Below, piece after piece: positions 1 to 64,000 of a stretch of DNA of 64,000 bases; within the stretch, counting starts at the first letter, position 1; each line of letters begins with the position of its first letter. The notes under the pieces are model-generated. The model ran no database searches. It was not told where the DNA came from and saw only the letters and a list, made by a program, of their open reading frames with translations. The stretch spans positions 3,162,001-3,226,000 of the forward strand of contig NZ_CP036346.1 of assembly GCF_014131695.1 (NCBI RefSeq), written 5' to 3'. A program made the translations under genes and the position numbers. The DNA comes from Thomasclavelia ramosa DSM 1402. Lineage in GTDB: Bacteria > Bacillota_I > Bacilli_A > Erysipelotrichales > Coprobacillaceae.

Positions 1-19
1 TACCTTCAAAAATAGCCAT
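1..19 (-). CDS. 5' end of a gene, probably dapA (4-hydroxy-tetrahydrodipicolinate synthase)
   Basis: Only the first six codons are in the window (MAIFEG), behind a strong AGGAGG site with a 7-base spacer. The start resembles clostridial DapA proteins, which often begin M-x-IF-x-G. The gene sits directly behind a lysine-riboswitch-controlled ACT-domain gene, so a lysine-pathway enzyme fits. The identification rests on six residues plus context and is an inference. Confidence 0.4.
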
Positions 20-28
20 AATTTCCTC

Positions 29-499
29 CTATATATTTAAGCCAAAAGCTTCATCTAATTTTTTCATTGCTAATTCTTTGTGTTTCTTATCAACAATAAA
101 CGAGATTGTTCGTTTAGAGGTTGTTACTTGATAAAAATGAATGTTGTTATCCCCTAAAATAGTAAATACTTTAGCCGCTGCCCCAGGGGTCGTTTCTAGT
201 AATTTTCCCCCAACTGCAATTTTAAAATATTTACGATTAGTCGCAATTTCTAATTGCTTAACCTCATCTTTTAATCTCATAATTGCATCATTAAGATTCT
301 TTTGATATTTTTCATCAAGTGTAATCTCAATTTGCATCGCATCTTCAATCATTACTTGAGAAATCATATCTACATTTACCCCACACTCACTCAAGATTGT
401 AAATATCTTGGCAATAATCATTGGGTGTTTAGGAACATTTCTAAGTTGTAATTGAATAATATTTTCTTCGTAGCTCACTGCATCAATAATATTTTCCAT
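29..499 (-). CDS. free-standing ACT-domain protein, aspartokinase regulatory-domain type
   Basis: About 156 residues made of two ACT-like halves (roughly 15-85 and 90-155), matching the C-terminal regulatory part of aspartate kinase, including a block like 'KIAVGGKLLETTPGAAAKVF'. No amino-kinase catalytic domain is attached. In the family these domains bind lysine or threonine. The start is the second of two adjacent Met codons (499), 7 bases from AAGGAG; the first (502) is only 4 bases away. It lies behind a lysine riboswitch and ahead of a probable dapA, so it most likely tunes lysine/aspartate-family synthesis. A similar separate small subunit exists in Bacillus aspartokinase II, but there it comes from an internal start in the kinase gene. 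Confidence 0.75.
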   Translation of the reverse strand: MENIIDAVSYEENIIQLQLRNVPKHPMIIAKIFTILSECGVNVDMISQVMIEDAMQIEITLDEKYQKNLNDAIMRLKDEVKQLEIATNRKYFKIAVGGKLLETTPGAAAKVFTILGDNNIHFYQVTTSKRTISFIVDKKHKELAMKKLDEAFGLNI

Positions 500-522
500 C
501 ATTGTTCTCCTTTACAAAAAAA

Positions 523-545
523 GTTGCAATGAGTATCATTGCAAC
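523..545 (-). terminator. intrinsic terminator of the lysine riboswitch
   Basis: A 10-bp perfect stem (GTTGCAATGA/TCATTGCAAC, 3-base loop) is followed on the minus strand by seven U and then the ribosome site of the ACT gene. It is the natural expression platform for the aptamer just upstream. Confidence 0.85.
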
Positions 546-561
546 ATAAACAGCGTATGAA

Positions 562-730
562 CAATGATAGCTCACCATTATCTATTGATAATGACAGTCT
601 TATAGATCTTCACTATAAGCCCAGAGGATAAACGCATGCAATCATTTATCTCTTCGGCGAACGCTCCTCCCTTTTTACCTGGTTTGCATCTTATGGTAAA
701 AACTTCTTAACAATTCGCGCCTCTATCTAA
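562..730 (-). promoter_or_regulatory. lysine riboswitch (L box)
   Basis: Read on the minus strand, the region holds the L-box landmarks in order: AGATAGAGGCGCGAA near 730-713, GGGAGGAGCGTTCGCCGAAG near 673-652, CTCTGGGCT, GACTGTC, and a closing GGTGAGCTATC near 577-567. The aptamer is followed by an intrinsic terminator, so high lysine should switch off the downstream ACT/dapA unit. Confidence 0.9.
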
Positions 731-741
731 TATCTGTTTAC

Positions 742-770
742 AATATATCACAATAGATATCATATTACAA
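742..770 (-). promoter_or_regulatory. promoter of the lysine-riboswitch operon
   Basis: TTGTAA (770-765) and TATATT (747-742) are separated by 17 bp, placing a transcript start a few bases before the aptamer. The stretch from here to the symporter terminator (771-943) is AT-rich and I see no gene in it. Confidence 0.6.
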
Positions 771-943
771 TACCAATTATACCGCTTTAACCAGTGTTTT
801 TATATAAAAACATGCTCATTTTTGGCTTTATCAATAATTTATATGAAACAAAATCATAAAAATGTCAAAATTATACAAATAAAGAAAAATAACTATTCTT
901 GATTATTTTTCCAGATAGATTGTTTTCACTAAAATATGAACAT

Positions 944-973
944 AAAAAAGCTATGAATTTATCTTCATAGCTT
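944..973 (-). terminator. terminator of the symporter gene
   Basis: A 10-bp stem (AAGCTATGAA/TTCATAGCTT) sits just after the symporter stop and is followed on the minus strand by a U run. Confidence 0.8.
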
Positions 974-979
974 CTATTT

Positions 980-2314
980 TTAAATTATTTCTAAATCCGG
1001 CTGTCCGATTGTTTCATTATTATAAACAGCAAGGTCTAATTCATTTTCACTTCGGGCAACTAACATTGCAGCACTAGCGGCACCAACAACATTAGTTGCT
1101 GTTCTTGCCATATCTACAATACTTGAAATAGGTGCTAATAAAACAATAATTTCAATCGGTAAGCCTGCTGAAGCAAATAATGCAGTAGCAGTAATGGTTG
1201 CAGTACCAGGCACCCCAACAGTTCCAATTGATACTACTACAGCTAAAACAATTAAAAATATATACTGGCCGATTGAATAATCAATCCCCAAAACATTTAT
1301 TGCGAAGACTGCTAATAAAACTGGCCAAATTCCTGCACATCCCGGCATACCTAGATTAGCCCCTAAACTAGCTACAAATGAAGCAACATCTTCATTAACT
1401 CCTAGTTTCTTTGTAAGTTGTCTAACAGTGACAGGAATTGTCCCAATACTACTTTGAGAAGTGAATGCTACTACCCCAGCCGGCCAAATTCCTTTAAAGA
1501 AATTAAGCGGATTTAACTTTCCTACCACCTTTAATAAAACACTGGTTACCCCAAAAATTTGGATTATACTCAATAAATATGCTAATCCTAAGACGCTCAA
1601 TAGCGGAATCAGATCACTTAGAGCACTCTTGCTTACTGCACGTGCAATCAATGCTAATACAGCATACGGTGTAAAGCTAATAACAAAGTTAACAACCTCT
1701 CCCATCACACGATTTCCGGCATCTATAAAATGCTTAAACGGTAAAACAGCTTTTTGCTGATTACGGGCAATCTTATTGTAGGCAATCGCAACAATTACAG
1801 CGAAAATTACAATAGGTACTACTTCGCCATTTACCCAACTGTTAGCCAAATTGCTTGGAAATAAATTAATGATCGTATCGATGAATGCCGGAACTTCCAC
1901 CGCTTTATAATCACTTGCCAATTGATAATTTATGCCACTTCCAACTTTAGTTACTACTGCTAAGGTCAGTGTTATAGTACTAGCTAGTAGGGTGTTTAAT
2001 AATAAAAATATTATCGCTTTGGCACTTATTTTCTTTAATTTGATCGATGTTCCTAAATTTGTAATACTTGAAATAATACTGAATAATAATAGCGGGATAA
2101 CGATCGCTAAGATCAAATGCGAATAAATCGTTCCGATTGCTTCTAAATACAAATAATGTCCTTTAAAAATCAATCCTACGGCTACCCCAAAAACTAATCC
2201 TAAAATAGTTAAAAGCCCAAAATCATACTTCTTCACTTTACCTAGAAAATAGATAATTGCGAAGAAAACACCTGCAAGAAGCACGGCTCCTAATTCAAAA
2301 ATATTTATATTCAT
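980..2314 (-). CDS. dicarboxylate/amino-acid:cation symporter, possibly a cystine importer
   Basis: 444 residues with about eight hydrophobic segments plus re-entrant hairpins, the DAACS/GltP layout. Family landmarks are the Ser-rich hairpin 'SQSSIGTIPVT' near 285-297, 'GANLGMPGCAG', and the late 'DMARTATNVVGAA' block where the substrate-binding Asp/Arg/Asn lie. In the membrane it would import a dicarboxylate or amino acid with Na+ or H+. The gene stands alone between two terminators. A short upstream ORF with tandem Cys codons suggests cystine/cysteine control, which would point to a TcyP-like cystine symporter; the substrate is inferred only from that. Confidence 0.8.
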   Translation of the reverse strand: MNINIFELGAVLLAGVFFAIIYFLGKVKKYDFGLLTILGLVFGVAVGLIFKGHYLYLEAIGTIYSHLILAIVIPLLLFSIISSITNLGTSIKLKKISAKAIIFLLLNTLLASTITLTLAVVTKVGSGINYQLASDYKAVEVPAFIDTIINLFPSNLANSWVNGEVVPIVIFAVIVAIAYNKIARNQQKAVLPFKHFIDAGNRVMGEVVNFVISFTPYAVLALIARAVSKSALSDLIPLLSVLGLAYLLSIIQIFGVTSVLLKVVGKLNPLNFFKGIWPAGVVAFTSQSSIGTIPVTVRQLTKKLGVNEDVASFVASLGANLGMPGCAGIWPVLLAVFAINVLGIDYSIGQYIFLIVLAVVVSIGTVGVPGTATITATALFASAGLPIEIIVLLAPISSIVDMARTATNVVGAASAAMLVARSENELDLAVYNNETIGQPDLEII

Positions 2315-2356
2315 TTAACTGTCCTCTTTCCTTAATAAATTTATTTAACAACATTA

Positions 2357-2431
2357 TTAATTATGACAACAGCCATACATTCGTTCCCATTCAAAAATCT
2401 TTTTATTTTTTAATATCTTTACGGAAATCAT
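2357..2431 (-). CDS. candidate 24-residue leader peptide with Cys-Cys near its end
   Basis: The ORF starts ATG at 2431 behind AGAGGGA and ends TAA at 2357, 42 bases before the symporter start. It begins MISVKILKN and ends RMYGCCHN. A sigma-A-type promoter lies 30-65 bp upstream, so it should be the first translated element of the symporter mRNA. Tandem Cys codons next to the stop are typical of amino-acid-responsive leaders. I see no strong terminator between it and the symporter, so any control would be through translation coupling or an AU-rich stem. Confidence 0.5.
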   Translation of the reverse strand: MISVKILKNKKIFEWERMYGCCHN

Positions 2432-2467
2432 CCTATCCCTCTTTTCCTACTATATTAGTATGATATA

Positions 2468-2496
2468 AATTTATACTATTGCTGGACAAATGTCAA
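2468..2496 (-). promoter_or_regulatory. promoter of the leader peptide/symporter transcript
   Basis: Perfect TTGACA (2496-2491) with a 17-bp spacer to TAAATT (2473-2468). Confidence 0.65.
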
Positions 2497-2505
2497 GAAT
2501 AATGA

Positions 2506-2534
2506 AAAGTTCTTAGCAAAAGCTTAAGAACTTT
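2506..2534 (-). terminator. weak terminator after the acetyltransferase gene
   Basis: An 11-bp near-perfect stem (AAGTTCTTAAG/CTAAGAACTT) with a short U run lies directly after the acetyltransferase stop on the minus strand. Confidence 0.5.
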
Positions 2535-2540
2535 ATAAAA

Positions 2541-3089
2541 TCATATCTTCTTTTTTAGTTGACATGGATTGCCATAAGCTAGTACGTTAGCAGGAACATC
2601 TTTAGTTACCACACTGCCTGCTCCAATAACGCTATTATCGCCAATCGTAACTCCTGGTAAAATAGTACAGTTTCCACCAATCCAAACATTATTCCCAATG
2701 GTAACTGCTTTCCCAAATTCAATTTCTTTTAAACGCTCTTGTGGATCGATTGAATGACAGGCAGTATATATTTGGGTATGTGGACCAATCAGAGTATTAT
2801 CACCGATCTTAATTTCACAAACATCTAAAAACACACAGCCGTAATTAATCATAACATCTTTTCCCAAATAGATATTACAGCCATAATCACATTGAAATGG
2901 CGGATGAATCCAAAAATTACCGCTTGTATTAATAATTTTTTTCATTAAGCGGCTTCGCATATTATATACATGAAAACACCTTTTATTATACCTATGCAAA
3001 CGCCGCGCTGTCTTATCATACATATAGATCAGTTTTAAATCTCGGGGATTATAAATTTCTCCCGCTCTCATCTTTTCAAACTCACTCAT
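2541..3089 (-). CDS. maltose/galactoside O-acetyltransferase family protein (hexapeptide repeat)
   Basis: 182 residues, the usual length for Maa/LacA proteins. It has the N-terminal 'KMRAGEIY' mac domain, left-handed beta-helix hexapeptides from about 65 on, and the catalytic His in 'TACHSIDP' (His112). It would transfer acetyl from acetyl-CoA to a hydroxyl of a sugar in the cytoplasm. It ends with the usual 'GNPCQLKKKI' tail. The gene is single and its true acceptor cannot be read from sequence. Confidence 0.85.
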   Translation of the reverse strand: MSEFEKMRAGEIYNPRDLKLIYMYDKTARRLHRYNKRCFHVYNMRSRLMKKIINTSGNFWIHPPFQCDYGCNIYLGKDVMINYGCVFLDVCEIKIGDNTLIGPHTQIYTACHSIDPQERLKEIEFGKAVTIGNNVWIGGNCTILPGVTIGDNSVIGAGSVVTKDVPANVLAYGNPCQLKKKI

Positions 3090-3182
3090 TTTATCACCTA
3101 CTTGTTATCATCATAACATATAATCTATACCTCAATTACTAGTATATAAAATTGAAGTGAATCCCCTCGTCAGTATAATCCT

Positions 3183-5159
3183 CTACTTATCTTTAATAAT
3201 ACTTTTACTACACTGGTATGTGATGATAAAATAACCACCATAAATAATAACTAAAAAGATTCCAGTCGTTATAATAGCATCAAATACATTAGCCTGATTA
3301 AATGTTTGCAGCATTATATTGCAAACCTGGATACCAAAAATTGAATGAATCAATGCTAAGATAAGCGGGAAAGCAAAATAAACAGCTATTTGCTTAAATA
3401 AAGAACGATTAATCATTTTTTCATCAACACCAACGTTCCTTAAAATCTGATATTTTCCTTTATTATCAATGCTTTGTGACAACTCTTTGAGTGCCAAGAT
3501 AGCAGCACAAGAAATCAAAAATACAATTCCTATATATAAACCAATAAAGATAACCATAGCTCCCATAGACACACTACTACTTGAAATTTGAATTCTTGTA
3601 TTAATCAATAAGACATCAGAGCTATAACTGTGCATTTTTTCATCTACTTCGTTTCTTGTATCCTGATCATTTGCAGCATAATTACCCACTAAATAACTAT
3701 CAGCAGGAATAAAATTACTAACCGCTTCATCTGGAACAATATACACTCCCATACACATATGACTAGACTGCATTGATAAAAAACCATTTTGACATTTATC
3801 AAATTTACTCTGATATATCTTTCCGTTTAACTCAATAGCTGGTTTTTCTTTAAGAAATTGATTTCGACTAAACATTAAATTTTCATAATTCCCCATTACA
3901 ACATATTCGTCTTTTAAATCATAAGTTGGTAAATTATATATTTTAGCCAATTTATTATAATCACTAAGTTTAATAATATCTTCACAATTATTCAAATAAC
4001 TTTCACTTACATCTTTAAAGGCACTGCCAAAAGTATCTCTATATGTCAATTGTGAAGTACGATAAGTCATAAATGTATAAATGTTTTTTAAATCATCTAA
4101 TCCTATTTGCTTTTGAGACAAATATTTTGTAATTGATAAATTATCAACACTTACATCTTTTTGCATTTGAATATCAACTGGAGCTAACTCATTTATCTCT
4201 TCTGTTGCAGAATTATTTAACGCAAAAGCACTTGAAAAAATACAGATTGTTAAAAAAAGCATTAAACAAATTACCGTTGTTGAAAGTACTGTTGTATTAA
4301 TCTTACTACTAATTTGTTTAACCGTAAAACTATTTAAATTTTTGAAATAATAATTTTTAGATGCCATAACAAATTTTAAAATCAAACCTGAAATAGACCA
4401 ATAGATTAAAAACGTTGCGACAGCACCATAAATCATTTGGAAAAGCACTGAGCTGCTGTTCGTTAAATTACCAGCTCCTGCGGTAACGTTATAATAAGCA
4501 TAACTTAATAATACAACAGCACCAATAAAGATCCCTATACAAAGATAGGTATTCTTTAATTTAACTTCTTCATTTTGTCTATTTGCTGTCAATAATTTAA
4601 TTAATTGTTGGCGATTTACTTGAATCGTATTAAAAACCATAACCAGAAGATACATAATCCCAAAATAAATCATTGTTTTTATCCACGCACTTAAAGAGAA
4701 AACAAATGTAAATTTAGTCATGTCTGCTTCAAACATATTAGCTACAACAATCGACATTACTTGAGATAGAGCGACTCCTAAGACTAAACCAATTACTAAT
4801 GAAATCAAACCAATTGTTATAGTTTCAACTAATAGTATTTTAGAAATCTGTTTTTTTGACATTCCTAATATCATATATATCCCAAACTCTTTTTTTCTTC
4901 GCTTCATTAAAAATTGATTTGCATAGACAATTAAAAACCCTAATATAAATGAAACAAATACACTTACGCCTGACAACACATTATTCATTAGTTTAATAAT
5001 ATCTTTAGTTGAACTATTTAGTTTCAGCATAACTGTTTGGCTTTCCAAAGAATTGAAGATATAAAAGATTGCCACTCCAAGGATTAATGTAAAAAAATAG
5101 ATTGCATAATCTTTAAAACTTTTTCTAATATTCTTTAATGAAAGATTAAATAACATCAC
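3183..5159 (-). CDS. BceB-type ABC transporter permease (antimicrobial peptide resistance)
   Basis: 658 residues with the FtsX/MacB-type layout of BceB: one N-terminal membrane segment, three more, a second group, then a large outside domain of roughly 200 residues (about 320-525) before the last three segments. Motif 'KRRKKEFGIYMILGMSKKQI' is the family's cytoplasmic loop. With the ATPase it forms the transporter that senses and removes cell-wall-active peptides such as bacitracin or lantibiotics. It overlaps the ATPase gene by 14 bp. The peptide recognised is not predictable. Confidence 0.88.
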   Translation of the reverse strand: MMLFNLSLKNIRKSFKDYAIYFFTLILGVAIFYIFNSLESQTVMLKLNSSTKDIIKLMNNVLSGVSVFVSFILGFLIVYANQFLMKRRKKEFGIYMILGMSKKQISKILLVETITIGLISLVIGLVLGVALSQVMSIVVANMFEADMTKFTFVFSLSAWIKTMIYFGIMYLLVMVFNTIQVNRQQLIKLLTANRQNEEVKLKNTYLCIGIFIGAVVLLSYAYYNVTAGAGNLTNSSSVLFQMIYGAVATFLIYWSISGLILKFVMASKNYYFKNLNSFTVKQISSKINTTVLSTTVICLMLFLTICIFSSAFALNNSATEEINELAPVDIQMQKDVSVDNLSITKYLSQKQIGLDDLKNIYTFMTYRTSQLTYRDTFGSAFKDVSESYLNNCEDIIKLSDYNKLAKIYNLPTYDLKDEYVVMGNYENLMFSRNQFLKEKPAIELNGKIYQSKFDKCQNGFLSMQSSHMCMGVYIVPDEAVSNFIPADSYLVGNYAANDQDTRNEVDEKMHSYSSDVLLINTRIQISSSSVSMGAMVIFIGLYIGIVFLISCAAILALKELSQSIDNKGKYQILRNVGVDEKMINRSLFKQIAVYFAFPLILALIHSIFGIQVCNIMLQTFNQANVFDAIITTGIFLVIIYGGYFIITYQCSKSIIKDK

Positions 5160-5913
5160 TTACATCGCCCCCAAGCAAAGAAACAACATCAATAATTTTA
5201 TCAAAAAATTGTTTACGAGTAGCTTCACCTCGATTAAATTGATTAAAGACCTTTCCATCTTTGATAAAAATCACTTTAGAAGCATAGCTGGCACTAAAAG
5301 CATCATGAGTTACCATTAGAATCGTTGTTTGATAGTCTTGATTTAATCTTTGAAGTCGTTCTAATAACATTTTAGAACTTTTAGAATCTAACGCTCCAGT
5401 AGGCTCATCTGCTAAAACAAGTTTAGGATTTGTAACAATGGCCCGCGCACTAGCTACACGCTGTTTTTGTCCTCCAGACATTTCATAAGGATATTTATTT
5501 AAAATATCTTCAATATCTAATTTTCTTGCAACAACTTTTATTTGCTGTTCAATTGCTTTAGCTTTAAAATTTTGAATTTGTAAAGCCAAAGCAATATTTT
5601 CATAAGCTGTTAGCGTATCTAATAAATTAAAATCTTGAAAAATAAATCCTAGTTCTTCACGTCTAAACCTATTTAGATCATTACCTTTAAGTTTTGTAAT
5701 ATCCTGACCTTCAATATAAATATGACCACTTGTAACTTTATCAATAGTTGAAATAACATTCAGTAGTGTAGTTTTCCCTGAACCACTAGCCCCCATGATA
5801 GCAATAAATTCACCTTTATCAACATTCATTGAAATATTGCTGATAGCTTTAGTAAGATTACTCTTATTTCCATAATATTTACTAATATTTTCAATCGTTA
5901 GAATATTTTCCAT
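5146..5913 (-). CDS. BceA-type ABC transporter ATPase
   Basis: 255 residues. Walker [10 protein letters not shown] at 41-49, Q-loop near 93, signature SGGQKQR at 146-152, Walker B 'LVLADE' at 165-170 and the switch His in 'MVTHD'. This is the MacB/LolD-like subfamily that pairs with BceB. The start sits behind AAAGGAG. It has its own promoter region (5937-6000) carrying the same dyad as the regulator promoter, so transporter expression is probably induced by the adjacent response regulator. Confidence 0.9.
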
Positions 5914-5936
5914 AATCTTTTCTCCTTTACAATTAA

Positions 5937-6000
5937 ATTATAGAAAAAAGGCGGTCTTGGTAACATCGAAATAACTTACATCACCTTACAACCTTGTAAT
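5937..6000 (-). promoter_or_regulatory. candidate BceR-type operator and promoter of the transporter genes
   Basis: TATAAT at 5942-5937 is preceded upstream by three half-sites at 10-bp steps: CTTACA 5975-5980, CTTACA 5985-5990 and TGTAAT 5995-6000, giving the dyad CTTACA-N4-TGTAAT. The same dyad lies before the regulator gene. The sites overlap the last codons of the sensor kinase gene. Confidence 0.55.
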
Positions 6001-6991
6001 ATTGCTCATCATTAAAAGAAATTGTTACTTTCGTATACTCACTATATTTAGATTCAATTATAATCTTATGACCTAATTTATCACATAATCGCTTAACAAT
6101 ATATAAGCCCATCCCCGTAGAACTAGAAACAAGACGCCCGTTTTCACCAGTAAATGATTTTTCAAATACTCTCGTTAGATCACTAGTCTTGATTCCCAGA
6201 CCATTATCAATTATTTCTAAAGCAATATTATTCCTTCTAATCACATTAAAAGCTATTTTACACTTATCTGTACGCCGATATTTAATACTATTACTAACAA
6301 TTTGATTAATAATAAATTCTAGCCACTTGCTATCGCTTAAAACAGAACAATTAACTTGACCGATTTCGATCTTAATATTTTGATACAATAAACTATCTTG
6401 GTTCTTCTTAATAACATTTCTAATAATTGTTCCTAATTCACATTGTTTAATCAAATAATCTTTCTCACTACTATCTTGTCGGGCATAATATAAAACTTGT
6501 TCTACATAATTTTCAATTCGACTAACTTGATCCTTTAGTTTTCTTTCATTATGTTCATGATTATGAATCATCAACTTTACACTAGAAATTGGTAATTTAA
6601 CTTCATGAATCCATAATTCAATATATTCTTTAAAATTCTTAAGATTATCTTGATAAGTCTCAATCTCCTCATACATTGACTTATCAATCTCATACAATGC
6701 CTCATATAAAATCTTTCCTTCTAGAAAATCAGGCTGAGCAATCAATTCTGTAATTAAACATTTTTTATCTAATTGATTTAATTTAATGCGAAAATTATTA
6801 TAGAAAGCATGTTTTTGATAATAATCATATCCAATAAGCAAACCACTAAATAAAAGCATAACTAAAACAATAGCATAAATTAATGCATTTGAAACTTTAA
6901 ACATCAATAAGAAGAATAGCACGCTCACAATCATAATTATTAATAAAACTAGATAGGCCAGTCTATCTAGTAAGTATTCTTTTATTCTCAT
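5981..6991 (-). CDS. BceS-type intramembrane-sensing histidine kinase
   Basis: 336 residues with two close N-terminal membrane helices (about 11-30 and 36-55) and almost no outside loop, the hallmark of BceS-like kinases that sense through their ABC partner. Phospho-acceptor His129 in 'WIHEVKLPIS', N box 'NSIKYR', G boxes 'DNGLGI' and 'GMGLYIV'. It overlaps the regulator gene by 4 bp (ATGA). It lies between the regulator and the transporter genes, the standard order for this module. Confidence 0.9.
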   Translation of the reverse strand: MRIKEYLLDRLAYLVLLIIMIVSVLFFLLMFKVSNALIYAIVLVMLLFSGLLIGYDYYQKHAFYNNFRIKLNQLDKKCLITELIAQPDFLEGKILYEALYEIDKSMYEEIETYQDNLKNFKEYIELWIHEVKLPISSVKLMIHNHEHNERKLKDQVSRIENYVEQVLYYARQDSSEKDYLIKQCELGTIIRNVIKKNQDSLLYQNIKIEIGQVNCSVLSDSKWLEFIINQIVSNSIKYRRTDKCKIAFNVIRRNNIALEIIDNGLGIKTSDLTRVFEKSFTGENGRLVSSSTGMGLYIVKRLCDKLGHKIIIESKYSEYTKVTISFNDEQYYKVVR

Positions 6992-7647
6992 ATTAACATA
7001 TACCCCTGATCTCTCCTTGTTTCAATCACATCAAAAAGGCCAATCTTTTCAAGTCTTTTTCTTAGTCTAGTCATATTAACTGTCAAAGTATTATCATCAA
7101 TAAATTTATCCGTACCCCATAGATAATTCATAATATCATCACGAGTTACGATTTTCCCTTGATTCATAAGAAGATAATAAAAAATTCCCATCTCATTTTT
7201 AGATAACAATAATTCCTGATCATCTTTTTCTAACGTACTTTTCATCAAATTAACCCTAATATTTTGATAAGTCAGTTTTGGTTCAGCTTTATGGAGTCGC
7301 TTAAAAACAGCTTCAATATGCAGTAATAAAATCGTTGGATTATATGGTTTAGTAATATAATCATCAGCACCATAGCTTAATGCAAGAATTTCATCGATCT
7401 CACTATCTTTACTTGTAACCATAATAACTGGAATAGTTGATTTTTCTCTTAATTTTTTTAATAGCTGCTGTCCATTCAAAAATGGAATCTTAATATCTAA
7501 TAGAATCAAATCTGGATCTATTACTAAAATCTCTTCTAACGCATTTTTAAAATCTTTTAGAATGATTCCTTGGTAACCATTATTATCTAATAAAACTTTT
7601 AATTCTTCTCGTAATTCTAAATCATCTTCAATAATTAATATTTTCAT
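6988..7647 (-). CDS. BceR-type response regulator (OmpR family)
   Basis: 219 residues from the Met that follows GAGGAG by 6 bases (7647); an upstream in-frame start at 7674 lacks a good site. Receiver domain 1-115 with acidic pair Asp8/Asp9 and phospho-acceptor Asp51 ('LLDIKIP'), winged-helix DNA-binding domain about 125-219. It should activate both its own promoter and the transporter promoter when the kinase signals peptide stress. Confidence 0.9.
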   Translation of the reverse strand: MKILIIEDDLELREELKVLLDNNGYQGIILKDFKNALEEILVIDPDLILLDIKIPFLNGQQLLKKLREKSTIPVIMVTSKDSEIDEILALSYGADDYITKPYNPTILLLHIEAVFKRLHKAEPKLTYQNIRVNLMKSTLEKDDQELLLSKNEMGIFYYLLMNQGKIVTRDDIMNYLWGTDKFIDDNTLTVNMTRLRKRLEKIGLFDVIETRRDQGYMLI

Positions 7648-7665
7648 AACGATCTCCTCTTTTTT

Positions 7666-7714
7666 ATTATACACAATTATTTTTTATTACATAGTTATCT
7701 TACAAAGATGTAAG
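7666..7714 (-). promoter_or_regulatory. promoter and candidate operator of the Bce-type regulator gene
   Basis: TATAAT at 7671-7666, with the perfect dyad CTTACA-AAGA-TGTAAG at 7699-7714 upstream. The dyad matches the one before the transporter genes. Confidence 0.55.
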
Positions 7715-7766
7715 TTATTATTATCTCATTTTTTAGTTAGAAAAATTCGCTACGATAATTTTAAAA

Positions 7767-7797
7767 CAAAAAAAGACATAGGATAAATCCTATGTCT
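7767..7797 (-). terminator. strong minus-strand terminator with no annotated gene before it
   Basis: A 10-bp perfect stem (AGACATAGGA/TCCTATGTCT, 4-base loop) is followed on the minus strand by seven U. The next gene upstream is divergent, so it must end an unannotated minus-strand transcript or protect the bce promoter from read-through. Confidence 0.75.
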
Positions 7798-7887
7798 CAA
7801 TCATATAATTACTAAATATCGTTATTAGTGTAGAATTTCTATTTAACAGTTTTAATTTATAAATAAGTAAGTTATTTAATGATTATA
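7767..7887 (-). ncRNA. candidate small RNA or non-coding transcript
   Basis: A minus-strand TATAAT (7887-7882) with a TTGATA 19 bp further upstream (7912-7907) precedes the strong terminator at 7767-7797. This would give a transcript of about 110 bases. No coding frame with a ribosome site was found inside. The promoter spacing is not ideal, so this is tentative. Confidence 0.3.
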
Positions 7888-7911
7888 TCATATTTAATTG
7901 TATAAATATCA

Positions 7912-7945
7912 ATCAAATTATGATATTAGGTATCAAATTATGATA
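7912..7945. promoter_or_regulatory. tandem dyad operator, two ATCA-AATTA-TGAT copies 20 bp apart
   Basis: ATCAAATTATGAT at 7912-7924 and TATCAAATTATGATA at 7931-7945 have centres exactly 20 bp apart, two helical turns. They lie between the plus-strand surface-protein promoter and the minus-strand transcript. The regulator is not identifiable. Confidence 0.5.
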
Positions 7946-7960
7946 CTTACCATCAGTTTT

Positions 7961-7974
7961 TGTAATCGCTTTCA
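7961..7974 (+). promoter_or_regulatory. catabolite-responsive element (CcpA site)
   Basis: TGTAATCGCTTTCA fits the cre consensus (TGWAANCGNTNWCA, read as its complement) at every defined position. It lies about 48 bp before the surface-protein start codon, so that gene is probably under carbon catabolite control. Confidence 0.7.
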
Positions 7975-8021
7975 TAAAGCCGCTGTGATAAAATATTTAT
8001 AATGAAGGAGGGAAAAAAGAA

Positions 8022-10892
8022 ATGTTTAAGAAAAAATTTTTTATTGGTTCCCTAAGCCTGATGTTCGCATTAAGTGGTATTGGTGCGGTACAGGCCGAAG
8101 GAGACCAAGGATCCAAATCAACAGCATCTAAAGTAGTAGAACTTGATCCAAATGGAAATGCATTTTTAACAGATCTTACTGATGATGGATATGCTGAATT
8201 AGGAAGGTACAAAGTAGAGAAAATCAAGGATAATATTTATCACTGGGATGAGGGAACAAAAAAACTTCCTGGTGGTGCAACAGATGAGAGCGGCGTAACA
8301 AATAACCCATCATCTATGTATTTTGTACTAGAAGAAGACGGTGTATTATTAGTTGATTTAGGAAATGGCTCTGAAAACGATGAAGATATTCAAAATGCAA
8401 AAACAATCGTAAATTCAATGACAGGAAATAAGCCGTTATCAATTATTATTACTCATAGTCATGGTGATCATACTGGCTTTGGACGATCAGAAACAGTATT
8501 CGCAGACGTTGACGTTGAAAAAGTATATATCAGTGAACCTGATTATGCTGCTGCCGCGGAAGCAATCACTCAATTTGATAGTAAAATCACAAAAGTTAAT
8601 CATGGTGATACTGTTAACATTTATGGTGCCCCATATGTATTCAATGTTGTCAGTGCTCATACCGAAGGCTCTCTTATGATTACAGATACCACTCATGGAG
8701 CATTATTTACTGGTGATACATTTGGCAGTGGATTTATTTGGGCACTTTTTGAAACAAATGGTGGAAACCCAATTGCTGCTTTAAACGAAGGATGTGCTTT
8801 AGCTAGAACTATTTTAAATGAAAATCCTTCTCTATCTATTTTAGCTGGTCATCGCTGGCAACAATTTTGGGAAGACAATGCCCAAAGACCTAACGAAATG
8901 TCAATTCAATATTTCAACGATATGGCACAAGTTATTAGCGGTCTATTAGATGGTACAACTATTTCACAACCTTATCCAGAAGTTGCCTGGGCGCCTGATG
9001 CAATTGAGCTTTCAAGCAATGGTGCAAAGGCTAAAATAGATACATTACCAAAGTACGTTGAAGCTTACAAGGCCTCAGTTAATGAAATGAGCGAAGCCTA
9101 TGTTTACAGTGGTAGCGATAAATTAAGTATTGAATCAGTCAATGCTGCCGCTGCTGCAACTTTCGTTGTTTATCCTGATGGAAATTTAACAGATGAAGAA
9201 GCACAAAAATATATTAATGAATCAGGAATAAAAGATATTGTTGATCGGGCGGCAAGCAAAGTTTATGTTGCTAGACCTGCTAATGGCATTTCTTTTACTG
9301 ATGATGATGTTATAGGTTTTGAAACGATCGTAGGTAAAATTGGTGTTTCAAATAACTTTAAATTAATTGGGATTGGTGATGGAGCAACTTTCATTAATCA
9401 AAACTTAACATCTTATATGAACTTTGTATCTGGACTTGCTTTAATTAATCCAGCTCAAGGGCAAGAAGTTAAAGTATCTGTTCCTACTTACTTAGTAACT
9501 GATGATCAAGCTGTTATCAATAGTTATGTAAAAGCAAATAATGCTGGTAAGGTAAAAGATGGATATTATGAAAACCCAGAAAGTCATTATGAAATCGTTG
9601 TTGTTAATAGCGATACAAAAACAAGTGCTGCTGATGCAACAAAAGATGCATGGAATACTGTTTTAGAAAAATTTGGAAGAATTGGTAACTATAGTGAAGT
9701 CTATAAACAAACAGCAACTTGGTACTCTAGACCATTACTTTCTGGTGATAAAGAAGCTGATCAAGCAAGAAAATACCAATATTTTGATTCTGTTGATGCA
9801 ATCGATAATATTGAGCGTCATGTAGTTACTCAAGATTTAGATAAAGATGGTACTGATTCATTATGGTATGAATATATTCCTGAACAATCTAAAGATGCTC
9901 AACCAGGAAGTGTCCCAGTAGTTATTCTATTCCACGGTAATACAAATGATCCTAGAACTCAATATGATACTTCAGGATGGGCACAAATAGCAAGTGAAGA
10001 AGGTGTAATCTTAATTTGTCCTGAGTGGCAAGGTCATACATATCAAGGATATACATACGATCCAATGACTGATGATTCTAATGAAACTCCTGATTCAGAT
10101 GTTATTACAATGTTAAAGATCATTGAAGAGAAATATCCACAGATCGATCAATCAAGAATTTATATTTCTGGATTATCTGCCGGAAGTAGAAATACAACAA
10201 ATGCCGGTCTATCAGATGCTAAATACTTTGCTGCTGGAGCTGGTCATTCCGGGCCATTCGGTGCAAGTGACTTAAATAAAGAAGCTGTTGCTGCTAATAA
10301 AGATAAATATGATATGCCAATTATTTTCTTCACTGGTGATGGTGATGAATATTGTAAAGATGCATTTGATACAACAGAATTAAATGCAGGATTACAAGTA
10401 GCTCAACTTTATCAAGAATTAAATGATATGGAAGTTACTCAAGTTGAAGACATCAAAGATGAAGATGCATATCTATATGGTGTTCCTTGGACAAAACGCT
10501 ATACAATTGAGCCAACCGCTGAAAATATTGCTAAAATCGATGTTGGTGCAATTGAAAATGCCAAAGGTGTAGAAATCAGCATGGCTCGTATTTATGGTTG
10601 GGGACATTGGAACTATACTCCAGATGCTAAATTAATGTGGGAATTTATGAGTAAATATGCTCGTGATTTAGAAACTGGTGAAACAATTCGTTTGGATCTA
10701 CAAGAGCCAGATACTCCTACTGATAATCCTAGTGATACTCCTAACGATACTGAAAAACCAGCAACTCAACCATCAACATCTACAAGTGTTAAAACTGGTG
10801 ATTCAACAATGATTGCACCATTTGTTATTGTTGCAAGTTTATCATTATTTGCATTAGTAACTGTTATTAAAAAAAGCAAAGCAATAAGATAA
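8022..10892 (+). CDS. secreted, surface-anchored metallo-beta-lactamase-fold/esterase fusion protein
   Basis: 956 residues behind GGAGGG. A signal peptide (about 1-27, ending VQA-EG) is followed by a metallo-beta-lactamase domain (about 60-320) with the metal motif THSHGDHTG (His145, His147, Asp149, His150), a later His in 'SAHTEGS' and 'FTGDTFG'. A middle linker (about 340-590) follows, then a PHB-depolymerase-like alpha/beta-hydrolase domain (about 620-870) with 'FHGNTND' and nucleophile elbow GLSAGS (Ser719). The end has a Pro/Thr/Asp stretch, SVKTGD, a membrane helix and a Lys-rich tail, like a degenerate LPxTG anchor. Substrates are unknown; two hydrolases in one chain suggest stepwise cleavage of an ester-decorated compound. 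A CcpA-type site and tandem operator precede it. Confidence 0.75.
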   Translation: MFKKKFFIGSLSLMFALSGIGAVQAEGDQGSKSTASKVVELDPNGNAFLTDLTDDGYAELGRYKVEKIKDNIYHWDEGTKKLPGGATDESGVTNNPSSMYFVLEEDGVLLVDLGNGSENDEDIQNAKTIVNSMTGNKPLSIIITHSHGDHTGFGRSETVFADVDVEKVYISEPDYAAAAEAITQFDSKITKVNHGDTVNIYGAPYVFNVVSAHTEGSLMITDTTHGALFTGDTFGSGFIWALFETNGGNPIAALNEGCALARTILNENPSLSILAGHRWQQFWEDNAQRPNEMSIQYFNDMAQVISGLLDGTTISQPYPEVAWAPDAIELSSNGAKAKIDTLPKYVEAYKASVNEMSEAYVYSGSDKLSIESVNAAAAATFVVYPDGNLTDEEAQKYINESGIKDIVDRAASKVYVARPANGISFTDDDVIGFETIVGKIGVSNNFKLIGIGDGATFINQNLTSYMNFVSGLALINPAQGQEVKVSVPTYLVTDDQAVINSYVKANNAGKVKDGYYENPESHYEIVVVNSDTKTSAADATKDAWNTVLEKFGRIGNYSEVYKQTATWYSRPLLSGDKEADQARKYQYFDSVDAIDNIERHVVTQDLDKDGTDSLWYEYIPEQSKDAQPGSVPVVILFHGNTNDPRTQYDTSGWAQIASEEGVILICPEWQGHTYQGYTYDPMTDDSNETPDSDVITMLKIIEEKYPQIDQSRIYISGLSAGSRNTTNAGLSDAKYFAAGAGHSGPFGASDLNKEAVAANKDKYDMPIIFFTGDGDEYCKDAFDTTELNAGLQVAQLYQELNDMEVTQVEDIKDEDAYLYGVPWTKRYTIEPTAENIAKIDVGAIENAKGVEISMARIYGWGHWNYTPDAKLMWEFMSKYARDLETGETIRLDLQEPDTPTDNPSDTPNDTEKPATQPSTSTSVKTGDSTMIAPFVIVASLSLFALVTVIKKSKAIR

Positions 10893-10930
10893 TCACATAC
10901 AGTTTTAAATAATTATAGAAATAAAAAAAG

Positions 10931-10960
10931 CAAAGGTTTATTAAAAACCTTTGTTTTTTT
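10931..10960 (+). terminator. terminator of the surface hydrolase gene
   Basis: The stem CAAAGGTTT/AAACCTTTG is followed by seven T, and an A run before it makes it usable in both directions. Confidence 0.85.
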
Positions 10961-11013
10961 ATCCCTAATTGACTACAAAAACATATTAAACAGACAGCTA
11001 TCTTCTTTAATAA

Positions 11014-11045
11014 TAAAAAGCAACTGCACTAATTACAGCAATTGC
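11014..11045 (-). terminator. terminator after the small coiled-coil protein gene
   Basis: The stem AGCAATTGC/GCAGTTGCT (one G-U pair) is followed by UUUUU on the minus strand, just after the stop of the 58-residue gene. Confidence 0.65.
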
Positions 11046-11052
11046 TTATAAT

Positions 11053-11229
11053 TTACTTACCTTTATTCATTACTTTATTAAATAATTTTTCAGTTTCTTC
11101 AAATTGTTTTAAGATTGCATCATTACTTGGTTTCTTTACTTTTACTGCATTTTTTTCATCAACTAAAATTTGTAAATTCTTATCAATATTTTTTAATAAC
11201 ACAATCATCTCATCTAACTTTTCTTCCAT
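11053..11229 (-). CDS. small Lys/Glu-rich coiled-coil protein
   Basis: 58 residues starting MEEKLDEMIVLLKNIDKNL behind AGGAGG. A heptad-like hydrophobic pattern in the first 30 residues suggests a short coiled coil; the rest is charged with no signal peptide. The start lies 3 bases past the stop of the upstream membrane-protein gene, so the two are probably co-translated. I recognise no family. A cytoplasmic partner of that membrane protein is a context-based guess. Confidence 0.6.
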   Translation of the reverse strand: MEEKLDEMIVLLKNIDKNLQILVDEKNAVKVKKPSNDAILKQFEETEKLFNKVMNKGK

Positions 11230-11231
11230 CT

Positions 11232-12986
11232 CTATCCTCCTATATCTCCCCATCGATTTCCTAAATATTTTTTACCATCAATTCGATAAAGAAAATCTGT
11301 TGTTTGTGAAGTATCTGTCGCAATCACTGGCTCTAGCATGGTTAATCCAACATTGACACTACAATCATCACCAACTCGGGCTGCCAAATAATAATTACCA
11401 ACTTTTCTAATTCGATAGTAATAAGTATTTTTAACTTTACCAATATCTTCAACATCTTGGCGATCATTTGTTGCAACACCAAATTCCTCAAGACTGCCAG
11501 ACATTATAGTAATCCCTAGAATTTGTGTATCTATTTTCTTATCAGTATTATTTATAATTGTGAATTGTTTTGCCACCTCTAAAACAATTTCATTATAATC
11601 ACTACTGTCAGCTTTTATTTTAACAAAATCTTCATTTGATTCAAAGGCTGTAATATTAATACTATCCATCTTTTTTATCAACTTTTCACCATTACTTACT
11701 TTAATCTCATCACTAACTACATGGTCTGTTTCAGTTTGTGCATCTATTTTATTTTCAGACTTATTATTTGGTTGTGGTCTTACCTTTTCATCATCTGAAT
11801 CTTTTAAAATATACAAGTTTTGTTTACCATCATTAAGATTAGAAATAACCAATTCCCAAGAACGACGATATTCGTCATCATCATAACCTTTAAAATAATT
11901 AAAAATTAAACACTTTTTCACTTCATTATCTTTATATATTTCGAGAATATAACCATTAACCAGCTTTAGTTTATCATAATCATAAACCGCTCCATTGTAA
12001 TCTATAATAGCTAGTTTACCATCATTAAAAGTTATATGCAAAGCTCCGTGAGTAAAAGTTTTCCCATTATAATAAGCAAAGATCTGCTCTTTTGAATTAT
12101 TATTTTTTACATCTCGATGGACAATATACTGTCCTGATATATTCGTTCCTTGATACACAATTACTTTTTCATAATTGGTTAAATCTGCAACTTTATAACT
12201 ATCTAAATTATTAATCGTTTTATCTAAAATTCCATATTCTGCGATAATATCTTTATAAATATTTAACTCACGTTCTTTCATGATACAAGCAAACTTCCCA
12301 TAATAATCATGGTATGTTTTTATTTTAACAGACTGTCCCCATACAATAAATCCTACAATAATTACAATTATAATGATCACTGTTGCTTTTTTATTTTTTA
12401 ACCGGTTATATACAAATAGTGCTAGCAAAATACTTATTAATTTCAAAACTCGAACAACTATGCCAAGACTATTAATAATCTCATAGTTATAGTTTAAGCA
12501 AGAAATTATTCCAAAAATTAAAACAAATAAATTATAAAAGAAATATATCCCTAAACCATAAATAATTAAAAGTGAAACTCTTTCAAAATTAATAAGACGA
12601 CCATTATATTCAATCATTGTAACGCCTTGTTCTTGAAGTTTATCGAGCAAAACTTCATGGTATTTTGTTACAATATTAGCAAAACCATAATTCATTTCAA
12701 TTCTATTATTATCATAAATAACTTTTTTTATCTCGCGATACTCCAAGGTTCCCAAATGATCAACTAACCCTTGTTCACCAATTTCAACATTGCGACAAAT
12801 TTGTCCTTTTTTATTAAGAATAATAATTACAATAAAAACCACGATCGCAACAATCAAACATGTCATATAATTAAAAATATGTTTAAACCAAATCAATGCA
12901 AAAGCTGCTCCAAACAGCATCATAATAATGAAAAATAGACTAATTATGATTTTAGCAATATTCTTTTTCACATATTTTACTTCCAT
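11232..12986 (-). CDS. membrane protein of unknown function
   Basis: 584 residues. Two N-terminal helices (about 12-33 and 38-58), a cytoplasmic stretch (about 60-130), then three or four helices (about 135-215). After that comes a long soluble part with beta-rich sequence in the WG-repeat or DUF style (about 220-400), an acidic linker, and a C-terminal beta domain (about 430-584) ending GDIGG. I do not recognise the family. It follows mgtE by 11 bases in the same direction and is followed by a small coiled-coil gene, so the three may be one transcript. Confidence 0.6.
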   Translation of the reverse strand: MEVKYVKKNIAKIIISLFFIIMMLFGAAFALIWFKHIFNYMTCLIVAIVVFIVIIILNKKGQICRNVEIGEQGLVDHLGTLEYREIKKVIYDNNRIEMNYGFANIVTKYHEVLLDKLQEQGVTMIEYNGRLINFERVSLLIIYGLGIYFFYNLFVLIFGIISCLNYNYEIINSLGIVVRVLKLISILLALFVYNRLKNKKATVIIIIVIIVGFIVWGQSVKIKTYHDYYGKFACIMKERELNIYKDIIAEYGILDKTINNLDSYKVADLTNYEKVIVYQGTNISGQYIVHRDVKNNNSKEQIFAYYNGKTFTHGALHITFNDGKLAIIDYNGAVYDYDKLKLVNGYILEIYKDNEVKKCLIFNYFKGYDDDEYRRSWELVISNLNDGKQNLYILKDSDDEKVRPQPNNKSENKIDAQTETDHVVSDEIKVSNGEKLIKKMDSINITAFESNEDFVKIKADSSDYNEIVLEVAKQFTIINNTDKKIDTQILGITIMSGSLEEFGVATNDRQDVEDIGKVKNTYYYRIRKVGNYYLAARVGDDCSVNVGLTMLEPVIATDTSQTTDFLYRIDGKKYLGNRWGDIGG

Positions 12987-12997
12987 ACTTAATTACC

Positions 12998-14341
12998 TCA
13001 AATTAAATATGGCAAAAATACTGTTGCCAATCCTAAGAAAAAGAAAAATCCCAATACATCAGTTACAGTTGTGACGAAAACTCCGCTTGCTAGAGCTGGA
13101 TCAATATGAAATTTTTCCAAAATAACCGGAATAAAATAACCCGCAATATTTGCTAAAATCATATTTAAAAACATGGCTAATCCCGTTACTAAACCAAAAA
13201 CTGGATTTCCTTCAAATAACATTGAGCCTAACGCAACTATAATTCCTATTATCACACCACTGCAAAAACCAACAGCTACTTCTTTTAACATGATCCAGGT
13301 TGCATTCTCTTTACTCATTTCACCTAATGAAAGCCCTCGTACAACGATTGTTAAAGACTGAGTTCCTGCATTACCGCCCATTCCTGTAACTATTGGCATA
13401 ACAGTTGCAAGTGTAACTACTTGAGCAATCGTTCCTTCAAAAAAGCTAACCACGGAAGCCGCCATTACTGCCGTAAATAAATTAACAATCAACCAGGGAA
13501 TCCGACTCTTGACCGATTCTCCAACAGATGAATCTAGTCTTTCTTCAGAATTTACTCCCCCTAATAAATTAATATCTTCTGTACTTTCTTCTTGAATAAT
13601 ATCAATAATATCGTCAAACTCGATAACTCCTAATAAATGGTCCATTTCATCAACTACCGGCATCATGATAAATCCATATTTTTGAAATTTTTTTGCTACT
13701 TCTTCCTGATCTTCATTATATAATACAGTTTTTACATTTGTATTAGTAATATCCAGCATAGCTGTATCAAACGAGCTAGTAACAATATCTCGTAAAGATA
13801 CAACACCCTTTAAAATATTTTGTGGATCAACTACATAAAGATAATAAGTTGTATCTTCTTCGGTGTTTTCTTGAAGAAATTTTAAAGTTTTTTCAACGGT
13901 ATTGCGCGCACGAATACTAATATATTCCGTCGTCATGATCCCACCGGCCGTATCAGGATCAAACGTTAACAGTCGCTCAACATCTTCTTTATCTTCTTTG
14001 TCCATCTTATCTAAGATAGCCTGTTTTTCATCTTCTTCAAGTTCACCGATCAAATCAGTGATTTCATCATTAGACATTTCATCTAAGATTTCTTTTTGTT
14101 TAGCATCTGAAAATAATTTCAGTAAATCATACTGGTCATCTTCATCATCTTCCTCTTCAATAATGCTGGCAACAACATCATTAGGAAGATTGTCCATTAA
14201 TGCTTTAATACTATCCTCGTCTTCATGAAGAATATCTAAAATATCAGCCGGATGAATATTAGTTATTACTTTTTTTATTGTTTCTGGCGTTCCATTTAAA
14301 AGAATATCCTTCAGCTCATCGCTGGTAATTGTATCGATCAT
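12998..14341 (-). CDS. mgtE: MgtE-type magnesium transporter
   Basis: 447 residues with the MgtE order: an acidic helical N domain (1-128) full of Asp/Glu, paired CBS domains (about 130-255), a connecting helix, and five membrane helices (about 280-447) including the pore motif 'PIVTGMGGNAGTQS'. It imports Mg2+ and closes when internal Mg2+ binds the N and CBS domains. AAAGGAGG precedes the start. An acidic, proline-containing leader ORF lies 22 bases upstream; no M-box riboswitch was found. Confidence 0.92.
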   Translation of the reverse strand: MIDTITSDELKDILLNGTPETIKKVITNIHPADILDILHEDEDSIKALMDNLPNDVVASIIEEEDDEDDQYDLLKLFSDAKQKEILDEMSNDEITDLIGELEEDEKQAILDKMDKEDKEDVERLLTFDPDTAGGIMTTEYISIRARNTVEKTLKFLQENTEEDTTYYLYVVDPQNILKGVVSLRDIVTSSFDTAMLDITNTNVKTVLYNEDQEEVAKKFQKYGFIMMPVVDEMDHLLGVIEFDDIIDIIQEESTEDINLLGGVNSEERLDSSVGESVKSRIPWLIVNLFTAVMAASVVSFFEGTIAQVVTLATVMPIVTGMGGNAGTQSLTIVVRGLSLGEMSKENATWIMLKEVAVGFCSGVIIGIIVALGSMLFEGNPVFGLVTGLAMFLNMILANIAGYFIPVILEKFHIDPALASGVFVTTVTDVLGFFFFLGLATVFLPYLI

Positions 14342-14363
14342 AAGTTTCCTCCTTTATTGGGGA

Positions 14364-14435
14364 TTAGATACCTGATCTTAGTGGTAAATGATCCTCTAGA
14401 CTATCGCAACACTGGGGTACAGGCTCGACTTTCAT
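14364..14435 (-). CDS. 23-residue acidic/proline leader peptide before mgtE
   Basis: ATG at 14435 lies 6 bases after AAGGTGG and the TAA ends at 14364, 22 bases before the mgtE start. It begins MKVEPVPQCCDS, continues with a Leu-Glu-Asp-His run, and ends RSGI. Glu/Asp and Pro close together resemble the Mg2+-responsive MgtL-type leaders in which such residues destabilise ribosomes when Mg2+ is low. The ribosome site (GGTGGTAAA) can pair perfectly over 8 bp with TTTACCAC inside the same ORF (14381-14388 with 14438-14445). The ORF is well supported; the Mg2+ role is inferred. Confidence 0.6.
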   Translation of the reverse strand: MKVEPVPQCCDSLEDHLPLRSGI

Positions 14436-14533
14436 TTTTTACCACCTTCTTTCTCCAAGTCATTTTAACACAATTATGCGATTATAGGGGACTTTTTGAA
14501 TAAAATTAAATAGTAATTTAAGATTCTGAAATT

Positions 14534-14633
14534 CTTTTTCTTTTTGCTGAACTAAAAAGAAAAAGAGCCGATTGTAGTGACCGCCTAAAGTTACCCTAAC
14601 TTTTTAGGACACTACAAATATCATTGCTCTTAA
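14534..14633 (-). terminator. long hairpin terminator after the sialate-esterase operon
   Basis: Read on the minus strand, arms AGAGC/GCTCT, TGTAGTG/CACTACA and TAACTTTAGG/CCTAAAAAGTTA build one long interrupted hairpin (14571-14633). It is followed by UUUUUCUUUUU. The U tract itself is one arm of a second perfect 12-bp inverted repeat (14534-14545 with 14554-14565). Confidence 0.65.
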
Positions 14634-14647
14634 ATAAAAATGACAGA

Positions 14648-16123
14648 TTATTTAGTTAATTGTATTTTAAAAGGTGCAATAGGTAAATTATTTTCTCCAA
14701 AAATGCTTATCTTACAATAATTTTGATATCCATAACTAATTGTTCTAACTTGGGCAGGTCGCTCAACCAGCAGTTTATTTTCTTTAATTATCCCAACTGT
14801 CTCAACTTGATGATCTGGTAATTCTAAAATAAAATTATTAATACCTCTACTGTGTAATTTTTGATCAAACTCAATTATAATTTTAGAATTATTTTCAATA
14901 TTTATTATCTTCGGAGAATGCCCATTAAATTGATTATCATAAAAAAGTTCTTTGATTCGCCAAAAAATACGATGACCGACTGTTTTTTTATTTTGGGGAT
15001 GGATATTAAATTCTTCCCCGCAATTCATTGTTACAACTAAATAGCAAGCAGGTACTTCTCTACAAACCTGCTGCTGGGCATCTCTTAAAATAGGCCAGTT
15101 ATCATTCTTATCATCATCATATTCAGGTAATTGCACAATAATAAAGGGAATTTGAGCTTTCATATCTTCACGCCAATTTTCAATCACCAGTTGTAGCAAT
15201 TGATGATATAAATAAGCATTTTTAGTATCCTCTTCCCCTTGATACCAAATAACTGCCTTACCACTATATTGACAGATTTTTTTAAACATCGTGTAATATA
15301 GTCCTGCTGGACGACAAAAATCTTTTTTCCCCCGCGGTCCCGGCCATGGTGTATGTCCAACATCTTTTTTTAACTGGCTCATATTACGTTCTGGATAAGT
15401 TTGCTGATATAATGCCACTTTTTGCTGGTACTGCTTAACACGCTCTTTATATTTAGCTATTTCTAAATCTTCTTGTGCTTCTGTTTGATTCATGATTGCT
15501 TGATAATATTCATCATAGTATACTTTTTTGATTTCTTGATTTTTTTGAAGATATGTTTCATTTATCCAGCAAGAACCTGATGTACCACCTTTATTAACTG
15601 CAATTAATCCGATTGGGATGTCTATATCATGACGCAAATAATAAGCAAGATAATAACCGATTGCTGAAAAATCATTAATCGTTTGATTATCACATATTTG
15701 CCAGCCTTGATTTCTAATGGGCGGTATTTTGATATTTTCATCCTCATATTCAATTTGTGGAACTTCATAATACCTTAAATATCGATCATAGCATACTTCC
15801 TGATCAACTTTTACTGAATCACAATCTTTAAATTTAAATTCAATATTAGATTGACCTGCTAAAAAATAAACATCTCCAATTAAAATATTTGATAACGTAA
15901 TAGTTTCTAATCCAGTTGAAACTATTAATGTTTCATCCGTACTTATTTCTAGCGCCGGCAGCGTAATCAACCAATTATTATTTATTATTGTTGTTGTTGC
16001 GGTTTGTCCTTGAATAGTAATAGTTACTTGTTGATTTGTTTCACCGGTTCCAAAAATATTTATTTCTTTGCCATGTTGCAAAACCATTCTCGATGTAAAG
16101 ATTTCAGCTAATCTTAGTTTCAT
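14648..16123 (-). CDS. sialate O-acetylesterase family SGNH hydrolase
   Basis: 491 residues: an N-terminal beta-sandwich piece (about 10-85), then the SGNH fold with 'LAGQSN' (nucleophile Ser92) and the later block 'WYQGEEDT'. The His block reads 'FNIHPQNKKTVGHRI'. Family members usually show Asp-x-His there, but this protein has Asn-Ile-His, so the triad acid is either replaced or elsewhere. It would remove acetyl groups from sialic acid or other acetylated sugars. No signal peptide is visible, so it acts inside. It overlaps the EIIC gene by 20 bp and likely de-acetylates the sugar that EIIC brings in. Confidence 0.8.
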   Translation of the reverse strand: MKLRLAEIFTSRMVLQHGKEINIFGTGETNQQVTITIQGQTATTTIINNNWLITLPALEISTDETLIVSTGLETITLSNILIGDVYFLAGQSNIEFKFKDCDSVKVDQEVCYDRYLRYYEVPQIEYEDENIKIPPIRNQGWQICDNQTINDFSAIGYYLAYYLRHDIDIPIGLIAVNKGGTSGSCWINETYLQKNQEIKKVYYDEYYQAIMNQTEAQEDLEIAKYKERVKQYQQKVALYQQTYPERNMSQLKKDVGHTPWPGPRGKKDFCRPAGLYYTMFKKICQYSGKAVIWYQGEEDTKNAYLYHQLLQLVIENWREDMKAQIPFIIVQLPEYDDDKNDNWPILRDAQQQVCREVPACYLVVTMNCGEEFNIHPQNKKTVGHRIFWRIKELFYDNQFNGHSPKIINIENNSKIIIEFDQKLHSRGINNFILELPDHQVETVGIIKENKLLVERPAQVRTISYGYQNYCKISIFGENNLPIAPFKIQLTK

Positions 16124-17513
16124 TTTTTCTGCCTCTTAATAAACTTACTCTTTTTGTCTCCACCGCTTCTAATTTCTCGGTTTCAGTCATTTTATCTAAT
16201 TCCATTTTATCAGCTATTTTAACAAATGGGTAATATATTGCCATTGATATAACTAGATTTATTAGTTGCACTAACCCGCCTGCAATTGTTCCAGTAAACA
16301 AAATTCCCGAAATAATCGGTGGTACTGTCCAAGGAACATTATTACATACTACTGGGATAAAACCAATCTTAGTAAAAAATACCGCAATATAGAAACACAA
16401 TGGTTGCACAATAATAAAGGGAATAAAATAGATTGGATTTAAAATGATTGGTAATCCAAATGTAATCGGTTCACTAATATTAAAAATTGCTGGAGCTAAA
16501 GCCACTTTGGTAATCTTTTTATTTTGTTTTAGTTTTGAGAAAAATAATATCGATAATACTGGTGCTAAAGCAAATGTTCCCGCTGCAATAGTTGAATAAT
16601 TCATAAACATCGTTGTATATAAATGTTTAGCAACACCTAAAACATTTTCGTTTCCAGCAATATCCCAGGTCATTCCAAAAATTGCTCCCCAAATAGCAGT
16701 TGGATGAATTCCCAGCCACTGGAATAATGGCCATGTAATTTGGGAAACTAGAGCAAACGCTGCGGTTTTAGATATTGCTAAAGCTGGTGCTTGAAGCGTT
16801 GTTAAAATAAACTCCGGTAATGATTCACCAGCAAAAGTATTACTAATAACGGTTGCAATAATAAAGACAAATAATGTCAACATCCCCGGCACTAAAGATT
16901 CAAAACTCTGAGCTACAGCTGGAGGTACCGAATCCGGCATCTTTATTGAAATATTTAACTTAGATAATTTATTAAATATAAATGTAGCACTACCTGCAAC
17001 AATCAGTCCAAAAAAGATTCCTTGTTGACCTAAAAAATTCGAATTAATAATTCCATTAATATCGACCTCGATTCCCTTAGCACTTGTATAATTAAAATCC
17101 CAAGGCAAACAAATAAAAAATGCTGCTAAAGCATACATCACTGAAACCATATGCTCACGATTATCACTAAAATATTTTCTTGAGACATTATATGAAAAAA
17201 TCACCACAATCAACAGAGCGTTGATCGACATAGCCCCTTTACTAAAAAAATTAAAAATATTTTGTCCTTGTACTAGCATTTGAGCAAATCCTGATGCTAA
17301 GAACTCTTTCTCACTTCCAAAGATCATCTCCCCTAGACCAAGTCCAGATGAACCAAAAATAATCCCATTGGGGTCAATAAATACAGAACTGATCATAATT
17401 GCAAATCCAGCAATTAATGTCAGTGAAGCAACCAATACAAAAGAATCCCTCAATACATTTAAAAAGCGATTTCCTGATACTTTACAGATCAGTGCAGTAA
17501 ATTTATCTTTCAT
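16104..17513 (-). CDS. PTS EIIC, lactose/cellobiose family
   Basis: 469 residues from the ATG 6 bases after AAGGAG (17513); an earlier in-frame ATG at 17540 has no spacer to its site. About ten membrane helices, with the family motif 'EPITFGLPIILNP' near 350-362 and 'NVPWTVPPIISG'. It is the sugar-translocating membrane unit and needs EIIA and EIIB partners, which are not in this operon. It is co-transcribed with a sialate esterase and faces an RpiR regulator, so the sugar is probably an acetylated amino sugar or glycoside. Confidence 0.88.
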   Translation of the reverse strand: MKDKFTALICKVSGNRFLNVLRDSFVLVASLTLIAGFAIMISSVFIDPNGIIFGSSGLGLGEMIFGSEKEFLASGFAQMLVQGQNIFNFFSKGAMSINALLIVVIFSYNVSRKYFSDNREHMVSVMYALAAFFICLPWDFNYTSAKGIEVDINGIINSNFLGQQGIFFGLIVAGSATFIFNKLSKLNISIKMPDSVPPAVAQSFESLVPGMLTLFVFIIATVISNTFAGESLPEFILTTLQAPALAISKTAAFALVSQITWPLFQWLGIHPTAIWGAIFGMTWDIAGNENVLGVAKHLYTTMFMNYSTIAAGTFALAPVLSILFFSKLKQNKKITKVALAPAIFNISEPITFGLPIILNPIYFIPFIIVQPLCFYIAVFFTKIGFIPVVCNNVPWTVPPIISGILFTGTIAGGLVQLINLVISMAIYYPFVKIADKMELDKMTETEKLEAVETKRVSLLRGRKNETKIS

Positions 17514-17568
17514 TTTTCTCTCCTTTTTTGTTTTAGACATCTCCGGATAATGTCCAAAAGCCCTCTTA

Positions 17569-17595
17569 TGTAAAAGCGTTTACATTGCAATTATA
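17569..17595 (-). promoter_or_regulatory. promoter and cre-like operator of the EIIC/esterase operon
   Basis: TATAAT at 17595-17590 is followed downstream by TGTAAAAGCGTTTACA (17569-17584), which carries 6-bp perfect arms and fits a cre with one mismatch. Its place just after the transcript start suits repression by CcpA or by the divergent RpiR protein. Confidence 0.55.
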
Positions 17596-17647
17596 TCACC
17601 GTTGAGAAATTTATCAATATTATTTTTTGTTATGGGAATTTTCTCTA

Positions 17648-17676
17648 TTGTAATTAATTTGGTTTATCGATATAAT
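17648..17676 (+). promoter_or_regulatory. promoter of the RpiR-family regulator gene
   Basis: TTGTAA (17648-17653), 17-bp spacer, TATAAT (17671-17676). Confidence 0.65.
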
Positions 17677-17702
17677 TATAAATAAGAAAAAGAGGTATTA
17701 AT

Positions 17703-18470
17703 ATGGACTTTAAAAAAACAGTTGCCATTCATTATACTGAGTTTACACCTAGTGAACGTAAAATTTGTGCTCGTATCTTAGAAGATCCTCAAATCGTTAA
17801 TAACTCCATTGTTGTTTTAGGCGACCTTTGTGAAACTTCTAAGTCTGCAATCCTACGTTTCTATCAAAAGCTTGGATACCGTGGATACTCAGAATTCAAA
17901 TATTCTGTTGAAGAAAGTTTTAAAAATAACGATGAAAAAAAACTCAGCAACGAATCATTACTGAGTCAGATTTCTCAAGAATACAGTAATACGATTTTAG
18001 AACTTGGTGCTCTAGATTATGATCATCAACTAAAAGAACTAGCATCATTGATTGACAAATATCCACATGTCTTATCAATTGGGATCAACAATACCTATTT
18101 TGCTGCTAGTCAGTTAGAATATTCTTTATACTCTCATAATCGCTTTATTCAAAGTGTACGCGAGGATATTCAGCTTACCTATCTAATTAACTCTATTAAT
18201 CAAGATTATCTTTGTATTATCTATAGTGTTTCTGGTTCTACTTATACTTATGAAAACTTTATTAAAGAAGCTTCTGCTAAAGGTGCAAAAATAGTTTTAA
18301 TCACGATTGATGGTAATTCTGAATTATTACCTCTAGTTGATTTAGCATTTGTTTTACCTTCGATTTCCTTACCAATTAGCAGTATCGATTCTATTATTCA
18401 AATTGATAATCGTATTATGTTATATTATTTTTCTGAAATTATCTCCTATTACTATGGATTAAATACGTAA
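17703..18470 (+). CDS. MurR/RpiR-family transcriptional regulator
   Basis: 255 residues: an N-terminal helix-turn-helix domain (1-77, 'TSKSAILRFYQKLGYRGYSEFK' region) and a C-terminal SIS sugar-phosphate-binding domain (about 105-240). The family senses phosphosugars and controls PTS or amino-sugar genes. It is divergent from the EIIC/esterase operon across about 190 bp holding both promoters, so it most likely controls that operon. Confidence 0.85.
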   Translation: MDFKKTVAIHYTEFTPSERKICARILEDPQIVNNSIVVLGDLCETSKSAILRFYQKLGYRGYSEFKYSVEESFKNNDEKKLSNESLLSQISQEYSNTILELGALDYDHQLKELASLIDKYPHVLSIGINNTYFAASQLEYSLYSHNRFIQSVREDIQLTYLINSINQDYLCIIYSVSGSTYTYENFIKEASAKGAKIVLITIDGNSELLPLVDLAFVLPSISLPISSIDSIIQIDNRIMLYYFSEIISYYYGLNT

Positions 18471-18507
18471 AATTAAAAATGCTATGATAACATAGCATTT
18501 TTAATTT
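18470..18507. terminator. bidirectional terminator between convergent genes
   Basis: A 17-bp perfect stem AAATTAAAAATGCTATG/CATAGCATTTTTAATTT with a 4-base loop lies between the RpiR gene and the GGDEF/EAL gene. Confidence 0.85.
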
Positions 18508-21040
18508 ATATCAACTTATTCGTAATTTCTTCTTCACTTTGAGGACGTCCAAACAAGAATCCTTGAATATAATCTAATTCCATCGGTTCAACAACATTAA
18601 ATTCCTCTTCTGTTTCAATTCCTTCCAACAATACCTCAATATCAACATCGTGGCAAATTTGAGCAATAAAACGAATAAAAGTTTTATCAAATTTACTAAT
18701 CTTAATATCACGTACAAACGTTTGATCAATCTTGACAATATCAGCAGGAACAGTCTTTAAAATTTCCAATGAGGCATACCCCGTTCCAAAATCATCCATT
18801 GCAATTTTAAATCCCAATTCGCGAAGCTGCTCAAAAATTGTTCTTAGTAAATCCATGTTCCTAACCATATAGCTCTCTGTTAATTCTAAGACAATATTTT
18901 TAGGTGCCAGCTTTTCTTTTTTCAGAACCTTTTTTACATCTTTCACAAAATCACTATTTAACATCTGAAGCGCAGATACATTAATACTAACAGAAAATTC
19001 AGGATCATATACGACCCACTTCGAACAAGCCTGAATTGCTTTCTTTATAACCCATAGACCAACTGGGATAATTAGCCCGCTCTCTTCAAGAATGGGAATA
19101 AATTCAACTGGTGATACTTTTCCTAATTCTTGACACTGCCATCTTAACAATGCCTCAACTCCTTTGATTTGTTTACTACTCACCTCAACTTGGGGCTGAT
19201 AATTTAACTCGAAGCCACGATAATCATCACTTACACTTTCACGAATATATTTTAAAATTTCTAATGAACGCATCTTATGCTCAAGGATGTAGTTTGAAAA
19301 GAAAGTTAATTTATTTTTTCCATTATCCTTGGCATATTGTAATGAATAATCAGCATATTTATTTAGTTCATTATATGTTAACCCATCTTTAGGATAAATT
19401 GCACATCCAGCTGAAATTTGAATCGGACATTTATAACGTTTTAATAGTTGTTCATGCAATAATTGTTTCTGTATCTCATTATATAATTTAGTAATTTCCA
19501 ATTCGGTACTATTTTCAATCAACAGCCCCATTTGATCGCTATCCAATTTATAAATACTAGTATTACCTGGCAAAACTGCCTGAGTCAATTGGGCTACTGT
19601 TTTAATAATAAAATCCCCAAATGAACGGTCATATATTTCGTTAATATTTTTAAAGTCATCAATATCAATAACCATAATTCCAAGATTATCGATTGCTTTA
19701 TCTTTAGTCTTAAGCTCAAAAGCTTTCGCAAATTCTTGACGATTATATAAATGAGTTAGGGGATCAATTTTATTTTGACGGTCTAACTGTGTCATTATTC
19801 CAGCAAATAAATTAGGCTCACCAAATTCATCGCGCATTAACTGTCCACGACATTTTAACCAAATATACTCACCATCACTATTCATCGCTCGAAATTCAAC
19901 AGAATGATAATCCATCTTATTTTCGCCAATTGCCATATTTGATTTATAAAAACGTTCCCAATCTTGGGGATGTACGATTGCCTTCCAAAATGGTAAAGGA
20001 TGGTCAATAATTTCTCCTGGTAAATTAAAAACTTTTACTTGGGCTGGTGAATATCTAAAAATACCTGTCTTCATATTACATATGTAAATAAAATCATCGG
20101 TACTTTTGATCAAAGCTTCATAAAGTTGTGTTGGATCATATTGAAAACAAGCTACATTAGTAGATCCTACTGAAACATCTTCCAACTCTGCTAACTGAGT
20201 TCGACGATATCGCAACTTTTCCTGATACATTTGTTCATCTGCTCTAGTTATCACATCATTAACAGTCAATTTATTAGTTGGTAAAACTGTATACATTCCA
20301 AAAGCATATGAAAATCCGTAAGGCTTATTGTATAAAGCTTGCAGCTTTTGTATATTTTTTTGATTCTCAATTAAAAATTTAGCACTATCCTTAGTATTTT
20401 TATGCCCAAAAACTAGAACAAATTCATCTCCACCTAATCTAAAGATAAGATCTTCCTTATCAAGATCCTGCTTTACTGCATAAGCAATTTGTTTTAATAA
20501 AAAATCTCCTTCTTGATGACCAAAAGAATCATTTACTCTTTTTAAATTATTTATATCTAATAAAGCAATTGTAAAGCTTTCTTTAGCTTTTTTCTTTTTC
20601 ACCATAAACTCGAGCAGTTTTTCTTTTCCAGCACGACGATTTAATAATCCACATAAGTCATCAATACTAGCCTGGTGACTTAGGATTTCAGAATCAGTAA
20701 TATCGATTGACTGTTGCATGTGAACAATTTTACCATTTTCCCATTTAATTAAACTATCATAGTTTTCAAAAATACGATTAGTAAGATCACTATTTTCACG
20801 CCAGCTAATCGACTGATATAAATTATTAATTTGTTTTAATTTGATAAGTGGACAAAATGGACATGGTCCGCTTTGATTCTTTTGAAGTGTTTTCCAACAT
20901 ATTTTACCTTCTGGATCTTTCAAATTATAAGTTTCTTTCATCTTATTATTCATAAAAATTATTTCATTTGTTTGAATATCTGTAAGATATAAATTAATTT
21001 GCATATTATCTACCAGCTGCTTAAAATCATCAAAACCCAT
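18506..21040 (-). CDS. PAS-GGDEF-PAS-(degenerate GGDEF)-EAL signalling protein
   Basis: 844 residues from the ATG 8 bases after AAAGGAG; a GTG 9 bases upstream is also in frame. PAS at about 5-115 with a Cys cluster 'CPFCP', GGDEF domain with intact RLGGDEF (about 203-207), PAS at about 305-420, a second GGDEF fold whose site reads LDSDQM (about 499-504), and an EAL domain (about 605-840) with 'EALLRW', 'ELTES', 'DDFGTGYASL', 'KIDQ' and 'EGIET'. The RxxD inhibitory site before GGDEF is replaced by Asp-Lys-Glu-Asp. It should both make and break cyclic di-GMP, with no membrane segment. The promoter has an extended TGGTATAAT (-10 at 21083-21078). Confidence 0.88.
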   Translation of the reverse strand: MGFDDFKQLVDNMQINLYLTDIQTNEIIFMNNKMKETYNLKDPEGKICWKTLQKNQSGPCPFCPLIKLKQINNLYQSISWRENSDLTNRIFENYDSLIKWENGKIVHMQQSIDITDSEILSHQASIDDLCGLLNRRAGKEKLLEFMVKKKKAKESFTIALLDINNLKRVNDSFGHQEGDFLLKQIAYAVKQDLDKEDLIFRLGGDEFVLVFGHKNTKDSAKFLIENQKNIQKLQALYNKPYGFSYAFGMYTVLPTNKLTVNDVITRADEQMYQEKLRYRRTQLAELEDVSVGSTNVACFQYDPTQLYEALIKSTDDFIYICNMKTGIFRYSPAQVKVFNLPGEIIDHPLPFWKAIVHPQDWERFYKSNMAIGENKMDYHSVEFRAMNSDGEYIWLKCRGQLMRDEFGEPNLFAGIMTQLDRQNKIDPLTHLYNRQEFAKAFELKTKDKAIDNLGIMVIDIDDFKNINEIYDRSFGDFIIKTVAQLTQAVLPGNTSIYKLDSDQMGLLIENSTELEITKLYNEIQKQLLHEQLLKRYKCPIQISAGCAIYPKDGLTYNELNKYADYSLQYAKDNGKNKLTFFSNYILEHKMRSLEILKYIRESVSDDYRGFELNYQPQVEVSSKQIKGVEALLRWQCQELGKVSPVEFIPILEESGLIIPVGLWVIKKAIQACSKWVVYDPEFSVSINVSALQMLNSDFVKDVKKVLKKEKLAPKNIVLELTESYMVRNMDLLRTIFEQLRELGFKIAMDDFGTGYASLEILKTVPADIVKIDQTFVRDIKISKFDKTFIRFIAQICHDVDIEVLLEGIETEEEFNVVEPMELDYIQGFLFGRPQSEEEITNKLI

Positions 21041-21271
21041 TGTTAACACTCCTTTACTCCAAATTTCAACTATCTTTATTATACCATACTAACAATTACT
21101 AAAGGTAAAAACTATTTTTAAATTATAAAAAACATTAGTTATCATTAAATATAAAACTTTATCCCCAAAAACTTTGAAGATATTTGCTTTGGACTTAGAT
21201 AAGAAAATGACGAGTATCACAAATAATGCTATACTTTAAGTACTATTAATAATTTAGAAAGGATAATTTTT

Positions 21272-21643
21272 ATGAAAGAAGATCTAATAATTGAATGGTT
21301 TCAATCATGGTTTGATTCCCATTGGAATAATTTTGAAGTGATTTTTGAATCCGATGCTTATTATAGTGAATCTTGGGGTCCTGAATACAAAGGAATCATT
21401 GAAATAAAAAAATGGTTCAATGACTGGCACGAACACTTTAAATTAGATAAGTGGGAAATTAAACAATTTATTCACACTAATAAACATTCTATTGTTGAAT
21501 GGCACTTTAGTTGTATTGACTTAGATGGCGTTCATGAATTTGATGGTATATCTTTGATTGAATGGAGTCCTAATAGTCTTATAAAATCATTAAAAGAATT
21601 TGGATCATCACTTCCTAAATATGATCCCTTTGAGCAACTATAA
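21272..21643 (+). CDS. NTF2-like (SnoaL-type) fold protein
   Basis: 123 residues of compact alpha+beta sequence rich in Trp ('WFQSWFDSHW', 'WFNDWHEHF', 'VEWHFSC'), the pattern of NTF2/SnoaL-like domains. No catalytic residues can be assigned. It precedes an HD-domain gene by 21 bases in the same direction, so they form a small operon. Its role is unknown. Confidence 0.65.
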   Translation: MKEDLIIEWFQSWFDSHWNNFEVIFESDAYYSESWGPEYKGIIEIKKWFNDWHEHFKLDKWEIKQFIHTNKHSIVEWHFSCIDLDGVHEFDGISLIEWSPNSLIKSLKEFGSSLPKYDPFEQL

Positions 21644-21664
21644 TTAACACAGGGAGAGATAATA

Positions 21665-22633
21665 ATGTTTTATAAAATATATCATGATACGATTCCACCG
21701 TATCTTTTAGAAATCATGAACACAAATATCTTTACTCGCCTCAAAGATATTGGAATGAATTGTGGAATGGAATATACACAGTTTCAAACATTTAAAAATA
21801 GTTTTGGAGTTTCAAGATATGATCATAGTATTGGCGTTTCTTTAATAACTTATCATTTTACTCATGATAAGCATGCTACTGTTGCAGCTCTATTACATGA
21901 TATAGCCACCCCTGTATTCGCTCATGTTATTGACTTCTTGAATAATGATTATGAAAAACAAGAGTCTACTGAAGCTGAAACAAAAAAGATGATTTTTAAT
22001 AGTCGTGAATTACAAAAAATTTTTCTTAAATACGAGATAGATATTAATCTAATCTATGATTATCATAAATATCCAATTGCCGATAATGAAAGTCCTAAAT
22101 TATCAGCTGATCGATTAGAATATACTCTTGCAAACGCATATTATTATAATTTTTTATCAGTCGAACAAATTAAGTCAATTTATTACGATTTAATAATTAA
22201 TGATAAAAAAGATGAAATTATCTTTAAAAGTAAAGATAAAGCAATAATGTTGACAAAAGTAATGTTTCAATGCAGTCGTGTTTACACCTCTGATGAAAAT
22301 CGATATTGTATGGAATATTTAGCTAATCTATTAAAAACTGCGTTGACAAAAAAGCTTATCACACAAGATGATTTATATACTAATGAAAGTTCTGTCATTA
22401 AAAACATCTGCAAAGACAAAGAATTAAGCGATAAATGGGAAGCTTTTTGTCATTTTCATCAAGTTGATATTAGTCATAATAAAAAAGCAGGTTATTATAA
22501 AATAAATGCTAAACATCGCTACTTTAATCCTATGATTGGAAATCAGCGAATCATCAACCAGTCTCCCAAATTTAAAAGTGAACTAAACAGTTTTTTAGGA
22601 GATCATTTTGATCGTTATGTTAAAGTTACTTAA
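21665..22633 (+). CDS. HD-domain phosphohydrolase
   Basis: 322 residues with the HD signature: His54 in 'RYDHSIGV', His78-Asp79 in 'LLHDIATP', and a later Asp in 'SADRLEYT'. This resembles the SAMHD1/dGTPase-like branch, which hydrolyses nucleotides or phosphoesters using a bound metal. Ribosome site AGGGAGAG. It is paired with an NTF2-like gene; the substrate is not predictable. Confidence 0.8.
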   Translation: MFYKIYHDTIPPYLLEIMNTNIFTRLKDIGMNCGMEYTQFQTFKNSFGVSRYDHSIGVSLITYHFTHDKHATVAALLHDIATPVFAHVIDFLNNDYEKQESTEAETKKMIFNSRELQKIFLKYEIDINLIYDYHKYPIADNESPKLSADRLEYTLANAYYYNFLSVEQIKSIYYDLIINDKKDEIIFKSKDKAIMLTKVMFQCSRVYTSDENRYCMEYLANLLKTALTKKLITQDDLYTNESSVIKNICKDKELSDKWEAFCHFHQVDISHNKKAGYYKINAKHRYFNPMIGNQRIINQSPKFKSELNSFLGDHFDRYVKVT

Positions 22634-22650
22634 AATAAGTTATTCTCAAA

Positions 22651-22682
22651 AAAACAACTGCTAAATAAAGCAGTTGTTTTTT
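22651..22682. terminator. bidirectional terminator, HD gene versus YitT gene
   Basis: A 12-bp stem AAAACAACTGCT/AGCAGTTGTTTT with flanking A and T runs lies between convergent genes. Confidence 0.85.
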
Positions 22683-23541
22683 ATTCAATTGGGCGTTGAT
22701 AAAAACCGCCAAAGAAATTTTCCGTAGGAATAACATTAATTATCGCCTTTTCATCAGATTCATGCATTAATTGAACAATATCTTGAACCTCATAAGCAGA
22801 TACAACCGTATGAAGTAAACTCATTGGATTTTTACTATAACCACCATAACCATTAACAACTGAAACACCATGACGATAATCTTTAACATATCTTTCAATT
22901 ATCTGTTCCGGGTGGGTTGTTGTAATCTGCAATGTTACCCGCTTATACCTTTGGTAAAATGATGAGATTGTTTTGGTTGAAATAAACTGGAAGACAATTG
23001 AATAGCCTGCATATATCCAGCCAAACATATAACCAAAGATACAAAGAATCAAGGCATTGAAAATAAAAACATACTCCCAGATGGATTTACCCATTTTATT
23101 AGAAACATATAAAGCAATAAAATCGGTACCAGCTGATGAAGTATTCCCTCTTAATGCAATTACTGTCGACATCCCATAAACAAATCCACCAAAAAAAACA
23201 TTTAAAATAACATCATTAAATAACGGTGGGAATGTACAAATCCTTAATAAAAAGCTTGTTAAAAAAACTTGGCACAAAGAAGAAATAACAAATTTCTTTC
23301 CAATACTTTTAAAACATAAGATTGCTACTGGTACATTTAAAACAATCAGTCCTAAAGAAGTAGAAAAATTAAAGCCATATAATGAAGTAATTCGATCAAT
23401 TAAAATTGCTACACCAGTAAAACCACTAGATAACAGATTAGCTGGTTCTACAAAAACTTTGATAGCGTATGTTTGCAAAAAAGAAGATGCAATTACTGCT
23501 ACAATCGTTATTAGATATCGAAACCAGAGTTTGTTTTTCAT
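22681..23541 (-). CDS. YitT-family membrane protein (DUF161/DUF2179)
   Basis: 286 residues: five or six membrane helices (about 8-180) with 'SSGFTGVAILIDR' and 'GNTSSAGTDFIALY', then a soluble DUF2179 domain (about 200-286) with 'HGVSVVNGYGGYSK'. The function of the family is not settled. Its start overlaps the CutC stop by 4 bp (ATGA), making it the last gene of the long minus-strand operon. Confidence 0.82.
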   Translation of the reverse strand: MKNKLWFRYLITIVAVIASSFLQTYAIKVFVEPANLLSSGFTGVAILIDRITSLYGFNFSTSLGLIVLNVPVAILCFKSIGKKFVISSLCQVFLTSFLLRICTFPPLFNDVILNVFFGGFVYGMSTVIALRGNTSSAGTDFIALYVSNKMGKSIWEYVFIFNALILCIFGYMFGWIYAGYSIVFQFISTKTISSFYQRYKRVTLQITTTHPEQIIERYVKDYRHGVSVVNGYGGYSKNPMSLLHTVVSAYEVQDIVQLMHESDEKAIINVIPTENFFGGFYQRPIE

Positions 23542-24272
23542 AATCCTAATTTCACTAATTTTTCAACTAATTCCTTACTAACCATGTCAAAATCATCTTT
23601 ATGCTCTGCCGGTCCATAGCAATAGTTTACAAATTCTCCACTTGTAGTTGGATCATTTTGCCAATCTTTACATGAAGAATGAATTTGAGCGATTCCTGTA
23701 TATTCCATGATTGCTTGTCCGTTTGTACTGTTAATTCCACTTCCAGCTAATATTTCTATTTTATCGCCATACTTTGTTTGTAATTTTTTGATTAAATCTT
23801 TACCATCAGCGGCTTTAGCTCGTAGTCCGCTCGTAAGCAAGCGATCAATGCCTAAATTAATTAATATCTCAATACTGGCATATGGGTCTTTTACACAATC
23901 ATAAGCACGGTGGAAAACCGCTTCTTTTTGATAAGACTTTATTAGTGAAACCATTTCCTTGGTTCTTTCAATATCAATTTCATTATTTTTTAATAAAAAT
24001 CCAAAGGCTATACCATCGGCTCCATTTTCTAATAGATCCTTAGCTTCTATCATCATCTGTTTAAATTCAATATCTGTATAACAAAATCCCGCTCCACGTG
24101 GTCGAACCATGCAGATTACCTTTAAGTTTGTAGTATTTTTTGTCAATTTTAATGAACCAATGCTAGGTGTTAGACCACCTAAATGTAAGGCACTATTCAA
24201 CTCAATTCTTTTTGCTCCACCATAATATGCATTTAGAGCATCTTCATAACTTCCACAACATATTTCAATCAC
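23538..24272 (-). CDS. CutC-family protein
   Basis: 244 residues with the CutC TIM-barrel pattern: 'IEICCGSYEDALNAYYGGAKRIELNSALHLGGLTPS' at the start (in short: Cys-Cys-Gly then an RIEL-x-GGLTPS block), 'VMVRPRGAGFCY', 'FHRAYD', 'ILAGSGIN'. The start is GTG, 8 bases after AGGGA; no in-frame ATG lies near. Named for copper homeostasis in E. coli, though a direct copper role is doubted. It is 15 bp behind the peptidase gene. Confidence 0.85.
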   Translation of the reverse strand: MIEICCGSYEDALNAYYGGAKRIELNSALHLGGLTPSIGSLKLTKNTTNLKVICMVRPRGAGFCYTDIEFKQMMIEAKDLLENGADGIAFGFLLKNNEIDIERTKEMVSLIKSYQKEAVFHRAYDCVKDPYASIEILINLGIDRLLTSGLRAKAADGKDLIKKLQTKYGDKIEILAGSGINSTNGQAIMEYTGIAQIHSSCKDWQNDPTTSGEFVNYCYGPAEHKDDFDMVSKELVEKLVKLGL

Positions 24273-24287
24273 TCTGCATCCCTACTT

Positions 24288-25388
24288 TCATTTTGCTAGA
24301 TTATATAAACTTAAGGCGTAAATCTTAGCATTTGTAATAATATCTTCAATTGTCATCCATTCATTAGGTTGGTGACCAATTCCTTTTTGACCAGGAAATG
24401 ATGGTCCAAAAGGAACAATATTAGGCATCAACTTAGCATATGTCCCACCGGTTGTAGTAACTGGTGTTCCATCATCTCCAGTTACCTTTTCATAAGTATG
24501 GACTAATGTCTTTACTAATTTACATTTTAGCGGGAATTTTACAGGATCATAATTTCCCACTAAATTAACTTCAAAATTGCTAACTACCATCTTTATATTA
24601 TTGACTATTGTTTCCACTGTGACACTCGCTGGATAACTAACACTAAATTGAATACTTGGATCTCCGTCTAATTCTAATTGATAATTTCGAACTTCTAATA
24701 ATCCAAATTCTTGATCTTGAAAATCAATATTAAACCTTTCACCATTATTTTTAGCATTTAAAATATAATTATTGACCAAATCAAAGAATTCTTTTAATCT
24801 ATCCTTTTTCCCGCATATTTTAATTATAGCCCGTCCACGCTCACCATAAACAACAGGATATTTACAATCTGGTGTAAATCCCATTAACGGCGGTCTTTCT
24901 TTACTTAAATAATATTTTAAATCTTCAAAACCAGATTCTTCATCACAACCAAAGATAATTCTAATCTCATGAGCTAATTCAAGTTTTAATTCTTTAAGTG
25001 CATAAAGAGCAAATAGACATGATAAGATTGGTCCTTTATTATCTAAAATTCCCCGACTATAAATCACCCCATCTTCTACATACCCACTAAACGGAGGCTG
25101 TTTCCAGCCTGTCCCAACTGGAACAACATCTAAATGACCAATAGCACAAATATAATCTTTACTTTCACCATAACTTGCATATCCGATATAATTATCAATA
25201 TTTGTTGTTACAAATCCCAACGAAGCAGCTAAATCCAAAGCAGCATCTAAAGCTGCTTTGACCCCTGAGCCAAATGGAGCATTTTCTAAAGGAGCTGTTT
25301 CAACACTATCGATTTTTACAATTTCAATAATACTTTTAATCATTTGTTCAGCAATATCATCAACTTTTTTTAAAATTATATCTTCCAT
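24288..25388 (-). CDS. M20-family metallo-dipeptidase (PepV/Sapep-like, short form)
   Basis: 366 residues with M20 metal ligands: 'GHLDVVP' (His85, Asp87), 'GILDNKGP' (Asp116), 'CDEESG' (Glu150/Glu151), 'FTPDCKYP' (Asp174) and a late His in 'GIGHQPNEW'. Full PepV proteins run about 460-470 residues, so the lid domain is shortened. It is cytoplasmic. The start is one base past the asparaginase stop, with only a weak site inside that gene's end, so translation is likely coupled. It may trim small peptides imported or released together with glycosyl-asparagine. Confidence 0.85.
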   Translation of the reverse strand: MEDIILKKVDDIAEQMIKSIIEIVKIDSVETAPLENAPFGSGVKAALDAALDLAASLGFVTTNIDNYIGYASYGESKDYICAIGHLDVVPVGTGWKQPPFSGYVEDGVIYSRGILDNKGPILSCLFALYALKELKLELAHEIRIIFGCDEESGFEDLKYYLSKERPPLMGFTPDCKYPVVYGERGRAIIKICGKKDRLKEFFDLVNNYILNAKNNGERFNIDFQDQEFGLLEVRNYQLELDGDPSIQFSVSYPASVTVETIVNNIKMVVSNFEVNLVGNYDPVKFPLKCKLVKTLVHTYEKVTGDDGTPVTTTGGTYAKLMPNIVPFGPSFPGQKGIGHQPNEWMTIEDIITNAKIYALSLYNLAK

Positions 25389-25389
25389 C

Positions 25390-26346
25390 TTATTTTTCTT
25401 CTAAAGGGGCTGTTCTTGTAGCCATATAATTATCTAACCATTCTTGACTAGCTACCGTATGTATACATTTTCCATCTTTATTTTCTGTCAAATAAACAAT
25501 TGGTTCTTGGTCAGCAGTAGCAACAGCAAATGAAAATCCTTCAATATTTGTAGCAACACCCCATTCTCCTTTATTATTCATTGCTACCAAAGACATATCA
25601 CCTGCTTGACCACGGCGTTCTTTTAATTCTAAATCAAACATATTAACCGCTTTTTCACAAGCAGCCTGAGGATGCATTCCATCTTTCATTAAACGAACAA
25701 TTTCATAAGCTACGCACCCTTTCATAACATCCTCTCCTAAGCCAGTTGCACTTGCACCACCGACTTTACTATCAACATAGAAGCCCGATCCAGAAATCGG
25801 TGAATCTCCGACCCGACCAGCTTTTTTCATAAATAAGCCACTTGTAGAAGTAGCCGAAGTCATTTTACCATGAGTATCTAAACATACCATTCCAACCGTA
25901 TCATGTCCTGAATAGGGTTTAATTTCCAATGCTTGAACTTCTTTTACACGATTACGATAGTGAATTTTAGCACGATCAGTCAACATATTCTTTCTTTCAA
26001 AACCTTCTTTATGAGCAAATTTTTCAGCGCCTTCACCAACTAACAAATTGTTCACTTTTTCTTTTGATAATCGTCTTGCAATACTTACTGGATTTGCATA
26101 ATCTTTGATTGCCGCTACCGCACCAATATCTAATGTATCACCATCCATAAAAGCCGCATCTAATTCAACTTCCATTTCTTCGTTTGGCAACCCGCCATAT
26201 CCAACTGACTTATAGTACGGAAAGTCCTCTACCTCTCTAACCGCTATTTCGATTGCGTCACCAGCGTCACCACCTTCTGCTAAAACTTGACTTGCTTTAC
26301 TGATTCCTTCTACGGCCATTCGCCATGTTGCAATAATACCCCACAT
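25390..26346 (-). CDS. glycosylasparaginase (N4-(beta-N-acetylglucosaminyl)-L-asparaginase) family
   Basis: 318 residues, an Ntn-hydrolase that self-cleaves before its nucleophile Thr150 in 'GHDTVGM'. The blocks 'YGGLPNEEMEVELDAAFMDG', 'LLVGEGAEKFA', 'RVGDSPISGSGFY' and 'GASATGLGE' match animal and bacterial glycosylasparaginases more closely than plain isoaspartyl peptidases. There is no signal peptide, so it acts in the cytoplasm. It would split GlcNAc-Asn into aspartate and an amino-sugar. It sits inside a PTS operon, which suggests the substrate is imported. Confidence 0.85.
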   Translation of the reverse strand: MWGIIATWRMAVEGISKASQVLAEGGDAGDAIEIAVREVEDFPYYKSVGYGGLPNEEMEVELDAAFMDGDTLDIGAVAAIKDYANPVSIARRLSKEKVNNLLVGEGAEKFAHKEGFERKNMLTDRAKIHYRNRVKEVQALEIKPYSGHDTVGMVCLDTHGKMTSATSTSGLFMKKAGRVGDSPISGSGFYVDSKVGGASATGLGEDVMKGCVAYEIVRLMKDGMHPQAACEKAVNMFDLELKERRGQAGDMSLVAMNNKGEWGVATNIEGFSFAVATADQEPIVYLTENKDGKCIHTVASQEWLDNYMATRTAPLEEK

Positions 26347-26404
26347 CTAAGAGTTCCTCCTTTATTTTTTGATAAAAGGATGCGTTATCCGCATCCTTTT
26401 TAGT

Positions 26405-26926
26405 TTAGAAACAATACTTTGAAGTAATCGGATTTAGATCTTCATGATCAACTAATGCTTTCGCTAATTTGCACATTCCATCTAATGATTCATTTAAGCC
26501 AATCCCACCTTTTTTTGGTGTTTCAATAATATGAATTTTATCTTTAAATTCATTAATCGTTTCTTCATTTTCTTTTGACATTGCTGCAAATGCAGGAATA
26601 TCTGTTGTCTGATTAATATCATAGGCAATATTAGCTGCCATCTTGCCATAACCTAAATAGTTAAATGCTGGTCCACACATTACTACATCAGGTTTTAACT
26701 TATTAACCATCGCGCATAGTTTACGACTAACTTCTTCAGGATTTGCTTCATAATACCCATCACCACAATATAAACATGCCATCACGCGTCCGTCAACTGT
26801 TTTTAAATATTGTTCCATCATAATTGCTGGTCCAACCGGTTCTTTTTTAGCTCCTAAAGGAATCATATGGTCATCTTTGATTCCTGCACCAGATTGAATT
26901 TGATCATAAATCATAATTACTTTCAT
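26405..26926 (-). CDS. GrdB-like protein, N-terminal half only
   Basis: 173 residues that align by eye with the first half of glycine/betaine reductase component B: 'KEPVGPAIMMEQYLK', 'ACLYCGDGYYEANPEE', 'KPDVVMCGPAFNYLGYG' and the 'NQTTDIPAFAAMSKENEE' block. Full GrdB is about 430 residues and carries a catalytic selenocysteine in the missing second half. Cysteines remain in LYCG, MCGP and the C-terminal KYCF. It starts after AGGAGG, 11 bases past the EIIC stop. Its reaction is unknown; by position it may modify or protect the sugar or amino acid handled by this operon. Confidence 0.7.
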   Translation of the reverse strand: MKVIMIYDQIQSGAGIKDDHMIPLGAKKEPVGPAIMMEQYLKTVDGRVMACLYCGDGYYEANPEEVSRKLCAMVNKLKPDVVMCGPAFNYLGYGKMAANIAYDINQTTDIPAFAAMSKENEETINEFKDKIHIIETPKKGGIGLNESLDGMCKLAKALVDHEDLNPITSKYCF

Positions 26927-26937
26927 AAAATTGCCTC

Positions 26938-28305
26938 CTATAAATCATCAAATGATAAGTCATCTAATGAAAAATCGTCTTCTTCTGCTTCATGAACTGC
27001 ATTAGCTTCGTCGTTAATATATTGCTTATCCATAATTTTAATAAACGGCATGTAAATAAAGATTCCTAATACTAGTAAGACTGCTTGCAAAATAGCACCA
27101 ACCCAGTTAGTTGCCAAAAATCCAGAAATAATTACTGGGGTTGTCCATGGAATATTAATCCCTGAGCAAATCGGTACTAACCCCGCAGACATCGCAAGAT
27201 AAGAAATAATAATATTGATTGTTGGCACCAAAATAAACGGAATAATCATTGTTGGATTTAACACGATTGGTAACCCAAATACGATTGGTTCATTGATTCC
27301 AAAAATCCCTGGTACTAATGATAATTTTCCTAATTCTGTAATTCGTTTAGATTTACAGAATAATAACATTGCAATAATCAATGATAATGTTGAACCACAA
27401 CCCCCGAAAGTTGCAAATAAATCTTGGAATTGTTGACAAATAATATGTCCTTCACCAACACCCGTTTTAAAGAATTCAATATTTTCTACTGACAATGTTT
27501 GTAAGATTGGATTAAATACAGCACCAACTACTGAACCCCCATTTACTCCGAAGAACCAGAATAAATGCAAGAAGATATAAGCAATAATCATCGCTCCTAA
27601 AGTATCTCCTAAATTAAGTAATGGTGTTTGTAAGAATTCAAATATAATTTGAAACACATTTGTCCCTAAAAAACCAAATAATAAGTTAATTGCAAAGAAG
27701 AAAGTCATTACAACAGTTGCTGGAATTAAAGCCGCAAACGATTGTACGACAGTAGGCGGTACTCCTGCCGGCATTTTAATTACCCAGCCTTTTTTCTCAA
27801 CCCATGAATAAATATGCACAGCTACAAATGCACAGATAATTCCAACAAAAATACCTTTTGCCCCAACCCATCCAGTTGGGATACCTGTTAAAGATATTGG
27901 TATTTCTTTACCTGCCATTTCTACAGTTCCTTCTACCGTATAAGGCATGATCAAGAACCATCCCATGATAGCTACCGCTGCTCCAAATATTTTATCAGTC
28001 TTCATCTGACGAGCAAATGAATAAGCAATCCCTACTACAGCAAAGACTGCCATAATAGTAAAGGTTGCTCCTGATGGCTTTTCAATAAAAGCAGCTAATG
28101 TCTCCCCTGTATTTGAATTAATGACTACTGAACTTAACCATTCTGTCCATGCAGGAATTGGAAAATTTGCAATCAGTAAGAAAATTGAACCGGCAATCAA
28201 TAATGGTGTTGATACTAAGAACCCATCACGAATCGATACTAAATATTTATTACGGCCAATAGCTTCGGCTAAAGGCATTAATATTTTTTCAAGTTTTTTA
28301 ATCAT
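26938..28305 (-). CDS. PTS EIIC, lactose/cellobiose family
   Basis: 455 residues, about ten membrane helices, family motifs 'NEPIVFGLPIVLNP' near 340-353 and 'NIPWTTPVIISGF'. A very acidic tail (AEEDDFSLDDLSFDDL) ends the protein. It follows EIIA and EIIB genes in order, so this operon encodes a complete permease. The neighbouring glycosylasparaginase suggests an amino-sugar-containing substrate. Confidence 0.9.
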   Translation of the reverse strand: MIKKLEKILMPLAEAIGRNKYLVSIRDGFLVSTPLLIAGSIFLLIANFPIPAWTEWLSSVVINSNTGETLAAFIEKPSGATFTIMAVFAVVGIAYSFARQMKTDKIFGAAVAIMGWFLIMPYTVEGTVEMAGKEIPISLTGIPTGWVGAKGIFVGIICAFVAVHIYSWVEKKGWVIKMPAGVPPTVVQSFAALIPATVVMTFFFAINLLFGFLGTNVFQIIFEFLQTPLLNLGDTLGAMIIAYIFLHLFWFFGVNGGSVVGAVFNPILQTLSVENIEFFKTGVGEGHIICQQFQDLFATFGGCGSTLSLIIAMLLFCKSKRITELGKLSLVPGIFGINEPIVFGLPIVLNPTMIIPFILVPTINIIISYLAMSAGLVPICSGINIPWTTPVIISGFLATNWVGAILQAVLLVLGIFIYMPFIKIMDKQYINDEANAVHEAEEDDFSLDDLSFDDL

Positions 28306-28321
28306 TCTTTTACCCTCCTTT

Positions 28322-28642
28322 TTATTTATTTGCTTTTATCAGTCTAATCGCTGATTTAAGAACTTTTTCACCATTCATCATGCCATAATCACCTTGATCG
28401 ATTACAGCTATAGGAATTCCTTGGCTACCAAATTGTTCTACCGTTTCCTCATACATGTATTTCACTTGTGGTCCTAATAAAATACAGTCCGGACGATCCT
28501 CTGAGATAATCTCCTCTAATTTATTGTGGGGAAAGGCAGCAACTTTAATAGGTAAATTATGTTGATTAGCAACATCCTGCATATTACTTGCCAACATACT
28601 TGTTGACATTCCCGCACTACAAAATAGATAAACTTTTTTCAT
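28322..28642 (-). CDS. PTS EIIB, cellobiose type
   Basis: 106 residues with the phospho-cysteine loop 'LFCSAGMSTS' (Cys8). It accepts phosphate from the EIIA encoded upstream and passes it to the sugar in EIIC. It lies 17 bases before the EIIC gene. Confidence 0.92.
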   Translation of the reverse strand: MKKVYLFCSAGMSTSMLASNMQDVANQHNLPIKVAAFPHNKLEEIISEDRPDCILLGPQVKYMYEETVEQFGSQGIPIAVIDQGDYGMMNGEKVLKSAIRLIKANK

Positions 28643-28666
28643 TTCTTTGTCCTCCCTTTGTTATTG

Positions 28667-28990
28667 TTAATATTTTTCTAATGCTTTGACCCGTTCATTT
28701 AAACGAATAATTTCTAAAGCCATGACCTTAATTGTTTCAGCTGACATTAATTGATCTTCGGCATGCATTAACAGAATACTTGGTACAACATGATTTCCAC
28801 TAGCTTCTTGTTGAATCAATTCACTATGGGCTAAGTGTCCACCGTTAAAAGATTCTTCACCTTCCTTGATTTTTGCTCTAGCTACATCAAATTCACCATT
28901 AGCAGCAACCTTCATTGCTTCGATAAAACTTGATTTAGCCATTCCTACAGCTGATATAATTTTAAAACTCACTAACTCTAAACCATCCAT
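28667..28990 (-). CDS. PTS EIIA, lactose/cellobiose type
   Basis: 107 residues, the helical EIIA-Lac fold with phospho-His76 in 'LLMHAEDQLM'. It is the first gene after the operator-bearing promoter at 29021-29076, so it heads the PTS transcript. Confidence 0.92.
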   Translation of the reverse strand: MDGLELVSFKIISAVGMAKSSFIEAMKVAANGEFDVARAKIKEGEESFNGGHLAHSELIQQEASGNHVVPSILLMHAEDQLMSAETIKVMALEIIRLNERVKALEKY

Positions 28991-29020
28991 TTTTTATCCT
29001 CCAATACCCTTACAATCAAC

Positions 29021-29076
29021 ATTATAAGTAATTAATTTTTTTATTGTTGCTAGTCATCTTTCCTAGACTTAGGAAA
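29021..29076 (-). promoter_or_regulatory. activator-type promoter of the PTS/glycosylasparaginase operon
   Basis: TATAAT at 29026-29021 with no recognisable -35 box (CAACAA). The perfect dyad TTTCCTA-GACT-TAGGAAA at 29059-29076 is centred about 53 bp before the expected start. This is the classic layout of an activator-dependent promoter; the same dyad lies before the PRD regulator gene. Confidence 0.65.
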
Positions 29077-29655
29077 TTATTTACATAGCACTACTTTAGT
29101 ATTTCCTAAATAATCATGCAAAGTACGATGTTCTCCTTTAAATAAATAAAGTAAAATACTGATTCCACTAATTACAAATCCTGCATACATCAAAGGTGTA
29201 ACAAAATTTGTTTGGGTAATAATCGTAACCAGTTCATGCCAGATTGCACTTGCAGTATATAAAACACCCTCAATTACAATAACTCCCAATAATTGTCTTA
29301 ATAGCATATTTTTTATTGTTACTTGCTCATTATTCACTTTAACAATTTTGATTTTACAAATTTTCTTGCCGAGCGTTTGCCCCGGATAAATATAAGCTGG
29401 AACAATTACAAAGTAAAAAATTGCAAATAAAACAGCTAAAATTCCTGCAATGATCCCATATGGCTGTTTAAATTCAACAATGTTTTGATTTAACATTGTA
29501 TTCGTTAACTTTTGTGAAATAATCGCAATCGGAATCGCAGTACATAAAGCCCCGACATACCAGTCAATTAAATAGCTTATAAATCGTTTTACTAATGGAG
29601 CATCTTCATACCTTATTTTTCTTTCTTTTTTCGCTTTTACTACTTTAGTTGCCAT
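29077..29655 (-). CDS. RDD-family membrane protein
   Basis: 192 residues with 'APLVKRFISYLIDWYVG' (the Arg-Asp-type start of the RDD domain), four membrane helices, 'PGQTLGKKICKIKIV' and 'HRTLHDYLGNTKVV' at the end. The function of RDD proteins is mostly unknown, possibly ion or small-molecule transport. It is 10 bp behind the PRD regulator gene and shares its transcript. Confidence 0.82.
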   Translation of the reverse strand: MATKVVKAKKERKIRYEDAPLVKRFISYLIDWYVGALCTAIPIAIISQKLTNTMLNQNIVEFKQPYGIIAGILAVLFAIFYFVIVPAYIYPGQTLGKKICKIKIVKVNNEQVTIKNMLLRQLLGVIVIEGVLYTASAIWHELVTIITQTNFVTPLMYAGFVISGISILLYLFKGEHRTLHDYLGNTKVVLCK

Positions 29656-29665
29656 CTTTCTCTCC

Positions 29666-31573
29666 TTACATTATTACTTGTTCCATAAATTCTTGATGTT
29701 CCCGAACTTCTAACAGTTGGGTGAATTTATTTGAATCACTGACAATACTACTCAACCAGTCAAAAAAGATTTTCAATAAATGATTATCTGTTTCTCTGAT
29801 TGCAAGAAGAATAATCAATTTCACTTCAAAACCACCCCAAATCACCGGTTTATCTAAAATTAAAGTTGATATACATGATTCATTTGCTGATACTTCAATT
29901 GAATGTGGTACCGCAAATCCATTTACAAAAGAAGTTGCAGAAACTGCTTCACGCCTAAAAACATCTTCTTTATAGCTTTGTGTTGCTAACCCTTTTTCAA
30001 TCAGTTCATCACATAAATAATCAATGATTTCCTTAGGATTATTCATAGTATTTTTTACATGAAATAAATCTTCACGCATCAATTCTTTGATCAATGAAAC
30101 AAAATCATCATGATAGCGATGCTTATCTAAAATATTTAGTGTCTGAAATACTTTACTTTCATCTTCATAATTAATAAATAAAGTTACTTGGACTGTTGGG
30201 ATATTTAAATTATGTTTTAGTGGTACTGTTGTAATAATCAAATCCGGTTCTTCTTCCTTAACCATCGATTCTTCAAAAAAGCCATAGCTTTGAACAATCA
30301 TCATTCGTTCTTCAAAACGAATTTTTAACTTGTCCCGACACATCTTTGATAGCATCTGATTATTAGGAATGATCATAATCGCACGATAGCGTTTTAAAGA
30401 ATTGACCCGATCGTACGCTGCTCCTAAATGCAAAGCTAAAAACGCTAATTCATTTTCATTAATATTAACCTCACAAGTTTCAGCTAATACCTCGCCTGCA
30501 CGCACTGCCATTTCAAATACTAAAGGATACTTACGTTTAATTTCTTGAAGATAGACATTAGTTACTTGAACATTATTTTTTTGACGCTCTAACAATGATT
30601 GTAAGTGCATTGCTAAACCCACTTTTAAATCCTTATCTTTTGAAAAATCAATATCAAAATATTCCTTAACTTCAACAATTACTGCTTCAACTAAATGTTC
30701 AACATCGACTGCCAGCTTTTCTTTGATAATATCCTTACGATAATCATTTGCCCTTTTTCCCATTAATAATAAAGCAAATAAAATTACTTCATCAGTAACA
30801 AGTTCAATATTGATCATCGTACTAACCTGTGTAAAGAAGTCATATGAAATCTGATATTCTCGACTGCTTTCTAATTTTTCACTAATTGTTTGATTCTTAA
30901 TATAGTTATGATTAATGATCCGCTCAATCGCCACTCCGGCATGAATCATGATCATTGGAAAAGTCATCTCATGAATCTGATAATCATATTTTTCACAAAT
31001 TTCTTCTAGTATATCTTTCACTTCTAATAGATCAAAACTATTCCATAATCCTGCAATTGAATTTAAATTCATAAAATTCCCTTGTGTCTCTGCCGTCAAT
31101 AACTGTTTGTATAACTTTCGCTTATCTGTTTCATTTCCTTCTAAACTAATATAATTTTTAGATCTAACTAGTTTTAAACTAGGGTAATCATTAATCATTT
31201 TACGGATCTTTTTTATATCATTATCAATTGAATAACCACTTACAAAAACCTGATCCTGCAAGGCAATCAAATTAATTTCATGACTTTTAAACAAAAGTTC
31301 TTGAATAATATATATACAACGTTCTTGGGAAGTTTGTGGGATTATATCTTTAGTTTCAATATCCTGCTTATGCAATAATGTCTCATCTAAACGATATCCT
31401 AGACGTTTATTAGCCTGAATCAGTATACAATCATAATAATTATTAATATTCTCTATATCTGAACGAATTGTTCGGTCAGATACATTTAGAACTTTTGCGA
31501 TTTCTTTACCAGTAATCCATTTTCCATAATCATTTAAAAGATCAATAATATTTGTTTGGCGTTTGTTTAGCAT
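29666..31573 (-). CDS. LicR/MtlR-type PTS-regulated transcriptional activator
   Basis: 635 residues: two helix-turn-helix domains (1-90), PRD1 (about 165-270, His in 'MIHAGVAIE'), PRD2 (about 280-385, His in 'AMHLQ' and 'LALHLGAAYD'), a GatB-like EIIB domain (about 390-480), and an EIIA-Fru/Mtl domain (about 490-635, His in 'FAVPHSIE'). PTS phosphorylation of these histidines sets activity. It should activate the PTS operon downstream and itself, since both have the TTTCCTAA/TTAGGAAA dyad. Confidence 0.88.
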   Translation of the reverse strand: MLNKRQTNIIDLLNDYGKWITGKEIAKVLNVSDRTIRSDIENINNYYDCILIQANKRLGYRLDETLLHKQDIETKDIIPQTSQERCIYIIQELLFKSHEINLIALQDQVFVSGYSIDNDIKKIRKMINDYPSLKLVRSKNYISLEGNETDKRKLYKQLLTAETQGNFMNLNSIAGLWNSFDLLEVKDILEEICEKYDYQIHEMTFPMIMIHAGVAIERIINHNYIKNQTISEKLESSREYQISYDFFTQVSTMINIELVTDEVILFALLLMGKRANDYRKDIIKEKLAVDVEHLVEAVIVEVKEYFDIDFSKDKDLKVGLAMHLQSLLERQKNNVQVTNVYLQEIKRKYPLVFEMAVRAGEVLAETCEVNINENELAFLALHLGAAYDRVNSLKRYRAIMIIPNNQMLSKMCRDKLKIRFEERMMIVQSYGFFEESMVKEEEPDLIITTVPLKHNLNIPTVQVTLFINYEDESKVFQTLNILDKHRYHDDFVSLIKELMREDLFHVKNTMNNPKEIIDYLCDELIEKGLATQSYKEDVFRREAVSATSFVNGFAVPHSIEVSANESCISTLILDKPVIWGGFEVKLIILLAIRETDNHLLKIFFDWLSSIVSDSNKFTQLLEVREHQEFMEQVIM

Positions 31574-31612
31574 TTCTTTATCAGCTCCTTTTATAATATA
31601 TCACGCATTCAT

Positions 31613-31651
31613 TTTCCTAAGTTGCAATCTTTTTTCCTAACTGTTAGGAAA
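31613..31651 (-). promoter_or_regulatory. operator of the PRD regulator gene
   Basis: The dyad TTTCCTAA-CTG-TTAGGAAA (31633-31651) has 8-bp perfect arms, with an extra half-site TTTCCTAA at 31613-31620, exactly 20 bp apart start to start. It matches the dyad before the PTS operon, so the regulator probably controls itself. Confidence 0.6.
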
Positions 31652-31740
31652 AATATCCGGGTTAAATTATAACTTATTTTTCTATGCATAACATTGTTAA
31701 AATAGGATAAAATGAGTTAAACTATAGACGAGGTGAGAAT

Positions 31741-32091
31741 ATGATAAATTTTATTGAATATCCAAAATGCAGTACTTGTAAGAAGGCCAAGAAATATCTT
31801 GATGAACTTGGGATTGATCACCATGATCGACATATCGTTGAAGAACGTTTAAGCAAAGAAGAATTAACTGCTTTGTATCAAAAAAGCGGCTTACCGCTCA
31901 AACGCTTCTTTAATACTTCTGGCTTAAAATACAAAGAACTCCAATTAAAAGATAAACTTCCCACAATGACTGAAGATGAGCAATTAGAATTGTTAGCTAC
32001 TGATGGGATGTTAGTAAAAAGACCAATTGTTGAAACTAAGGATAGTGTATTAGTTGGTTTTAAAGCCAATGAATACGATAATCTAAAATAA
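31741..32091 (+). CDS. ArsC/Spx-family thioredoxin-fold protein
   Basis: 116 residues starting 'MINFIEYPKCSTCKKAKKYL' with a CxxC pair (Cys10, Cys13), then 'LPLKRFFNTSG' and 'LVKRPIV'. This is the YffB/YusI-like branch, not classic arsenate reductase. It may reduce disulphides or act in stress response. Its stop shares bases with the next start (TAATG), so translation is coupled to the phospholipase-like gene. Confidence 0.85.
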   Translation: MINFIEYPKCSTCKKAKKYLDELGIDHHDRHIVEERLSKEELTALYQKSGLPLKRFFNTSGLKYKELQLKDKLPTMTEDEQLELLATDGMLVKRPIVETKDSVLVGFKANEYDNLK

Positions 32092-32876
32092 TGCCGGCAG
32101 CTTATAGTCATTATCGTCTTGGACAATTAGTGCTTGATGAATTAAATCAGCCCCTTAAACATGTCTTGGAAACTAATCAAGATCTATTTGATATTGGATT
32201 ACATGGTCCTGATATTCTTTTTTATAACCGCCCGTATATCCATAGTAAAATCAATCGTTTAGGTAGTGCTATGCATAAAGAAAGAGCTGACATCTTTTTT
32301 TACCAAGCTTTAGAAATCTTAAAAGAAACCAAAAGTGCCCCACAATTTGCTTATCTTTGTGGTTTCATCTGTCACTACATTCTTGATAGTAACTGCCACC
32401 CGTATATTAATACGATTATCAAAGAAACTGGTGTAACTCATTTTGAAATAGAAACTGAGCTCGATCGTTATTTTATGGTCAAAGATCGTTTAGATCCTCT
32501 AAGAACTAAATTAACTGATCACATTAAGGTTAATGATCATACGCTCAACAACATTGAGCCATATTTTAAAGCAACAAAAAAAGAACTCTATAAGAGTCTT
32601 AAAGGGATGAAGTTCTATGATCGTTTATTATTAGCACCACAGTTTTATAAACGGGGCTTGATTTACCTAGTTTTAAAAATCACGTTTACATATAAACGAT
32701 TCCAGGGGTTTGTTGTAAATTACAGACCAAATAAATTAGTCGACCCATACTTAGAAAAGTTAGAAAGTTTATTTAATCAAAGTATTAGTGAATCATATGA
32801 AGCAATCTACAATTTTATTGATGTAATTAAGTATGATCGTTCTCTATCATATCGATTTGAACATAATTTCAAATAA
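32091..32876 (+). CDS. zinc-dependent phospholipase C-like protein, copy 1
   Basis: 261 residues, all helical, with the metal ligands of the zinc PLC family: His7 in 'AAYSHY', 'GLHGPDILFY', 'AMHKERA', 'CHYILDSNCHPYI' and 'HFEIETELD'. There is no signal peptide, unlike secreted clostridial alpha-toxin, so it is probably intracellular or non-classical. It would cleave a phosphodiester. A paralog lies about 200 bp downstream. Confidence 0.8.
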   Translation: MPAAYSHYRLGQLVLDELNQPLKHVLETNQDLFDIGLHGPDILFYNRPYIHSKINRLGSAMHKERADIFFYQALEILKETKSAPQFAYLCGFICHYILDSNCHPYINTIIKETGVTHFEIETELDRYFMVKDRLDPLRTKLTDHIKVNDHTLNNIEPYFKATKKELYKSLKGMKFYDRLLLAPQFYKRGLIYLVLKITFTYKRFQGFVVNYRPNKLVDPYLEKLESLFNQSISESYEAIYNFIDVIKYDRSLSYRFEHNFK

Positions 32877-32905
32877 AATTATTGCTTTTTAAATATAATC
32901 TATTG

Positions 32906-32930
32906 AACTGTTCATTATAAATGAACAGTT
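32906..32930 (+). terminator. terminator after the first PLC-like gene
   Basis: A 10-bp stem AACTGTTCAT/ATGAACAGTT is followed by TTATTATT. Confidence 0.6.
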
Positions 32931-32944
32931 TTATTATTAATAAA

Positions 32945-32974
32945 TTGTAATTATTCTTCGAATTACAGTATAAT
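32945..32974 (+). promoter_or_regulatory. promoter of the second PLC-like gene, with internal dyad
   Basis: TTGTAA (32945-32950), 18-bp spacer, TATAAT (32969-32974). The inverted repeat GTAATT-N8-AATTAC lies across the -35 and spacer and could be an operator. Confidence 0.5.
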
Positions 32975-33078
32975 TTAATCAAAAGATTTCTTAAATAAAT
33001 ATTTACCTAATCTTAAACTAATCATGCTCGTTCAACAAATCATATCTTTATATAATATCCAAGAATGGGAGGTTAACT

Positions 33079-33861
33079 ATGCCGGCAAGTTATACACATC
33101 AGCAATTTGGGAATCAAGTTTTAAATAAGCTTGAAAATACTACAATTAAAAAAATTATTAATGATAATTTAAATCTCTACAATATTGGTCTTCAAGGCCC
33201 TGATATTTTATTTTTCTATCAACCGCTTAAAAAAAATCCTGTCAATACTTTAGGTAATCAGCTACACCAAGATATTGCACGAGCTTTCTTTGAAAATGCA
33301 ATGAAACTTCTAAAAGAACAACCAAACGAAAAATCATTAGCCTATATTTTGGGTTTTATTAATCACTTTATTTTAGATAGTGAATGTCATGGTTACATCG
33401 ATAAAACAATGATTAATCGTGAAATTGGTCACTTTGAAATCGAGCGAGATTTAGATCAGCGATTTATGATACTAAACCATGAATCATTTAACTATTCAAC
33501 CCCAAAACATTACCAGATCAATCTTGAAAATGCTAAAATTATTGCTCCGTTTTTTAATTTAGCTCCAGCCACGATCTTAGCTTCTTTAAAATCATTTAAA
33601 CGCTTTAATCATCTTTTTGCTTGCCGGAGTGTTTTAAAAAGATCTTTGATTCTAACAGGAATGAAAATTGTTAATGCTAAGTTATACTGTGGAATGGTCA
33701 TGACTGCAAAACCAGAAAAAAGAATTGAAGAAAACATTGATATATTAGTTAATCTTTTTAACCAGTCGATAAATATTGCCACAAAGGAGATAATCGAATA
33801 TTATTACAGTTACCAGAACAATACTGCAATATCAAAACGATTCAATTACAACTATGAATAA
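33079..33861 (+). CDS. zinc-dependent phospholipase C-like protein, copy 2
   Basis: 260 residues, clearly paralogous to the preceding copy: 'MPASYTHQQFGNQVL', 'GLQGPDILFF', 'QLHQDIA', 'NHFILDSECHGYI' and 'HFEIERDLD' keep every metal-binding position. It has its own promoter and overlaps the transporter gene by 8 bp. There is no signal peptide. Confidence 0.8.
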   Translation: MPASYTHQQFGNQVLNKLENTTIKKIINDNLNLYNIGLQGPDILFFYQPLKKNPVNTLGNQLHQDIARAFFENAMKLLKEQPNEKSLAYILGFINHFILDSECHGYIDKTMINREIGHFEIERDLDQRFMILNHESFNYSTPKHYQINLENAKIIAPFFNLAPATILASLKSFKRFNHLFACRSVLKRSLILTGMKIVNAKLYCGMVMTAKPEKRIEENIDILVNLFNQSINIATKEIIEYYYSYQNNTAISKRFNYNYE

Positions 33862-35077
33862 ACTAACAAAATTAGAAAAGTATTGGGTTTTATATGATGT
33901 CGGAAATTCAGCATTTGTATTATTAGTATCAACTATTATTCCAATCTATTTTAAAAACTTAGCTACTGAAGCCGGAATATCTTTAAGTGATTCTACTGCT
34001 TACTACAGCTATGCTATTTCAATTTCAACATTGATTGTTGCATTAGCAGGACCTATGCTGGGAAGTATTGGTGATCGTAAAGGTGTGCGCAAACCAATCT
34101 TTACATTCTTTATGATGATGGGAGTATTAGGCTTAGCTGCCCTTTCTATTCCAGTTGGCTGGATTGTATTTTTAGCTATTTTTATCGTTGCTAAAACGGG
34201 GTTTGCGACCAGTTTGATCTTTTACGATTCTATGCTGGTTGATATTACGACATATGAGCGGGTTGATCAAGTTTCTTCACACGGATATGCTTGGGGCTAT
34301 ATCGGTAGTTGTATTCCTTTTACAATCAGTCTACTATTGATTTTAGGTTGTGATACAATTGGCCTTTCAACTGTTATGGCAACAGCAATTGCCTTTATCA
34401 TGAATGCTTTGTGGTGGTTTTTTATTACTATCCCATTATTGAAAAACTATCAGCAAATTAATTATACAACCGCTAAAGAACCAATTATTAATAATTTAAA
34501 ACGTGTTCTAACTAGTATTAAAAATAATAAAAAGGTACTCTTCTTCCTTATCGCATTCTTTTTCTATATTGATGGTGTTTATACTATTATTGAGATGGCA
34601 ACTTCATATGGAAAAGATGTTGGAATTGATGATAATAGTTTACTACTAGCTTTATTACTTACTCAAGTAGTAGCTTTTCCATTTTCTTTGATTTTTGGAA
34701 AACTTGCTAAAAAATTCCCTGTTAAATCATTGATCCTTTCTTGCATTATTGGATACTTTTTCATCGCTGTCTTTGCTTTATGGCTTGATACAGCTTGGAA
34801 ATTCTGGGTATTAGCTGTTTTTGTTGCTGTTTTTCAAGGCGCAATTCAAGCATTATCGCGATCATATTATGCTCAAATCATTCCAGAAAGTCAGGCGAGT
34901 GAATATTTTGGAATTTTTGATATATTTGGTAAGGGAGCCTCATTTATGGGAACTTTATTAATGGGGATTACTACTCAAATTACAGATAATTCAAAATACG
35001 GAGTTGTGGTGATTGCATGTATGTTCGTTATTGGTGGCATTATTTTCAAGTCTAAATGCCATAATCAAGCAGACTAA
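33854..35077 (+). CDS. MFS transporter, UMF1/Atg22-like
   Basis: 407 residues, about twelve helices. The N-terminal 'EKYWVLYDVGNSAFVLLVSTIIPIYF' region (WxxYDxGNSAF) is the UMF1 hallmark, with 'GSIGDRKGVRKP' as the loop 2-3 motif and 'QALSRSYYAQIIPE' near 330. Atg22 exports amino acids from the yeast vacuole; bacterial substrates are unknown. Translation is coupled to the PLC-like gene, so it may move a product of that enzyme. Confidence 0.85.
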   Translation: MNKLTKLEKYWVLYDVGNSAFVLLVSTIIPIYFKNLATEAGISLSDSTAYYSYAISISTLIVALAGPMLGSIGDRKGVRKPIFTFFMMMGVLGLAALSIPVGWIVFLAIFIVAKTGFATSLIFYDSMLVDITTYERVDQVSSHGYAWGYIGSCIPFTISLLLILGCDTIGLSTVMATAIAFIMNALWWFFITIPLLKNYQQINYTTAKEPIINNLKRVLTSIKNNKKVLFFLIAFFFYIDGVYTIIEMATSYGKDVGIDDNSLLLALLLTQVVAFPFSLIFGKLAKKFPVKSLILSCIIGYFFIAVFALWLDTAWKFWVLAVFVAVFQGAIQALSRSYYAQIIPESQASEYFGIFDIFGKGASFMGTLLMGITTQITDNSKYGVVVIACMFVIGGIIFKSKCHNQAD

Positions 35078-35090
35078 AGTCTGCTTTTTT
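35067..35090 (+). terminator. terminator of the PLC/MFS operon
   Basis: An 8-bp stem AAGCAGAC/GTCTGCTT with the stop codon in its loop is followed by a T run. Confidence 0.85.
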
Positions 35091-35198
35091 ATTATCTTAC
35101 AAGTCTTTAAAGCAAAATAATGATAAAATTAAAAAAAGGGGAAATTATTAATTTACTTGATAAATTTGATTACTATATGATGAAAGGGGAAATCAATC

Positions 35199-36626
35199 AT
35201 GTTACGACTAAACAAATTTACCAAAATAACAAGTATCTATATTATCACCATGATGATGATTACTACAATCTTCACTTACTTTGGCTATTATGCACATAAA
35301 GCAACAATAAAAGATGACTGGCCAACTAAATATGTTGCTGATGATATTAATGATGATTTAAAATATAACTATTCACGGTTTACAGATGTTGTTATAGCTA
35401 ATATTGATCGAAACGTCACATCAGTTTATCTAGCCTTTGATGAAGATTTTCAACCATTCTTAGCCCCTCATGAAAGATGGCGCTTTGCTGCTAAAAATGG
35501 TGATAATATTGCTGAGGTTTCACTCAGTGAAATCAGCTATCAAAAATTAAAATCAATATGTGAAAAACTTATTGCCTTGATGGATGAAGATAAGACTAAA
35601 ACAATCAATGTAACTTTTAATTATTCTGCAATTACCGATAACCATATTATCGTAAGTAATTTAGTTTACTTTGCAATCAATGACGAAGTATATATCTCTA
35701 ATGACTCTACTGCTACCATTACTTGCGAACTCACAAATCTATATACACCATTTCTAGATATTCAGATTCCATCAGATGAAGACTGGAATGGTTATTATTA
35801 TAATTCAAACATTAAAATATATAACTATTTAGAAAATTTCTTTAAGCAAAATTATACAAAAACTCAAGATGACGGTTACTATAAACTATCGACCCCTGAT
35901 GATGATCCGTTTAAAATAAATAACGAAGCAGAAGAAAATGCATATAATTTTAGTTACTGTATCCAAAAACTGTCACGCGAATATAGTCATCATGACTCAT
36001 TTTCAGCTAAAGAATTTGATTATCCTGATGATCGTCTTGGCTATCTAGTCTGGAATCAAGTAGACGATTATTATCAAAAATATACTATTTTTAATTATTT
36101 TACTGACTATTACTATATATATCTTCTTATTGGCATAACTAGTATTCTCTTTATTTTAATCTTAAAACGAAATATCATCACTTTACCACAATATGAAACA
36201 ATTGTTCTTAATCCAGTTCCCGCAGTTACACCAAAGAATGTTGAAGATGTTGACATTGAACCGATTATTACTGAACTTATTGATAATAGCTCAAACTTAT
36301 TACAATTTAAAAAATTGATTTTATCATATCAGCCTCAGACAACTATTATTAAAGGGAATCGTAAACAAATAACAAAACTTATAACTACTTTATATAATTT
36401 TGCGATTAGATATAGTGCTAGTAATGATAATTTATCGATTATTTTTATCGAAAACGGACTATCCTTCACTAATGATAATTTTACTTATACTACTGAAAAC
36501 TTAACTGCATTAAATGACTGTTTAGAAATTATTAAAATTCATAATTATGAGTATACTTTTGACCACAATAATTTATTATTTAAACAAATAATTAAAGGAG
36601 CAACCGATGAAACGAATCCACTTTAA
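35199..36626 (+). CDS. sensor-kinase-like membrane protein with lost kinase boxes, copy 1
   Basis: 475 residues behind AAAGGGG. One N-terminal helix (about 10-28), a large outside domain (about 30-300, Asp/Tyr/Asn-rich), a second helix (about 303-322), and a cytoplasmic part (about 350-475) that follows the shape of a histidine-kinase ATPase domain. 'GNRKQITKLITTLYNFAIRYS' corresponds to the N-box helix and 'ALNDCLEIIKIHNYEYTF' to the last helix-strand. The N-box Asn is Phe, the DxGxG box reads ENGLS, and no phospho-His helix is present. It is probably a non-catalytic receptor. A paralog follows with a 20-bp overlap. Confidence 0.6.
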   Translation: MLRLNKFTKITSIYIITMMMITTIFTYFGYYAHKATIKDDWPTKYVADDINDDLKYNYSRFTDVVIANIDRNVTSVYLAFDEDFQPFLAPHERWRFAAKNGDNIAEVSLSEISYQKLKSICEKLIALMDEDKTKTINVTFNYSAITDNHIIVSNLVYFAINDEVYISNDSTATITCELTNLYTPFLDIQIPSDEDWNGYYYNSNIKIYNYLENFFKQNYTKTQDDGYYKLSTPDDDPFKINNEAEENAYNFSYCIQKLSREYSHHDSFSAKEFDYPDDRLGYLVWNQVDDYYQKYTIFNYFTDYYYIYLLIGITSILFILILKRNIITLPQYETIVLNPVPAVTPKNVEDVDIEPIITELIDNSSNLLQFKKLILSYQPQTTIIKGNRKQITKLITTLYNFAIRYSASNDNLSIIFIENGLSFTNDNFTYTTENLTALNDCLEIIKIHNYEYTFDHNNLLFKQIIKGATDETNPL

Positions 36627-37992
36627 TAAACTTGCTAAAATAATGATTCTTATAACTTTTAGTATCGCTATCATAATAAGCTTTTTTACATACCAAGATT
36701 ATCAAAAGGCTAAACAGATCTATAAAGACGATTCACCTGTTAAAATTGTTGCTGATAGTATTAATGATGATTTAAAAATTTCTTCATATCATGTTGAAGA
36801 TGCCGTTAATGCACAATTCGAGCGTATTCTTACAAATACCTATATTGTTTATGATGAAGAGCTTAATCCCTATTTACCAGCCAGTGAAACTTGGTCAATG
36901 ACTATAAATAGTAATAATAAAGAATCAGTTATCTCATTAAAGCAGCTAAATTATGATCAATTAAAAATTTTAAGCCAATATCTACTTTCTCAAGTATCAG
37001 AAAATAATATTGAAACAATTAATGTTACATTAAATTATGATCAAAACAACAATGATTTTATTGAAGTTTCAAAACTATCATATTTAGCCTTTGATGAACA
37101 AGTTATTTTAGGGCAAGCAAATTCTTCAACAATTACTTGCCAGCTTGTCAGTCTAGACTGCCCTTTAATTACTATTTATGAATATGATAGCGACTATGCT
37201 TACAATTATACCCTGCAATCTTATGAAAATTTAGAAAAATGTTTTAAAAAAAATTATCAAAATCTTGATCAAAACGGTTATTATCAAAATATTGATTCTA
37301 ATCAAAAGCAGATTCTAGAAACAACAAGTACAATTACATCAAGTATTTGTATTCAAGAATTATCAGGAAAATATAGCCAGCATACTGACTTTAATGAGCT
37401 ATATGGAATTAATGATTTTAATGAAAAAGGCTATTTAGTCTGGTATCAATTTGATGGTTTATTTGAAGAGTATACCTTTTTTGATTATTTAGCAACACAC
37501 TATTATAACTATTTATTAGCGCTCATCCTTTTAGGGATGATCTATCTTGGAGTAGGAATAATCTTTGCTGAAAAAAAACAAATTCCAGTTTCTCCTGATT
37601 CTAAAGCTTCGAGTTTTGATTCGATTCCAGAAAATATAGAAGAAATAGATATTTCACAACTAATCACCCAATTAGTACACAACAGTGCTAATGTGTTGAA
37701 TTTTAAAAAGATAAAGTTATCCTATAAACCACAAATGATGATTATCAAAGGTAATCGTGAACAGATAATTGATTTGGTTACAAGGTTATATAATTTTTCT
37801 CTGCGCCATAGTAATCAAAACGACGAACTAATTATTGAATTAAATCATCATAAAATAACTTTTTCAAATAATAATTTTAATTATCTTGATGATGATCTAA
37901 AAACCCTTAATGACTGTATTGAGATTATTAAAAGACACCAATATCACTATTCTTTTACTAATCGGAGCTTATCAATAAAGATCGGAGCATGA
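36607..37992 (+). CDS. sensor-kinase-like membrane protein with lost kinase boxes, copy 2
   Basis: 461 residues, paralogous to the previous gene over the whole length: same N-terminal helix, 'DDSPVKIVADSINDDLK' just outside the membrane, 'YLVWYQFDGLFEEYTFFDYLATHYYNYLL' leading into helix 2, and the reduced ATPase-like end ('GNREQIIDLVTRLYNFSLRHS', 'TLNDCIEIIKRHQYHYSF'). Ribosome site AAGGAG lies inside the first copy's end. The catalytic Asn and Gly boxes are lost here too. A decayed third copy begins two bases after its stop. Confidence 0.6.
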   Translation: MKRIHFNKLAKIMILITFSIAIIISFFTYQDYQKAKQIYKDDSPVKIVADSINDDLKISSYHVEDAVNAQFERILTNTYIVYDEELNPYLPASETWSMTINSNNKESVISLKQLNYDQLKILSQYLLSQVSENNIETINVTLNYDQNNNDFIEVSKLSYLAFDEQVILGQANSSTITCQLVSLDCPLITIYEYDSDYAYNYTLQSYENLEKCFKKNYQNLDQNGYYQNIDSNQKQILETTSTITSSICIQELSGKYSQHTDFNELYGINDFNEKGYLVWYQFDGLFEEYTFFDYLATHYYNYLLALILLGMIYLGVGIIFAEKKQIPVSPDSKASSFDSIPENIEEIDISQLITQLVHNSANVLNFKKIKLSYKPQMMIIKGNREQIIDLVTRLYNFSLRHSNQNDELIIELNHHKITFSNNNFNYLDDDLKTLNDCIEIIKRHQYHYSFTNRSLSIKIGA

Positions 37993-37993
37993 A

Positions 37994-38621
37994 ATGAAAA
38001 GAATCGATATTAGCTATAGAGCTAAACTTATCACTCTTGCTTTTACAATAATTATTAGTCTATTTAGTTATTAAAATTATATTAATTTTTTAATAAATCA
38101 CCAAAGTGAGAACCCAGTAAAAAATTAGCTAATGCTGTTAATAAATCCAAGCGATAATTAGAACCAGTATTTGTATCAAGAAAACCATTTGCTTGCGGAA
38201 ATATTTTTAATGGCAATCATCATTTTAATAATCAAAGATAATACAAATAAAGTAGTCTTCATTTCTTCAAAACAAGGCTTGTCTAACAAAATAAAAAATT
38301 TTTACTTAGATCAATATATTAATAAATTAATTGATAAAAATATTAATCTTGTTTTATATCTAGCTTCTATCATAATTACTGAAAAAAACTATGATAATTA
38401 TTATTGTTGAACAGCTATTTAATTTCATAATTGATCATAGTTTAGCAGATAACACCATTGCAAGACAAACATTATCTTTTGGATTGCCTATTACTAGTAC
38501 GATTCCATTTAATAAAAATAATTTAGTTATTTTAAACGAATTAAAACTATTCCTAAAAACATTAAAATATAAATCTAAATTTGTTAATAACACTGATAGT
38601 TACCAAATACTTATTAAAAAA
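37994..38621 (+). pseudogene. decayed third copy of the kinase-like membrane protein
   Basis: A 26-codon start ('MKRIDISYRAKLITLAFTI', then a stop) matches the N-terminal helix of copies 1 and 2, right behind copy 2. After several stops and loss of most of the outside domain, later frames resume similarity. 'LDQYINKLIDKNINLVLYL' (frame ending 38410) resembles the helix before the ATPase part, and 'EQLFNFIIDHSLADN' with 'VILNELKLFLKTLKYKSKF' (frame from 38391) resembles the C-terminal part. The frame changes between these, so the copy is broken. Confidence 0.6.
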
Positions 38622-38642
38622 CATAGAGTTTTTACCCTATGT
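38621..38642 (-). terminator. terminator after the small membrane protein gene
   Basis: A 6-bp stem ACATAG/CTATGT with a 10-base loop is followed by a U run on the minus strand; T residues also follow on the plus strand. Confidence 0.45.
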
Positions 38643-38659
38643 CTTTTTATCTAAATTGA

Positions 38660-38866
38660 TTAAATAAATAATGATACAACAAAGTATGGCATTCCTACAA
38701 CAAGGAATAATCCGCCAACCATTAATGCACCAGTCAATAGCATTAATAAAGCCAATTTGAAAACACAAAATACATCAGTAATAAAATATTTTGTATAGTT
38801 TATAATCTTTCCTCTATTTACAATACTTGGGGTATTATGAGGATAAATATATGCTGTTTTCAACAT
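38660..38866 (-). CDS. small membrane protein of unknown function
   Basis: 68 residues behind GGGAG. A polar first 30 residues (TAYIYPHNTPSIVNRGK) precede about 35 very hydrophobic residues with Gly breaks (LLMLLTGALMVGGLFLVVGMP), probably two short helices. No family recognised. It lies 96 bp beyond the second KdpE-like gene in the same direction; whether it belongs to that operon is unclear. Confidence 0.5.
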   Translation of the reverse strand: MLKTAYIYPHNTPSIVNRGKIINYTKYFITDVFCVFKLALLMLLTGALMVGGLFLVVGMPYFVVSLFI

Positions 38867-38962
38867 ATATAATCACTCCCTTTCTACACTGATATCGTAG
38901 CATGGAAAGGAATAAATTTTCTATTTATAATCTTAGCCCTAAATATAAAGATTATATTAATA

Positions 38963-39646
38963 TTATTCAACAAACCGATATCCTACCCCAACTTCAGTAA
39001 TAATGAAATGTGGTGAGGAACTATCAATTTCAATTTTACGACGAATATTAGCCATAAATACTCGTAATGATTGGTAATCATCTGTAGTTTCATATCCCCA
39101 GACATTTTCTTGAATAAAATGATGGGTTAATACTTTTCCACGATTAGTAATCAATAAGACTAACATCTTATATTCAATTGGTGTTAAATGAATTTCTTGA
39201 TCTTTGACCCATACGTGTCGTCGTTCAAAATCAACTTTCAAATAATCTAATTCAAATATTGGTTCGCTAACTTTTTCTTTTAAGCAATGCCGTAGTGCTG
39301 CTCTAATTCGTGCTAATAGTTCTGCGGCATTAAAAGGTTTAGTCACGTAGTCATCACTACCATAATCAAGTGCCATAACTTTTTCAGTTTCTGATGAACG
39401 AGCTGAAACGACGATAATTGGTATACTTGAATTTTGACGTATTTGTTTAAGCACCTCAATTCCTTCAATATCCGGCAAACCTAAATCAAGTAAAACTAAA
39501 TCTGGTCGATTGGCATAGAAAAGTGATAAACCGCTTAGTCCAGTTTCGGCAATAATATAGTTATAATTTTGAGTTTTTAAAGTTACTTTTAGAAAGTTTT
39601 GAATTGTTTTGTCATCTTCAACAATTAGAATTGTTGTATTATTCAT
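38963..39646 (-). CDS. second KdpE-like response regulator (OmpR family)
   Basis: 227 residues: receiver 1-118 with phospho-acceptor Asp54 ('LLDLGLPDIEG'), winged-helix domain about 130-227 ('HLTPIEYKML', 'VGVGYRFVE'). It closely resembles the KdpE encoded 2 kb upstream. It overlaps its kinase gene by 8 bp. Being last in the kdp-linked array, it probably arose by duplication and may answer to a different signal. Confidence 0.85.
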   Translation of the reverse strand: MNNTTILIVEDDKTIQNFLKVTLKTQNYNYIIAETGLSGLSLFYANRPDLVLLDLGLPDIEGIEVLKQIRQNSSIPIIVVSARSSETEKVMALDYGSDDYVTKPFNAAELLARIRAALRHCLKEKVSEPIFELDYLKVDFERRHVWVKDQEIHLTPIEYKMLVLLITNRGKVLTHHFIQENVWGYETTDDYQSLRVFMANIRRKIEIDSSSPHFIITEVGVGYRFVE

Positions 39647-41099
39647 TGTTCTCTTCCTCCAACGGTAGGCTTAATTCAAATGTTGCCCCACCTAAATCGT
39701 TATTAAAGGCCTTGATTTCACCCTTATGCGCTTCAACAATTGCTTTGCATATTGCTAGACCTAGCCCAATTCCACGTTTATGATCACCATTATCTAGACT
39801 GGTTGTAAAGAAATCGTCAAAGATATGATTGAGCTGCTTTATTTCAATTCCTTTACCATTATCAATTACTTGAAAAATAATATTATTATTTCGAACAAAT
39901 GCTTTTAACATCACTTTACTAGCGTCAGGAGTATGTTTAAAAGCATTATCTAATAAATTAACGAGTACTTGAACAATTAATTGAGCATCACAGGGAAACA
40001 AAATAATATCTTTGGTTTCTTTAACAACTAATTCATGATTTTCTTTACGATTAGTAATTGCTGAAACTGCTGTAGATATAATATCGTCAACTACTTCTAG
40101 TTTTTTATTTATTTTAAAATTTCCTTCTTGAATCCTTGTCATGTTTAATAGGTTTTCAACCATCCCATTTAAACGCATTGCTTCTTTACTAATATCTTGA
40201 ATAATATTTAGACTAGTATCAGACTCAACTATATCCAAATTATTTACTAAAAAATTAGCCCCACCAGCAATACTAGTTAATGGTGTTCTAAGATCATGAG
40301 AAATACTTCTTAATAAAGTACTTTTTAATTTTTCTCGCTCCACTTGTAATCTAGCTTCTTCTTTTTCATGGCTTAAAAGATCTCTTTGTAATACTAAAAT
40401 CAACTCCGCAATTATTGTTTTTATATAAATAAGATCTTCATCAGTAATAGTTCTTTGATTACAATCAAATTTGATCGTACCATACGTATAATTATCCTTT
40501 TTGATTGGTAAATATACTTCCTTTAAATATGTGAATTTCTTTTGATCCTTTCCACATGGTTCACCATGACAATAACACCACCATGCCATTAAATCTTGAA
40601 ACTCTTTATTTTGATATAGAAATACTTCATTTTTTATTTTCGTTAAATTATATAAACTGTCCTGGCAATAAGTCCTTATTTCCTCATAACCCGATAGATT
40701 TAAAAAGCCACTACTAATTTGATTTATTTTAGATGTCACTTCTTCTTGATACAAAGCAATCTCACGCTGTTTTTTTAGTCGATTTGTTAATGTAGAAACA
40801 ATTATTGCAACAATAATAAAAATAAAAACAGATATTAAATAATTAGGATCATTAATCAAAAAAGTATATCGAGGATCGGTATAAAGATAATTGAAAGTCA
40901 TAATATAAATTATTGCTGAAATTATTCCCCAGGCAATATTACTTGTTTCAATAATACTTATCAGTACTCCAACAACATAAATTAAAAGAATGTTTTCAAC
41001 CCTTATTTTAAAATAATCTAATATTAATGATGAAATTGTTGCTAATATCCATATAACAATGATTTTAGTTAAGTTAACATAATTATCCTTATTCTTCAT
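39639..41099 (-). CDS. short KdpD-like histidine kinase without the KdpD/USP input domains
   Basis: 486 residues. It starts directly at the four-helix DUF4118 membrane domain (about 10-105), then a GAF-like domain (about 125-240), phospho-acceptor His268 in 'SISHDLRTPLTS', N box 'NLLDNAFKHT' and G boxes. Full KdpD is about 900 residues; the N-terminal ATP/c-di-AMP-type input half is absent. The GAF-like part carries an unusual cluster 'WWCYCHGEPCG' not present in the neighbouring KdpD. It lies 44 bp behind kdpE with a strong AGGAGG site. Confidence 0.85.
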   Translation of the reverse strand: MKNKDNYVNLTKIIVIWILATISSLILDYFKIRVENILLIYVVGVLISIIETSNIAWGIISAIIYIMTFNYLYTDPRYTFLINDPNYLISVFIFIIVAIIVSTLTNRLKKQREIALYQEEVTSKINQISSGFLNLSGYEEIRTYCQDSLYNLTKIKNEVFLYQNKEFQDLMAWWCYCHGEPCGKDQKKFTYLKEVYLPIKKDNYTYGTIKFDCNQRTITDEDLIYIKTIIAELILVLQRDLLSHEKEEARLQVEREKLKSTLLRSISHDLRTPLTSIAGGANFLVNNLDIVESDTSLNIIQDISKEAMRLNGMVENLLNMTRIQEGNFKINKKLEVVDDIISTAVSAITNRKENHELVVKETKDIILFPCDAQLIVQVLVNLLDNAFKHTPDASKVMLKAFVRNNNIIFQVIDNGKGIEIKQLNHIFDDFFTTSLDNGDHKRGIGLGLAICKAIVEAHKGEIKAFNNDLGGATFELSLPLEEENNE

Positions 41100-41143
41100 A
41101 TTAACCTCCTAGCCTGCTACTCAATGATTCAAGAGAAAGTGAT

Positions 41144-41854
41144 TTACTCTTTCTCTCTTTCTACTCTCAACATTCGATAACCAACCCCTACATGAGTTTG
41201 AATATATTTAGGATTAGTTGTATCTGATTCTATTTTCTTTCGTAGAGTTGCCATAAAAACTCGTAAAGATGGGACATCACTTTGAATTACATCACCCCAT
41301 ACTTCTTTTAAAATATAATTATGAGTCAAAACTTTATCAATATTTTTTGCTAATAAACACAATAACTTATACTCGATAGGGGTTAAGTGTAATTCTTGAT
41401 CATTTAAATAGGCACAGCCAGAATCAAAATTAACTTTTAAATCCCCATTAGTAAAAACAACATCTTCAATTTCTTGATGTTCAAGATATTTTAATCTTCG
41501 CATCGTTGCCCGAAGCCGTGCTAATAACTCATCTATACTAAAAGGTTTTGTCAAATAATCATCAGCTCCAGTATCCAAAGCTTCTATTTTACTCTTATCT
41601 TCGCTCCGAGCACTAATAACAATGATTGGCACAATTGACCAGCTCCGCACTTTTTTAATAATCTCAATTCCATCCATATCGGGTAAACCAAGATCTAGTA
41701 AAATAATATTAGGACGACGAGAAACAATTTCCAACAGTGCCTGTTGGCCATTTTGGGCTGTAATATATTTATAATCATGTGTATCTAATGTTGTTGTTAC
41801 CAAACTTCGTACAGCACGATCATCTTCTACGACTAAAATTAATGGTTTATCCAT
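41144..41854 (-). CDS. kdpE: KdpE response regulator
   Basis: 236 residues: receiver with acidic Glu10/Asp11 and phospho-acceptor Asp54 ('LLDLGLPDMDG'), winged helix with 'LTPIEYKLLCLL' and 'HVGVGYRM'. It activates kdpFABC when K+ is limiting. It overlaps kdpD by 8 bp, the usual arrangement. Confidence 0.9.
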   Translation of the reverse strand: MDKPLILVVEDDRAVRSLVTTTLDTHDYKYITAQNGQQALLEIVSRRPNIILLDLGLPDMDGIEIIKKVRSWSIVPIIVISARSEDKSKIEALDTGADDYLTKPFSIDELLARLRATMRRLKYLEHQEIEDVVFTNGDLKVNFDSGCAYLNDQELHLTPIEYKLLCLLAKNIDKVLTHNYILKEVWGDVIQSDVPSLRVFMATLRKKIESDTTNPKYIQTHVGVGYRMLRVEREKE

Positions 41855-44537
41855 GTATATCTACCTCCTCTAATGGCAAATTAATTACAAAAATTGATCC
41901 TCGGGGATAATTATCGATTACTTTAATTTTTCCGTCATGAGCTTCAACGATTGATTTACATAAAGCCAGACCCAATCCTAACCCACGACGACTATCTCCG
42001 TTTAAGTTATTACGAGTATAAAACATTTCAAAAAGTTTTTCTTTTTGATCATCAGGAACGCCTTCTCCATCATCACTGATTTCTAGTGATAATACCTGAT
42101 TAAGCTTCTTAGTTGTAATTTTTATAGTTGAACCTAACGGTGTATATTTTATTGCATTATTTACAATATTAATAATAACCTGCATAATCAGTCGGGCATC
42201 TATTTTTACAAAAATGAACTCATCTGATAAGTCCAATTGAATAATGTGATCTGCACTATCTTTACTAATATGATGCATCGCTTCTAAAACAATTTCATTA
42301 ATTAATTGTGCTTCCTTATTTATTTGAATATTCCCATTTTCAATCCTTGTTATTGAAAGTAAATTCTCTACTAAATCAATCAACCACATTGAGTCTTCGT
42401 AAATATCACTATATATTTCTATTTTACGTTCATTAGATAGTTTATCTGCACTATCTAATAAAACTCCCGCATTGCCAGAAATGCTAGTCAATGGTGTACG
42501 CAAATCATGAGAAATAGAGCGTAGTAAATTTGCACGTAGTTCTTCTTGATTCGCTTTAATTTCAACTTCACGTTTTTTACTATTTGAAGCTTCTTTTTCT
42601 AAAGCCATCGCTCCTTCATTTAAAATAGCCATTAATAAATTGTTTTCAAAATCATCGATCGCTGTCTTATCTAAATAGATTCCAATTACTCCCAAAACAC
42701 TATCTTCACAACGAACAGCTAAGTATAGACATTTTGCTCCGGGTAACGTCGTTGTTGAAGCACCAGCATGTTTATTATTATTAAAAACCCAAGAAGCTAC
42801 CGCTTCCTCATCTTTATTCAAATAAATTTTTTCATCTTCCTGTTCATTACTTTTAAATACGAGTGGTTCACTTAGTTCATGATTTTCAACAGGATAAAAA
42901 ATAATTGTCTTATCTAGAAGTTTAAATAATTGTTTAGAAATCTCATCAATTATTTCTTTTTTTGTTTTAGCCCGTTGCAATTTTTGACTCGATTTTAATA
43001 GAACTTCTGTTCGAAAAGCTTTTATTGCTGATAGACGAGCTTGTTCTTTTACTCGTTTAGTTAGAGTACCTGTGATAAAAGCTGTTAAAAACATGATTAC
43101 AAAAGTTATTGGATAACCTTTATCATATGCTGTAAATGAGTGCATCGGAATAGTAAAAAAGAAATTAAAAGATAGCACACTTACTAAAGACGACAAAAGA
43201 GTATAAATTAGATTTTCCGTTAATAATGAAGTTGCTAAAACACCTAGAATATGCACCATAATAATATTAGCTTCACCAAATCCTAAATCTCTAAACCAAA
43301 TTCCTAATAATGTAACAATAAGAATAATTACAATTGAAAGGATGGTATCTTTAATTGATAAAGAAAAAAATTGTCGCGGTTTTAAAGACGTATGCTTATA
43401 ATTGTTTCTAATTTTATCTGGGATGATATAAATATCGATCGTTGGTGTTAAAGCGATTAATTGATCTGCAAAACTATTGTGCGAAAAACGTCGTTTAGTA
43501 TTAGTTCTTCCTAATACGATTTTTGATACTCCAGCAAACCTTGCATATTCACTAATTTGTTCAGGAACATTATCACCATACAAATTTACTATATTAGCCC
43601 CTAATTGAGAAGCCAATTTAGTATTGGCTCTTAATGCCTGTTTAACTTTAGTCGGCATTTTTTCAAAATTAGGCGTCTCTACAAAAACTGCTGTAAATTC
43701 ACCAAAGAAAGCATTAGCCATTCGAGCGGCTGTTCTAATAACTTTTTGATTTGAAGGAGCTGGTGATAAACAAATTAGAATATGTTCATTGGTATAATGA
43801 TGTTCGCCGTTTTTAGGTTTAATTTGCTCAAATTTTTTATTAACACGATCAGCTGTACGACGGAGTGCAATCTCTCTTAAAGCAATCAAGTTATCAAGCA
43901 TAAAAAAGTTTCCTAATGCTCGTTGAACCTGATTTTTCTGATATATTTTCCCAGCCTCTAAACGCTTAATTAAATCTTCAGGCTCTATATCAACTAGTTC
44001 TACCTGATCGGCATTATCAAAAATATAATCGGGGATTCGCTCTTTGACCACAACTGCAGTAATTGAAGCAATAATATCGTTTAAACTCTCAATATGTTGA
44101 ACATTTATCGTTGTATAAACGTCGATGCCATGATCTAGTAATTCATTAATATCCTGATATCGTTTTAAATGCCGACACTGCTCATCATTTGTATGAGCCA
44201 GTTCATCAACCAATATTAAATCGGGATTTCGTTTTAATGCACCATCCAAATCAAACTCATTGAGCATGATTCCGTTATGAGTAACTTTTAAAGGAGGTAA
44301 GACCTCTAATCCGTCCAATAATTTTGATGTTTCCGGACGCTGATGCGGCTCAACATAGCCTGCTACTACATCGACACCGGCATGATAAGCAACATGAGCT
44401 GCTTCCAACATGGCATAAGTCTTTCCAACACCCGCTGCGTAGCCAAAAAATATTTTTAATTTACCGCGCTGTTTAGCAATCTCTTCTTGTTTAATCTGTT
44501 TTAACAATTCTTCGGGATCTGGTCTTCGTTCATCCAT
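41847..44537 (-). CDS. kdpD: KdpD potassium sensor histidine kinase
   Basis: 896 residues, full length. KdpD domain (about 25-235) with Walker A 'GYAAGVGKT' (32-40) and 'DELAHTN', universal-stress-like domain (about 250-370), four-helix DUF4118 region (about 395-500), GAF-like domain (about 520-650), phospho-acceptor His677 in 'SISHDLRTPLTS', N box 'NIVNNAIKYT' and G boxes. It is 109 bp behind kdpC after a terminator, with its own TATAAT and a direct-repeat operator, so the sensor genes can be read separately from the pump genes. Confidence 0.92.
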   Translation of the reverse strand: MDERRPDPEELLKQIKQEEIAKQRGKLKIFFGYAAGVGKTYAMLEAAHVAYHAGVDVVAGYVEPHQRPETSKLLDGLEVLPPLKVTHNGIMLNEFDLDGALKRNPDLILVDELAHTNDEQCRHLKRYQDINELLDHGIDVYTTINVQHIESLNDIIASITAVVVKERIPDYIFDNADQVELVDIEPEDLIKRLEAGKIYQKNQVQRALGNFFMLDNLIALREIALRRTADRVNKKFEQIKPKNGEHHYTNEHILICLSPAPSNQKVIRTAARMANAFFGEFTAVFVETPNFEKMPTKVKQALRANTKLASQLGANIVNLYGDNVPEQISEYARFAGVSKIVLGRTNTKRRFSHNSFADQLIALTPTIDIYIIPDKIRNNYKHTSLKPRQFFSLSIKDTILSIVIILIVTLLGIWFRDLGFGEANIIMVHILGVLATSLLTENLIYTLLSSLVSVLSFNFFFTIPMHSFTAYDKGYPITFVIMFLTAFITGTLTKRVKEQARLSAIKAFRTEVLLKSSQKLQRAKTKKEIIDEISKQLFKLLDKTIIFYPVENHELSEPLVFKSNEQEDEKIYLNKDEEAVASWVFNNNKHAGASTTTLPGAKCLYLAVRCEDSVLGVIGIYLDKTAIDDFENNLLMAILNEGAMALEKEASNSKKREVEIKANQEELRANLLRSISHDLRTPLTSISGNAGVLLDSADKLSNERKIEIYSDIYEDSMWLIDLVENLLSITRIENGNIQINKEAQLINEIVLEAMHHISKDSADHIIQLDLSDEFIFVKIDARLIMQVIINIVNNAIKYTPLGSTIKITTKKLNQVLSLEISDDGEGVPDDQKEKLFEMFYTRNNLNGDSRRGLGLGLALCKSIVEAHDGKIKVIDNYPRGSIFVINLPLEEVDIHG

Positions 44538-44578
44538 TACACTTCCTCCTTTACTGTTATTTTTATTATAGCGCCTAG

Positions 44579-44597
44579 GATATTAAAAAAGTATTAA
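44579..44597 (-). promoter_or_regulatory. candidate KdpE operator before kdpD
   Basis: GATATTAAAAAAGTATTAA matches the site before kdpF at 17 of 19 positions. On the coding strand it reads TTAATAC-N5-TTAATATC, two direct half-sites about one helical turn apart, as OmpR-type regulators prefer. TATAAT follows shortly downstream. Confidence 0.55.
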
Positions 44598-44614
44598 GAT
44601 TGCTTTGTTAAAAT

Positions 44615-44641
44615 AAGTGCCTATCATAATGACAGACACTT
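44615..44641 (-). terminator. hairpin terminator after kdpC
   Basis: A 12-bp stem AAGTGTCTGTCA/TGATAGGCACTT (two G-U pairs) with a 3-base loop; a T-rich stretch follows in both directions. Confidence 0.55.
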
Positions 44642-44645
44642 ATTT

Positions 44646-45251
44646 TTATTTCAAAATGCCATCAAGAGCCAAATTGACTTTAAGGACATTTACTGTTGTT
44701 TCTCCAAAATAACCAAGAAATCCATGATCAGTATATTTATCAATAATCTTTCTAATTTCAGCTTCACTCTTTCCTGTTGTTCTTACTAAACGTGGAATCT
44801 GATATTCCGCAGCTGCTAGAGAAATATGTGGATCAAGTCCAGAACCAGATACAGTTACTAGATCAACAGGTATTTGTTTACCTTTCTGCTCCGGATTTGC
44901 AGCCTCAATCATTGCAACCCTTTCAGCAATAACCTTTTCATAATCTTCACTAGCAGGAGAACTGTTAGATGCTAGACCATACATTGTCTTTTCACCATCT
45001 TTATTTGTGAAAGTTTCACCATCAATTATCATGATTCTACCCCACATATGAGTATCATCGATAAATTGTTGACCTAATAATTCACTACCATATTTTTTTC
45101 CATCTACTTCAATAATGCTTCCATTTGCTTTGTCAGGAAAAACAATTTGAGCAAAACCAGTAATAGCAGCAGTATAAATAACTCCACAAACAACTGTAAA
45201 GATCAGAAATATTTTTAAAGCGGGTAGAACGCTTGTTTTAAGATGTTTCAT
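44646..45251 (-). CDS. kdpC: KdpC, potassium-transporting ATPase subunit C
   Basis: 201 residues from the ATG at 45251, 6-7 bases after AGGAGG; an upstream frame extension to 45290 would overlap kdpB and has no good site. One N-terminal helix (about 9-30), then 'DLVTVSGSGLDPHISLAAAEYQIPR', the KdpC signature. It stabilises the pump complex. Confidence 0.92.
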   Translation of the reverse strand: MKHLKTSVLPALKIFLIFTVVCGVIYTAAITGFAQIVFPDKANGSIIEVDGKKYGSELLGQQFIDDTHMWGRIMIIDGETFTNKDGEKTMYGLASNSSPASEDYEKVIAERVAMIEAANPEQKGKQIPVDLVTVSGSGLDPHISLAAAEYQIPRLVRTTGKSEAEIRKIIDKYTDHGFLGYFGETTVNVLKVNLALDGILK

Positions 45252-45264
45252 TAAACTTCTCCTC

Positions 45265-47337
45265 CTACGATACAATATGCAAAGCAACAATAATTACATC
45301 AATAATTTTAATACAAATAAAGGGAGCAATAATTCCACCTAATCCATATACTAATAAATTTCTTGATAATAACTTACCAGCTGACACTTCACGATATTTT
45401 ACTCCTTTTAAAGCTAATGGAATCAACGCAATAATAATTAATGCATTATAGATGATTGCTGAGAAAATCGCACTATCCTTACTGTGTAATCCCATAATAT
45501 TCAAAGCATCTAATCCCGGATATAAAGTAATGAATAGTACAGGAATAATTGCAAAGTATTTAGCTACGTCGTTAGCAATTGAAAAAGTTGTTAAACTTCC
45601 TCTTGTCATTAATAATTGTTTCCCAATACGAACAATATCAATCAATTTAGTTGGTGAAGAATCTAAGTCAACCATATTTCCAGCTTCTTTAGCTGCCTGA
45701 GTACCTGTATTCATTGCTACTGCAACATCTGCTTGAGCCAAAGCTGGAGCATCATTAGTTCCATCACCAGTCATTGCAACGAGGTGACCTTTAGCTTGAA
45801 GTTCTCGAATCATTTCTAATTTGCCTTCTGGCGTAGCTTCAGCTAAAAAATCATCAACTCCAGCTTCAGCTGCAATTGCAGCTGCTGTTAAAGGATTATC
45901 ACCGGTTATCATAACCGTTTTAATTCCCATTTTACGAAGATCAGCAAACTTTTCTTTAACCCCTTGTTTAATAATATCTTTAAGATGAATTACTCCTAAA
46001 ACCTTTTTATTTTTAGTTACAACTAATGGTGTTCCTCCAAGATTAGCAATCTCAGTAACTACCTTTTCACACTCATCACTATATATATGTCCGTTTTCTG
46101 TTACATATTTTTTAATTGTATCAGCTGCACCTTTACGAATTTCATTACCTTGATAATTAACACCACTCATTCTCGTTTTTGCACTGAATGGTACAAATTC
46201 CATATGCATTTGATTAATACTTCGTCCCCGAAGATTAAATTGTTCTTTTGCAAGAACAACAATACTACGTCCTTCAGGAGTTTCGTCAGCTAATGAAGCC
46301 AATTGAGCAGCATCAGCCAACTCTTCGCTCGTTACCCCATCTACGGGAATAAATGCACTAGCTTGACGATTACCCAGTGTGATTGTTCCTGTTTTATCAA
46401 GTAATAAGGTATCAACATCACCGGCTGCTTCAATTGCCCGACCACTCATGGCGAGTACATTAGCTTGATTTAATCGAGACATTCCAGCTATCCCAATTGC
46501 TGATAACAGTGCTCCGATTGTTGTTGGTGCTAAACATACTAGTAAAGCTACTAATACTGTCACCGAAGAAGGATTATCCATCCCTGCTTGTTTAGCTCCA
46601 AAAGCTGAATATGCGTAAAGTGCCATAGTTACTAAAACAAAGATAATTGAAAGGGCTACAAGGAAAATTTGTAAGGCCATTTCGTTTGGTGTTTTTTTTC
46701 GGTTGGCACCTTCAACCATGGAAATCATCTTATCTAAGAAACTTTCTCCAGGTTCACTTGAAATTTGAACAACGATCCAATCTGATAAAACTGTAGTCCC
46801 ACCGGTTACTGCACTTCGATCACCACCGCTTTCACGGATAACCGGTGCTGACTCTCCAGTTATTGCACTTTCATCAACTGAAGCTACACCATCAATAACT
46901 TCACCATCACCAGGAATTTGTTGTCCTGCTTTAACAAGTACGATATCACCTTTTGTTAGCGTTGCTGATGATACAATTTCAACTATATCTTTTTGATCAA
47001 TGCTTGGAATCTTATAAGCTTCAACATCTTTCTTAGCTGCTCGCAATGAATCTGCCTGCGCTTTTCCGCGTCCTTCAGCAATCGCTTCTGCAAAATTAGC
47101 AAACAGCACTGTAAACCATAAAATTACTGCTATTCCTAGAGTAAATCCAGAATTTGCATCTTTAATCCCAAATAACGAAATAACAAACAAAGCCGTCGTT
47201 AAAATAGCTGAAATATATACTAATAACATTACGGGATTCTTTGCTTGCGTCTTAGGCGCTAATTTATAAAAAGAATCTTTAATAGCACGAATGACCATTT
47301 GTTTATCCATTAAAGCACTCTTTGTTTCTGTTTTCAT
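45265..47337 (-). CDS. kdpB: KdpB, potassium-transporting P-type ATPase subunit B
   Basis: 690 residues. Phosphorylated Asp314 in '[12 protein letters not shown]', 'ITGESAPV' actuator motif, '[10 protein letters not shown]', and hinge '[18 protein letters not shown]'. It hydrolyses ATP to drive K+ uptake through KdpA. The 15-base gap to kdpA holds a GGGGGA site. Confidence 0.95.
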
Positions 47338-47352
47338 ATATTTATCCCCCGA

Positions 47353-49086
47353 TTAAAACATTCCAAAAAATTCTGCAATTGGTCCTAGAGCTAAAGCCGG
47401 AAAGAAACTTAGTGCTCCAACTAATAACACTACGAATACTAATAAAAAGACAAATAGTGGTGAACAAGTTGATAATGTACCCGCAGTAACAGCCACTTTT
47501 TTCTTTTGTACCATGCTGCCAGCAATAGCCAAAATACCTAAAATTGGAATAAATCTAACAAATAACATAACCAATCCAAGTGTTACGTTAATAAATGGTG
47601 TATTCGCTGCAAAACCAGCAAAAGCTGAACCATTATTACCACCTGCTGAAGAATAAGCATATAACAATTCTGAAAAACCGTGTGCACCGCTGTTATTTAA
47701 ACTATCCGCAACTTGAGGAACTAGGGAAGCAATCCCACTACCTACAAGAATAGCTACAGGTGTTGCTAAACAAACAACTACGGCCCATTTCATCTCATAA
47801 GGCTCAATCTTCTTACCTAAATATTCTGGGGTTCGTCCAACCATTAATCCAGCCATAAATACAGCTAAAATAACAAATCCTAACATTCCATATAAACCAC
47901 AGCCAACACCACCAAAAATTACTTCACCTAACTGCATTAATAACATTGTTACCATTCCGCCTAATGGTGTATAACTATCATGCATTGAATTGACTGAACC
48001 ATTTGATGCTGCTGTTGTAAAAGCGGCCCAAGTTGATGATCCAACAATTCCAAAACGCGATTCTTTACCTTCCATATTTCCGCCAGCTTGGTCATGGTTA
48101 CTAATATCGACAATTCCATTTTGTTCTAATTGTGGAGTTGCCATCTGCTCACTAACAGCAATACTTCCAAGTGCTGCTACCAGCATAATTCCCATTGCGA
48201 CAAAGATAGCAATACCTTGACGACTATCTTTAATTCCCTTGCCAAATGAAAAACAAAGAGCCGCAGGAATCAATAATATTGATACAACTTCTACTAAATT
48301 ACTTAATCCAGTTGGATTTTCCAATGGATGGGCTGAGTTAACGCCATAGAAACCACCACCATTAGTACCTAATTGCTTGATTGCAATCTGACTGGCCGCA
48401 GGTCCTAAAGGTACTGTCTGTTCTGTAATTTCAGTACCATCTTCTAAAACAATTGGTTCGGCCAATTTAACAGTTTGATACTCATCAATACTTTGAGTTA
48501 CACCTTGACTCACTAAAATAATTGATAAGACAACTGATAGCGGCATTAAGACATAGATTACAGATCTTGTTAAATCAACCCAAAAATTTCCTAAGCCTTT
48601 AGCCTTAATTCTTGTAAAGCCTCTAATCAATGCATATAAAACTGCTAGTCCTGTTCCTGCAGAAACAAAGTTTTGAACCGTTAAACCTAACGATTGTGTT
48701 AAATAACTTAATCCACTTTCACCACTATAAGCTTGCCAGTTAGTGTTAGTAACAAAACTTATTGCTGTATTTAACGCAAGGTCCCATGTTGTTCCTTCAA
48801 CCTTTGCAGGATTACCCGGCAAAACTCCTTGCAGCATTTGTAATAAAAAGACAAATACTAATCCAAATCCACTAAATATTAATACACTTACTAAATACTT
48901 CTTCCAAGACATCTCTTCATCTTTTTTTACATGTAAAACTCGATAAATGAAATTTTCACATGGTTCTAAAATTCTTGATAAAAAAACTTTTTTACCGTTC
49001 ATGACTTTATTAATGTAAAAACCTAACGGTACTGCTAAAACAACAAGAACGATTAGATATCCTAGATATTTGACAAAAATATCCAT
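47353..49086 (-). CDS. kdpA: KdpA, potassium-transporting ATPase channel subunit
   Basis: 577 residues, ten helices with the four selectivity-loop regions ('[15 protein letters not shown]', '[17 protein letters not shown]', '[13 protein letters not shown]' and others). It is the K+ entry channel. Its ATG shares bases with the kdpF stop (TAATG). Confidence 0.95.
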
Positions 49087-49175
49087 TACTGTTTATCCCC
49101 CTTAATTAATATCACTGTAAGGTAACCTAATATTGCAACACCGATTACCCCAATCACTCCTACGATTACATTCAT
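49086..49175 (-). CDS. kdpF: KdpF, small subunit of the Kdp pump
   Basis: 29 residues, one hydrophobic helix ('[19 protein letters not shown]', then a short charged tail ending GDKQ). AAAGGAGG lies 8 bases upstream. Position, length and the TAATG overlap with kdpA all fit KdpF, which stabilises the KdpABC complex. Confidence 0.88.
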
Positions 49176-49244
49176 AAGTGTCCTCCTTTTACACGATGAG
49201 TTTAGCATGAATAAAATTAATGTAGCGTTAAGTTAAATATTAAA

Positions 49245-49263
49245 GATATTAAGATAGTATTAA
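49245..49263 (-). promoter_or_regulatory. candidate KdpE operator before kdpF
   Basis: GATATTAAGATAGTATTAA, 70 bp before the kdpF start. It is nearly the same as the site before kdpD. On the coding strand it gives two TTAATA half-sites spaced like an OmpR-type direct repeat. Confidence 0.55.
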
Positions 49264-49271
49264 TATCTATT

Positions 49272-49296
49272 AAAAAGAGAACTAATTAAGTTCTCT
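49272..49296 (-). terminator. terminator of the amino-acid ABC operon
   Basis: A 7-bp stem AGAGAAC/GTTCTCT across the ATPase stop codon is followed by UUUUU on the minus strand. Confidence 0.75.
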
Positions 49297-50029
49297 AATA
49301 TTGCCGTGATAAAAATTGAATCATTCCCATACTTCGAGGATGCTCAAATATTTGCTCTGGTGTTCCTGCTTCTTCAATAATTCCATTATGCATAAATATA
49401 ACTTTATTCGAAACATCACGCGCAAACTGCATTTCATGAGTCACAATAATCATAGTCATACCTTTTAACGCTAAATGTTTAATGATTTTTAAGATATCTC
49501 CTACCATCTGAGGATCTAGTGCACTTGTTGGTTCATCAAATAAAAGTACCTGTGGTTCCATACATAAAGCTCTTGCAATTGCAACCCGCTGTTTTTGGCC
49601 CCCAGAAAGTTGTGTACTGCTCTTTTTCGCAAACTCAGCCATACCAACTTTTTGTAGATATAATAAAGCTTTTTCTTCAGCTTCTTCACGATTGCGATTT
49701 AGTACTTTCATTTGCCCTATAACACAATTTTCTAAAACTGTAAGATTATTAAATAAATTAAAGCTTTGAAAAATCATTCCAACATCACTACGATATTTAT
49801 TAAGATTAAGTTCTTCTTTTAAAATATTTTTATTACAATACAATATCTCACCATGATCAGGAATCTCTAATAAATTAAGACATCTTAAAAAAGTTGATTT
49901 ACCACTACCACTTGCTCCAATGATACTAATTACATCGCCTCGATTAACCTCTAAATTAATATCTAGAAGTACCGGCAGGGCTTGATAATGTTTTTTTAAA
50001 TGTTTAATAGTAATAATATTATCACTCAT
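49295..50029 (-). CDS. polar amino-acid ABC transporter ATPase (GlnQ-like)
   Basis: 244 residues from the ATG at 50029 (GTGAGG upstream); a GTG at 50044 is also in frame but has no site. Walker A 'GASGSGKST', Q-loop 'MIFQSFNLF', signature 'LSGGQKQR', Walker B 'LLFDEPTSALDP', switch His 'IVTHEMQFA'. It powers the permease and binding protein encoded just upstream. Confidence 0.92.
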   Translation of the reverse strand: MSDNIITIKHLKKHYQALPVLLDINLEVNRGDVISIIGASGSGKSTFLRCLNLLEIPDHGEILYCNKNILKEELNLNKYRSDVGMIFQSFNLFNNLTVLENCVIGQMKVLNRNREEAEEKALLYLQKVGMAEFAKKSSTQLSGGQKQRVAIARALCMEPQVLLFDEPTSALDPQMVGDILKIIKHLALKGMTMIIVTHEMQFARDVSNKVIFMHNGIIEEAGTPEQIFEHPRSMGMIQFLSRQY

Positions 50030-50045
50030 AAATAATTTCCTCACT

Positions 50046-50750
50046 TTATCTTAATATTGGATTATTTATTCTTTTTTCAATTATATTTAATAAAATTGTC
50101 GCAATTGAGGTTAAGCACAAATAAACCAGGCATGTTATTAAGAAGGTCGCTGAATATGACATTGTTGATCCAGCAATACTGCTAGATTGGAAAAATAATT
50201 CTACAACCCCAATCACATTTAGCATTGAACTATCTTTAATATTAATAATGAATTGATTCCCAATTGCGGGAAATGAATTTCTAATTGCTTGCGGTAATAT
50301 AATATACTTCATAGTTTGAACCCTTGTCATTCCTAATGATAACGCTCCTTCACTTTGCCCACGATCAACAGATTGAATTCCTGAACGAACTATTTCTGCC
50401 ATGTATGCTCCAGTATTAATAGAAATGATCATAATTCCGGCAGTAAGTGCATTCCATTGAAAAAAAGGTCGCAATCCATGATAAAAAAACATAGCTTGAA
50501 CCAGCATTGGAGTTCCTCTAAAAAACCAAATATAAATTTCTGAAATTATTTTTAATGCTTTTTTTATTAGTACAATAATCTTTTTATCTTTAATATCTAT
50601 CGTTGTTGCACGAATCGCTCCAAATAGCAGTCCAATTATTAAACCCGCTATTGTTCCAACTAATGCCAAAATAATTGTTATTTTCGTTCCATACCAAAAT
50701 AAATCAAAGTTATCTAAAAAAATCGTAAATGATTTATCAAAATCAAACAT
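50046..50750 (-). CDS. polar amino-acid ABC transporter permease (HisM/GlnP-like)
   Basis: 234 residues, about five helices, with the ATPase-docking loop 'EGALSLGMTRVQTMKYIILPQAIR' (EAA motif). It starts two bases past the binding-protein stop. It probably works as a homodimer, since no second permease is present. Confidence 0.92.
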   Translation of the reverse strand: MFDFDKSFTIFLDNFDLFWYGTKITIILALVGTIAGLIIGLLFGAIRATTIDIKDKKIIVLIKKALKIISEIYIWFFRGTPMLVQAMFFYHGLRPFFQWNALTAGIMIISINTGAYMAEIVRSGIQSVDRGQSEGALSLGMTRVQTMKYIILPQAIRNSFPAIGNQFIINIKDSSMLNVIGVVELFFQSSSIAGSTMSYSATFLITCLVYLCLTSIATILLNIIEKRINNPILR

Positions 50751-50752
50751 GA

Positions 50753-51574
50753 TTATTCTCCTTTAGGCTGACTACTACTATATTTACCCATCATTTCATT
50801 TCTTTTTTCTGATGAAATATTATCAATGCATTTTTGTACTTTTTTAAATAAAGTACTGTTTCGACTACCCTCTTTTAAACCTATTGAAACTGCGGTATCT
50901 ACTTTAAACCCTTTATTTTGTTCAAATCTAACAATCGCTAGATCTTGATTTGTTTCTAAAATTCCTTGGGCCACAGGTAATTCCGCAGTAATTCCATCGA
51001 CTTCACCACTTTGTAAAGCAACCAGCATTTCAGGATAAGATTGTTTAGGTGTAGCATGATCAACTCCATTAATTTGATCAATTACTGTATCATAACTTGT
51101 TGACATCTGTCCTACGATCGTTTTACCAGAAAATTGTTGAATATCAGTATAATTTTTACTAGCATCATCACCCCGTACGATCATAACCATTTCAGATTGA
51201 TAATATGGTGTTGTAAAATCTATTCCTTTTTCACGCTCTTCATCAGCTGTCATTCCTGCAATAATGGCATCTATTTCGCCTGATTCAAGTGCAGGTTGCA
51301 AACCATTCCATGCTAATTTTTTTATAACCAGTTTTTTATCAAGACTTTCTGCTATTTCCTTTGCGATATAAACATCATAGCCATCAGCGTAACCACTGCC
51401 TTCTAATTCAACTGCGGTATCACTTTGTGTATTTGTCTGCCAGTTAAACGGTAGATAATTACACTCCATTCCAACTACAAATACATCACCTTCATCAATA
51501 CTCTTATTCCCACTATTACTCTCACAGCCACTAATTAATAAAGCTATTAATAAAAAAGCTAATATTTTCTTCAT
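50753..51574 (-). CDS. amino-acid ABC transporter substrate-binding lipoprotein
   Basis: 273 residues. A lipoprotein signal peptide with lipobox LISGC (Cys17), then the SBP_bac_3 fold with 'GMECNYLPFNWQ', 'GYDVYIAKEIAE', 'DAIIAGMTADEEREKGIDFTTPYY' style blocks (conserved Arg/Asp amino-acid contacts). It captures an amino acid outside the cell. The 5'-flanking 51575-51855 stretch is AT-rich; apart from a TAGCATGCTA palindrome near 51660-51669 I see nothing definite there. Confidence 0.9.
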   Translation of the reverse strand: MKKILAFLLIALLISGCESNSGNKSIDEGDVFVVGMECNYLPFNWQTNTQSDTAVELEGSGYADGYDVYIAKEIAESLDKKLVIKKLAWNGLQPALESGEIDAIIAGMTADEEREKGIDFTTPYYQSEMVMIVRGDDASKNYTDIQQFSGKTIVGQMSTSYDTVIDQINGVDHATPKQSYPEMLVALQSGEVDGITAELPVAQGILETNQDLAIVRFEQNKGFKVDTAVSIGLKEGSRNSTLFKKVQKCIDNISSEKRNEMMGKYSSSQPKGE

Positions 51575-51855
51575 TTTATCGTTTATTCCTTTCTTTTTAA
51601 TATTAAATATTGAAATAAGTTAAACCATTATTTTATCCTCCTCTAGCTATTAAAAGTCTAGCATGCTAATAATTAATATAGGATTAAAGAGTTGTTTTAA
51701 AATATTAAAAAGACATAAATAAAGAACAAATTAAATTCTTTCTAATTAACATTTATTAATGAACATATGCTTTTTTAGTAGAATAATGTATTATTGATGA
51801 TTTATTTAAATATGTAGCCAACTCCTTTATTTTCTCAGTGGCTTTTTACAACGAC

Positions 51856-51890
51856 AAAAAAGAATTGGATTTCAAAACCAATTCTTTTTT
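51856..51890. terminator. terminator of the phosphoesterase surface-protein gene
   Basis: A 13-bp stem AAAAAAGAATTGG/CCAATTCTTTTTT with T runs on both sides, just past the stop codon. Confidence 0.8.
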
Positions 51891-51912
51891 ATAATATTAA
51901 TTTTATTATAGA

Positions 51913-54900
51913 TTAATCCTCTGCTAAAACTTTATCCTTTTTCATTAAAATCGTTATTAGAACAATTGTACTAATTAAAGAAATTATTGTAATCGCAATG
52001 TTGCTGGCATCACCCGTATTTACAGAATGATTTTTGTTATTTGTATTTGTGTTAGAACTATTATTTGTTTCTTCAACCGTTGGTTCTTGTGATGGATTAT
52101 CAGTTTTATCATCGCCTGATTGATCACTATTTTTTTGCAAAGTCAGATCGTAAACTCCCACTGTCCCAGATACTTCATAAGCAACAACTAATTGTGGTTT
52201 CCCTGTAATACTATCATTACCTGCAATAAAATGAATTCCTTCAGGTGAATCATCACCACCAATATCTGTGCTAAAATCACGAGAATTAATATAATTAACA
52301 AATTCTGTTTTTTCTGGATTCGTAATGTCATAAACCATTATACCGCCAATTCTCTCTAATCCAATAAAAGCAAATGTTTTATCTTCGATTTGACCAATTG
52401 TCACAGCTTCTGCTTCAGGACCTTTTTTACCAGAACGATCATCTATTGTAGCATCATCATTAGAACAGTTAAAATTATTTGGCAAATATGCTGCAGTTTT
52501 GACTTCAAAATCATTTCCTGTTGTATAAATTTCTTGTAATGACTGCTCATCAGCTTTAAAAATTGTTGATGATCTTCCCCCAAATAAATAATCATTTTCA
52601 TTATTAAGACCATCATAATCACTAGTATCGAAGAACGTGACCTTACCAGTTAAACCACTGTTATCAGCCGTTATTTTACCAGTTGGTGAAGTTTTTCCTT
52701 TACCAAAATTTACCTCTATTTCATTTGAATAACCATTCCAGTCACGACTATCTCCTTCATTAGCAGTTATTAAATAATCGATTCCATCAACCGTGTAAAC
52801 AGAAATAGCATCAGGCATCCGAATTCCTTTTAAAGAATCATATGTTTGTGCATTATATTTTTCATCTTTTTTATCAATATCAATTGCAATTTTACTATAA
52901 TCTTCAAATCCTACTGAATAAATATCTTCTATTTCAAGACTATTTAAATCTAATTTAGCAATCGCATTAGCTTCTTGTAATGTAATATATGCTTTAGAAT
53001 CACTAACTGCAATATATTCTGGTTCTAAATCTGTTGATGGCAAAACACCTTTTTTCAAAACAATTCCTTTTTCTATTAATGCATCTCGTTGACTATCAAA
53101 AGCTGTGAAGTCAACAGTTTTTGCTTTGTTTGTTTTGGTATTAATAACGCTTATACTACCTTTTGGATCAACCGCTCCAGTATACCCGTCCCGAGGTTCT
53201 CCTTCGTTAGCTGTTAAAATTTGTCCATCATCATTAGTAAAGACAACCATATCTGGTTGAACACCTACTTCGAACAATTGCTTTAAAGTTATTGTTCCAT
53301 CTTGATTACAATCAAATAAAGCTACTCTACCATTAGCATTAGTCTCCTTACCTTGAATCGCAACAGCCAATGAGGTTCCATCATGACTAACTGCTACTGA
53401 TGTCATATCACCATATGTAAAATCAGCACTTTGTACTAACGAACTAATATCAATGTCATTACCGTCCAATAAGTCTATTTTATCCTTATTTTCGATATTT
53501 TTTAGGGCAATTGCTGTTAAATTTCCAGATTGTCCATTAACAGCATAAGCCCATCCTGTCACTGTGTTATAATCAACTATTTCAGTTACTCCCCCATCAC
53601 TGTTAGTTGTTCCTGAATCATAACGAGCTGACTGTTCTAGCGCTAATAATGCTGAATTGTTTTCATAACCAGTTGTTTTTTCACCACCGTCACTATTTTT
53701 AGTAACAGTAAACGCATCGATTTCTTTACTATCAGGATTAGTTTGATCACCAGCAAGATTATAAACCTTTACCGATATTCGATTATTTTCAACATTAAAT
53801 ACTGCATAACTAGGACTATACTCTTGATTCCATTCTTGATTTCCAACTGGTAATGAATCTCCTTCTAGGTAAGCCGCAGAGCCACTTTTACCATTAGCTA
53901 AGATTGGATAATCAGCATTATTATTTTTATCTAATGTTTCAAACGGTGTATAATATTGCATATCTGAACAACAGTTCCCCGTAATATAAATTGTTCCTTG
54001 AGGATTATTAAGTGTATCTAATCTTTCACTATTTCTTTGCCCATCTTTTAAAACATAGCTACGTGAATAAACATGATCATGTCCGCCTAAGACAAAATCC
54101 ACATTATACTCATCCATAAGTTTTTCAAATCCTGCATCAACATAGTTTTCAATATCACTATCTGCTGCATGTTTAGCAACTGTTTGAGTAGATTTATGAT
54201 GAGTGACTATAATCCATTGATATTGATTTTGGTATTCACTAGTTGCACTCTTTAATGTTTGAGCAAAATTATTGACGATTGCTTCTGCCTCTGAATTATC
54301 TCTAGAGGCACTTGAAACATTAGGATTGTTTGCATTTTCTTCGTCATTTCCCCCAGGATAAGCACTAGTATTTAAAGTGACAAATAAAACATTATTATAT
54401 AAATAGTAATAGTTTCCTTGAGTTTCCATATCACGGCGTTCACTAAAATCATATTGACCATCACTATTTGGTGTCACCCCATTAGAAGCTGCATTATTTT
54501 TAATTTCATTTTCAGTAGCCTGAATATAATTTCCGTGACTTTGACTAGTTCCACTATTTTGTCCTCTAAACGTTGTTTTAACTTCAGTTAATGATTCCAT
54601 TTGATTTGGTAAATTAAAATGATCTGCGAACATATAGTGTCTATCATGATTTCCAACAGCTGGAGCATATGGAATTGATGCCATTTCTTCTGGTGCAAAA
54701 AAAGCCTCATACTCGCTTGATTTTCCCCAGTTTTGATCTTCAACTTGATCCCCTGCTGACACTACTAAGTCAACACCTTGTTTTTCTAAAGTTTCCATCA
54801 TAGTTGCCCAACCGGTTTGATTTGTTTCATCACTTGGGTTCCAACCTTCAGAATTAATTTCCTTGTTTTCCTTTATTTGTGGATCGCTTGTAAAACCAAA

Positions 54901-55362
54901 AGTAAATTCATTGCTTGATGGAGTTGTATAATTATATTCCTTTGACCAAGTTGTTCCCCCATCATTTGAAATATAATAAGTATACTTAGTATCTGGTTTT
55001 AAATTACTGATTGTCGTTTTACATACTAATTTTCCAGTATCAGTATATTTATCACTTTTTATTTCGGTTGGCGAAGTCAATGGTTTGGCTGTTACATCAT
55101 AAGTTTGATCACCAAACTGAATTTTTGCTACCGTCGTTCCTGCTGGTGCATACCAATTTAGATTGATTGATGTTGTTGTTGCCCCTGGCTGAAGTGTTAA
55201 ACTATCCACACTAAATGAACCAGTATGGCTTTCACCTGCAACCTCACTATAAGTATCTTGGGCATAACCTTTAGTCAAAATGTTATTTTGACCAATCAAC
55301 ATTGTCGATAATGTTACTAAACACAGGACCCCTTTAATAATTCGATTATTTACTTTTTTCAT
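51913..55362 (-). CDS. surface-anchored metallophosphoesterase with choice-of-anchor-I domain
   Basis: 1149 residues. Signal peptide (about 1-34), a fibronectin-like/purple-acid-phosphatase N domain (about 45-145), a calcineurin-like phosphoesterase domain (about 148-470) with 'TSDPQ', 'SAGDQVED', GNHD (237-240), 'VTHHKS' and GHDH (427-430), then a beta-propeller of the choice-of-anchor-I type (about 585-1075) with 'TANEGEPRDGY' and 'TANEGDSRDW'. The end is a Ser/Thr/Asn linker, SVNTGD, a helix and a Lys tail, resembling a degenerate sortase signal. It probably releases phosphate from nucleotides or other esters at the cell surface. The gene is single. Confidence 0.85.
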   Translation of the reverse strand: MKKVNNRIIKGVLCLVTLSTMLIGQNNILTKGYAQDTYSEVAGESHTGSFSVDSLTLQPGATTTSINLNWYAPAGTTVAKIQFGDQTYDVTAKPLTSPTEIKSDKYTDTGKLVCKTTISNLKPDTKYTYYISNDGGTTWSKEYNYTTPSSNEFTFGFTSDPQIKENKEINSEGWNPSDETNQTGWATMMETLEKQGVDLVVSAGDQVEDQNWGKSSEYEAFFAPEEMASIPYAPAVGNHDRHYMFADHFNLPNQMESLTEVKTTFRGQNSGTSQSHGNYIQATENEIKNNAASNGVTPNSDGQYDFSERRDMETQGNYYYLYNNVLFVTLNTSAYPGGNDEENANNPNVSSASRDNSEAEAIVNNFAQTLKSATSEYQNQYQWIIVTHHKSTQTVAKHAADSDIENYVDAGFEKLMDEYNVDFVLGGHDHVYSRSYVLKDGQRNSERLDTLNNPQGTIYITGNCCSDMQYYTPFETLDKNNNADYPILANGKSGSAAYLEGDSLPVGNQEWNQEYSPSYAVFNVENNRISVKVYNLAGDQTNPDSKEIDAFTVTKNSDGGEKTTGYENNSALLALEQSARYDSGTTNSDGGVTEIVDYNTVTGWAYAVNGQSGNLTAIALKNIENKDKIDLLDGNDIDISSLVQSADFTYGDMTSVAVSHDGTSLAVAIQGKETNANGRVALFDCNQDGTITLKQLFEVGVQPDMVVFTNDDGQILTANEGEPRDGYTGAVDPKGSISVINTKTNKAKTVDFTAFDSQRDALIEKGIVLKKGVLPSTDLEPEYIAVSDSKAYITLQEANAIAKLDLNSLEIEDIYSVGFEDYSKIAIDIDKKDEKYNAQTYDSLKGIRMPDAISVYTVDGIDYLITANEGDSRDWNGYSNEIEVNFGKGKTSPTGKITADNSGLTGKVTFFDTSDYDGLNNENDYLFGGRSSTIFKADEQSLQEIYTTGNDFEVKTAAYLPNNFNCSNDDATIDDRSGKKGPEAEAVTIGQIEDKTFAFIGLERIGGIMVYDITNPEKTEFVNYINSRDFSTDIGGDDSPEGIHFIAGNDSITGKPQLVVAYEVSGTVGVYDLTLQKNSDQSGDDKTDNPSQEPTVEETNNSSNTNTNNKNHSVNTGDASNIAITIISLISTIVLITILMKKDKVLAED

Positions 55363-55478
55363 ATACTTTTCCCCTAATTACATATTTGTACGTAGTGTAC
55401 TAAGTAAATTTATCATAGCCGTCAATTTCTAACTATTTCTATTTTGTAAATTTTAAAATAAGATTTTGTAAATAAAAA

Positions 55479-55500
55479 ACTATTTCCAGTTAGAAATAGT
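55479..55500 (-). terminator. terminator after the tiny hydrophobic peptide gene
   Basis: An 8-bp stem ACTATTTC/GAAATAGT with a 6-base loop is followed by UUUUUU on the minus strand. An inverted copy of TTTCTAACT also lies near 55429-55437. Confidence 0.65.
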
Positions 55501-55512
55501 CTACCTTTGTTT

Positions 55513-55608
55513 TCATAGCATCATTGCTACAAAAATTTGAATTATTCCCATAATAGCAAGACTAAAACCAATTGTTCTATTAAGTATCATTATTAGAGTA
55601 CTAATCAT
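55513..55608 (-). CDS. candidate 31-residue hydrophobic peptide
   Basis: The ATG at 55608 gives a peptide starting MISTLIMILNRTIG and ending FVAMML, almost entirely one membrane helix, with a terminator 13 bases after its stop. AGGAAAA lies 11-12 bases upstream, a weak ribosome site. A possible TTGATT-17-TAAAGA promoter lies near 55650-55690. Size and composition resemble type I toxin peptides, but no antitoxin RNA is proven. It occupies the 377-bp gap between two genes; the rest of the gap (55616-55739) is AT-rich without a clear feature. Confidence 0.4.
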   Translation of the reverse strand: MISTLIMILNRTIGFSLAIMGIIQIFVAMML

Positions 55609-55739
55609 GATCAATATTTTCCTAATAATTATTGATACTTTGGTCTTTTACAGGGGTCCTTCTTTATTCAAATAAATTAATTGAATCAAGTTTTTTATTG
55701 TTTTTGATAATTTTTTTCAATTTTTGATTTATAAACATC

Positions 55740-56534
55740 TTAATTATGCTTTCTCGTATAGCCAACCATAATAATAATTGTTCCGACAATCATATTTAAA
55801 GCTAAATTCATAATCATCGAAAATAAATTGACACCAGATATGTAGTTGGCAGGAATATTAGTAATATTTAATAAATAGATACATAAACCAATCTTATACC
55901 AAATATTCAGCGTTGTTTTTACCCATATCCATATGACTATATATACATACAAATTAGTAAACAAAGCAATAACCAAAGCTTCATGTAAAAACCAGTCTAA
56001 TGAATACACCTGAACTGAAACTACATAAAGCAGTGGAATTACCCCTATACTGGCTACAATAATAGCTTTAATAACAACATTTTCTTTAGCTTGAACTAAA
56101 ACTGTTAAAATTATCCAAGCATAAATAATTGCTGCACTACTTATTATTGACCACGTGAAACTATGATTTAGGTAATAATTACATAAACATGGTACAAAGA
56201 TTCCAATCATCATTACGATTGTGATAAAAAGATAACTGATCTTAATGATTCTCTCCTTGTTTTCAATTGCTTTTATCTTTGTATAATTGATTAGATTTTG
56301 AACTGTCTTTTTCTCACTTTTATCAACTACAGTACCACCAATCAATTCATCAATACTCATCTTTAAAGCCTCACTTAACGGTAATAATAATGAGATATCG
56401 GGACACCCGATTCCACGTTCCCATTTTGATACAGCTTTATCACTTACATTGATTAAATTTCCTAATTGTTTTTGAGTATACCCAAGATTTTTACGAGCTG
56501 ATAAAATTCGTATCCCAATTTCTTTATTATCCAT
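55740..56534 (-). CDS. XRE-family regulator with membrane domain
   Basis: 264 residues: an XRE helix-turn-helix (about 5-62, 'YTQKQLGNLINVSDKAVSKWERGIGCPD'-type recognition region) joined to five or six membrane helices (about 95-260). Such proteins are thought to pass membrane or envelope signals to gene expression. Target genes are unknown; it stands alone. Confidence 0.82.
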   Translation of the reverse strand: MDNKEIGIRILSARKNLGYTQKQLGNLINVSDKAVSKWERGIGCPDISLLLPLSEALKMSIDELIGGTVVDKSEKKTVQNLINYTKIKAIENKERIIKISYLFITIVMMIGIFVPCLCNYYLNHSFTWSIISSAAIIYAWIILTVLVQAKENVVIKAIIVASIGVIPLLYVVSVQVYSLDWFLHEALVIALFTNLYVYIVIWIWVKTTLNIWYKIGLCIYLLNITNIPANYISGVNLFSMIMNLALNMIVGTIIIMVGYTRKHN

Positions 56535-56631
56535 AAAATTACTTCCCTTCTACGTCCTAATCCTAACATAAAAGTTATAATTTTACTATCGACGGACTGT
56601 TTACCTCACTAGAATCCTTGATCTATAAAAA

Positions 56632-56654
56632 AAGTTGTAGTCAACCTACAACTT
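56632..56654 (-). terminator. terminator of the AraC/DUF3795/glyoxalase operon
   Basis: A 9-bp stem AAGTTGTAG/CTACAACTT spanning the glyoxalase stop is followed by seven U. Confidence 0.85.
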
Positions 56655-57113
56655 ATTGAAAATATTCCTTACATAGTCAATAGGATATTGTGTAATTCTA
56701 CTTACTTCATCTATATCTTTTTTAGCCAATAATAGATTTGTAATTACTACATCCATTGCTTCACCAATTTCAATCATATGATTATCGGGATCAAAGATTC
56801 GTACTACCCGCTGTTGCCAATTATATTTTTTGATTGGGTGAACATATTTAATATTTGGATATGTCTCCAACTTTTTTATAAATTTATCAAAATCATCAAC
56901 TTCAAAATATAATTCCATATTACAAGCTTTATCACAAACCCAATCACTAGGGACATCAACGAGCCAGGCAAAATCTTTTTGTAAAGCAAAACCACCATCA
57001 AAAGTAATATTTAAACCATGATCTAAAATTATTTTTTGATCAAACAATTGCATATAGAACTGTTTAGAAACTTCGAGATTTTTGACTGCTAAGACAGTTG
57101 CTTCTAATTTCAT
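56646..57113 (-). CDS. glyoxalase/bleomycin-resistance-family protein
   Basis: 155 residues: a VOC fold about 1-118 ('VLAVKNLEVSKQFYMQLFDQ', 'NMELYFEVDDFDKF', 'VVRIFDPDNHMIEIGE' with the metal-type Glu at its end), then a C-terminal tail of about 35 residues. It overlaps the DUF3795 gene by 4 bp. Substrate unknown. Confidence 0.82.
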   Translation of the reverse strand: MKLEATVLAVKNLEVSKQFYMQLFDQKIILDHGLNITFDGGFALQKDFAWLVDVPSDWVCDKACNMELYFEVDDFDKFIKKLETYPNIKYVHPIKKYNWQQRVVRIFDPDNHMIEIGEAMDVVITNLLLAKKDIDEVSRITQYPIDYVRNIFNKL

Positions 57114-57379
57114 TTGATTTTACCCCAACATCTGCATTGTTCTAAACGTTTTCCCTGATCCCCTTGTTTTTCGTCATAAGCATACGATTTAGCCAATTTG
57201 CATGGAAAATCTTCACATTCACCACAATGATTTAATTCTTTTGTTTCTACGCACGATTTAACCGGACAAATTTCACCCCAAAAAGGATGTTCGATATTAA
57301 TACATCCAGCACACCCAATCTTGCTTTTAAACTCACATTCACTACATATAATTCCACATCTCGATTCAATCATTTTCAT
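57110..57379 (-). CDS. DUF3795-type cysteine-rich protein
   Basis: About 89 residues with eleven Cys: 'CGIICSECEF', 'IGCAGCINI', 'CPVKSC', 'HCGECEDFPCKL', 'QCRCWG'. This is the DUF3795 pattern and probably binds zinc or an Fe-S cluster. The start is unclear: ATGs at 57385, 57379 and 57373 and a TTG at 57394 are all in frame near a weak AGG. It is the middle gene of a three-gene operon. Confidence 0.75.
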   Translation of the reverse strand: MKMIESRCGIICSECEFKSKIGCAGCINIEHPFWGEICPVKSCVETKELNHCGECEDFPCKLAKSYAYDEKQGDQGKRLEQCRCWGKIK

Positions 57380-57402
57380 CACCATCCTAAGCAAATTATA
57401 AC

Positions 57403-58209
57403 TTAGAACTTATATATTTCATTGTAAAAATCCGCCAAGTTCGATAAATATTTCTTAGGAGTTGTTTTTGTAATCTGCTTAAACACTTTGTTAAAATGAG
57501 CCTGATCAAAATAGCCCCCTTGCAATGCTAAAGATAAAAAATCATCTTCTTCTATTTGCTTTAATAAATAATTAAATCTTACTACCTTAGCATATTCCTT
57601 ACCACTCAAGCCTATGTAATTATGAAAATCACGTAATAATTGTCGTGAAGAAAGGTGACAATCACTAGCTACCTTTTCTAAACTAACATTTCCGTGATCC
57701 TGATCAATAATTTCTTTAGCTCTAATCAAACGAGCTGGTAATAAATTAACTTTTCTTTTTCCCGTAAAATATTTATTAAAAGCTTTGATCAACTGTTCAT
57801 AATCTTTACATGATTGATAAAGTAATGCTAACTCTTCATCAAGCTGCACATCTAAATATCTCAATTGCTGACGCTGATTTACAAGTTTTTTTTGATGTAA
57901 ACCACTAATTTGATACAATCCTCCTGGTCTAAATTCTACAAAGAAACGAGCTGGGGCTTTTTGCAAATCATTTTCTAAAACCACGATTTCACTCATTGGA
58001 CCCCAAAAATCTCTTCGAGAGCGTCCCTGAAAAATAAAACAGCCACTAGCATCAGGAATAATATGAAATAATTTTGATGAGGCGGGAACTTCACTAGGAA
58101 AAGTAATTGTATAATGAGCAATAATATCTTTTAATTCTTCAGTAGGAGCAATATAAATATGATGATTTGTTTTATTAATATAACTTCCCTTATAATCGAA
58201 ATTCTTCAT
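57403..58209 (-). CDS. AraC-family transcriptional regulator
   Basis: 268 residues: an N-terminal ligand domain of the DUF6597 type (about 1-145, 'PGGLYQISG') and a double helix-turn-helix AraC domain (about 155-255, 'LEKVASDCHLSSRQLLRDF', 'GYFDQAHFNKVFKQ'). It heads an operon with DUF3795 and glyoxalase genes and likely controls it. Confidence 0.85.
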   Translation of the reverse strand: MKNFDYKGSYINKTNHHIYIAPTEELKDIIAHYTITFPSEVPASSKLFHIIPDASGCFIFQGRSRRDFWGPMSEIVVLENDLQKAPARFFVEFRPGGLYQISGLHQKKLVNQRQQLRYLDVQLDEELALLYQSCKDYEQLIKAFNKYFTGKRKVNLLPARLIRAKEIIDQDHGNVSLEKVASDCHLSSRQLLRDFHNYIGLSGKEYAKVVRFNYLLKQIEEDDFLSLALQGGYFDQAHFNKVFKQITKTTPKKYLSNLADFYNEIYKF

Positions 58210-58387
58210 TAAATTACCTCTTTATATTAAATTACCTGCATTATTTTATATACTCAGTATAATATTGGCAGGACATTTAATCAAATCTTAACAATCTTCA
58301 TTGGCTATAAATATTTACATTCAATCATGAATTTGATAGAATAATTCTCATAAAATTTAATTACATAAAAAAGGAGTGTTTTAATTT

Positions 58388-59734
58388 ATGGATGCAGGCC
58401 CCGAGTCTTCAATCACATTGCAATTAATTTTAATCGTTGTTCTTACCTTAATCAATGCATATTTTGCGGCTAGCGAAATGGCAATTGTTTCGGTAAACAA
58501 AAACAAGATTCGTCGTTTAAGCGAGGAAGGAAATAAGAAAGCTAAGTTAGTAGAAAAACTATTAGATCAGCCAACTAACTTCTTATCAACGATCCAAGTA
58601 GCGATTACTTTAGCAGGTTTCTTTAACTCAGCTAGTGCTGCTACGGGTATTTCTGTTAGTTTAGCTAATCTTTTAAAAGTTTGGTCAATTCCTTACGCTG
58701 ATACAATCGCAGTTGTCTTGATTACTATTTTAATTTCTTTTATTACTTTAATCTTTGGGGAATTAGTTCCAAAAAGAATCGCTTTACAAAAAGCGGAATG
58801 GTATTCAATGTTCTGTGCTAAGCCTATTTTGATCATCAGTAAAATTGCTGGACCATTTATTAAAATTTTATCTTGGTCAACTAAGTTTGTCTTAAGATTA
58901 TTTGGAATGGATGATGAAAATGTTGAAGAATCTTTGTCACGGGAAGAAATTCGTTCAATGGTTGAAAGTGGACAAGAGACAGGAGTTTTCAATGAAATTG
59001 AAACTGACATGATTACCAATATTTTTGAATTTGATGATAGTTTAGCTTTAAACGTCATGACCCCAAGAACTGATGTTTATTGTATTGATATTAATGACCC
59101 ATTAAGTGAGAACATTGATCAAATGATGTCAATGCAGTATACTCGAATTCCTGTTTATGATGATTCAATTGATAATATCATTGGGATTTTAAATATGAAG
59201 GATTTTGCTATTGAAGCTAGACAAGTTGGTTTTGACAATGTTGATATTCGTAAGCTATTACGAAAACCATACTTTGTCTTAGAGACTAAAAATATTGATG
59301 ATTTATTTAAAGAACTACAAGAAGATCGCCAACATATTGCAATTCTTGTAGATGAATATGGTGGGTTTTCAGGGATCGTCACAGTTGAAGATCTAATCGA
59401 AGAAATCATGGGAGATATCGAAGATGAGTATGATCATGACGATGAACCTAAACTACAAAAAATAGATGACTATAATTTTATCGTTGATGGAAATTATCTA
59501 ATTGACGATCTTGATGATGAATTAGATTTAAAATTAGATAATGTTAATCATGATACAATCAGTGGTTTTGTTCTTCATTTATTAGGAGAAATTCCTGATG
59601 ATAATCAAGAACGTAGTGTAACTTATGAAAATCTTACATTTAAAATTACTGGTGTAAAAGGTAATCGTGTAACAAAAATCAAATTAACAATTAAAAAATC
59701 AGAAGAAAAAGAATCCGATTCTAGTGAAGACTAA
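58388..59734 (+). CDS. CNNM/CorC-family transporter-associated protein (HlyC/CorC)
   Basis: 448 residues: DUF21/CNNM membrane domain (about 10-195, 'NAYFAASEMAIVSVNKNKIRRL', 'FGELVPKRIAL'), two CBS domains (about 210-335), and a CorC_HlyC domain (about 350-440). The family is tied to Mg2+ or Co2+ efflux and membrane integrity. AAAGGAGTG precedes the start. Confidence 0.88.
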   Translation: MDAGPESSITLQLILIVVLTLINAYFAASEMAIVSVNKNKIRRLSEEGNKKAKLVEKLLDQPTNFLSTIQVAITLAGFFNSASAATGISVSLANLLKVWSIPYADTIAVVLITILISFITLIFGELVPKRIALQKAEWYSMFCAKPILIISKIAGPFIKILSWSTKFVLRLFGMDDENVEESLSREEIRSMVESGQETGVFNEIETDMITNIFEFDDSLALNVMTPRTDVYCIDINDPLSENIDQMMSMQYTRIPVYDDSIDNIIGILNMKDFAIEARQVGFDNVDIRKLLRKPYFVLETKNIDDLFKELQEDRQHIAILVDEYGGFSGIVTVEDLIEEIMGDIEDEYDHDDEPKLQKIDDYNFIVDGNYLIDDLDDELDLKLDNVNHDTISGFVLHLLGEIPDDNQERSVTYENLTFKITGVKGNRVTKIKLTIKKSEEKESDSSED

Positions 59735-59743
59735 AATCGGATT
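59712..59743 (+). terminator. terminator of the CNNM/CorC gene
   Basis: A 9-bp stem AATCCGATT/AATCGGATT lies across the stop codon, followed by TTCTTTTT. It overlaps the end of the convergent MATE gene. Confidence 0.7.
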
Positions 59744-61028
59744 TTCTTTTTAAAATAATAGTAATTATAGAAGTAATCAATTCTGTTACCACATAAGTTA
59801 GCCAAACTCCATCTACTTTAAAAATAGTTGATAAAATAAATATTACTGGTGCAATTAAAATAAAACCTCGTAATGATGAAATTATAAAAGCTTGACGTGG
59901 TTTATCGCTTGCACTAAAGAAAGTGGCACTAATCATATTTACTCCTGCAAAAATAAAGCCCCCAAAATAAATATGAATTCCTCTAACTGCCAAATCCAGC
60001 AATTCCGGATTGCTACTTGAATTAAACAAAGCTACGATCTGAGCAGCAGCAAAATAACTGCTAAGATAAACAATAACTGCAAATATAATAACTGTCCAAA
60101 GACCATAATGATAAGCTAAATTTACATTTCGATATTCTTTAAAACTAAGATTTTTACTAATAATTGGTTGAATTCCCTGAGCAACCCCTGTAAACATCGA
60201 TACAATAACAAAAGCGATATTAGCAATAATTCCGTAGGCTGCAACACCTATATTCCCGCTATACTTCAACAAAGTAAAATTAAATAACAACATTACTATT
60301 CCAGTAGCTAATTCTCCTATTAAAGCTGATAATCCTAATAAAAAAATATCTTTACAATGGTTAAGACATAATTTTGTTTTAAGAAATTTAAAATTAGCTT
60401 TCTTGATTACATATGGAGACATAATTGAAATTGAAATAACCGGTGCTACCCCTGTTGCTAAAGCAGCCCCAAACATTCCTAAACCAAAAGGGAAAATAAA
60501 TATATAATCCAAAACAACATTAGTTAAACTACCAATTAACATTCCCATCATTGCTAATCTCGGATTATCATCATTACGAACAAAGCCAATCAATAAATTA
60601 TTCAACATAAACATTGGTGCAAAAAACATAATTGTTTTTAAATAAGTTGCAGTATAGATAGTTGTATCTTGATTAGCCCCTAAAAGATTTGCTAATGATG
60701 TCGACGCACTTAGTCCCAAAACAACAAAAATAATGGCTAGAATAAGCATAAAATAAAGAGCATTACTGAAAATTATATTTTGTGAGGTTCTATTACTATT
60801 TACCTTTAACAAAGAATACCGTGTTCCCCCACCGATTCCAATCATTAGTCCTAAGCCATTTATTAAACAGTACATTGGTAAAGCTAAATTTAGAGCTGAT
60901 AATCCAATTTCACCAACACCATTTGCAATAAAAAAAGTATCTGCCAGAATATAGCATGATAAACCAATCATTCCTAAAACATTTAACGATGTATATTTTA
61001 AGAAATCTTTAAAAATATAATTTTTCAT
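59721..61028 (-). CDS. MATE-family efflux transporter
   Basis: 435 residues from the ATG 7 bases after GGAGG (61028); the ATG at 61034 is too close to the site. Twelve helices in two repeats ('NLALPMYCLINGLGLMIGIGGGTRYS' in the first, 'AYGIIANIAFVIVSMFTGVAQGIQPIIS' in the second). It exports drugs or cationic compounds with Na+ or H+. Its promoter has the long-spacer dyad of MerR-family control. Confidence 0.9.
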   Translation of the reverse strand: MKNYIFKDFLKYTSLNVLGMIGLSCYILADTFFIANGVGEIGLSALNLALPMYCLINGLGLMIGIGGGTRYSLLKVNSNRTSQNIIFSNALYFMLILAIIFVVLGLSASTSLANLLGANQDTTIYTATYLKTIMFFAPMFMLNNLLIGFVRNDDNPRLAMMGMLIGSLTNVVLDYIFIFPFGLGMFGAALATGVAPVISISIMSPYVIKKANFKFLKTKLCLNHCKDIFLLGLSALIGELATGIVMLLFNFTLLKYSGNIGVAAYGIIANIAFVIVSMFTGVAQGIQPIISKNLSFKEYRNVNLAYHYGLWTVIIFAVIVYLSSYFAAAQIVALFNSSSNPELLDLAVRGIHIYFGGFIFAGVNMISATFFSASDKPRQAFIISSLRGFILIAPVIFILSTIFKVDGVWLTYVVTELITSIITIILKRKSDFSLH

Positions 61029-61051
61029 CCTCATTCCTCCAGTCTTTCTCC

Positions 61052-61082
61052 ATCTTAAACTATAAGATTACCTTATAGTCAA
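61052..61082 (-). promoter_or_regulatory. MerR-type promoter of the MATE gene
   Basis: TTGACT (61082-61077) and TAAGAT (61057-61052) are 19 bp apart, and the spacer holds the perfect dyad ACTATAAG-N5-CTTATAGT (61059-61079). Long spacer plus centred dyad is the signature of MerR-family activators. No MerR gene is in the window. Confidence 0.75.
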
Positions 61083-61251
61083 TCAAATTTTAAAAATATT
61101 TCAACTAAAGCGACTAGATTAATCACTTTTTTATTTATCAAGTTGTAACTTTTAAATAAACTAGCCTAAAACACTAATCTTCATTTTATTAGCCAATAAT
61201 TTTGATTATTATTTAATTAGTTATCAGTTATTACTGAAAGGGGAGGTGAAA

Positions 61252-62646
61252 ATGGAAGATTTCCTAAAAGATGTATATACATCGATATATAAAAAGTGGA
61301 TTTTATTTCAACAGATCGATAATTGTCAAATTATGCTTTCATCAAAAGATCAAAATAAAATTATCTTGGAGACAAAGTATGGTGTAGCTAATGTTATTTT
61401 TTATAAATTCAATATTATTGAATTAAATGTTATTAGTAAAATAGATCAAGAATCTTGTTTCTTTTTACACTTTCAAATGAATAACATAAATCATGCAATT
61501 AATCTATTTTATGAAATGGTTGAATGTTTAAAAACATTGATCAAGAAACCAAAAATAAAAATCTTATTATGCTGCAGTGGTGGTCTTACAACAACTTATT
61601 TTGCTTATAAGATTGATGAAGCAATTCAGTTATTTGCTCTTGATTATGAAATTGCAGCAACTGGCTACAACGAATTATTCAAAAAAGGTGAACAATATGA
61701 TGTAATCCTACTAGCACCTCAAGTTTCTTTTATGTATGCAAAAGTTAAAAAGATTTTTAAAGATAAATATTTACTTAATATTCCTGCACAAGTATTTGCT
61801 AAATATGATGTAAAAGAAATTCTTAATCTAGTTGACCAAGAACTAATTAAAAAACGTAACAAAAATGGTCAAGTTCAATTGCTTTCGATTAGAAATAAAA
61901 CCATCACCTTTCATCGTAAAATTCTATGTATTTCTCTTTTTAGAAATCGTAATCGGATTCATATTGCATATCGACTTTATCAAAGTCAAAGTGATATTAT
62001 TGTAAACAATGAAACAATTAAACAACGAATTACAATTCAAGACATCTATGATGTTATCGATACTGTTTTATTAAATTATCCAGGTATTGAGGTTATTGGT
62101 TTTTCAACACCAGGAATTGTTAATAATGGATTTGCTACAACTGCCAGTATTAATGGTTTTGATGATATGAATTATAAAAAATTGTTTACAAGCAAATATT
62201 CACAAAAATTTATTATTACAAACGATGTTAATACCGCAGCAATTGGCTATCATGCTACTCAAAATCAATACTCATCAATTGTGTTACTTTTTCAGCCAAT
62301 GAGTACTAAAGCTGGTGCTGGTATCATCATTGATAATAAATTAATCAATGGCAAGCATAACGTGGCAGGTGAAATGAAATACCTCCCCGTAAATCTATTA
62401 GAGAAAGGTGCTAATGTATATAAAACACCAGAAGATATTATTAAAATTGTTAAATATATTTCTTTATCGATTATTAGTGTAATTGGGCCTGAGGCAATCG
62501 TTATCTTTTGTAGTCTTTTACCTAATATTGAAGATTTAGAAAATGAGTTAAAAACAGTATTACCACAAGAATATATTCCTCGGTTAATTAAAATTGACGA
62601 TATTCAAGAATATATTTTCCTAGGTCAAACAATTATTTGTACCTAA
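61252..62646 (+). CDS. EIIB-ROK fusion protein
   Basis: 464 residues from the ATG 5 bases after GGGAGG; a GTG at 61246 is also in frame. An N-terminal region without a known family (1-98) is followed by a PTS EIIB-like domain (about 100-195) with the phospho-Cys loop 'LCCSGGLTTT' (Cys108) and 'YDVILLAPQVSFMY', then a ROK/sugar-kinase fold (about 225-464). The ROK part keeps 'GFSTPGIVNNG', 'ITNDVNTAAIG' (catalytic-type Asp) and 'KAGAGIIIDNKLINGKHNVAGE', but the N-terminal phosphate loop reads ISLFRNRNR instead of DxGGT and the zinc motif is missing. It is likely a sugar- and PTS-state sensor or regulator. A free EIIB gene follows in 26 bases. Confidence 0.7.
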   Translation: MEDFLKDVYTSIYKKWILFQQIDNCQIMLSSKDQNKIILETKYGVANVIFYKFNIIELNVISKIDQESCFFLHFQMNNINHAINLFYEMVECLKTLIKKPKIKILLCCSGGLTTTYFAYKIDEAIQLFALDYEIAATGYNELFKKGEQYDVILLAPQVSFMYAKVKKIFKDKYLLNIPAQVFAKYDVKEILNLVDQELIKKRNKNGQVQLLSIRNKTITFHRKILCISLFRNRNRIHIAYRLYQSQSDIIVNNETIKQRITIQDIYDVIDTVLLNYPGIEVIGFSTPGIVNNGFATTASINGFDDMNYKKLFTSKYSQKFIITNDVNTAAIGYHATQNQYSSIVLLFQPMSTKAGAGIIIDNKLINGKHNVAGEMKYLPVNLLEKGANVYKTPEDIIKIVKYISLSIISVIGPEAIVIFCSLLPNIEDLENELKTVLPQEYIPRLIKIDDIQEYIFLGQTIICT

Positions 62647-62672
62647 ATTAAATAAAAATTAAGGAGAAAATT

Positions 62673-62984
62673 ATGAAAAAGATTTTATTAGTATGTTGTG
62701 CAGGAATGTCTACAAGTTTATTAGTAAACCGGATGCGAGAAGTTGCTAAAACAAAAGAAATTGATTGCAAAATCTGGTCAACAAGTGAAAAAGAATTACC
62801 AAATGAATTTGCCCAAGAACCTGCTGATGTAATTCTTGTTGGTCCACAAATCAGATATTTACTTAATAATATTAAAAAAGAAGTAAACAATACTGTTCCA
62901 GTTGAGCTTATTGATATGCGTATTTACGGTATGATGGATGGTGAAAAGGTTCTTAATCAAGCTTTAAACGCATTAGAAAAATAA
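62673..62984 (+). CDS. PTS EIIB, lactose/cellobiose type
   Basis: 103 residues with the phospho-Cys loop 'LLVCCAGMSTS' (Cys8) and 'DVILVGPQIRYLL'. AAGGAG precedes the start. It is co-transcribed with the EIIB-ROK fusion, without EIIA or EIIC nearby in the window. Confidence 0.92.
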   Translation: MKKILLVCCAGMSTSLLVNRMREVAKTKEIDCKIWSTSEKELPNEFAQEPADVILVGPQIRYLLNNIKKEVNNTVPVELIDMRIYGMMDGEKVLNQALNALEK

Positions 62985-62995
62985 TCAACTGACAG

Positions 62996-63808
62996 CTATT
63001 TTAAATAGTGCATATAATTAGATAATTCAAGACGATAGAGCAATGTTGCATATAAAATATTGATTACGTATTCAGCACTAAAAGTAGCACATAAGCTATC
63101 AATATCTTCAAATAAACTAGTATCAAATAATAGATAATCGTGGCACAGCTGAATTAGATCCTTACCCTTTTTACCTAATATCCCGACCGTATATACATTC
63201 CTATTTTTTAAGATTTTAGCAATTTCTTTAATTAAGTTATTATCGCCGGTCGTAGTGATAAGGATCGAGACGTTACTTTGATGCTGCTGCATATTATCAA
63301 TATATTTAATATTAATACCATTTTGATATGAACAAGGAAGCCCTAATGATTGTAATTTAAAACACATTTCTTTAGCAATCGTATCTGAAAGACCAATTCC
63401 ATAAATATCGATAAACGAAGCACTCAATATCCGATTACAAACACGATTAACAACATTTTTATCTAGTAATCGATTTGTCTGAATCATCGCTTTTTCATAT
63501 AAAGAGGCAATTACTTTTTCAGTATCTTCTAAAGATGTAAAATACTGTTCAGGATGCTCAGTTGGGAGATCATTATATTTAAGATAATCATTTCTTTCTA
63601 AGATCAATGTAGATAAAAATTCACGAAAATTATTGAACCCTAATTTCTTATAAAGACGGGTTACTGCCGCTTGTGAAGTATAACTCTGTTTTCCCAACTC
63701 ACTGCTTGTAAGATTATTAATTTTTTGATCTTTGTTTAAAAGAAATTGAGCAATACTTTTTTCAGTATTGGTAAGGTTATTATCATCTAATAAGTGTTCT
63801 ATAATCAT
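62996..63808 (-). CDS. MurR/RpiR-family transcriptional regulator
   Basis: 270 residues from the ATG 10 bases after GGAGG; an upstream in-frame start at 63856 lacks a site. Helix-turn-helix domain about 1-75 ('TSQAAVTRLYKKLGFNNFREF') and SIS domain about 110-240 ('IYGIGLSDTIAKEMCFKLQSLG', 'ILITTTGDNNLI'). It is convergent with the EIIB-ROK/EIIB pair and may sense a related phosphosugar. Confidence 0.85.
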   Translation of the reverse strand: MIIEHLLDDNNLTNTEKSIAQFLLNKDQKINNLTSSELGKQSYTSQAAVTRLYKKLGFNNFREFLSTLILERNDYLKYNDLPTEHPEQYFTSLEDTEKVIASLYEKAMIQTNRLLDKNVVNRVCNRILSASFIDIYGIGLSDTIAKEMCFKLQSLGLPCSYQNGINIKYIDNMQQHQSNVSILITTTGDNNLIKEIAKILKNRNVYTVGILGKKGKDLIQLCHDYLLFDTSLFEDIDSLCATFSAEYVINILYATLLYRLELSNYMHYLK

Positions 63809-63876
63809 ATTTCGTAGACCTCCTTTAACTATTTGATCGTATCTATATTTTATCAAATAATCAATAAAATAAAAGG

Positions 63877-63897
63877 GTTGAATAAATCAACCCAGTA
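63877..63897 (-). terminator. terminator after the gene at the right edge
   Basis: A 7-bp stem GGGTTGA/TCAACCC with a 5-base loop is followed by UUUUAUUUUA on the minus strand. Confidence 0.65.
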
Positions 63898-63905
63898 ATT
63901 GTCTA

Positions 63906-64000
63906 TTAATCGCATAAACATTGCCAATTATCATCAAAATGTGCTTTGAAGCACATTTTTATCTGTTCTAAAGTTACTTTCTCCTCAGCCAATTCAGGAA
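63906..64000 (-). CDS. 3' end of an unidentified gene
   Basis: The last 30 codons are open on the minus strand, beginning PELAEEKVTLEQIKMCFK and ending NWQCLCD with a TAA, and a terminator follows. Three Cys near the end are the only notable residues. The fragment is too short to assign a family. Confidence 0.5.
   Translation of the reverse strand, partial: PELAEEKVTLEQIKMCFKAHFDDNWQCLCD

Follow-up and report, generated by a model that had tools for sequence, protein, structure and literature searches.

In the window, i.e., the whole stretch of 64,000 nucleotides from Thomasclavelia ramosa DSM 1402 which was analysed, a gene for the magnesium transporter MgtE is located on the minus strand (TIGR00400, 356.5 bits versus a cut-off of 232.75). 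It is preceded by a short open reading frame (ORF), with a gap of 22 nt between the stop codon of the ORF and the ATG of mgtE. A sequence-only reading of this DNA had described an ORF of 23 codons with a good ribosome site at this position and at this distance from mgtE, which was confirmed. The features of the locus are the following (window coordinates; P1, P2 and P3 designate pairings).

12998–14341, minus strand: mgtE, magnesium transporter, ATG at 14341 (TIGR00400)
14348–14353, minus strand: mgtE ribosome-binding site AGGAGG, from the sequence
14359–14363, minus strand: UCCCC, P3 partner of the mgtE ribosome site in the predicted fold
14364–14435, minus strand: leader ORF, 23 codons and stop, MKVEPVPQCCDSLEDHLPLRSGI, with ATG at 14435 and stop codon at 14366–14364; also picked by the fixed leader rule given below
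14380–14388, minus strand: 3' strand of P1, UUUACCACU, within leader codons 16–19; predicted fold and co-variation
14388–14396, minus strand: GAGGAUCAU, Glu-Asp-His codons, kept in the sequences of relatives, potential strand of P2
14415–14426, minus strand: codons 4–7, Glu-Pro-Val-Pro, from the sequence; putative Mg2+-sensitive (ribosome-destabilising) motif
14438–14446, minus strand: 5' strand of P1, GGUGGUAAA, leader ribosome site and spacer; predicted fold and co-variation with the 3' strand across lineages
14442–14448, minus strand: SD1, the leader ribosome-binding site AAGGUGG; -13.8 kcal/mol computed for its pairing with the 16S tail
14462–14467, minus strand: candidate -10 box TAAAAT, by inspection only; TATGATAAAAT at the corresponding position in relatives

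The leader ribosome site had also been proposed to pair with codons of its own ORF, and this holds: GGUGGUAAA and UUUACCACU form nine pairs, one G-U among them, which are present in the predicted fold, with a duplex energy of -11.7 kcal/mol (p = 0.036 versus dinucleotide shuffles). The stability of the whole leader fold is unremarkable (z = -0.72), P2 is a weak pairing in this copy, and the mgtE ribosome site is closed by P3 in the predicted fold, with a computed opening cost of 6.4 kcal/mol. The candidate TAAAAT box would imply, by inspection, a transcript start 20–30 nt ahead of the leader ATG. The absence of an M-box was borne out, as neither this family (RF00380) nor any other Rfam family was found at the leader at gathering threshold, and at a low threshold (E ≤ 10) chance matches were obtained, with no plausible family. 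A scan with promoter and terminator patterns was uninformative and gave no intrinsic terminator at the leader. Elsewhere in the window, a lysine riboswitch (RF00168) is located at 560–733 (minus strand, 92.6 bits). The pairing in the window is marginal on its own; it is the comparison of the sequences of related loci which raises the leader above chance, and the mgtE leader of the window is among the weaker copies of its class.

For this comparison, MgtE orthologues were gathered from the order, the loci (L numbers) being anchored on the MgtE protein. A DNA search with the leader of the window yielded one clear relative only (G020); it was nearly empty because the leaders diverge too fast. Leaders were identified by a fixed rule, which called for a strong ribosome site and an ORF of 15–48 codons, 60–175 nt upstream of the gene. 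With this rule, a leader was present in 47 of 110 regions upstream of mgtE in the order versus four of 330 shuffles (1.2%), and in the other orders of the class in eight of 47 regions versus none of 141 shuffles. The background in the window's genome was estimated with a closely similar, slightly stricter rule from 20 stretches of 20 kb and the window, where 100 nt or more of upstream room was available for 190 of 404 genes; besides mgtE, one of the 189 other genes was picked. This was a hydrophobic ORF of 29 residues at about 49086–49175 of the window (minus strand), in front of a gene with which it looks like a kdpF-kdpA pair.

Absence of the ORF from orthologues, which the sequence-only reading had named as counter-evidence, was observed in part: the six other Thomasclavelia mgtE genes examined (L022–L027) are without an intact ORF, with a remnant in L026, whereas more distant genera have a leader. 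The MgtE of T. saccharogumia (L051) is 85% identical to that of the window. Leaders of distant genera with a shared distal part read MIVDPLSGG..EDHLPP (L034), MIIDPIS..EDHLPP (L035) and MNSESVPVAV..DEDHLPP (L030). Wholly different peptides were also found, such as MPDPSQC (L066), MSPDPSS (L061), MDPVGN (L065), MDASVPE (L045), MDKTDSVP (L043), MDNPGG (L128) and MFYKDNDVPEPS (L130), and, in the other orders of the class, MDSGPLP (L170), MDSYPS (L177), MDEPSR (L223) and MEHPS (L248). Some mgtE leaders overlap mgtE. The genome of the window contains a second, divergent mgtE at G000:C1:1241907–1243190 (plus strand, L094), whose product is 31% identical to that of the window; upstream of it, neither a leader by the rule nor an M-box was found. 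By the same Rfam search, M-boxes were found in L077, L091, L220, L229 and L236. The M-box of L077 (oriented positions 32–194) and that of L220 (79–248) are followed by a terminator-like hairpin and then, immediately, by a leader ORF with an acidic/proline start, upstream of mgtE (from 249 and from 371, respectively); these loci likely carry two Mg2+ devices in tandem.

The lineages share no alignable leader sequence, and most of them match the leader ribosome site and spacer to their own distal codons, for example GUGAUUUUUC with GAAAAAUCAC (L066), GUGUAAAGA with UCUUUACAC (L077) and GAUGUGAUUGUAU with AUACAAUUACGU (L092). On inspection, the strand which matches in L220, UUGACUCACC, seems to be inside mgtE itself, still in the frame of the leader. 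P1 reached p < 0.05 versus shuffles in 21 of 34 leaders, from a list which, as for the permutation, switch and peptide tests below, was partly picked by eye; combined p-values overstate independence, since several of the leaders are related. Partners were also swapped among 26 lineages. The cognate combinations of SD1 with their own downstream sequences summed to -358.8 kcal/mol versus a mean of -259.9 (sd 11.3) for permuted partners, and the best of 20000 permutations, with -310.1 kcal/mol, fell short of the cognate value. With the spacer only, the energies were -242.4 kcal/mol (cognate) versus -159.2 kcal/mol (permuted, sd 9.9). As judged from these sequences, the ribosome site and non-coding spacer of the leader co-vary with its distal codons between lineages.

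The peptide of the window begins with an acidic and proline-containing part (E4-P5-V6-P7), which is followed by L13-E14-D15. The sequence-only reading had likened both parts to the composition of Mg2+-sensing leaders of enterobacteria. The acidic/proline composition is real, and the N-terminal Glu-Pro-Val-Pro is the likelier sensor; Leu-Glu-Asp (codons 13–15) looks like a constraint on the RNA, because GAG GAT is invariant in relatives and can pair with the stretch ahead of the mgtE ribosome site (P2). The EDHLPP peptide was considered as a conserved signal and dropped, as GAG GAT is invariant also at third positions in the group having these codons, and other lineages (L049, L066, L072) retain the pairing although their codons are quite different.

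A D/E..P motif was defined as Asp or Glu within three residues of Pro, in residues 2–10. It was present in 23 of 38 mgtE leaders, a list partly assembled by eye, versus ten of 231 gene starts of the window's genome, a background from one low-GC genome (Fisher p = 7e-16); in the rule-based set, 27 of 47 mgtE leaders had it. Starts of this kind, e.g., MPDPS, MSPDP, MDNPGG and DVPEP, occur across the mgtE leaders; about four in ten mgtE leaders are without the motif, and basic residues occur early in some leaders (MNKGKPKP).

Genes for CorA (PF01544) were taken as a control set, and one type of CorA was found to carry a like device, with leaders beginning MSPEPE.., MAPEPE.. or MSPEPDEDTK..; before the other CorA genes of the set, this device was absent. 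The D/E..P motif is present in six of six corA leaders versus the same ten of 231 gene starts. In the genome of the window, such a corA is located outside the window (G000:C1:2478892–2479923, plus strand), and its leader, MSPVPERLCAKKKKIK (L201, L266), ends 49 nt upstream of the gene in L201. A pattern search detected the start of the corA leader in all nine Thomasclavelia genomes searched and in all five of a second genus (g17), and the reversed pattern, used as control, had no match. Across the phylum, a looser pattern matched in one genome only; the MSPEPE-type leader is local to this order, or else the looser pattern is too strict. Near matches to this type of start (MSPEP, then different) were noted in genus g44, at G094:C9:693596 and G076:C122:9692.

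The ratio pN/pS of the corA leaders is 0.14 in codons 2–6 versus 0.77 in codons 7–12; judged by these substitutions, codons 2–6 are under purifying selection and codons 7–12 hardly so. P1 of the corA leaders covers the start codon, and two of its spacer pairs are changed on both sides, from T-A to C-G (L200) and from A-T to T-A (L201); co-variation was tabulated for P1 only, since alignment between the groups fails in the 3' part. These comparisons of sequences support the leader class, P1, the D/E..P motif and selection on MSPEPE.

The effect of a translating ribosome was computed by blocking a footprint of 28 nt at each codon of the leader and calculating the opening cost of the transporter's ribosome site, in a model which leaves out pseudoknots and kinetics. 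Opening of the corA site was predicted to cost 3.5–10.6 kcal/mol without a ribosome, on average 0.1–3.0 kcal/mol with a ribosome on codons 2–6, and 6.2–12.0 kcal/mol with a ribosome on codons 10–14. All ten corA leaders surpassed all of 30 shuffles, that of L201 being a strong predicted switch, and the switch point, between codons 7 and 9, directly follows MSPEPE. For the mgtE leaders, a ribosome on codons 2–4 cuts the opening cost of the mgtE site beyond that of shuffles (mean z 2.2, n = 34), and 23 of 34 have a switch at p < 0.1. The model supports a dependence on the position of the ribosome, which is clear for corA and for many of the mgtE leaders. The predicted switch of the window is weak, from 6.4 to 4.6 kcal/mol (p = 0.10), and its mgtE site is still closed in the minimum-energy structure with a ribosome at codon 3; the cost without a ribosome compares with 3.9 kcal/mol in shuffles (p = 0.13), and several relatives reach p = 0.03. 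A ribosome at the last leader codons brings the cost near zero in many leaders (window, 0.1 kcal/mol).

Our reading is that mgtE is under translational attenuation, with the ORF encoding the regulatory leader peptide, that the leader belongs to a class also present before corA, and that low Mg2+ is the trigger; we would put the probability of this reading at roughly 0.68. By default the system would be off, the leader ribosome site being shut by P1 with its own distal codons and the transporter site by the P3 hairpin. A ribosome initiating on the leader would open P1. With ample Mg2+, it would pass the acidic/proline start and proceed to the stop codon, and P1 and P3 would re-form behind it. 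At low Mg2+, the nascent Asp/Glu-Pro chain would slow or destabilise the ribosome in the first codons, so that the start region stays occupied and the distal codons are free, which would block P1. The freed codons could then form P2 with the stretch that would otherwise close the transporter site, and the transporter would be translated. We infer that Mg2+ is sensed via the nascent chain and that the output is translational, since the MgtL-like motif is placed such that a ribosome held or failing on it would free the transporter site; that Mg2+ is the signal, that destabilisation of the ribosome is the sensor, and that expression would rise at low Mg2+, belong to this part of the reading. The tie to Mg2+ is suggested by the position of the leaders before Mg2+ transporters of two unrelated families, and by the M-box upstream in L077 and L220. 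The translation-based Mg2+ switch which had been suggested earlier for this locus is strengthened, as an MgtL-like class, by the recurrence of leaders before mgtE, the selected MSPEPE leaders of corA and the computed ribosome-position switch.

In translational attenuators of the ermC type, a ribosome halted at a set position of the leader causes the mRNA to pair anew, by which the following ribosome site becomes free. The proposed working of the present leaders would be alike; the inducer of erm is an antibiotic, whereas here the proposed trigger is low Mg2+ and the leader's ribosome site would itself be one strand of P1. The M-box is comparable as a Mg2+ control of mgtE-type genes in Firmicutes such as Bacillus subtilis; in contrast, the window is without an M-box, and the present device, which stands in tandem with one in L077 and L220, is without a conserved aptamer. 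In E. coli, ribosomes drop off at the EPDP motif within MgtL when Mg2+ is low, and mgtA is turned on, and a toeprint was obtained with Pro3 in the P site (PMC11282234). Inefficient translation of mgtL or corL goes along with higher expression of mgtA or corA, respectively, through Rho (PMC11552253). MgtL of mgtA (E. coli, Salmonella) resembles the leaders described here as a short ORF with an acidic/proline start before a Mg2+ transporter gene (PMC11282234) and in having alternative leader structures tied to leader translation (PMC11552253); the likeness of the peptides is one of composition only, and they are too short to judge common descent. Unlike MgtL, whose output is Rho-dependent transcription termination, the leaders here appear, in the model, to act by closure of the transporter's ribosome site, and they also shut their own ribosome site with their own codons; their hosts are Bacilli and their genes mgtE and corA. 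CorL of Salmonella and E. coli is likewise a short ORF before corA whose poor translation accompanies higher corA expression, but it is poorer in proline and acidic residues and acts via Rho (PMC11552253), whereas the corA leaders here have MSPEPE at their start and seem to act by closing the ribosome site of corA.

The nearest cases in the literature are a riboswitch candidate before mgtE in Thioalkalivibrio and an M-box of Mycobacterium tuberculosis, which controls a small upstream ORF (PMC12810186). The former, the mgtE motif SRC-65-1, is also a candidate RNA before mgtE which includes the mgtE ribosome site, but it is proposed as a riboswitch, is confined to Thioalkalivibrio, and has no leader ORF described in the part of the source at hand (PMC11109978). 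In open-access full text, no report of such leaders in Gram-positives was found; subscription papers for the most part, and preprints, lie outside this scope, and priority cannot be asserted.

An attenuator of the same build might sense another signal, such as translation stress, the supply of EF-P or ABC-F, of prolyl- or other aminoacyl-tRNA, or an antibiotic. Any slow ribosome on codons 1–6 would work equally in the computed switch, and EF-P takes part in MgtL-type control in Salmonella, according to the available part of that source (PMC6460261). We consider this unlikely, as the leaders stand before genes for Mg2+ transporters from two unrelated families, two genomes have an M-box ahead of the leader, and the acidic residues beside proline would be needless for a plain proline sensor. 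Translational coupling, in which the mgtE site is opened by a ribosome that completes the leader, with P1 merely setting a low basal rate, would agree with the stop codons, which are often within or next to the closing hairpin, with the overlap of some leaders with mgtE, and with the near-zero opening cost computed for a ribosome at the last codons. The latter is also the main doubt on the direction of the response, since finished translation might raise expression by coupling. As an account of the whole device, coupling is quite improbable, since it leaves unexplained the conserved acidic/proline N-terminus and the corA switch just past MSPEPE, and the leader stop of L201 is 49 nt away from corA. 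That the RNA itself is a Mg2+ riboswitch, e.g., a pseudoknot of P1 and P2, whose strands are adjacent in several relatives, and the ORF is incidental, is very improbable, although both RNA sensing and mgtL translation have been argued for the mgtA leader of E. coli (PMC11552253), since there is no conserved aptamer, the sequences are wholly different between lineages, the leaders themselves match none of the riboswitch families of Rfam, and codon-level selection on MSPEPE, strong leader ribosome sites and D/E-P enrichment point to translation.

With the leader peptide of a translational Mg2+ attenuator as the preferred reading for the window, we would also lean towards a wider one: a widespread class of ribosome-read Mg2+ sensors in Bacilli, with acidic/proline leaders before mgtE and corA, independent of MgtL in origin, using their own ribosome site as a switch strand and sometimes placed behind an M-box. 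The ten corA leaders form a compact set suited to experiment: the state of the switch should depend on where along six codons the ribosome stands. If the reading is true, it would explain the control of many mgtE and corA genes which have no M-box. Sensing of Mg2+ by destabilisation of the ribosome through the nascent chain would then be a recurrent solution and not an enterobacterial peculiarity; in Gram-positive gut bacteria it would serve transporters of two unrelated families, and its output would be translational rather than through Rho.
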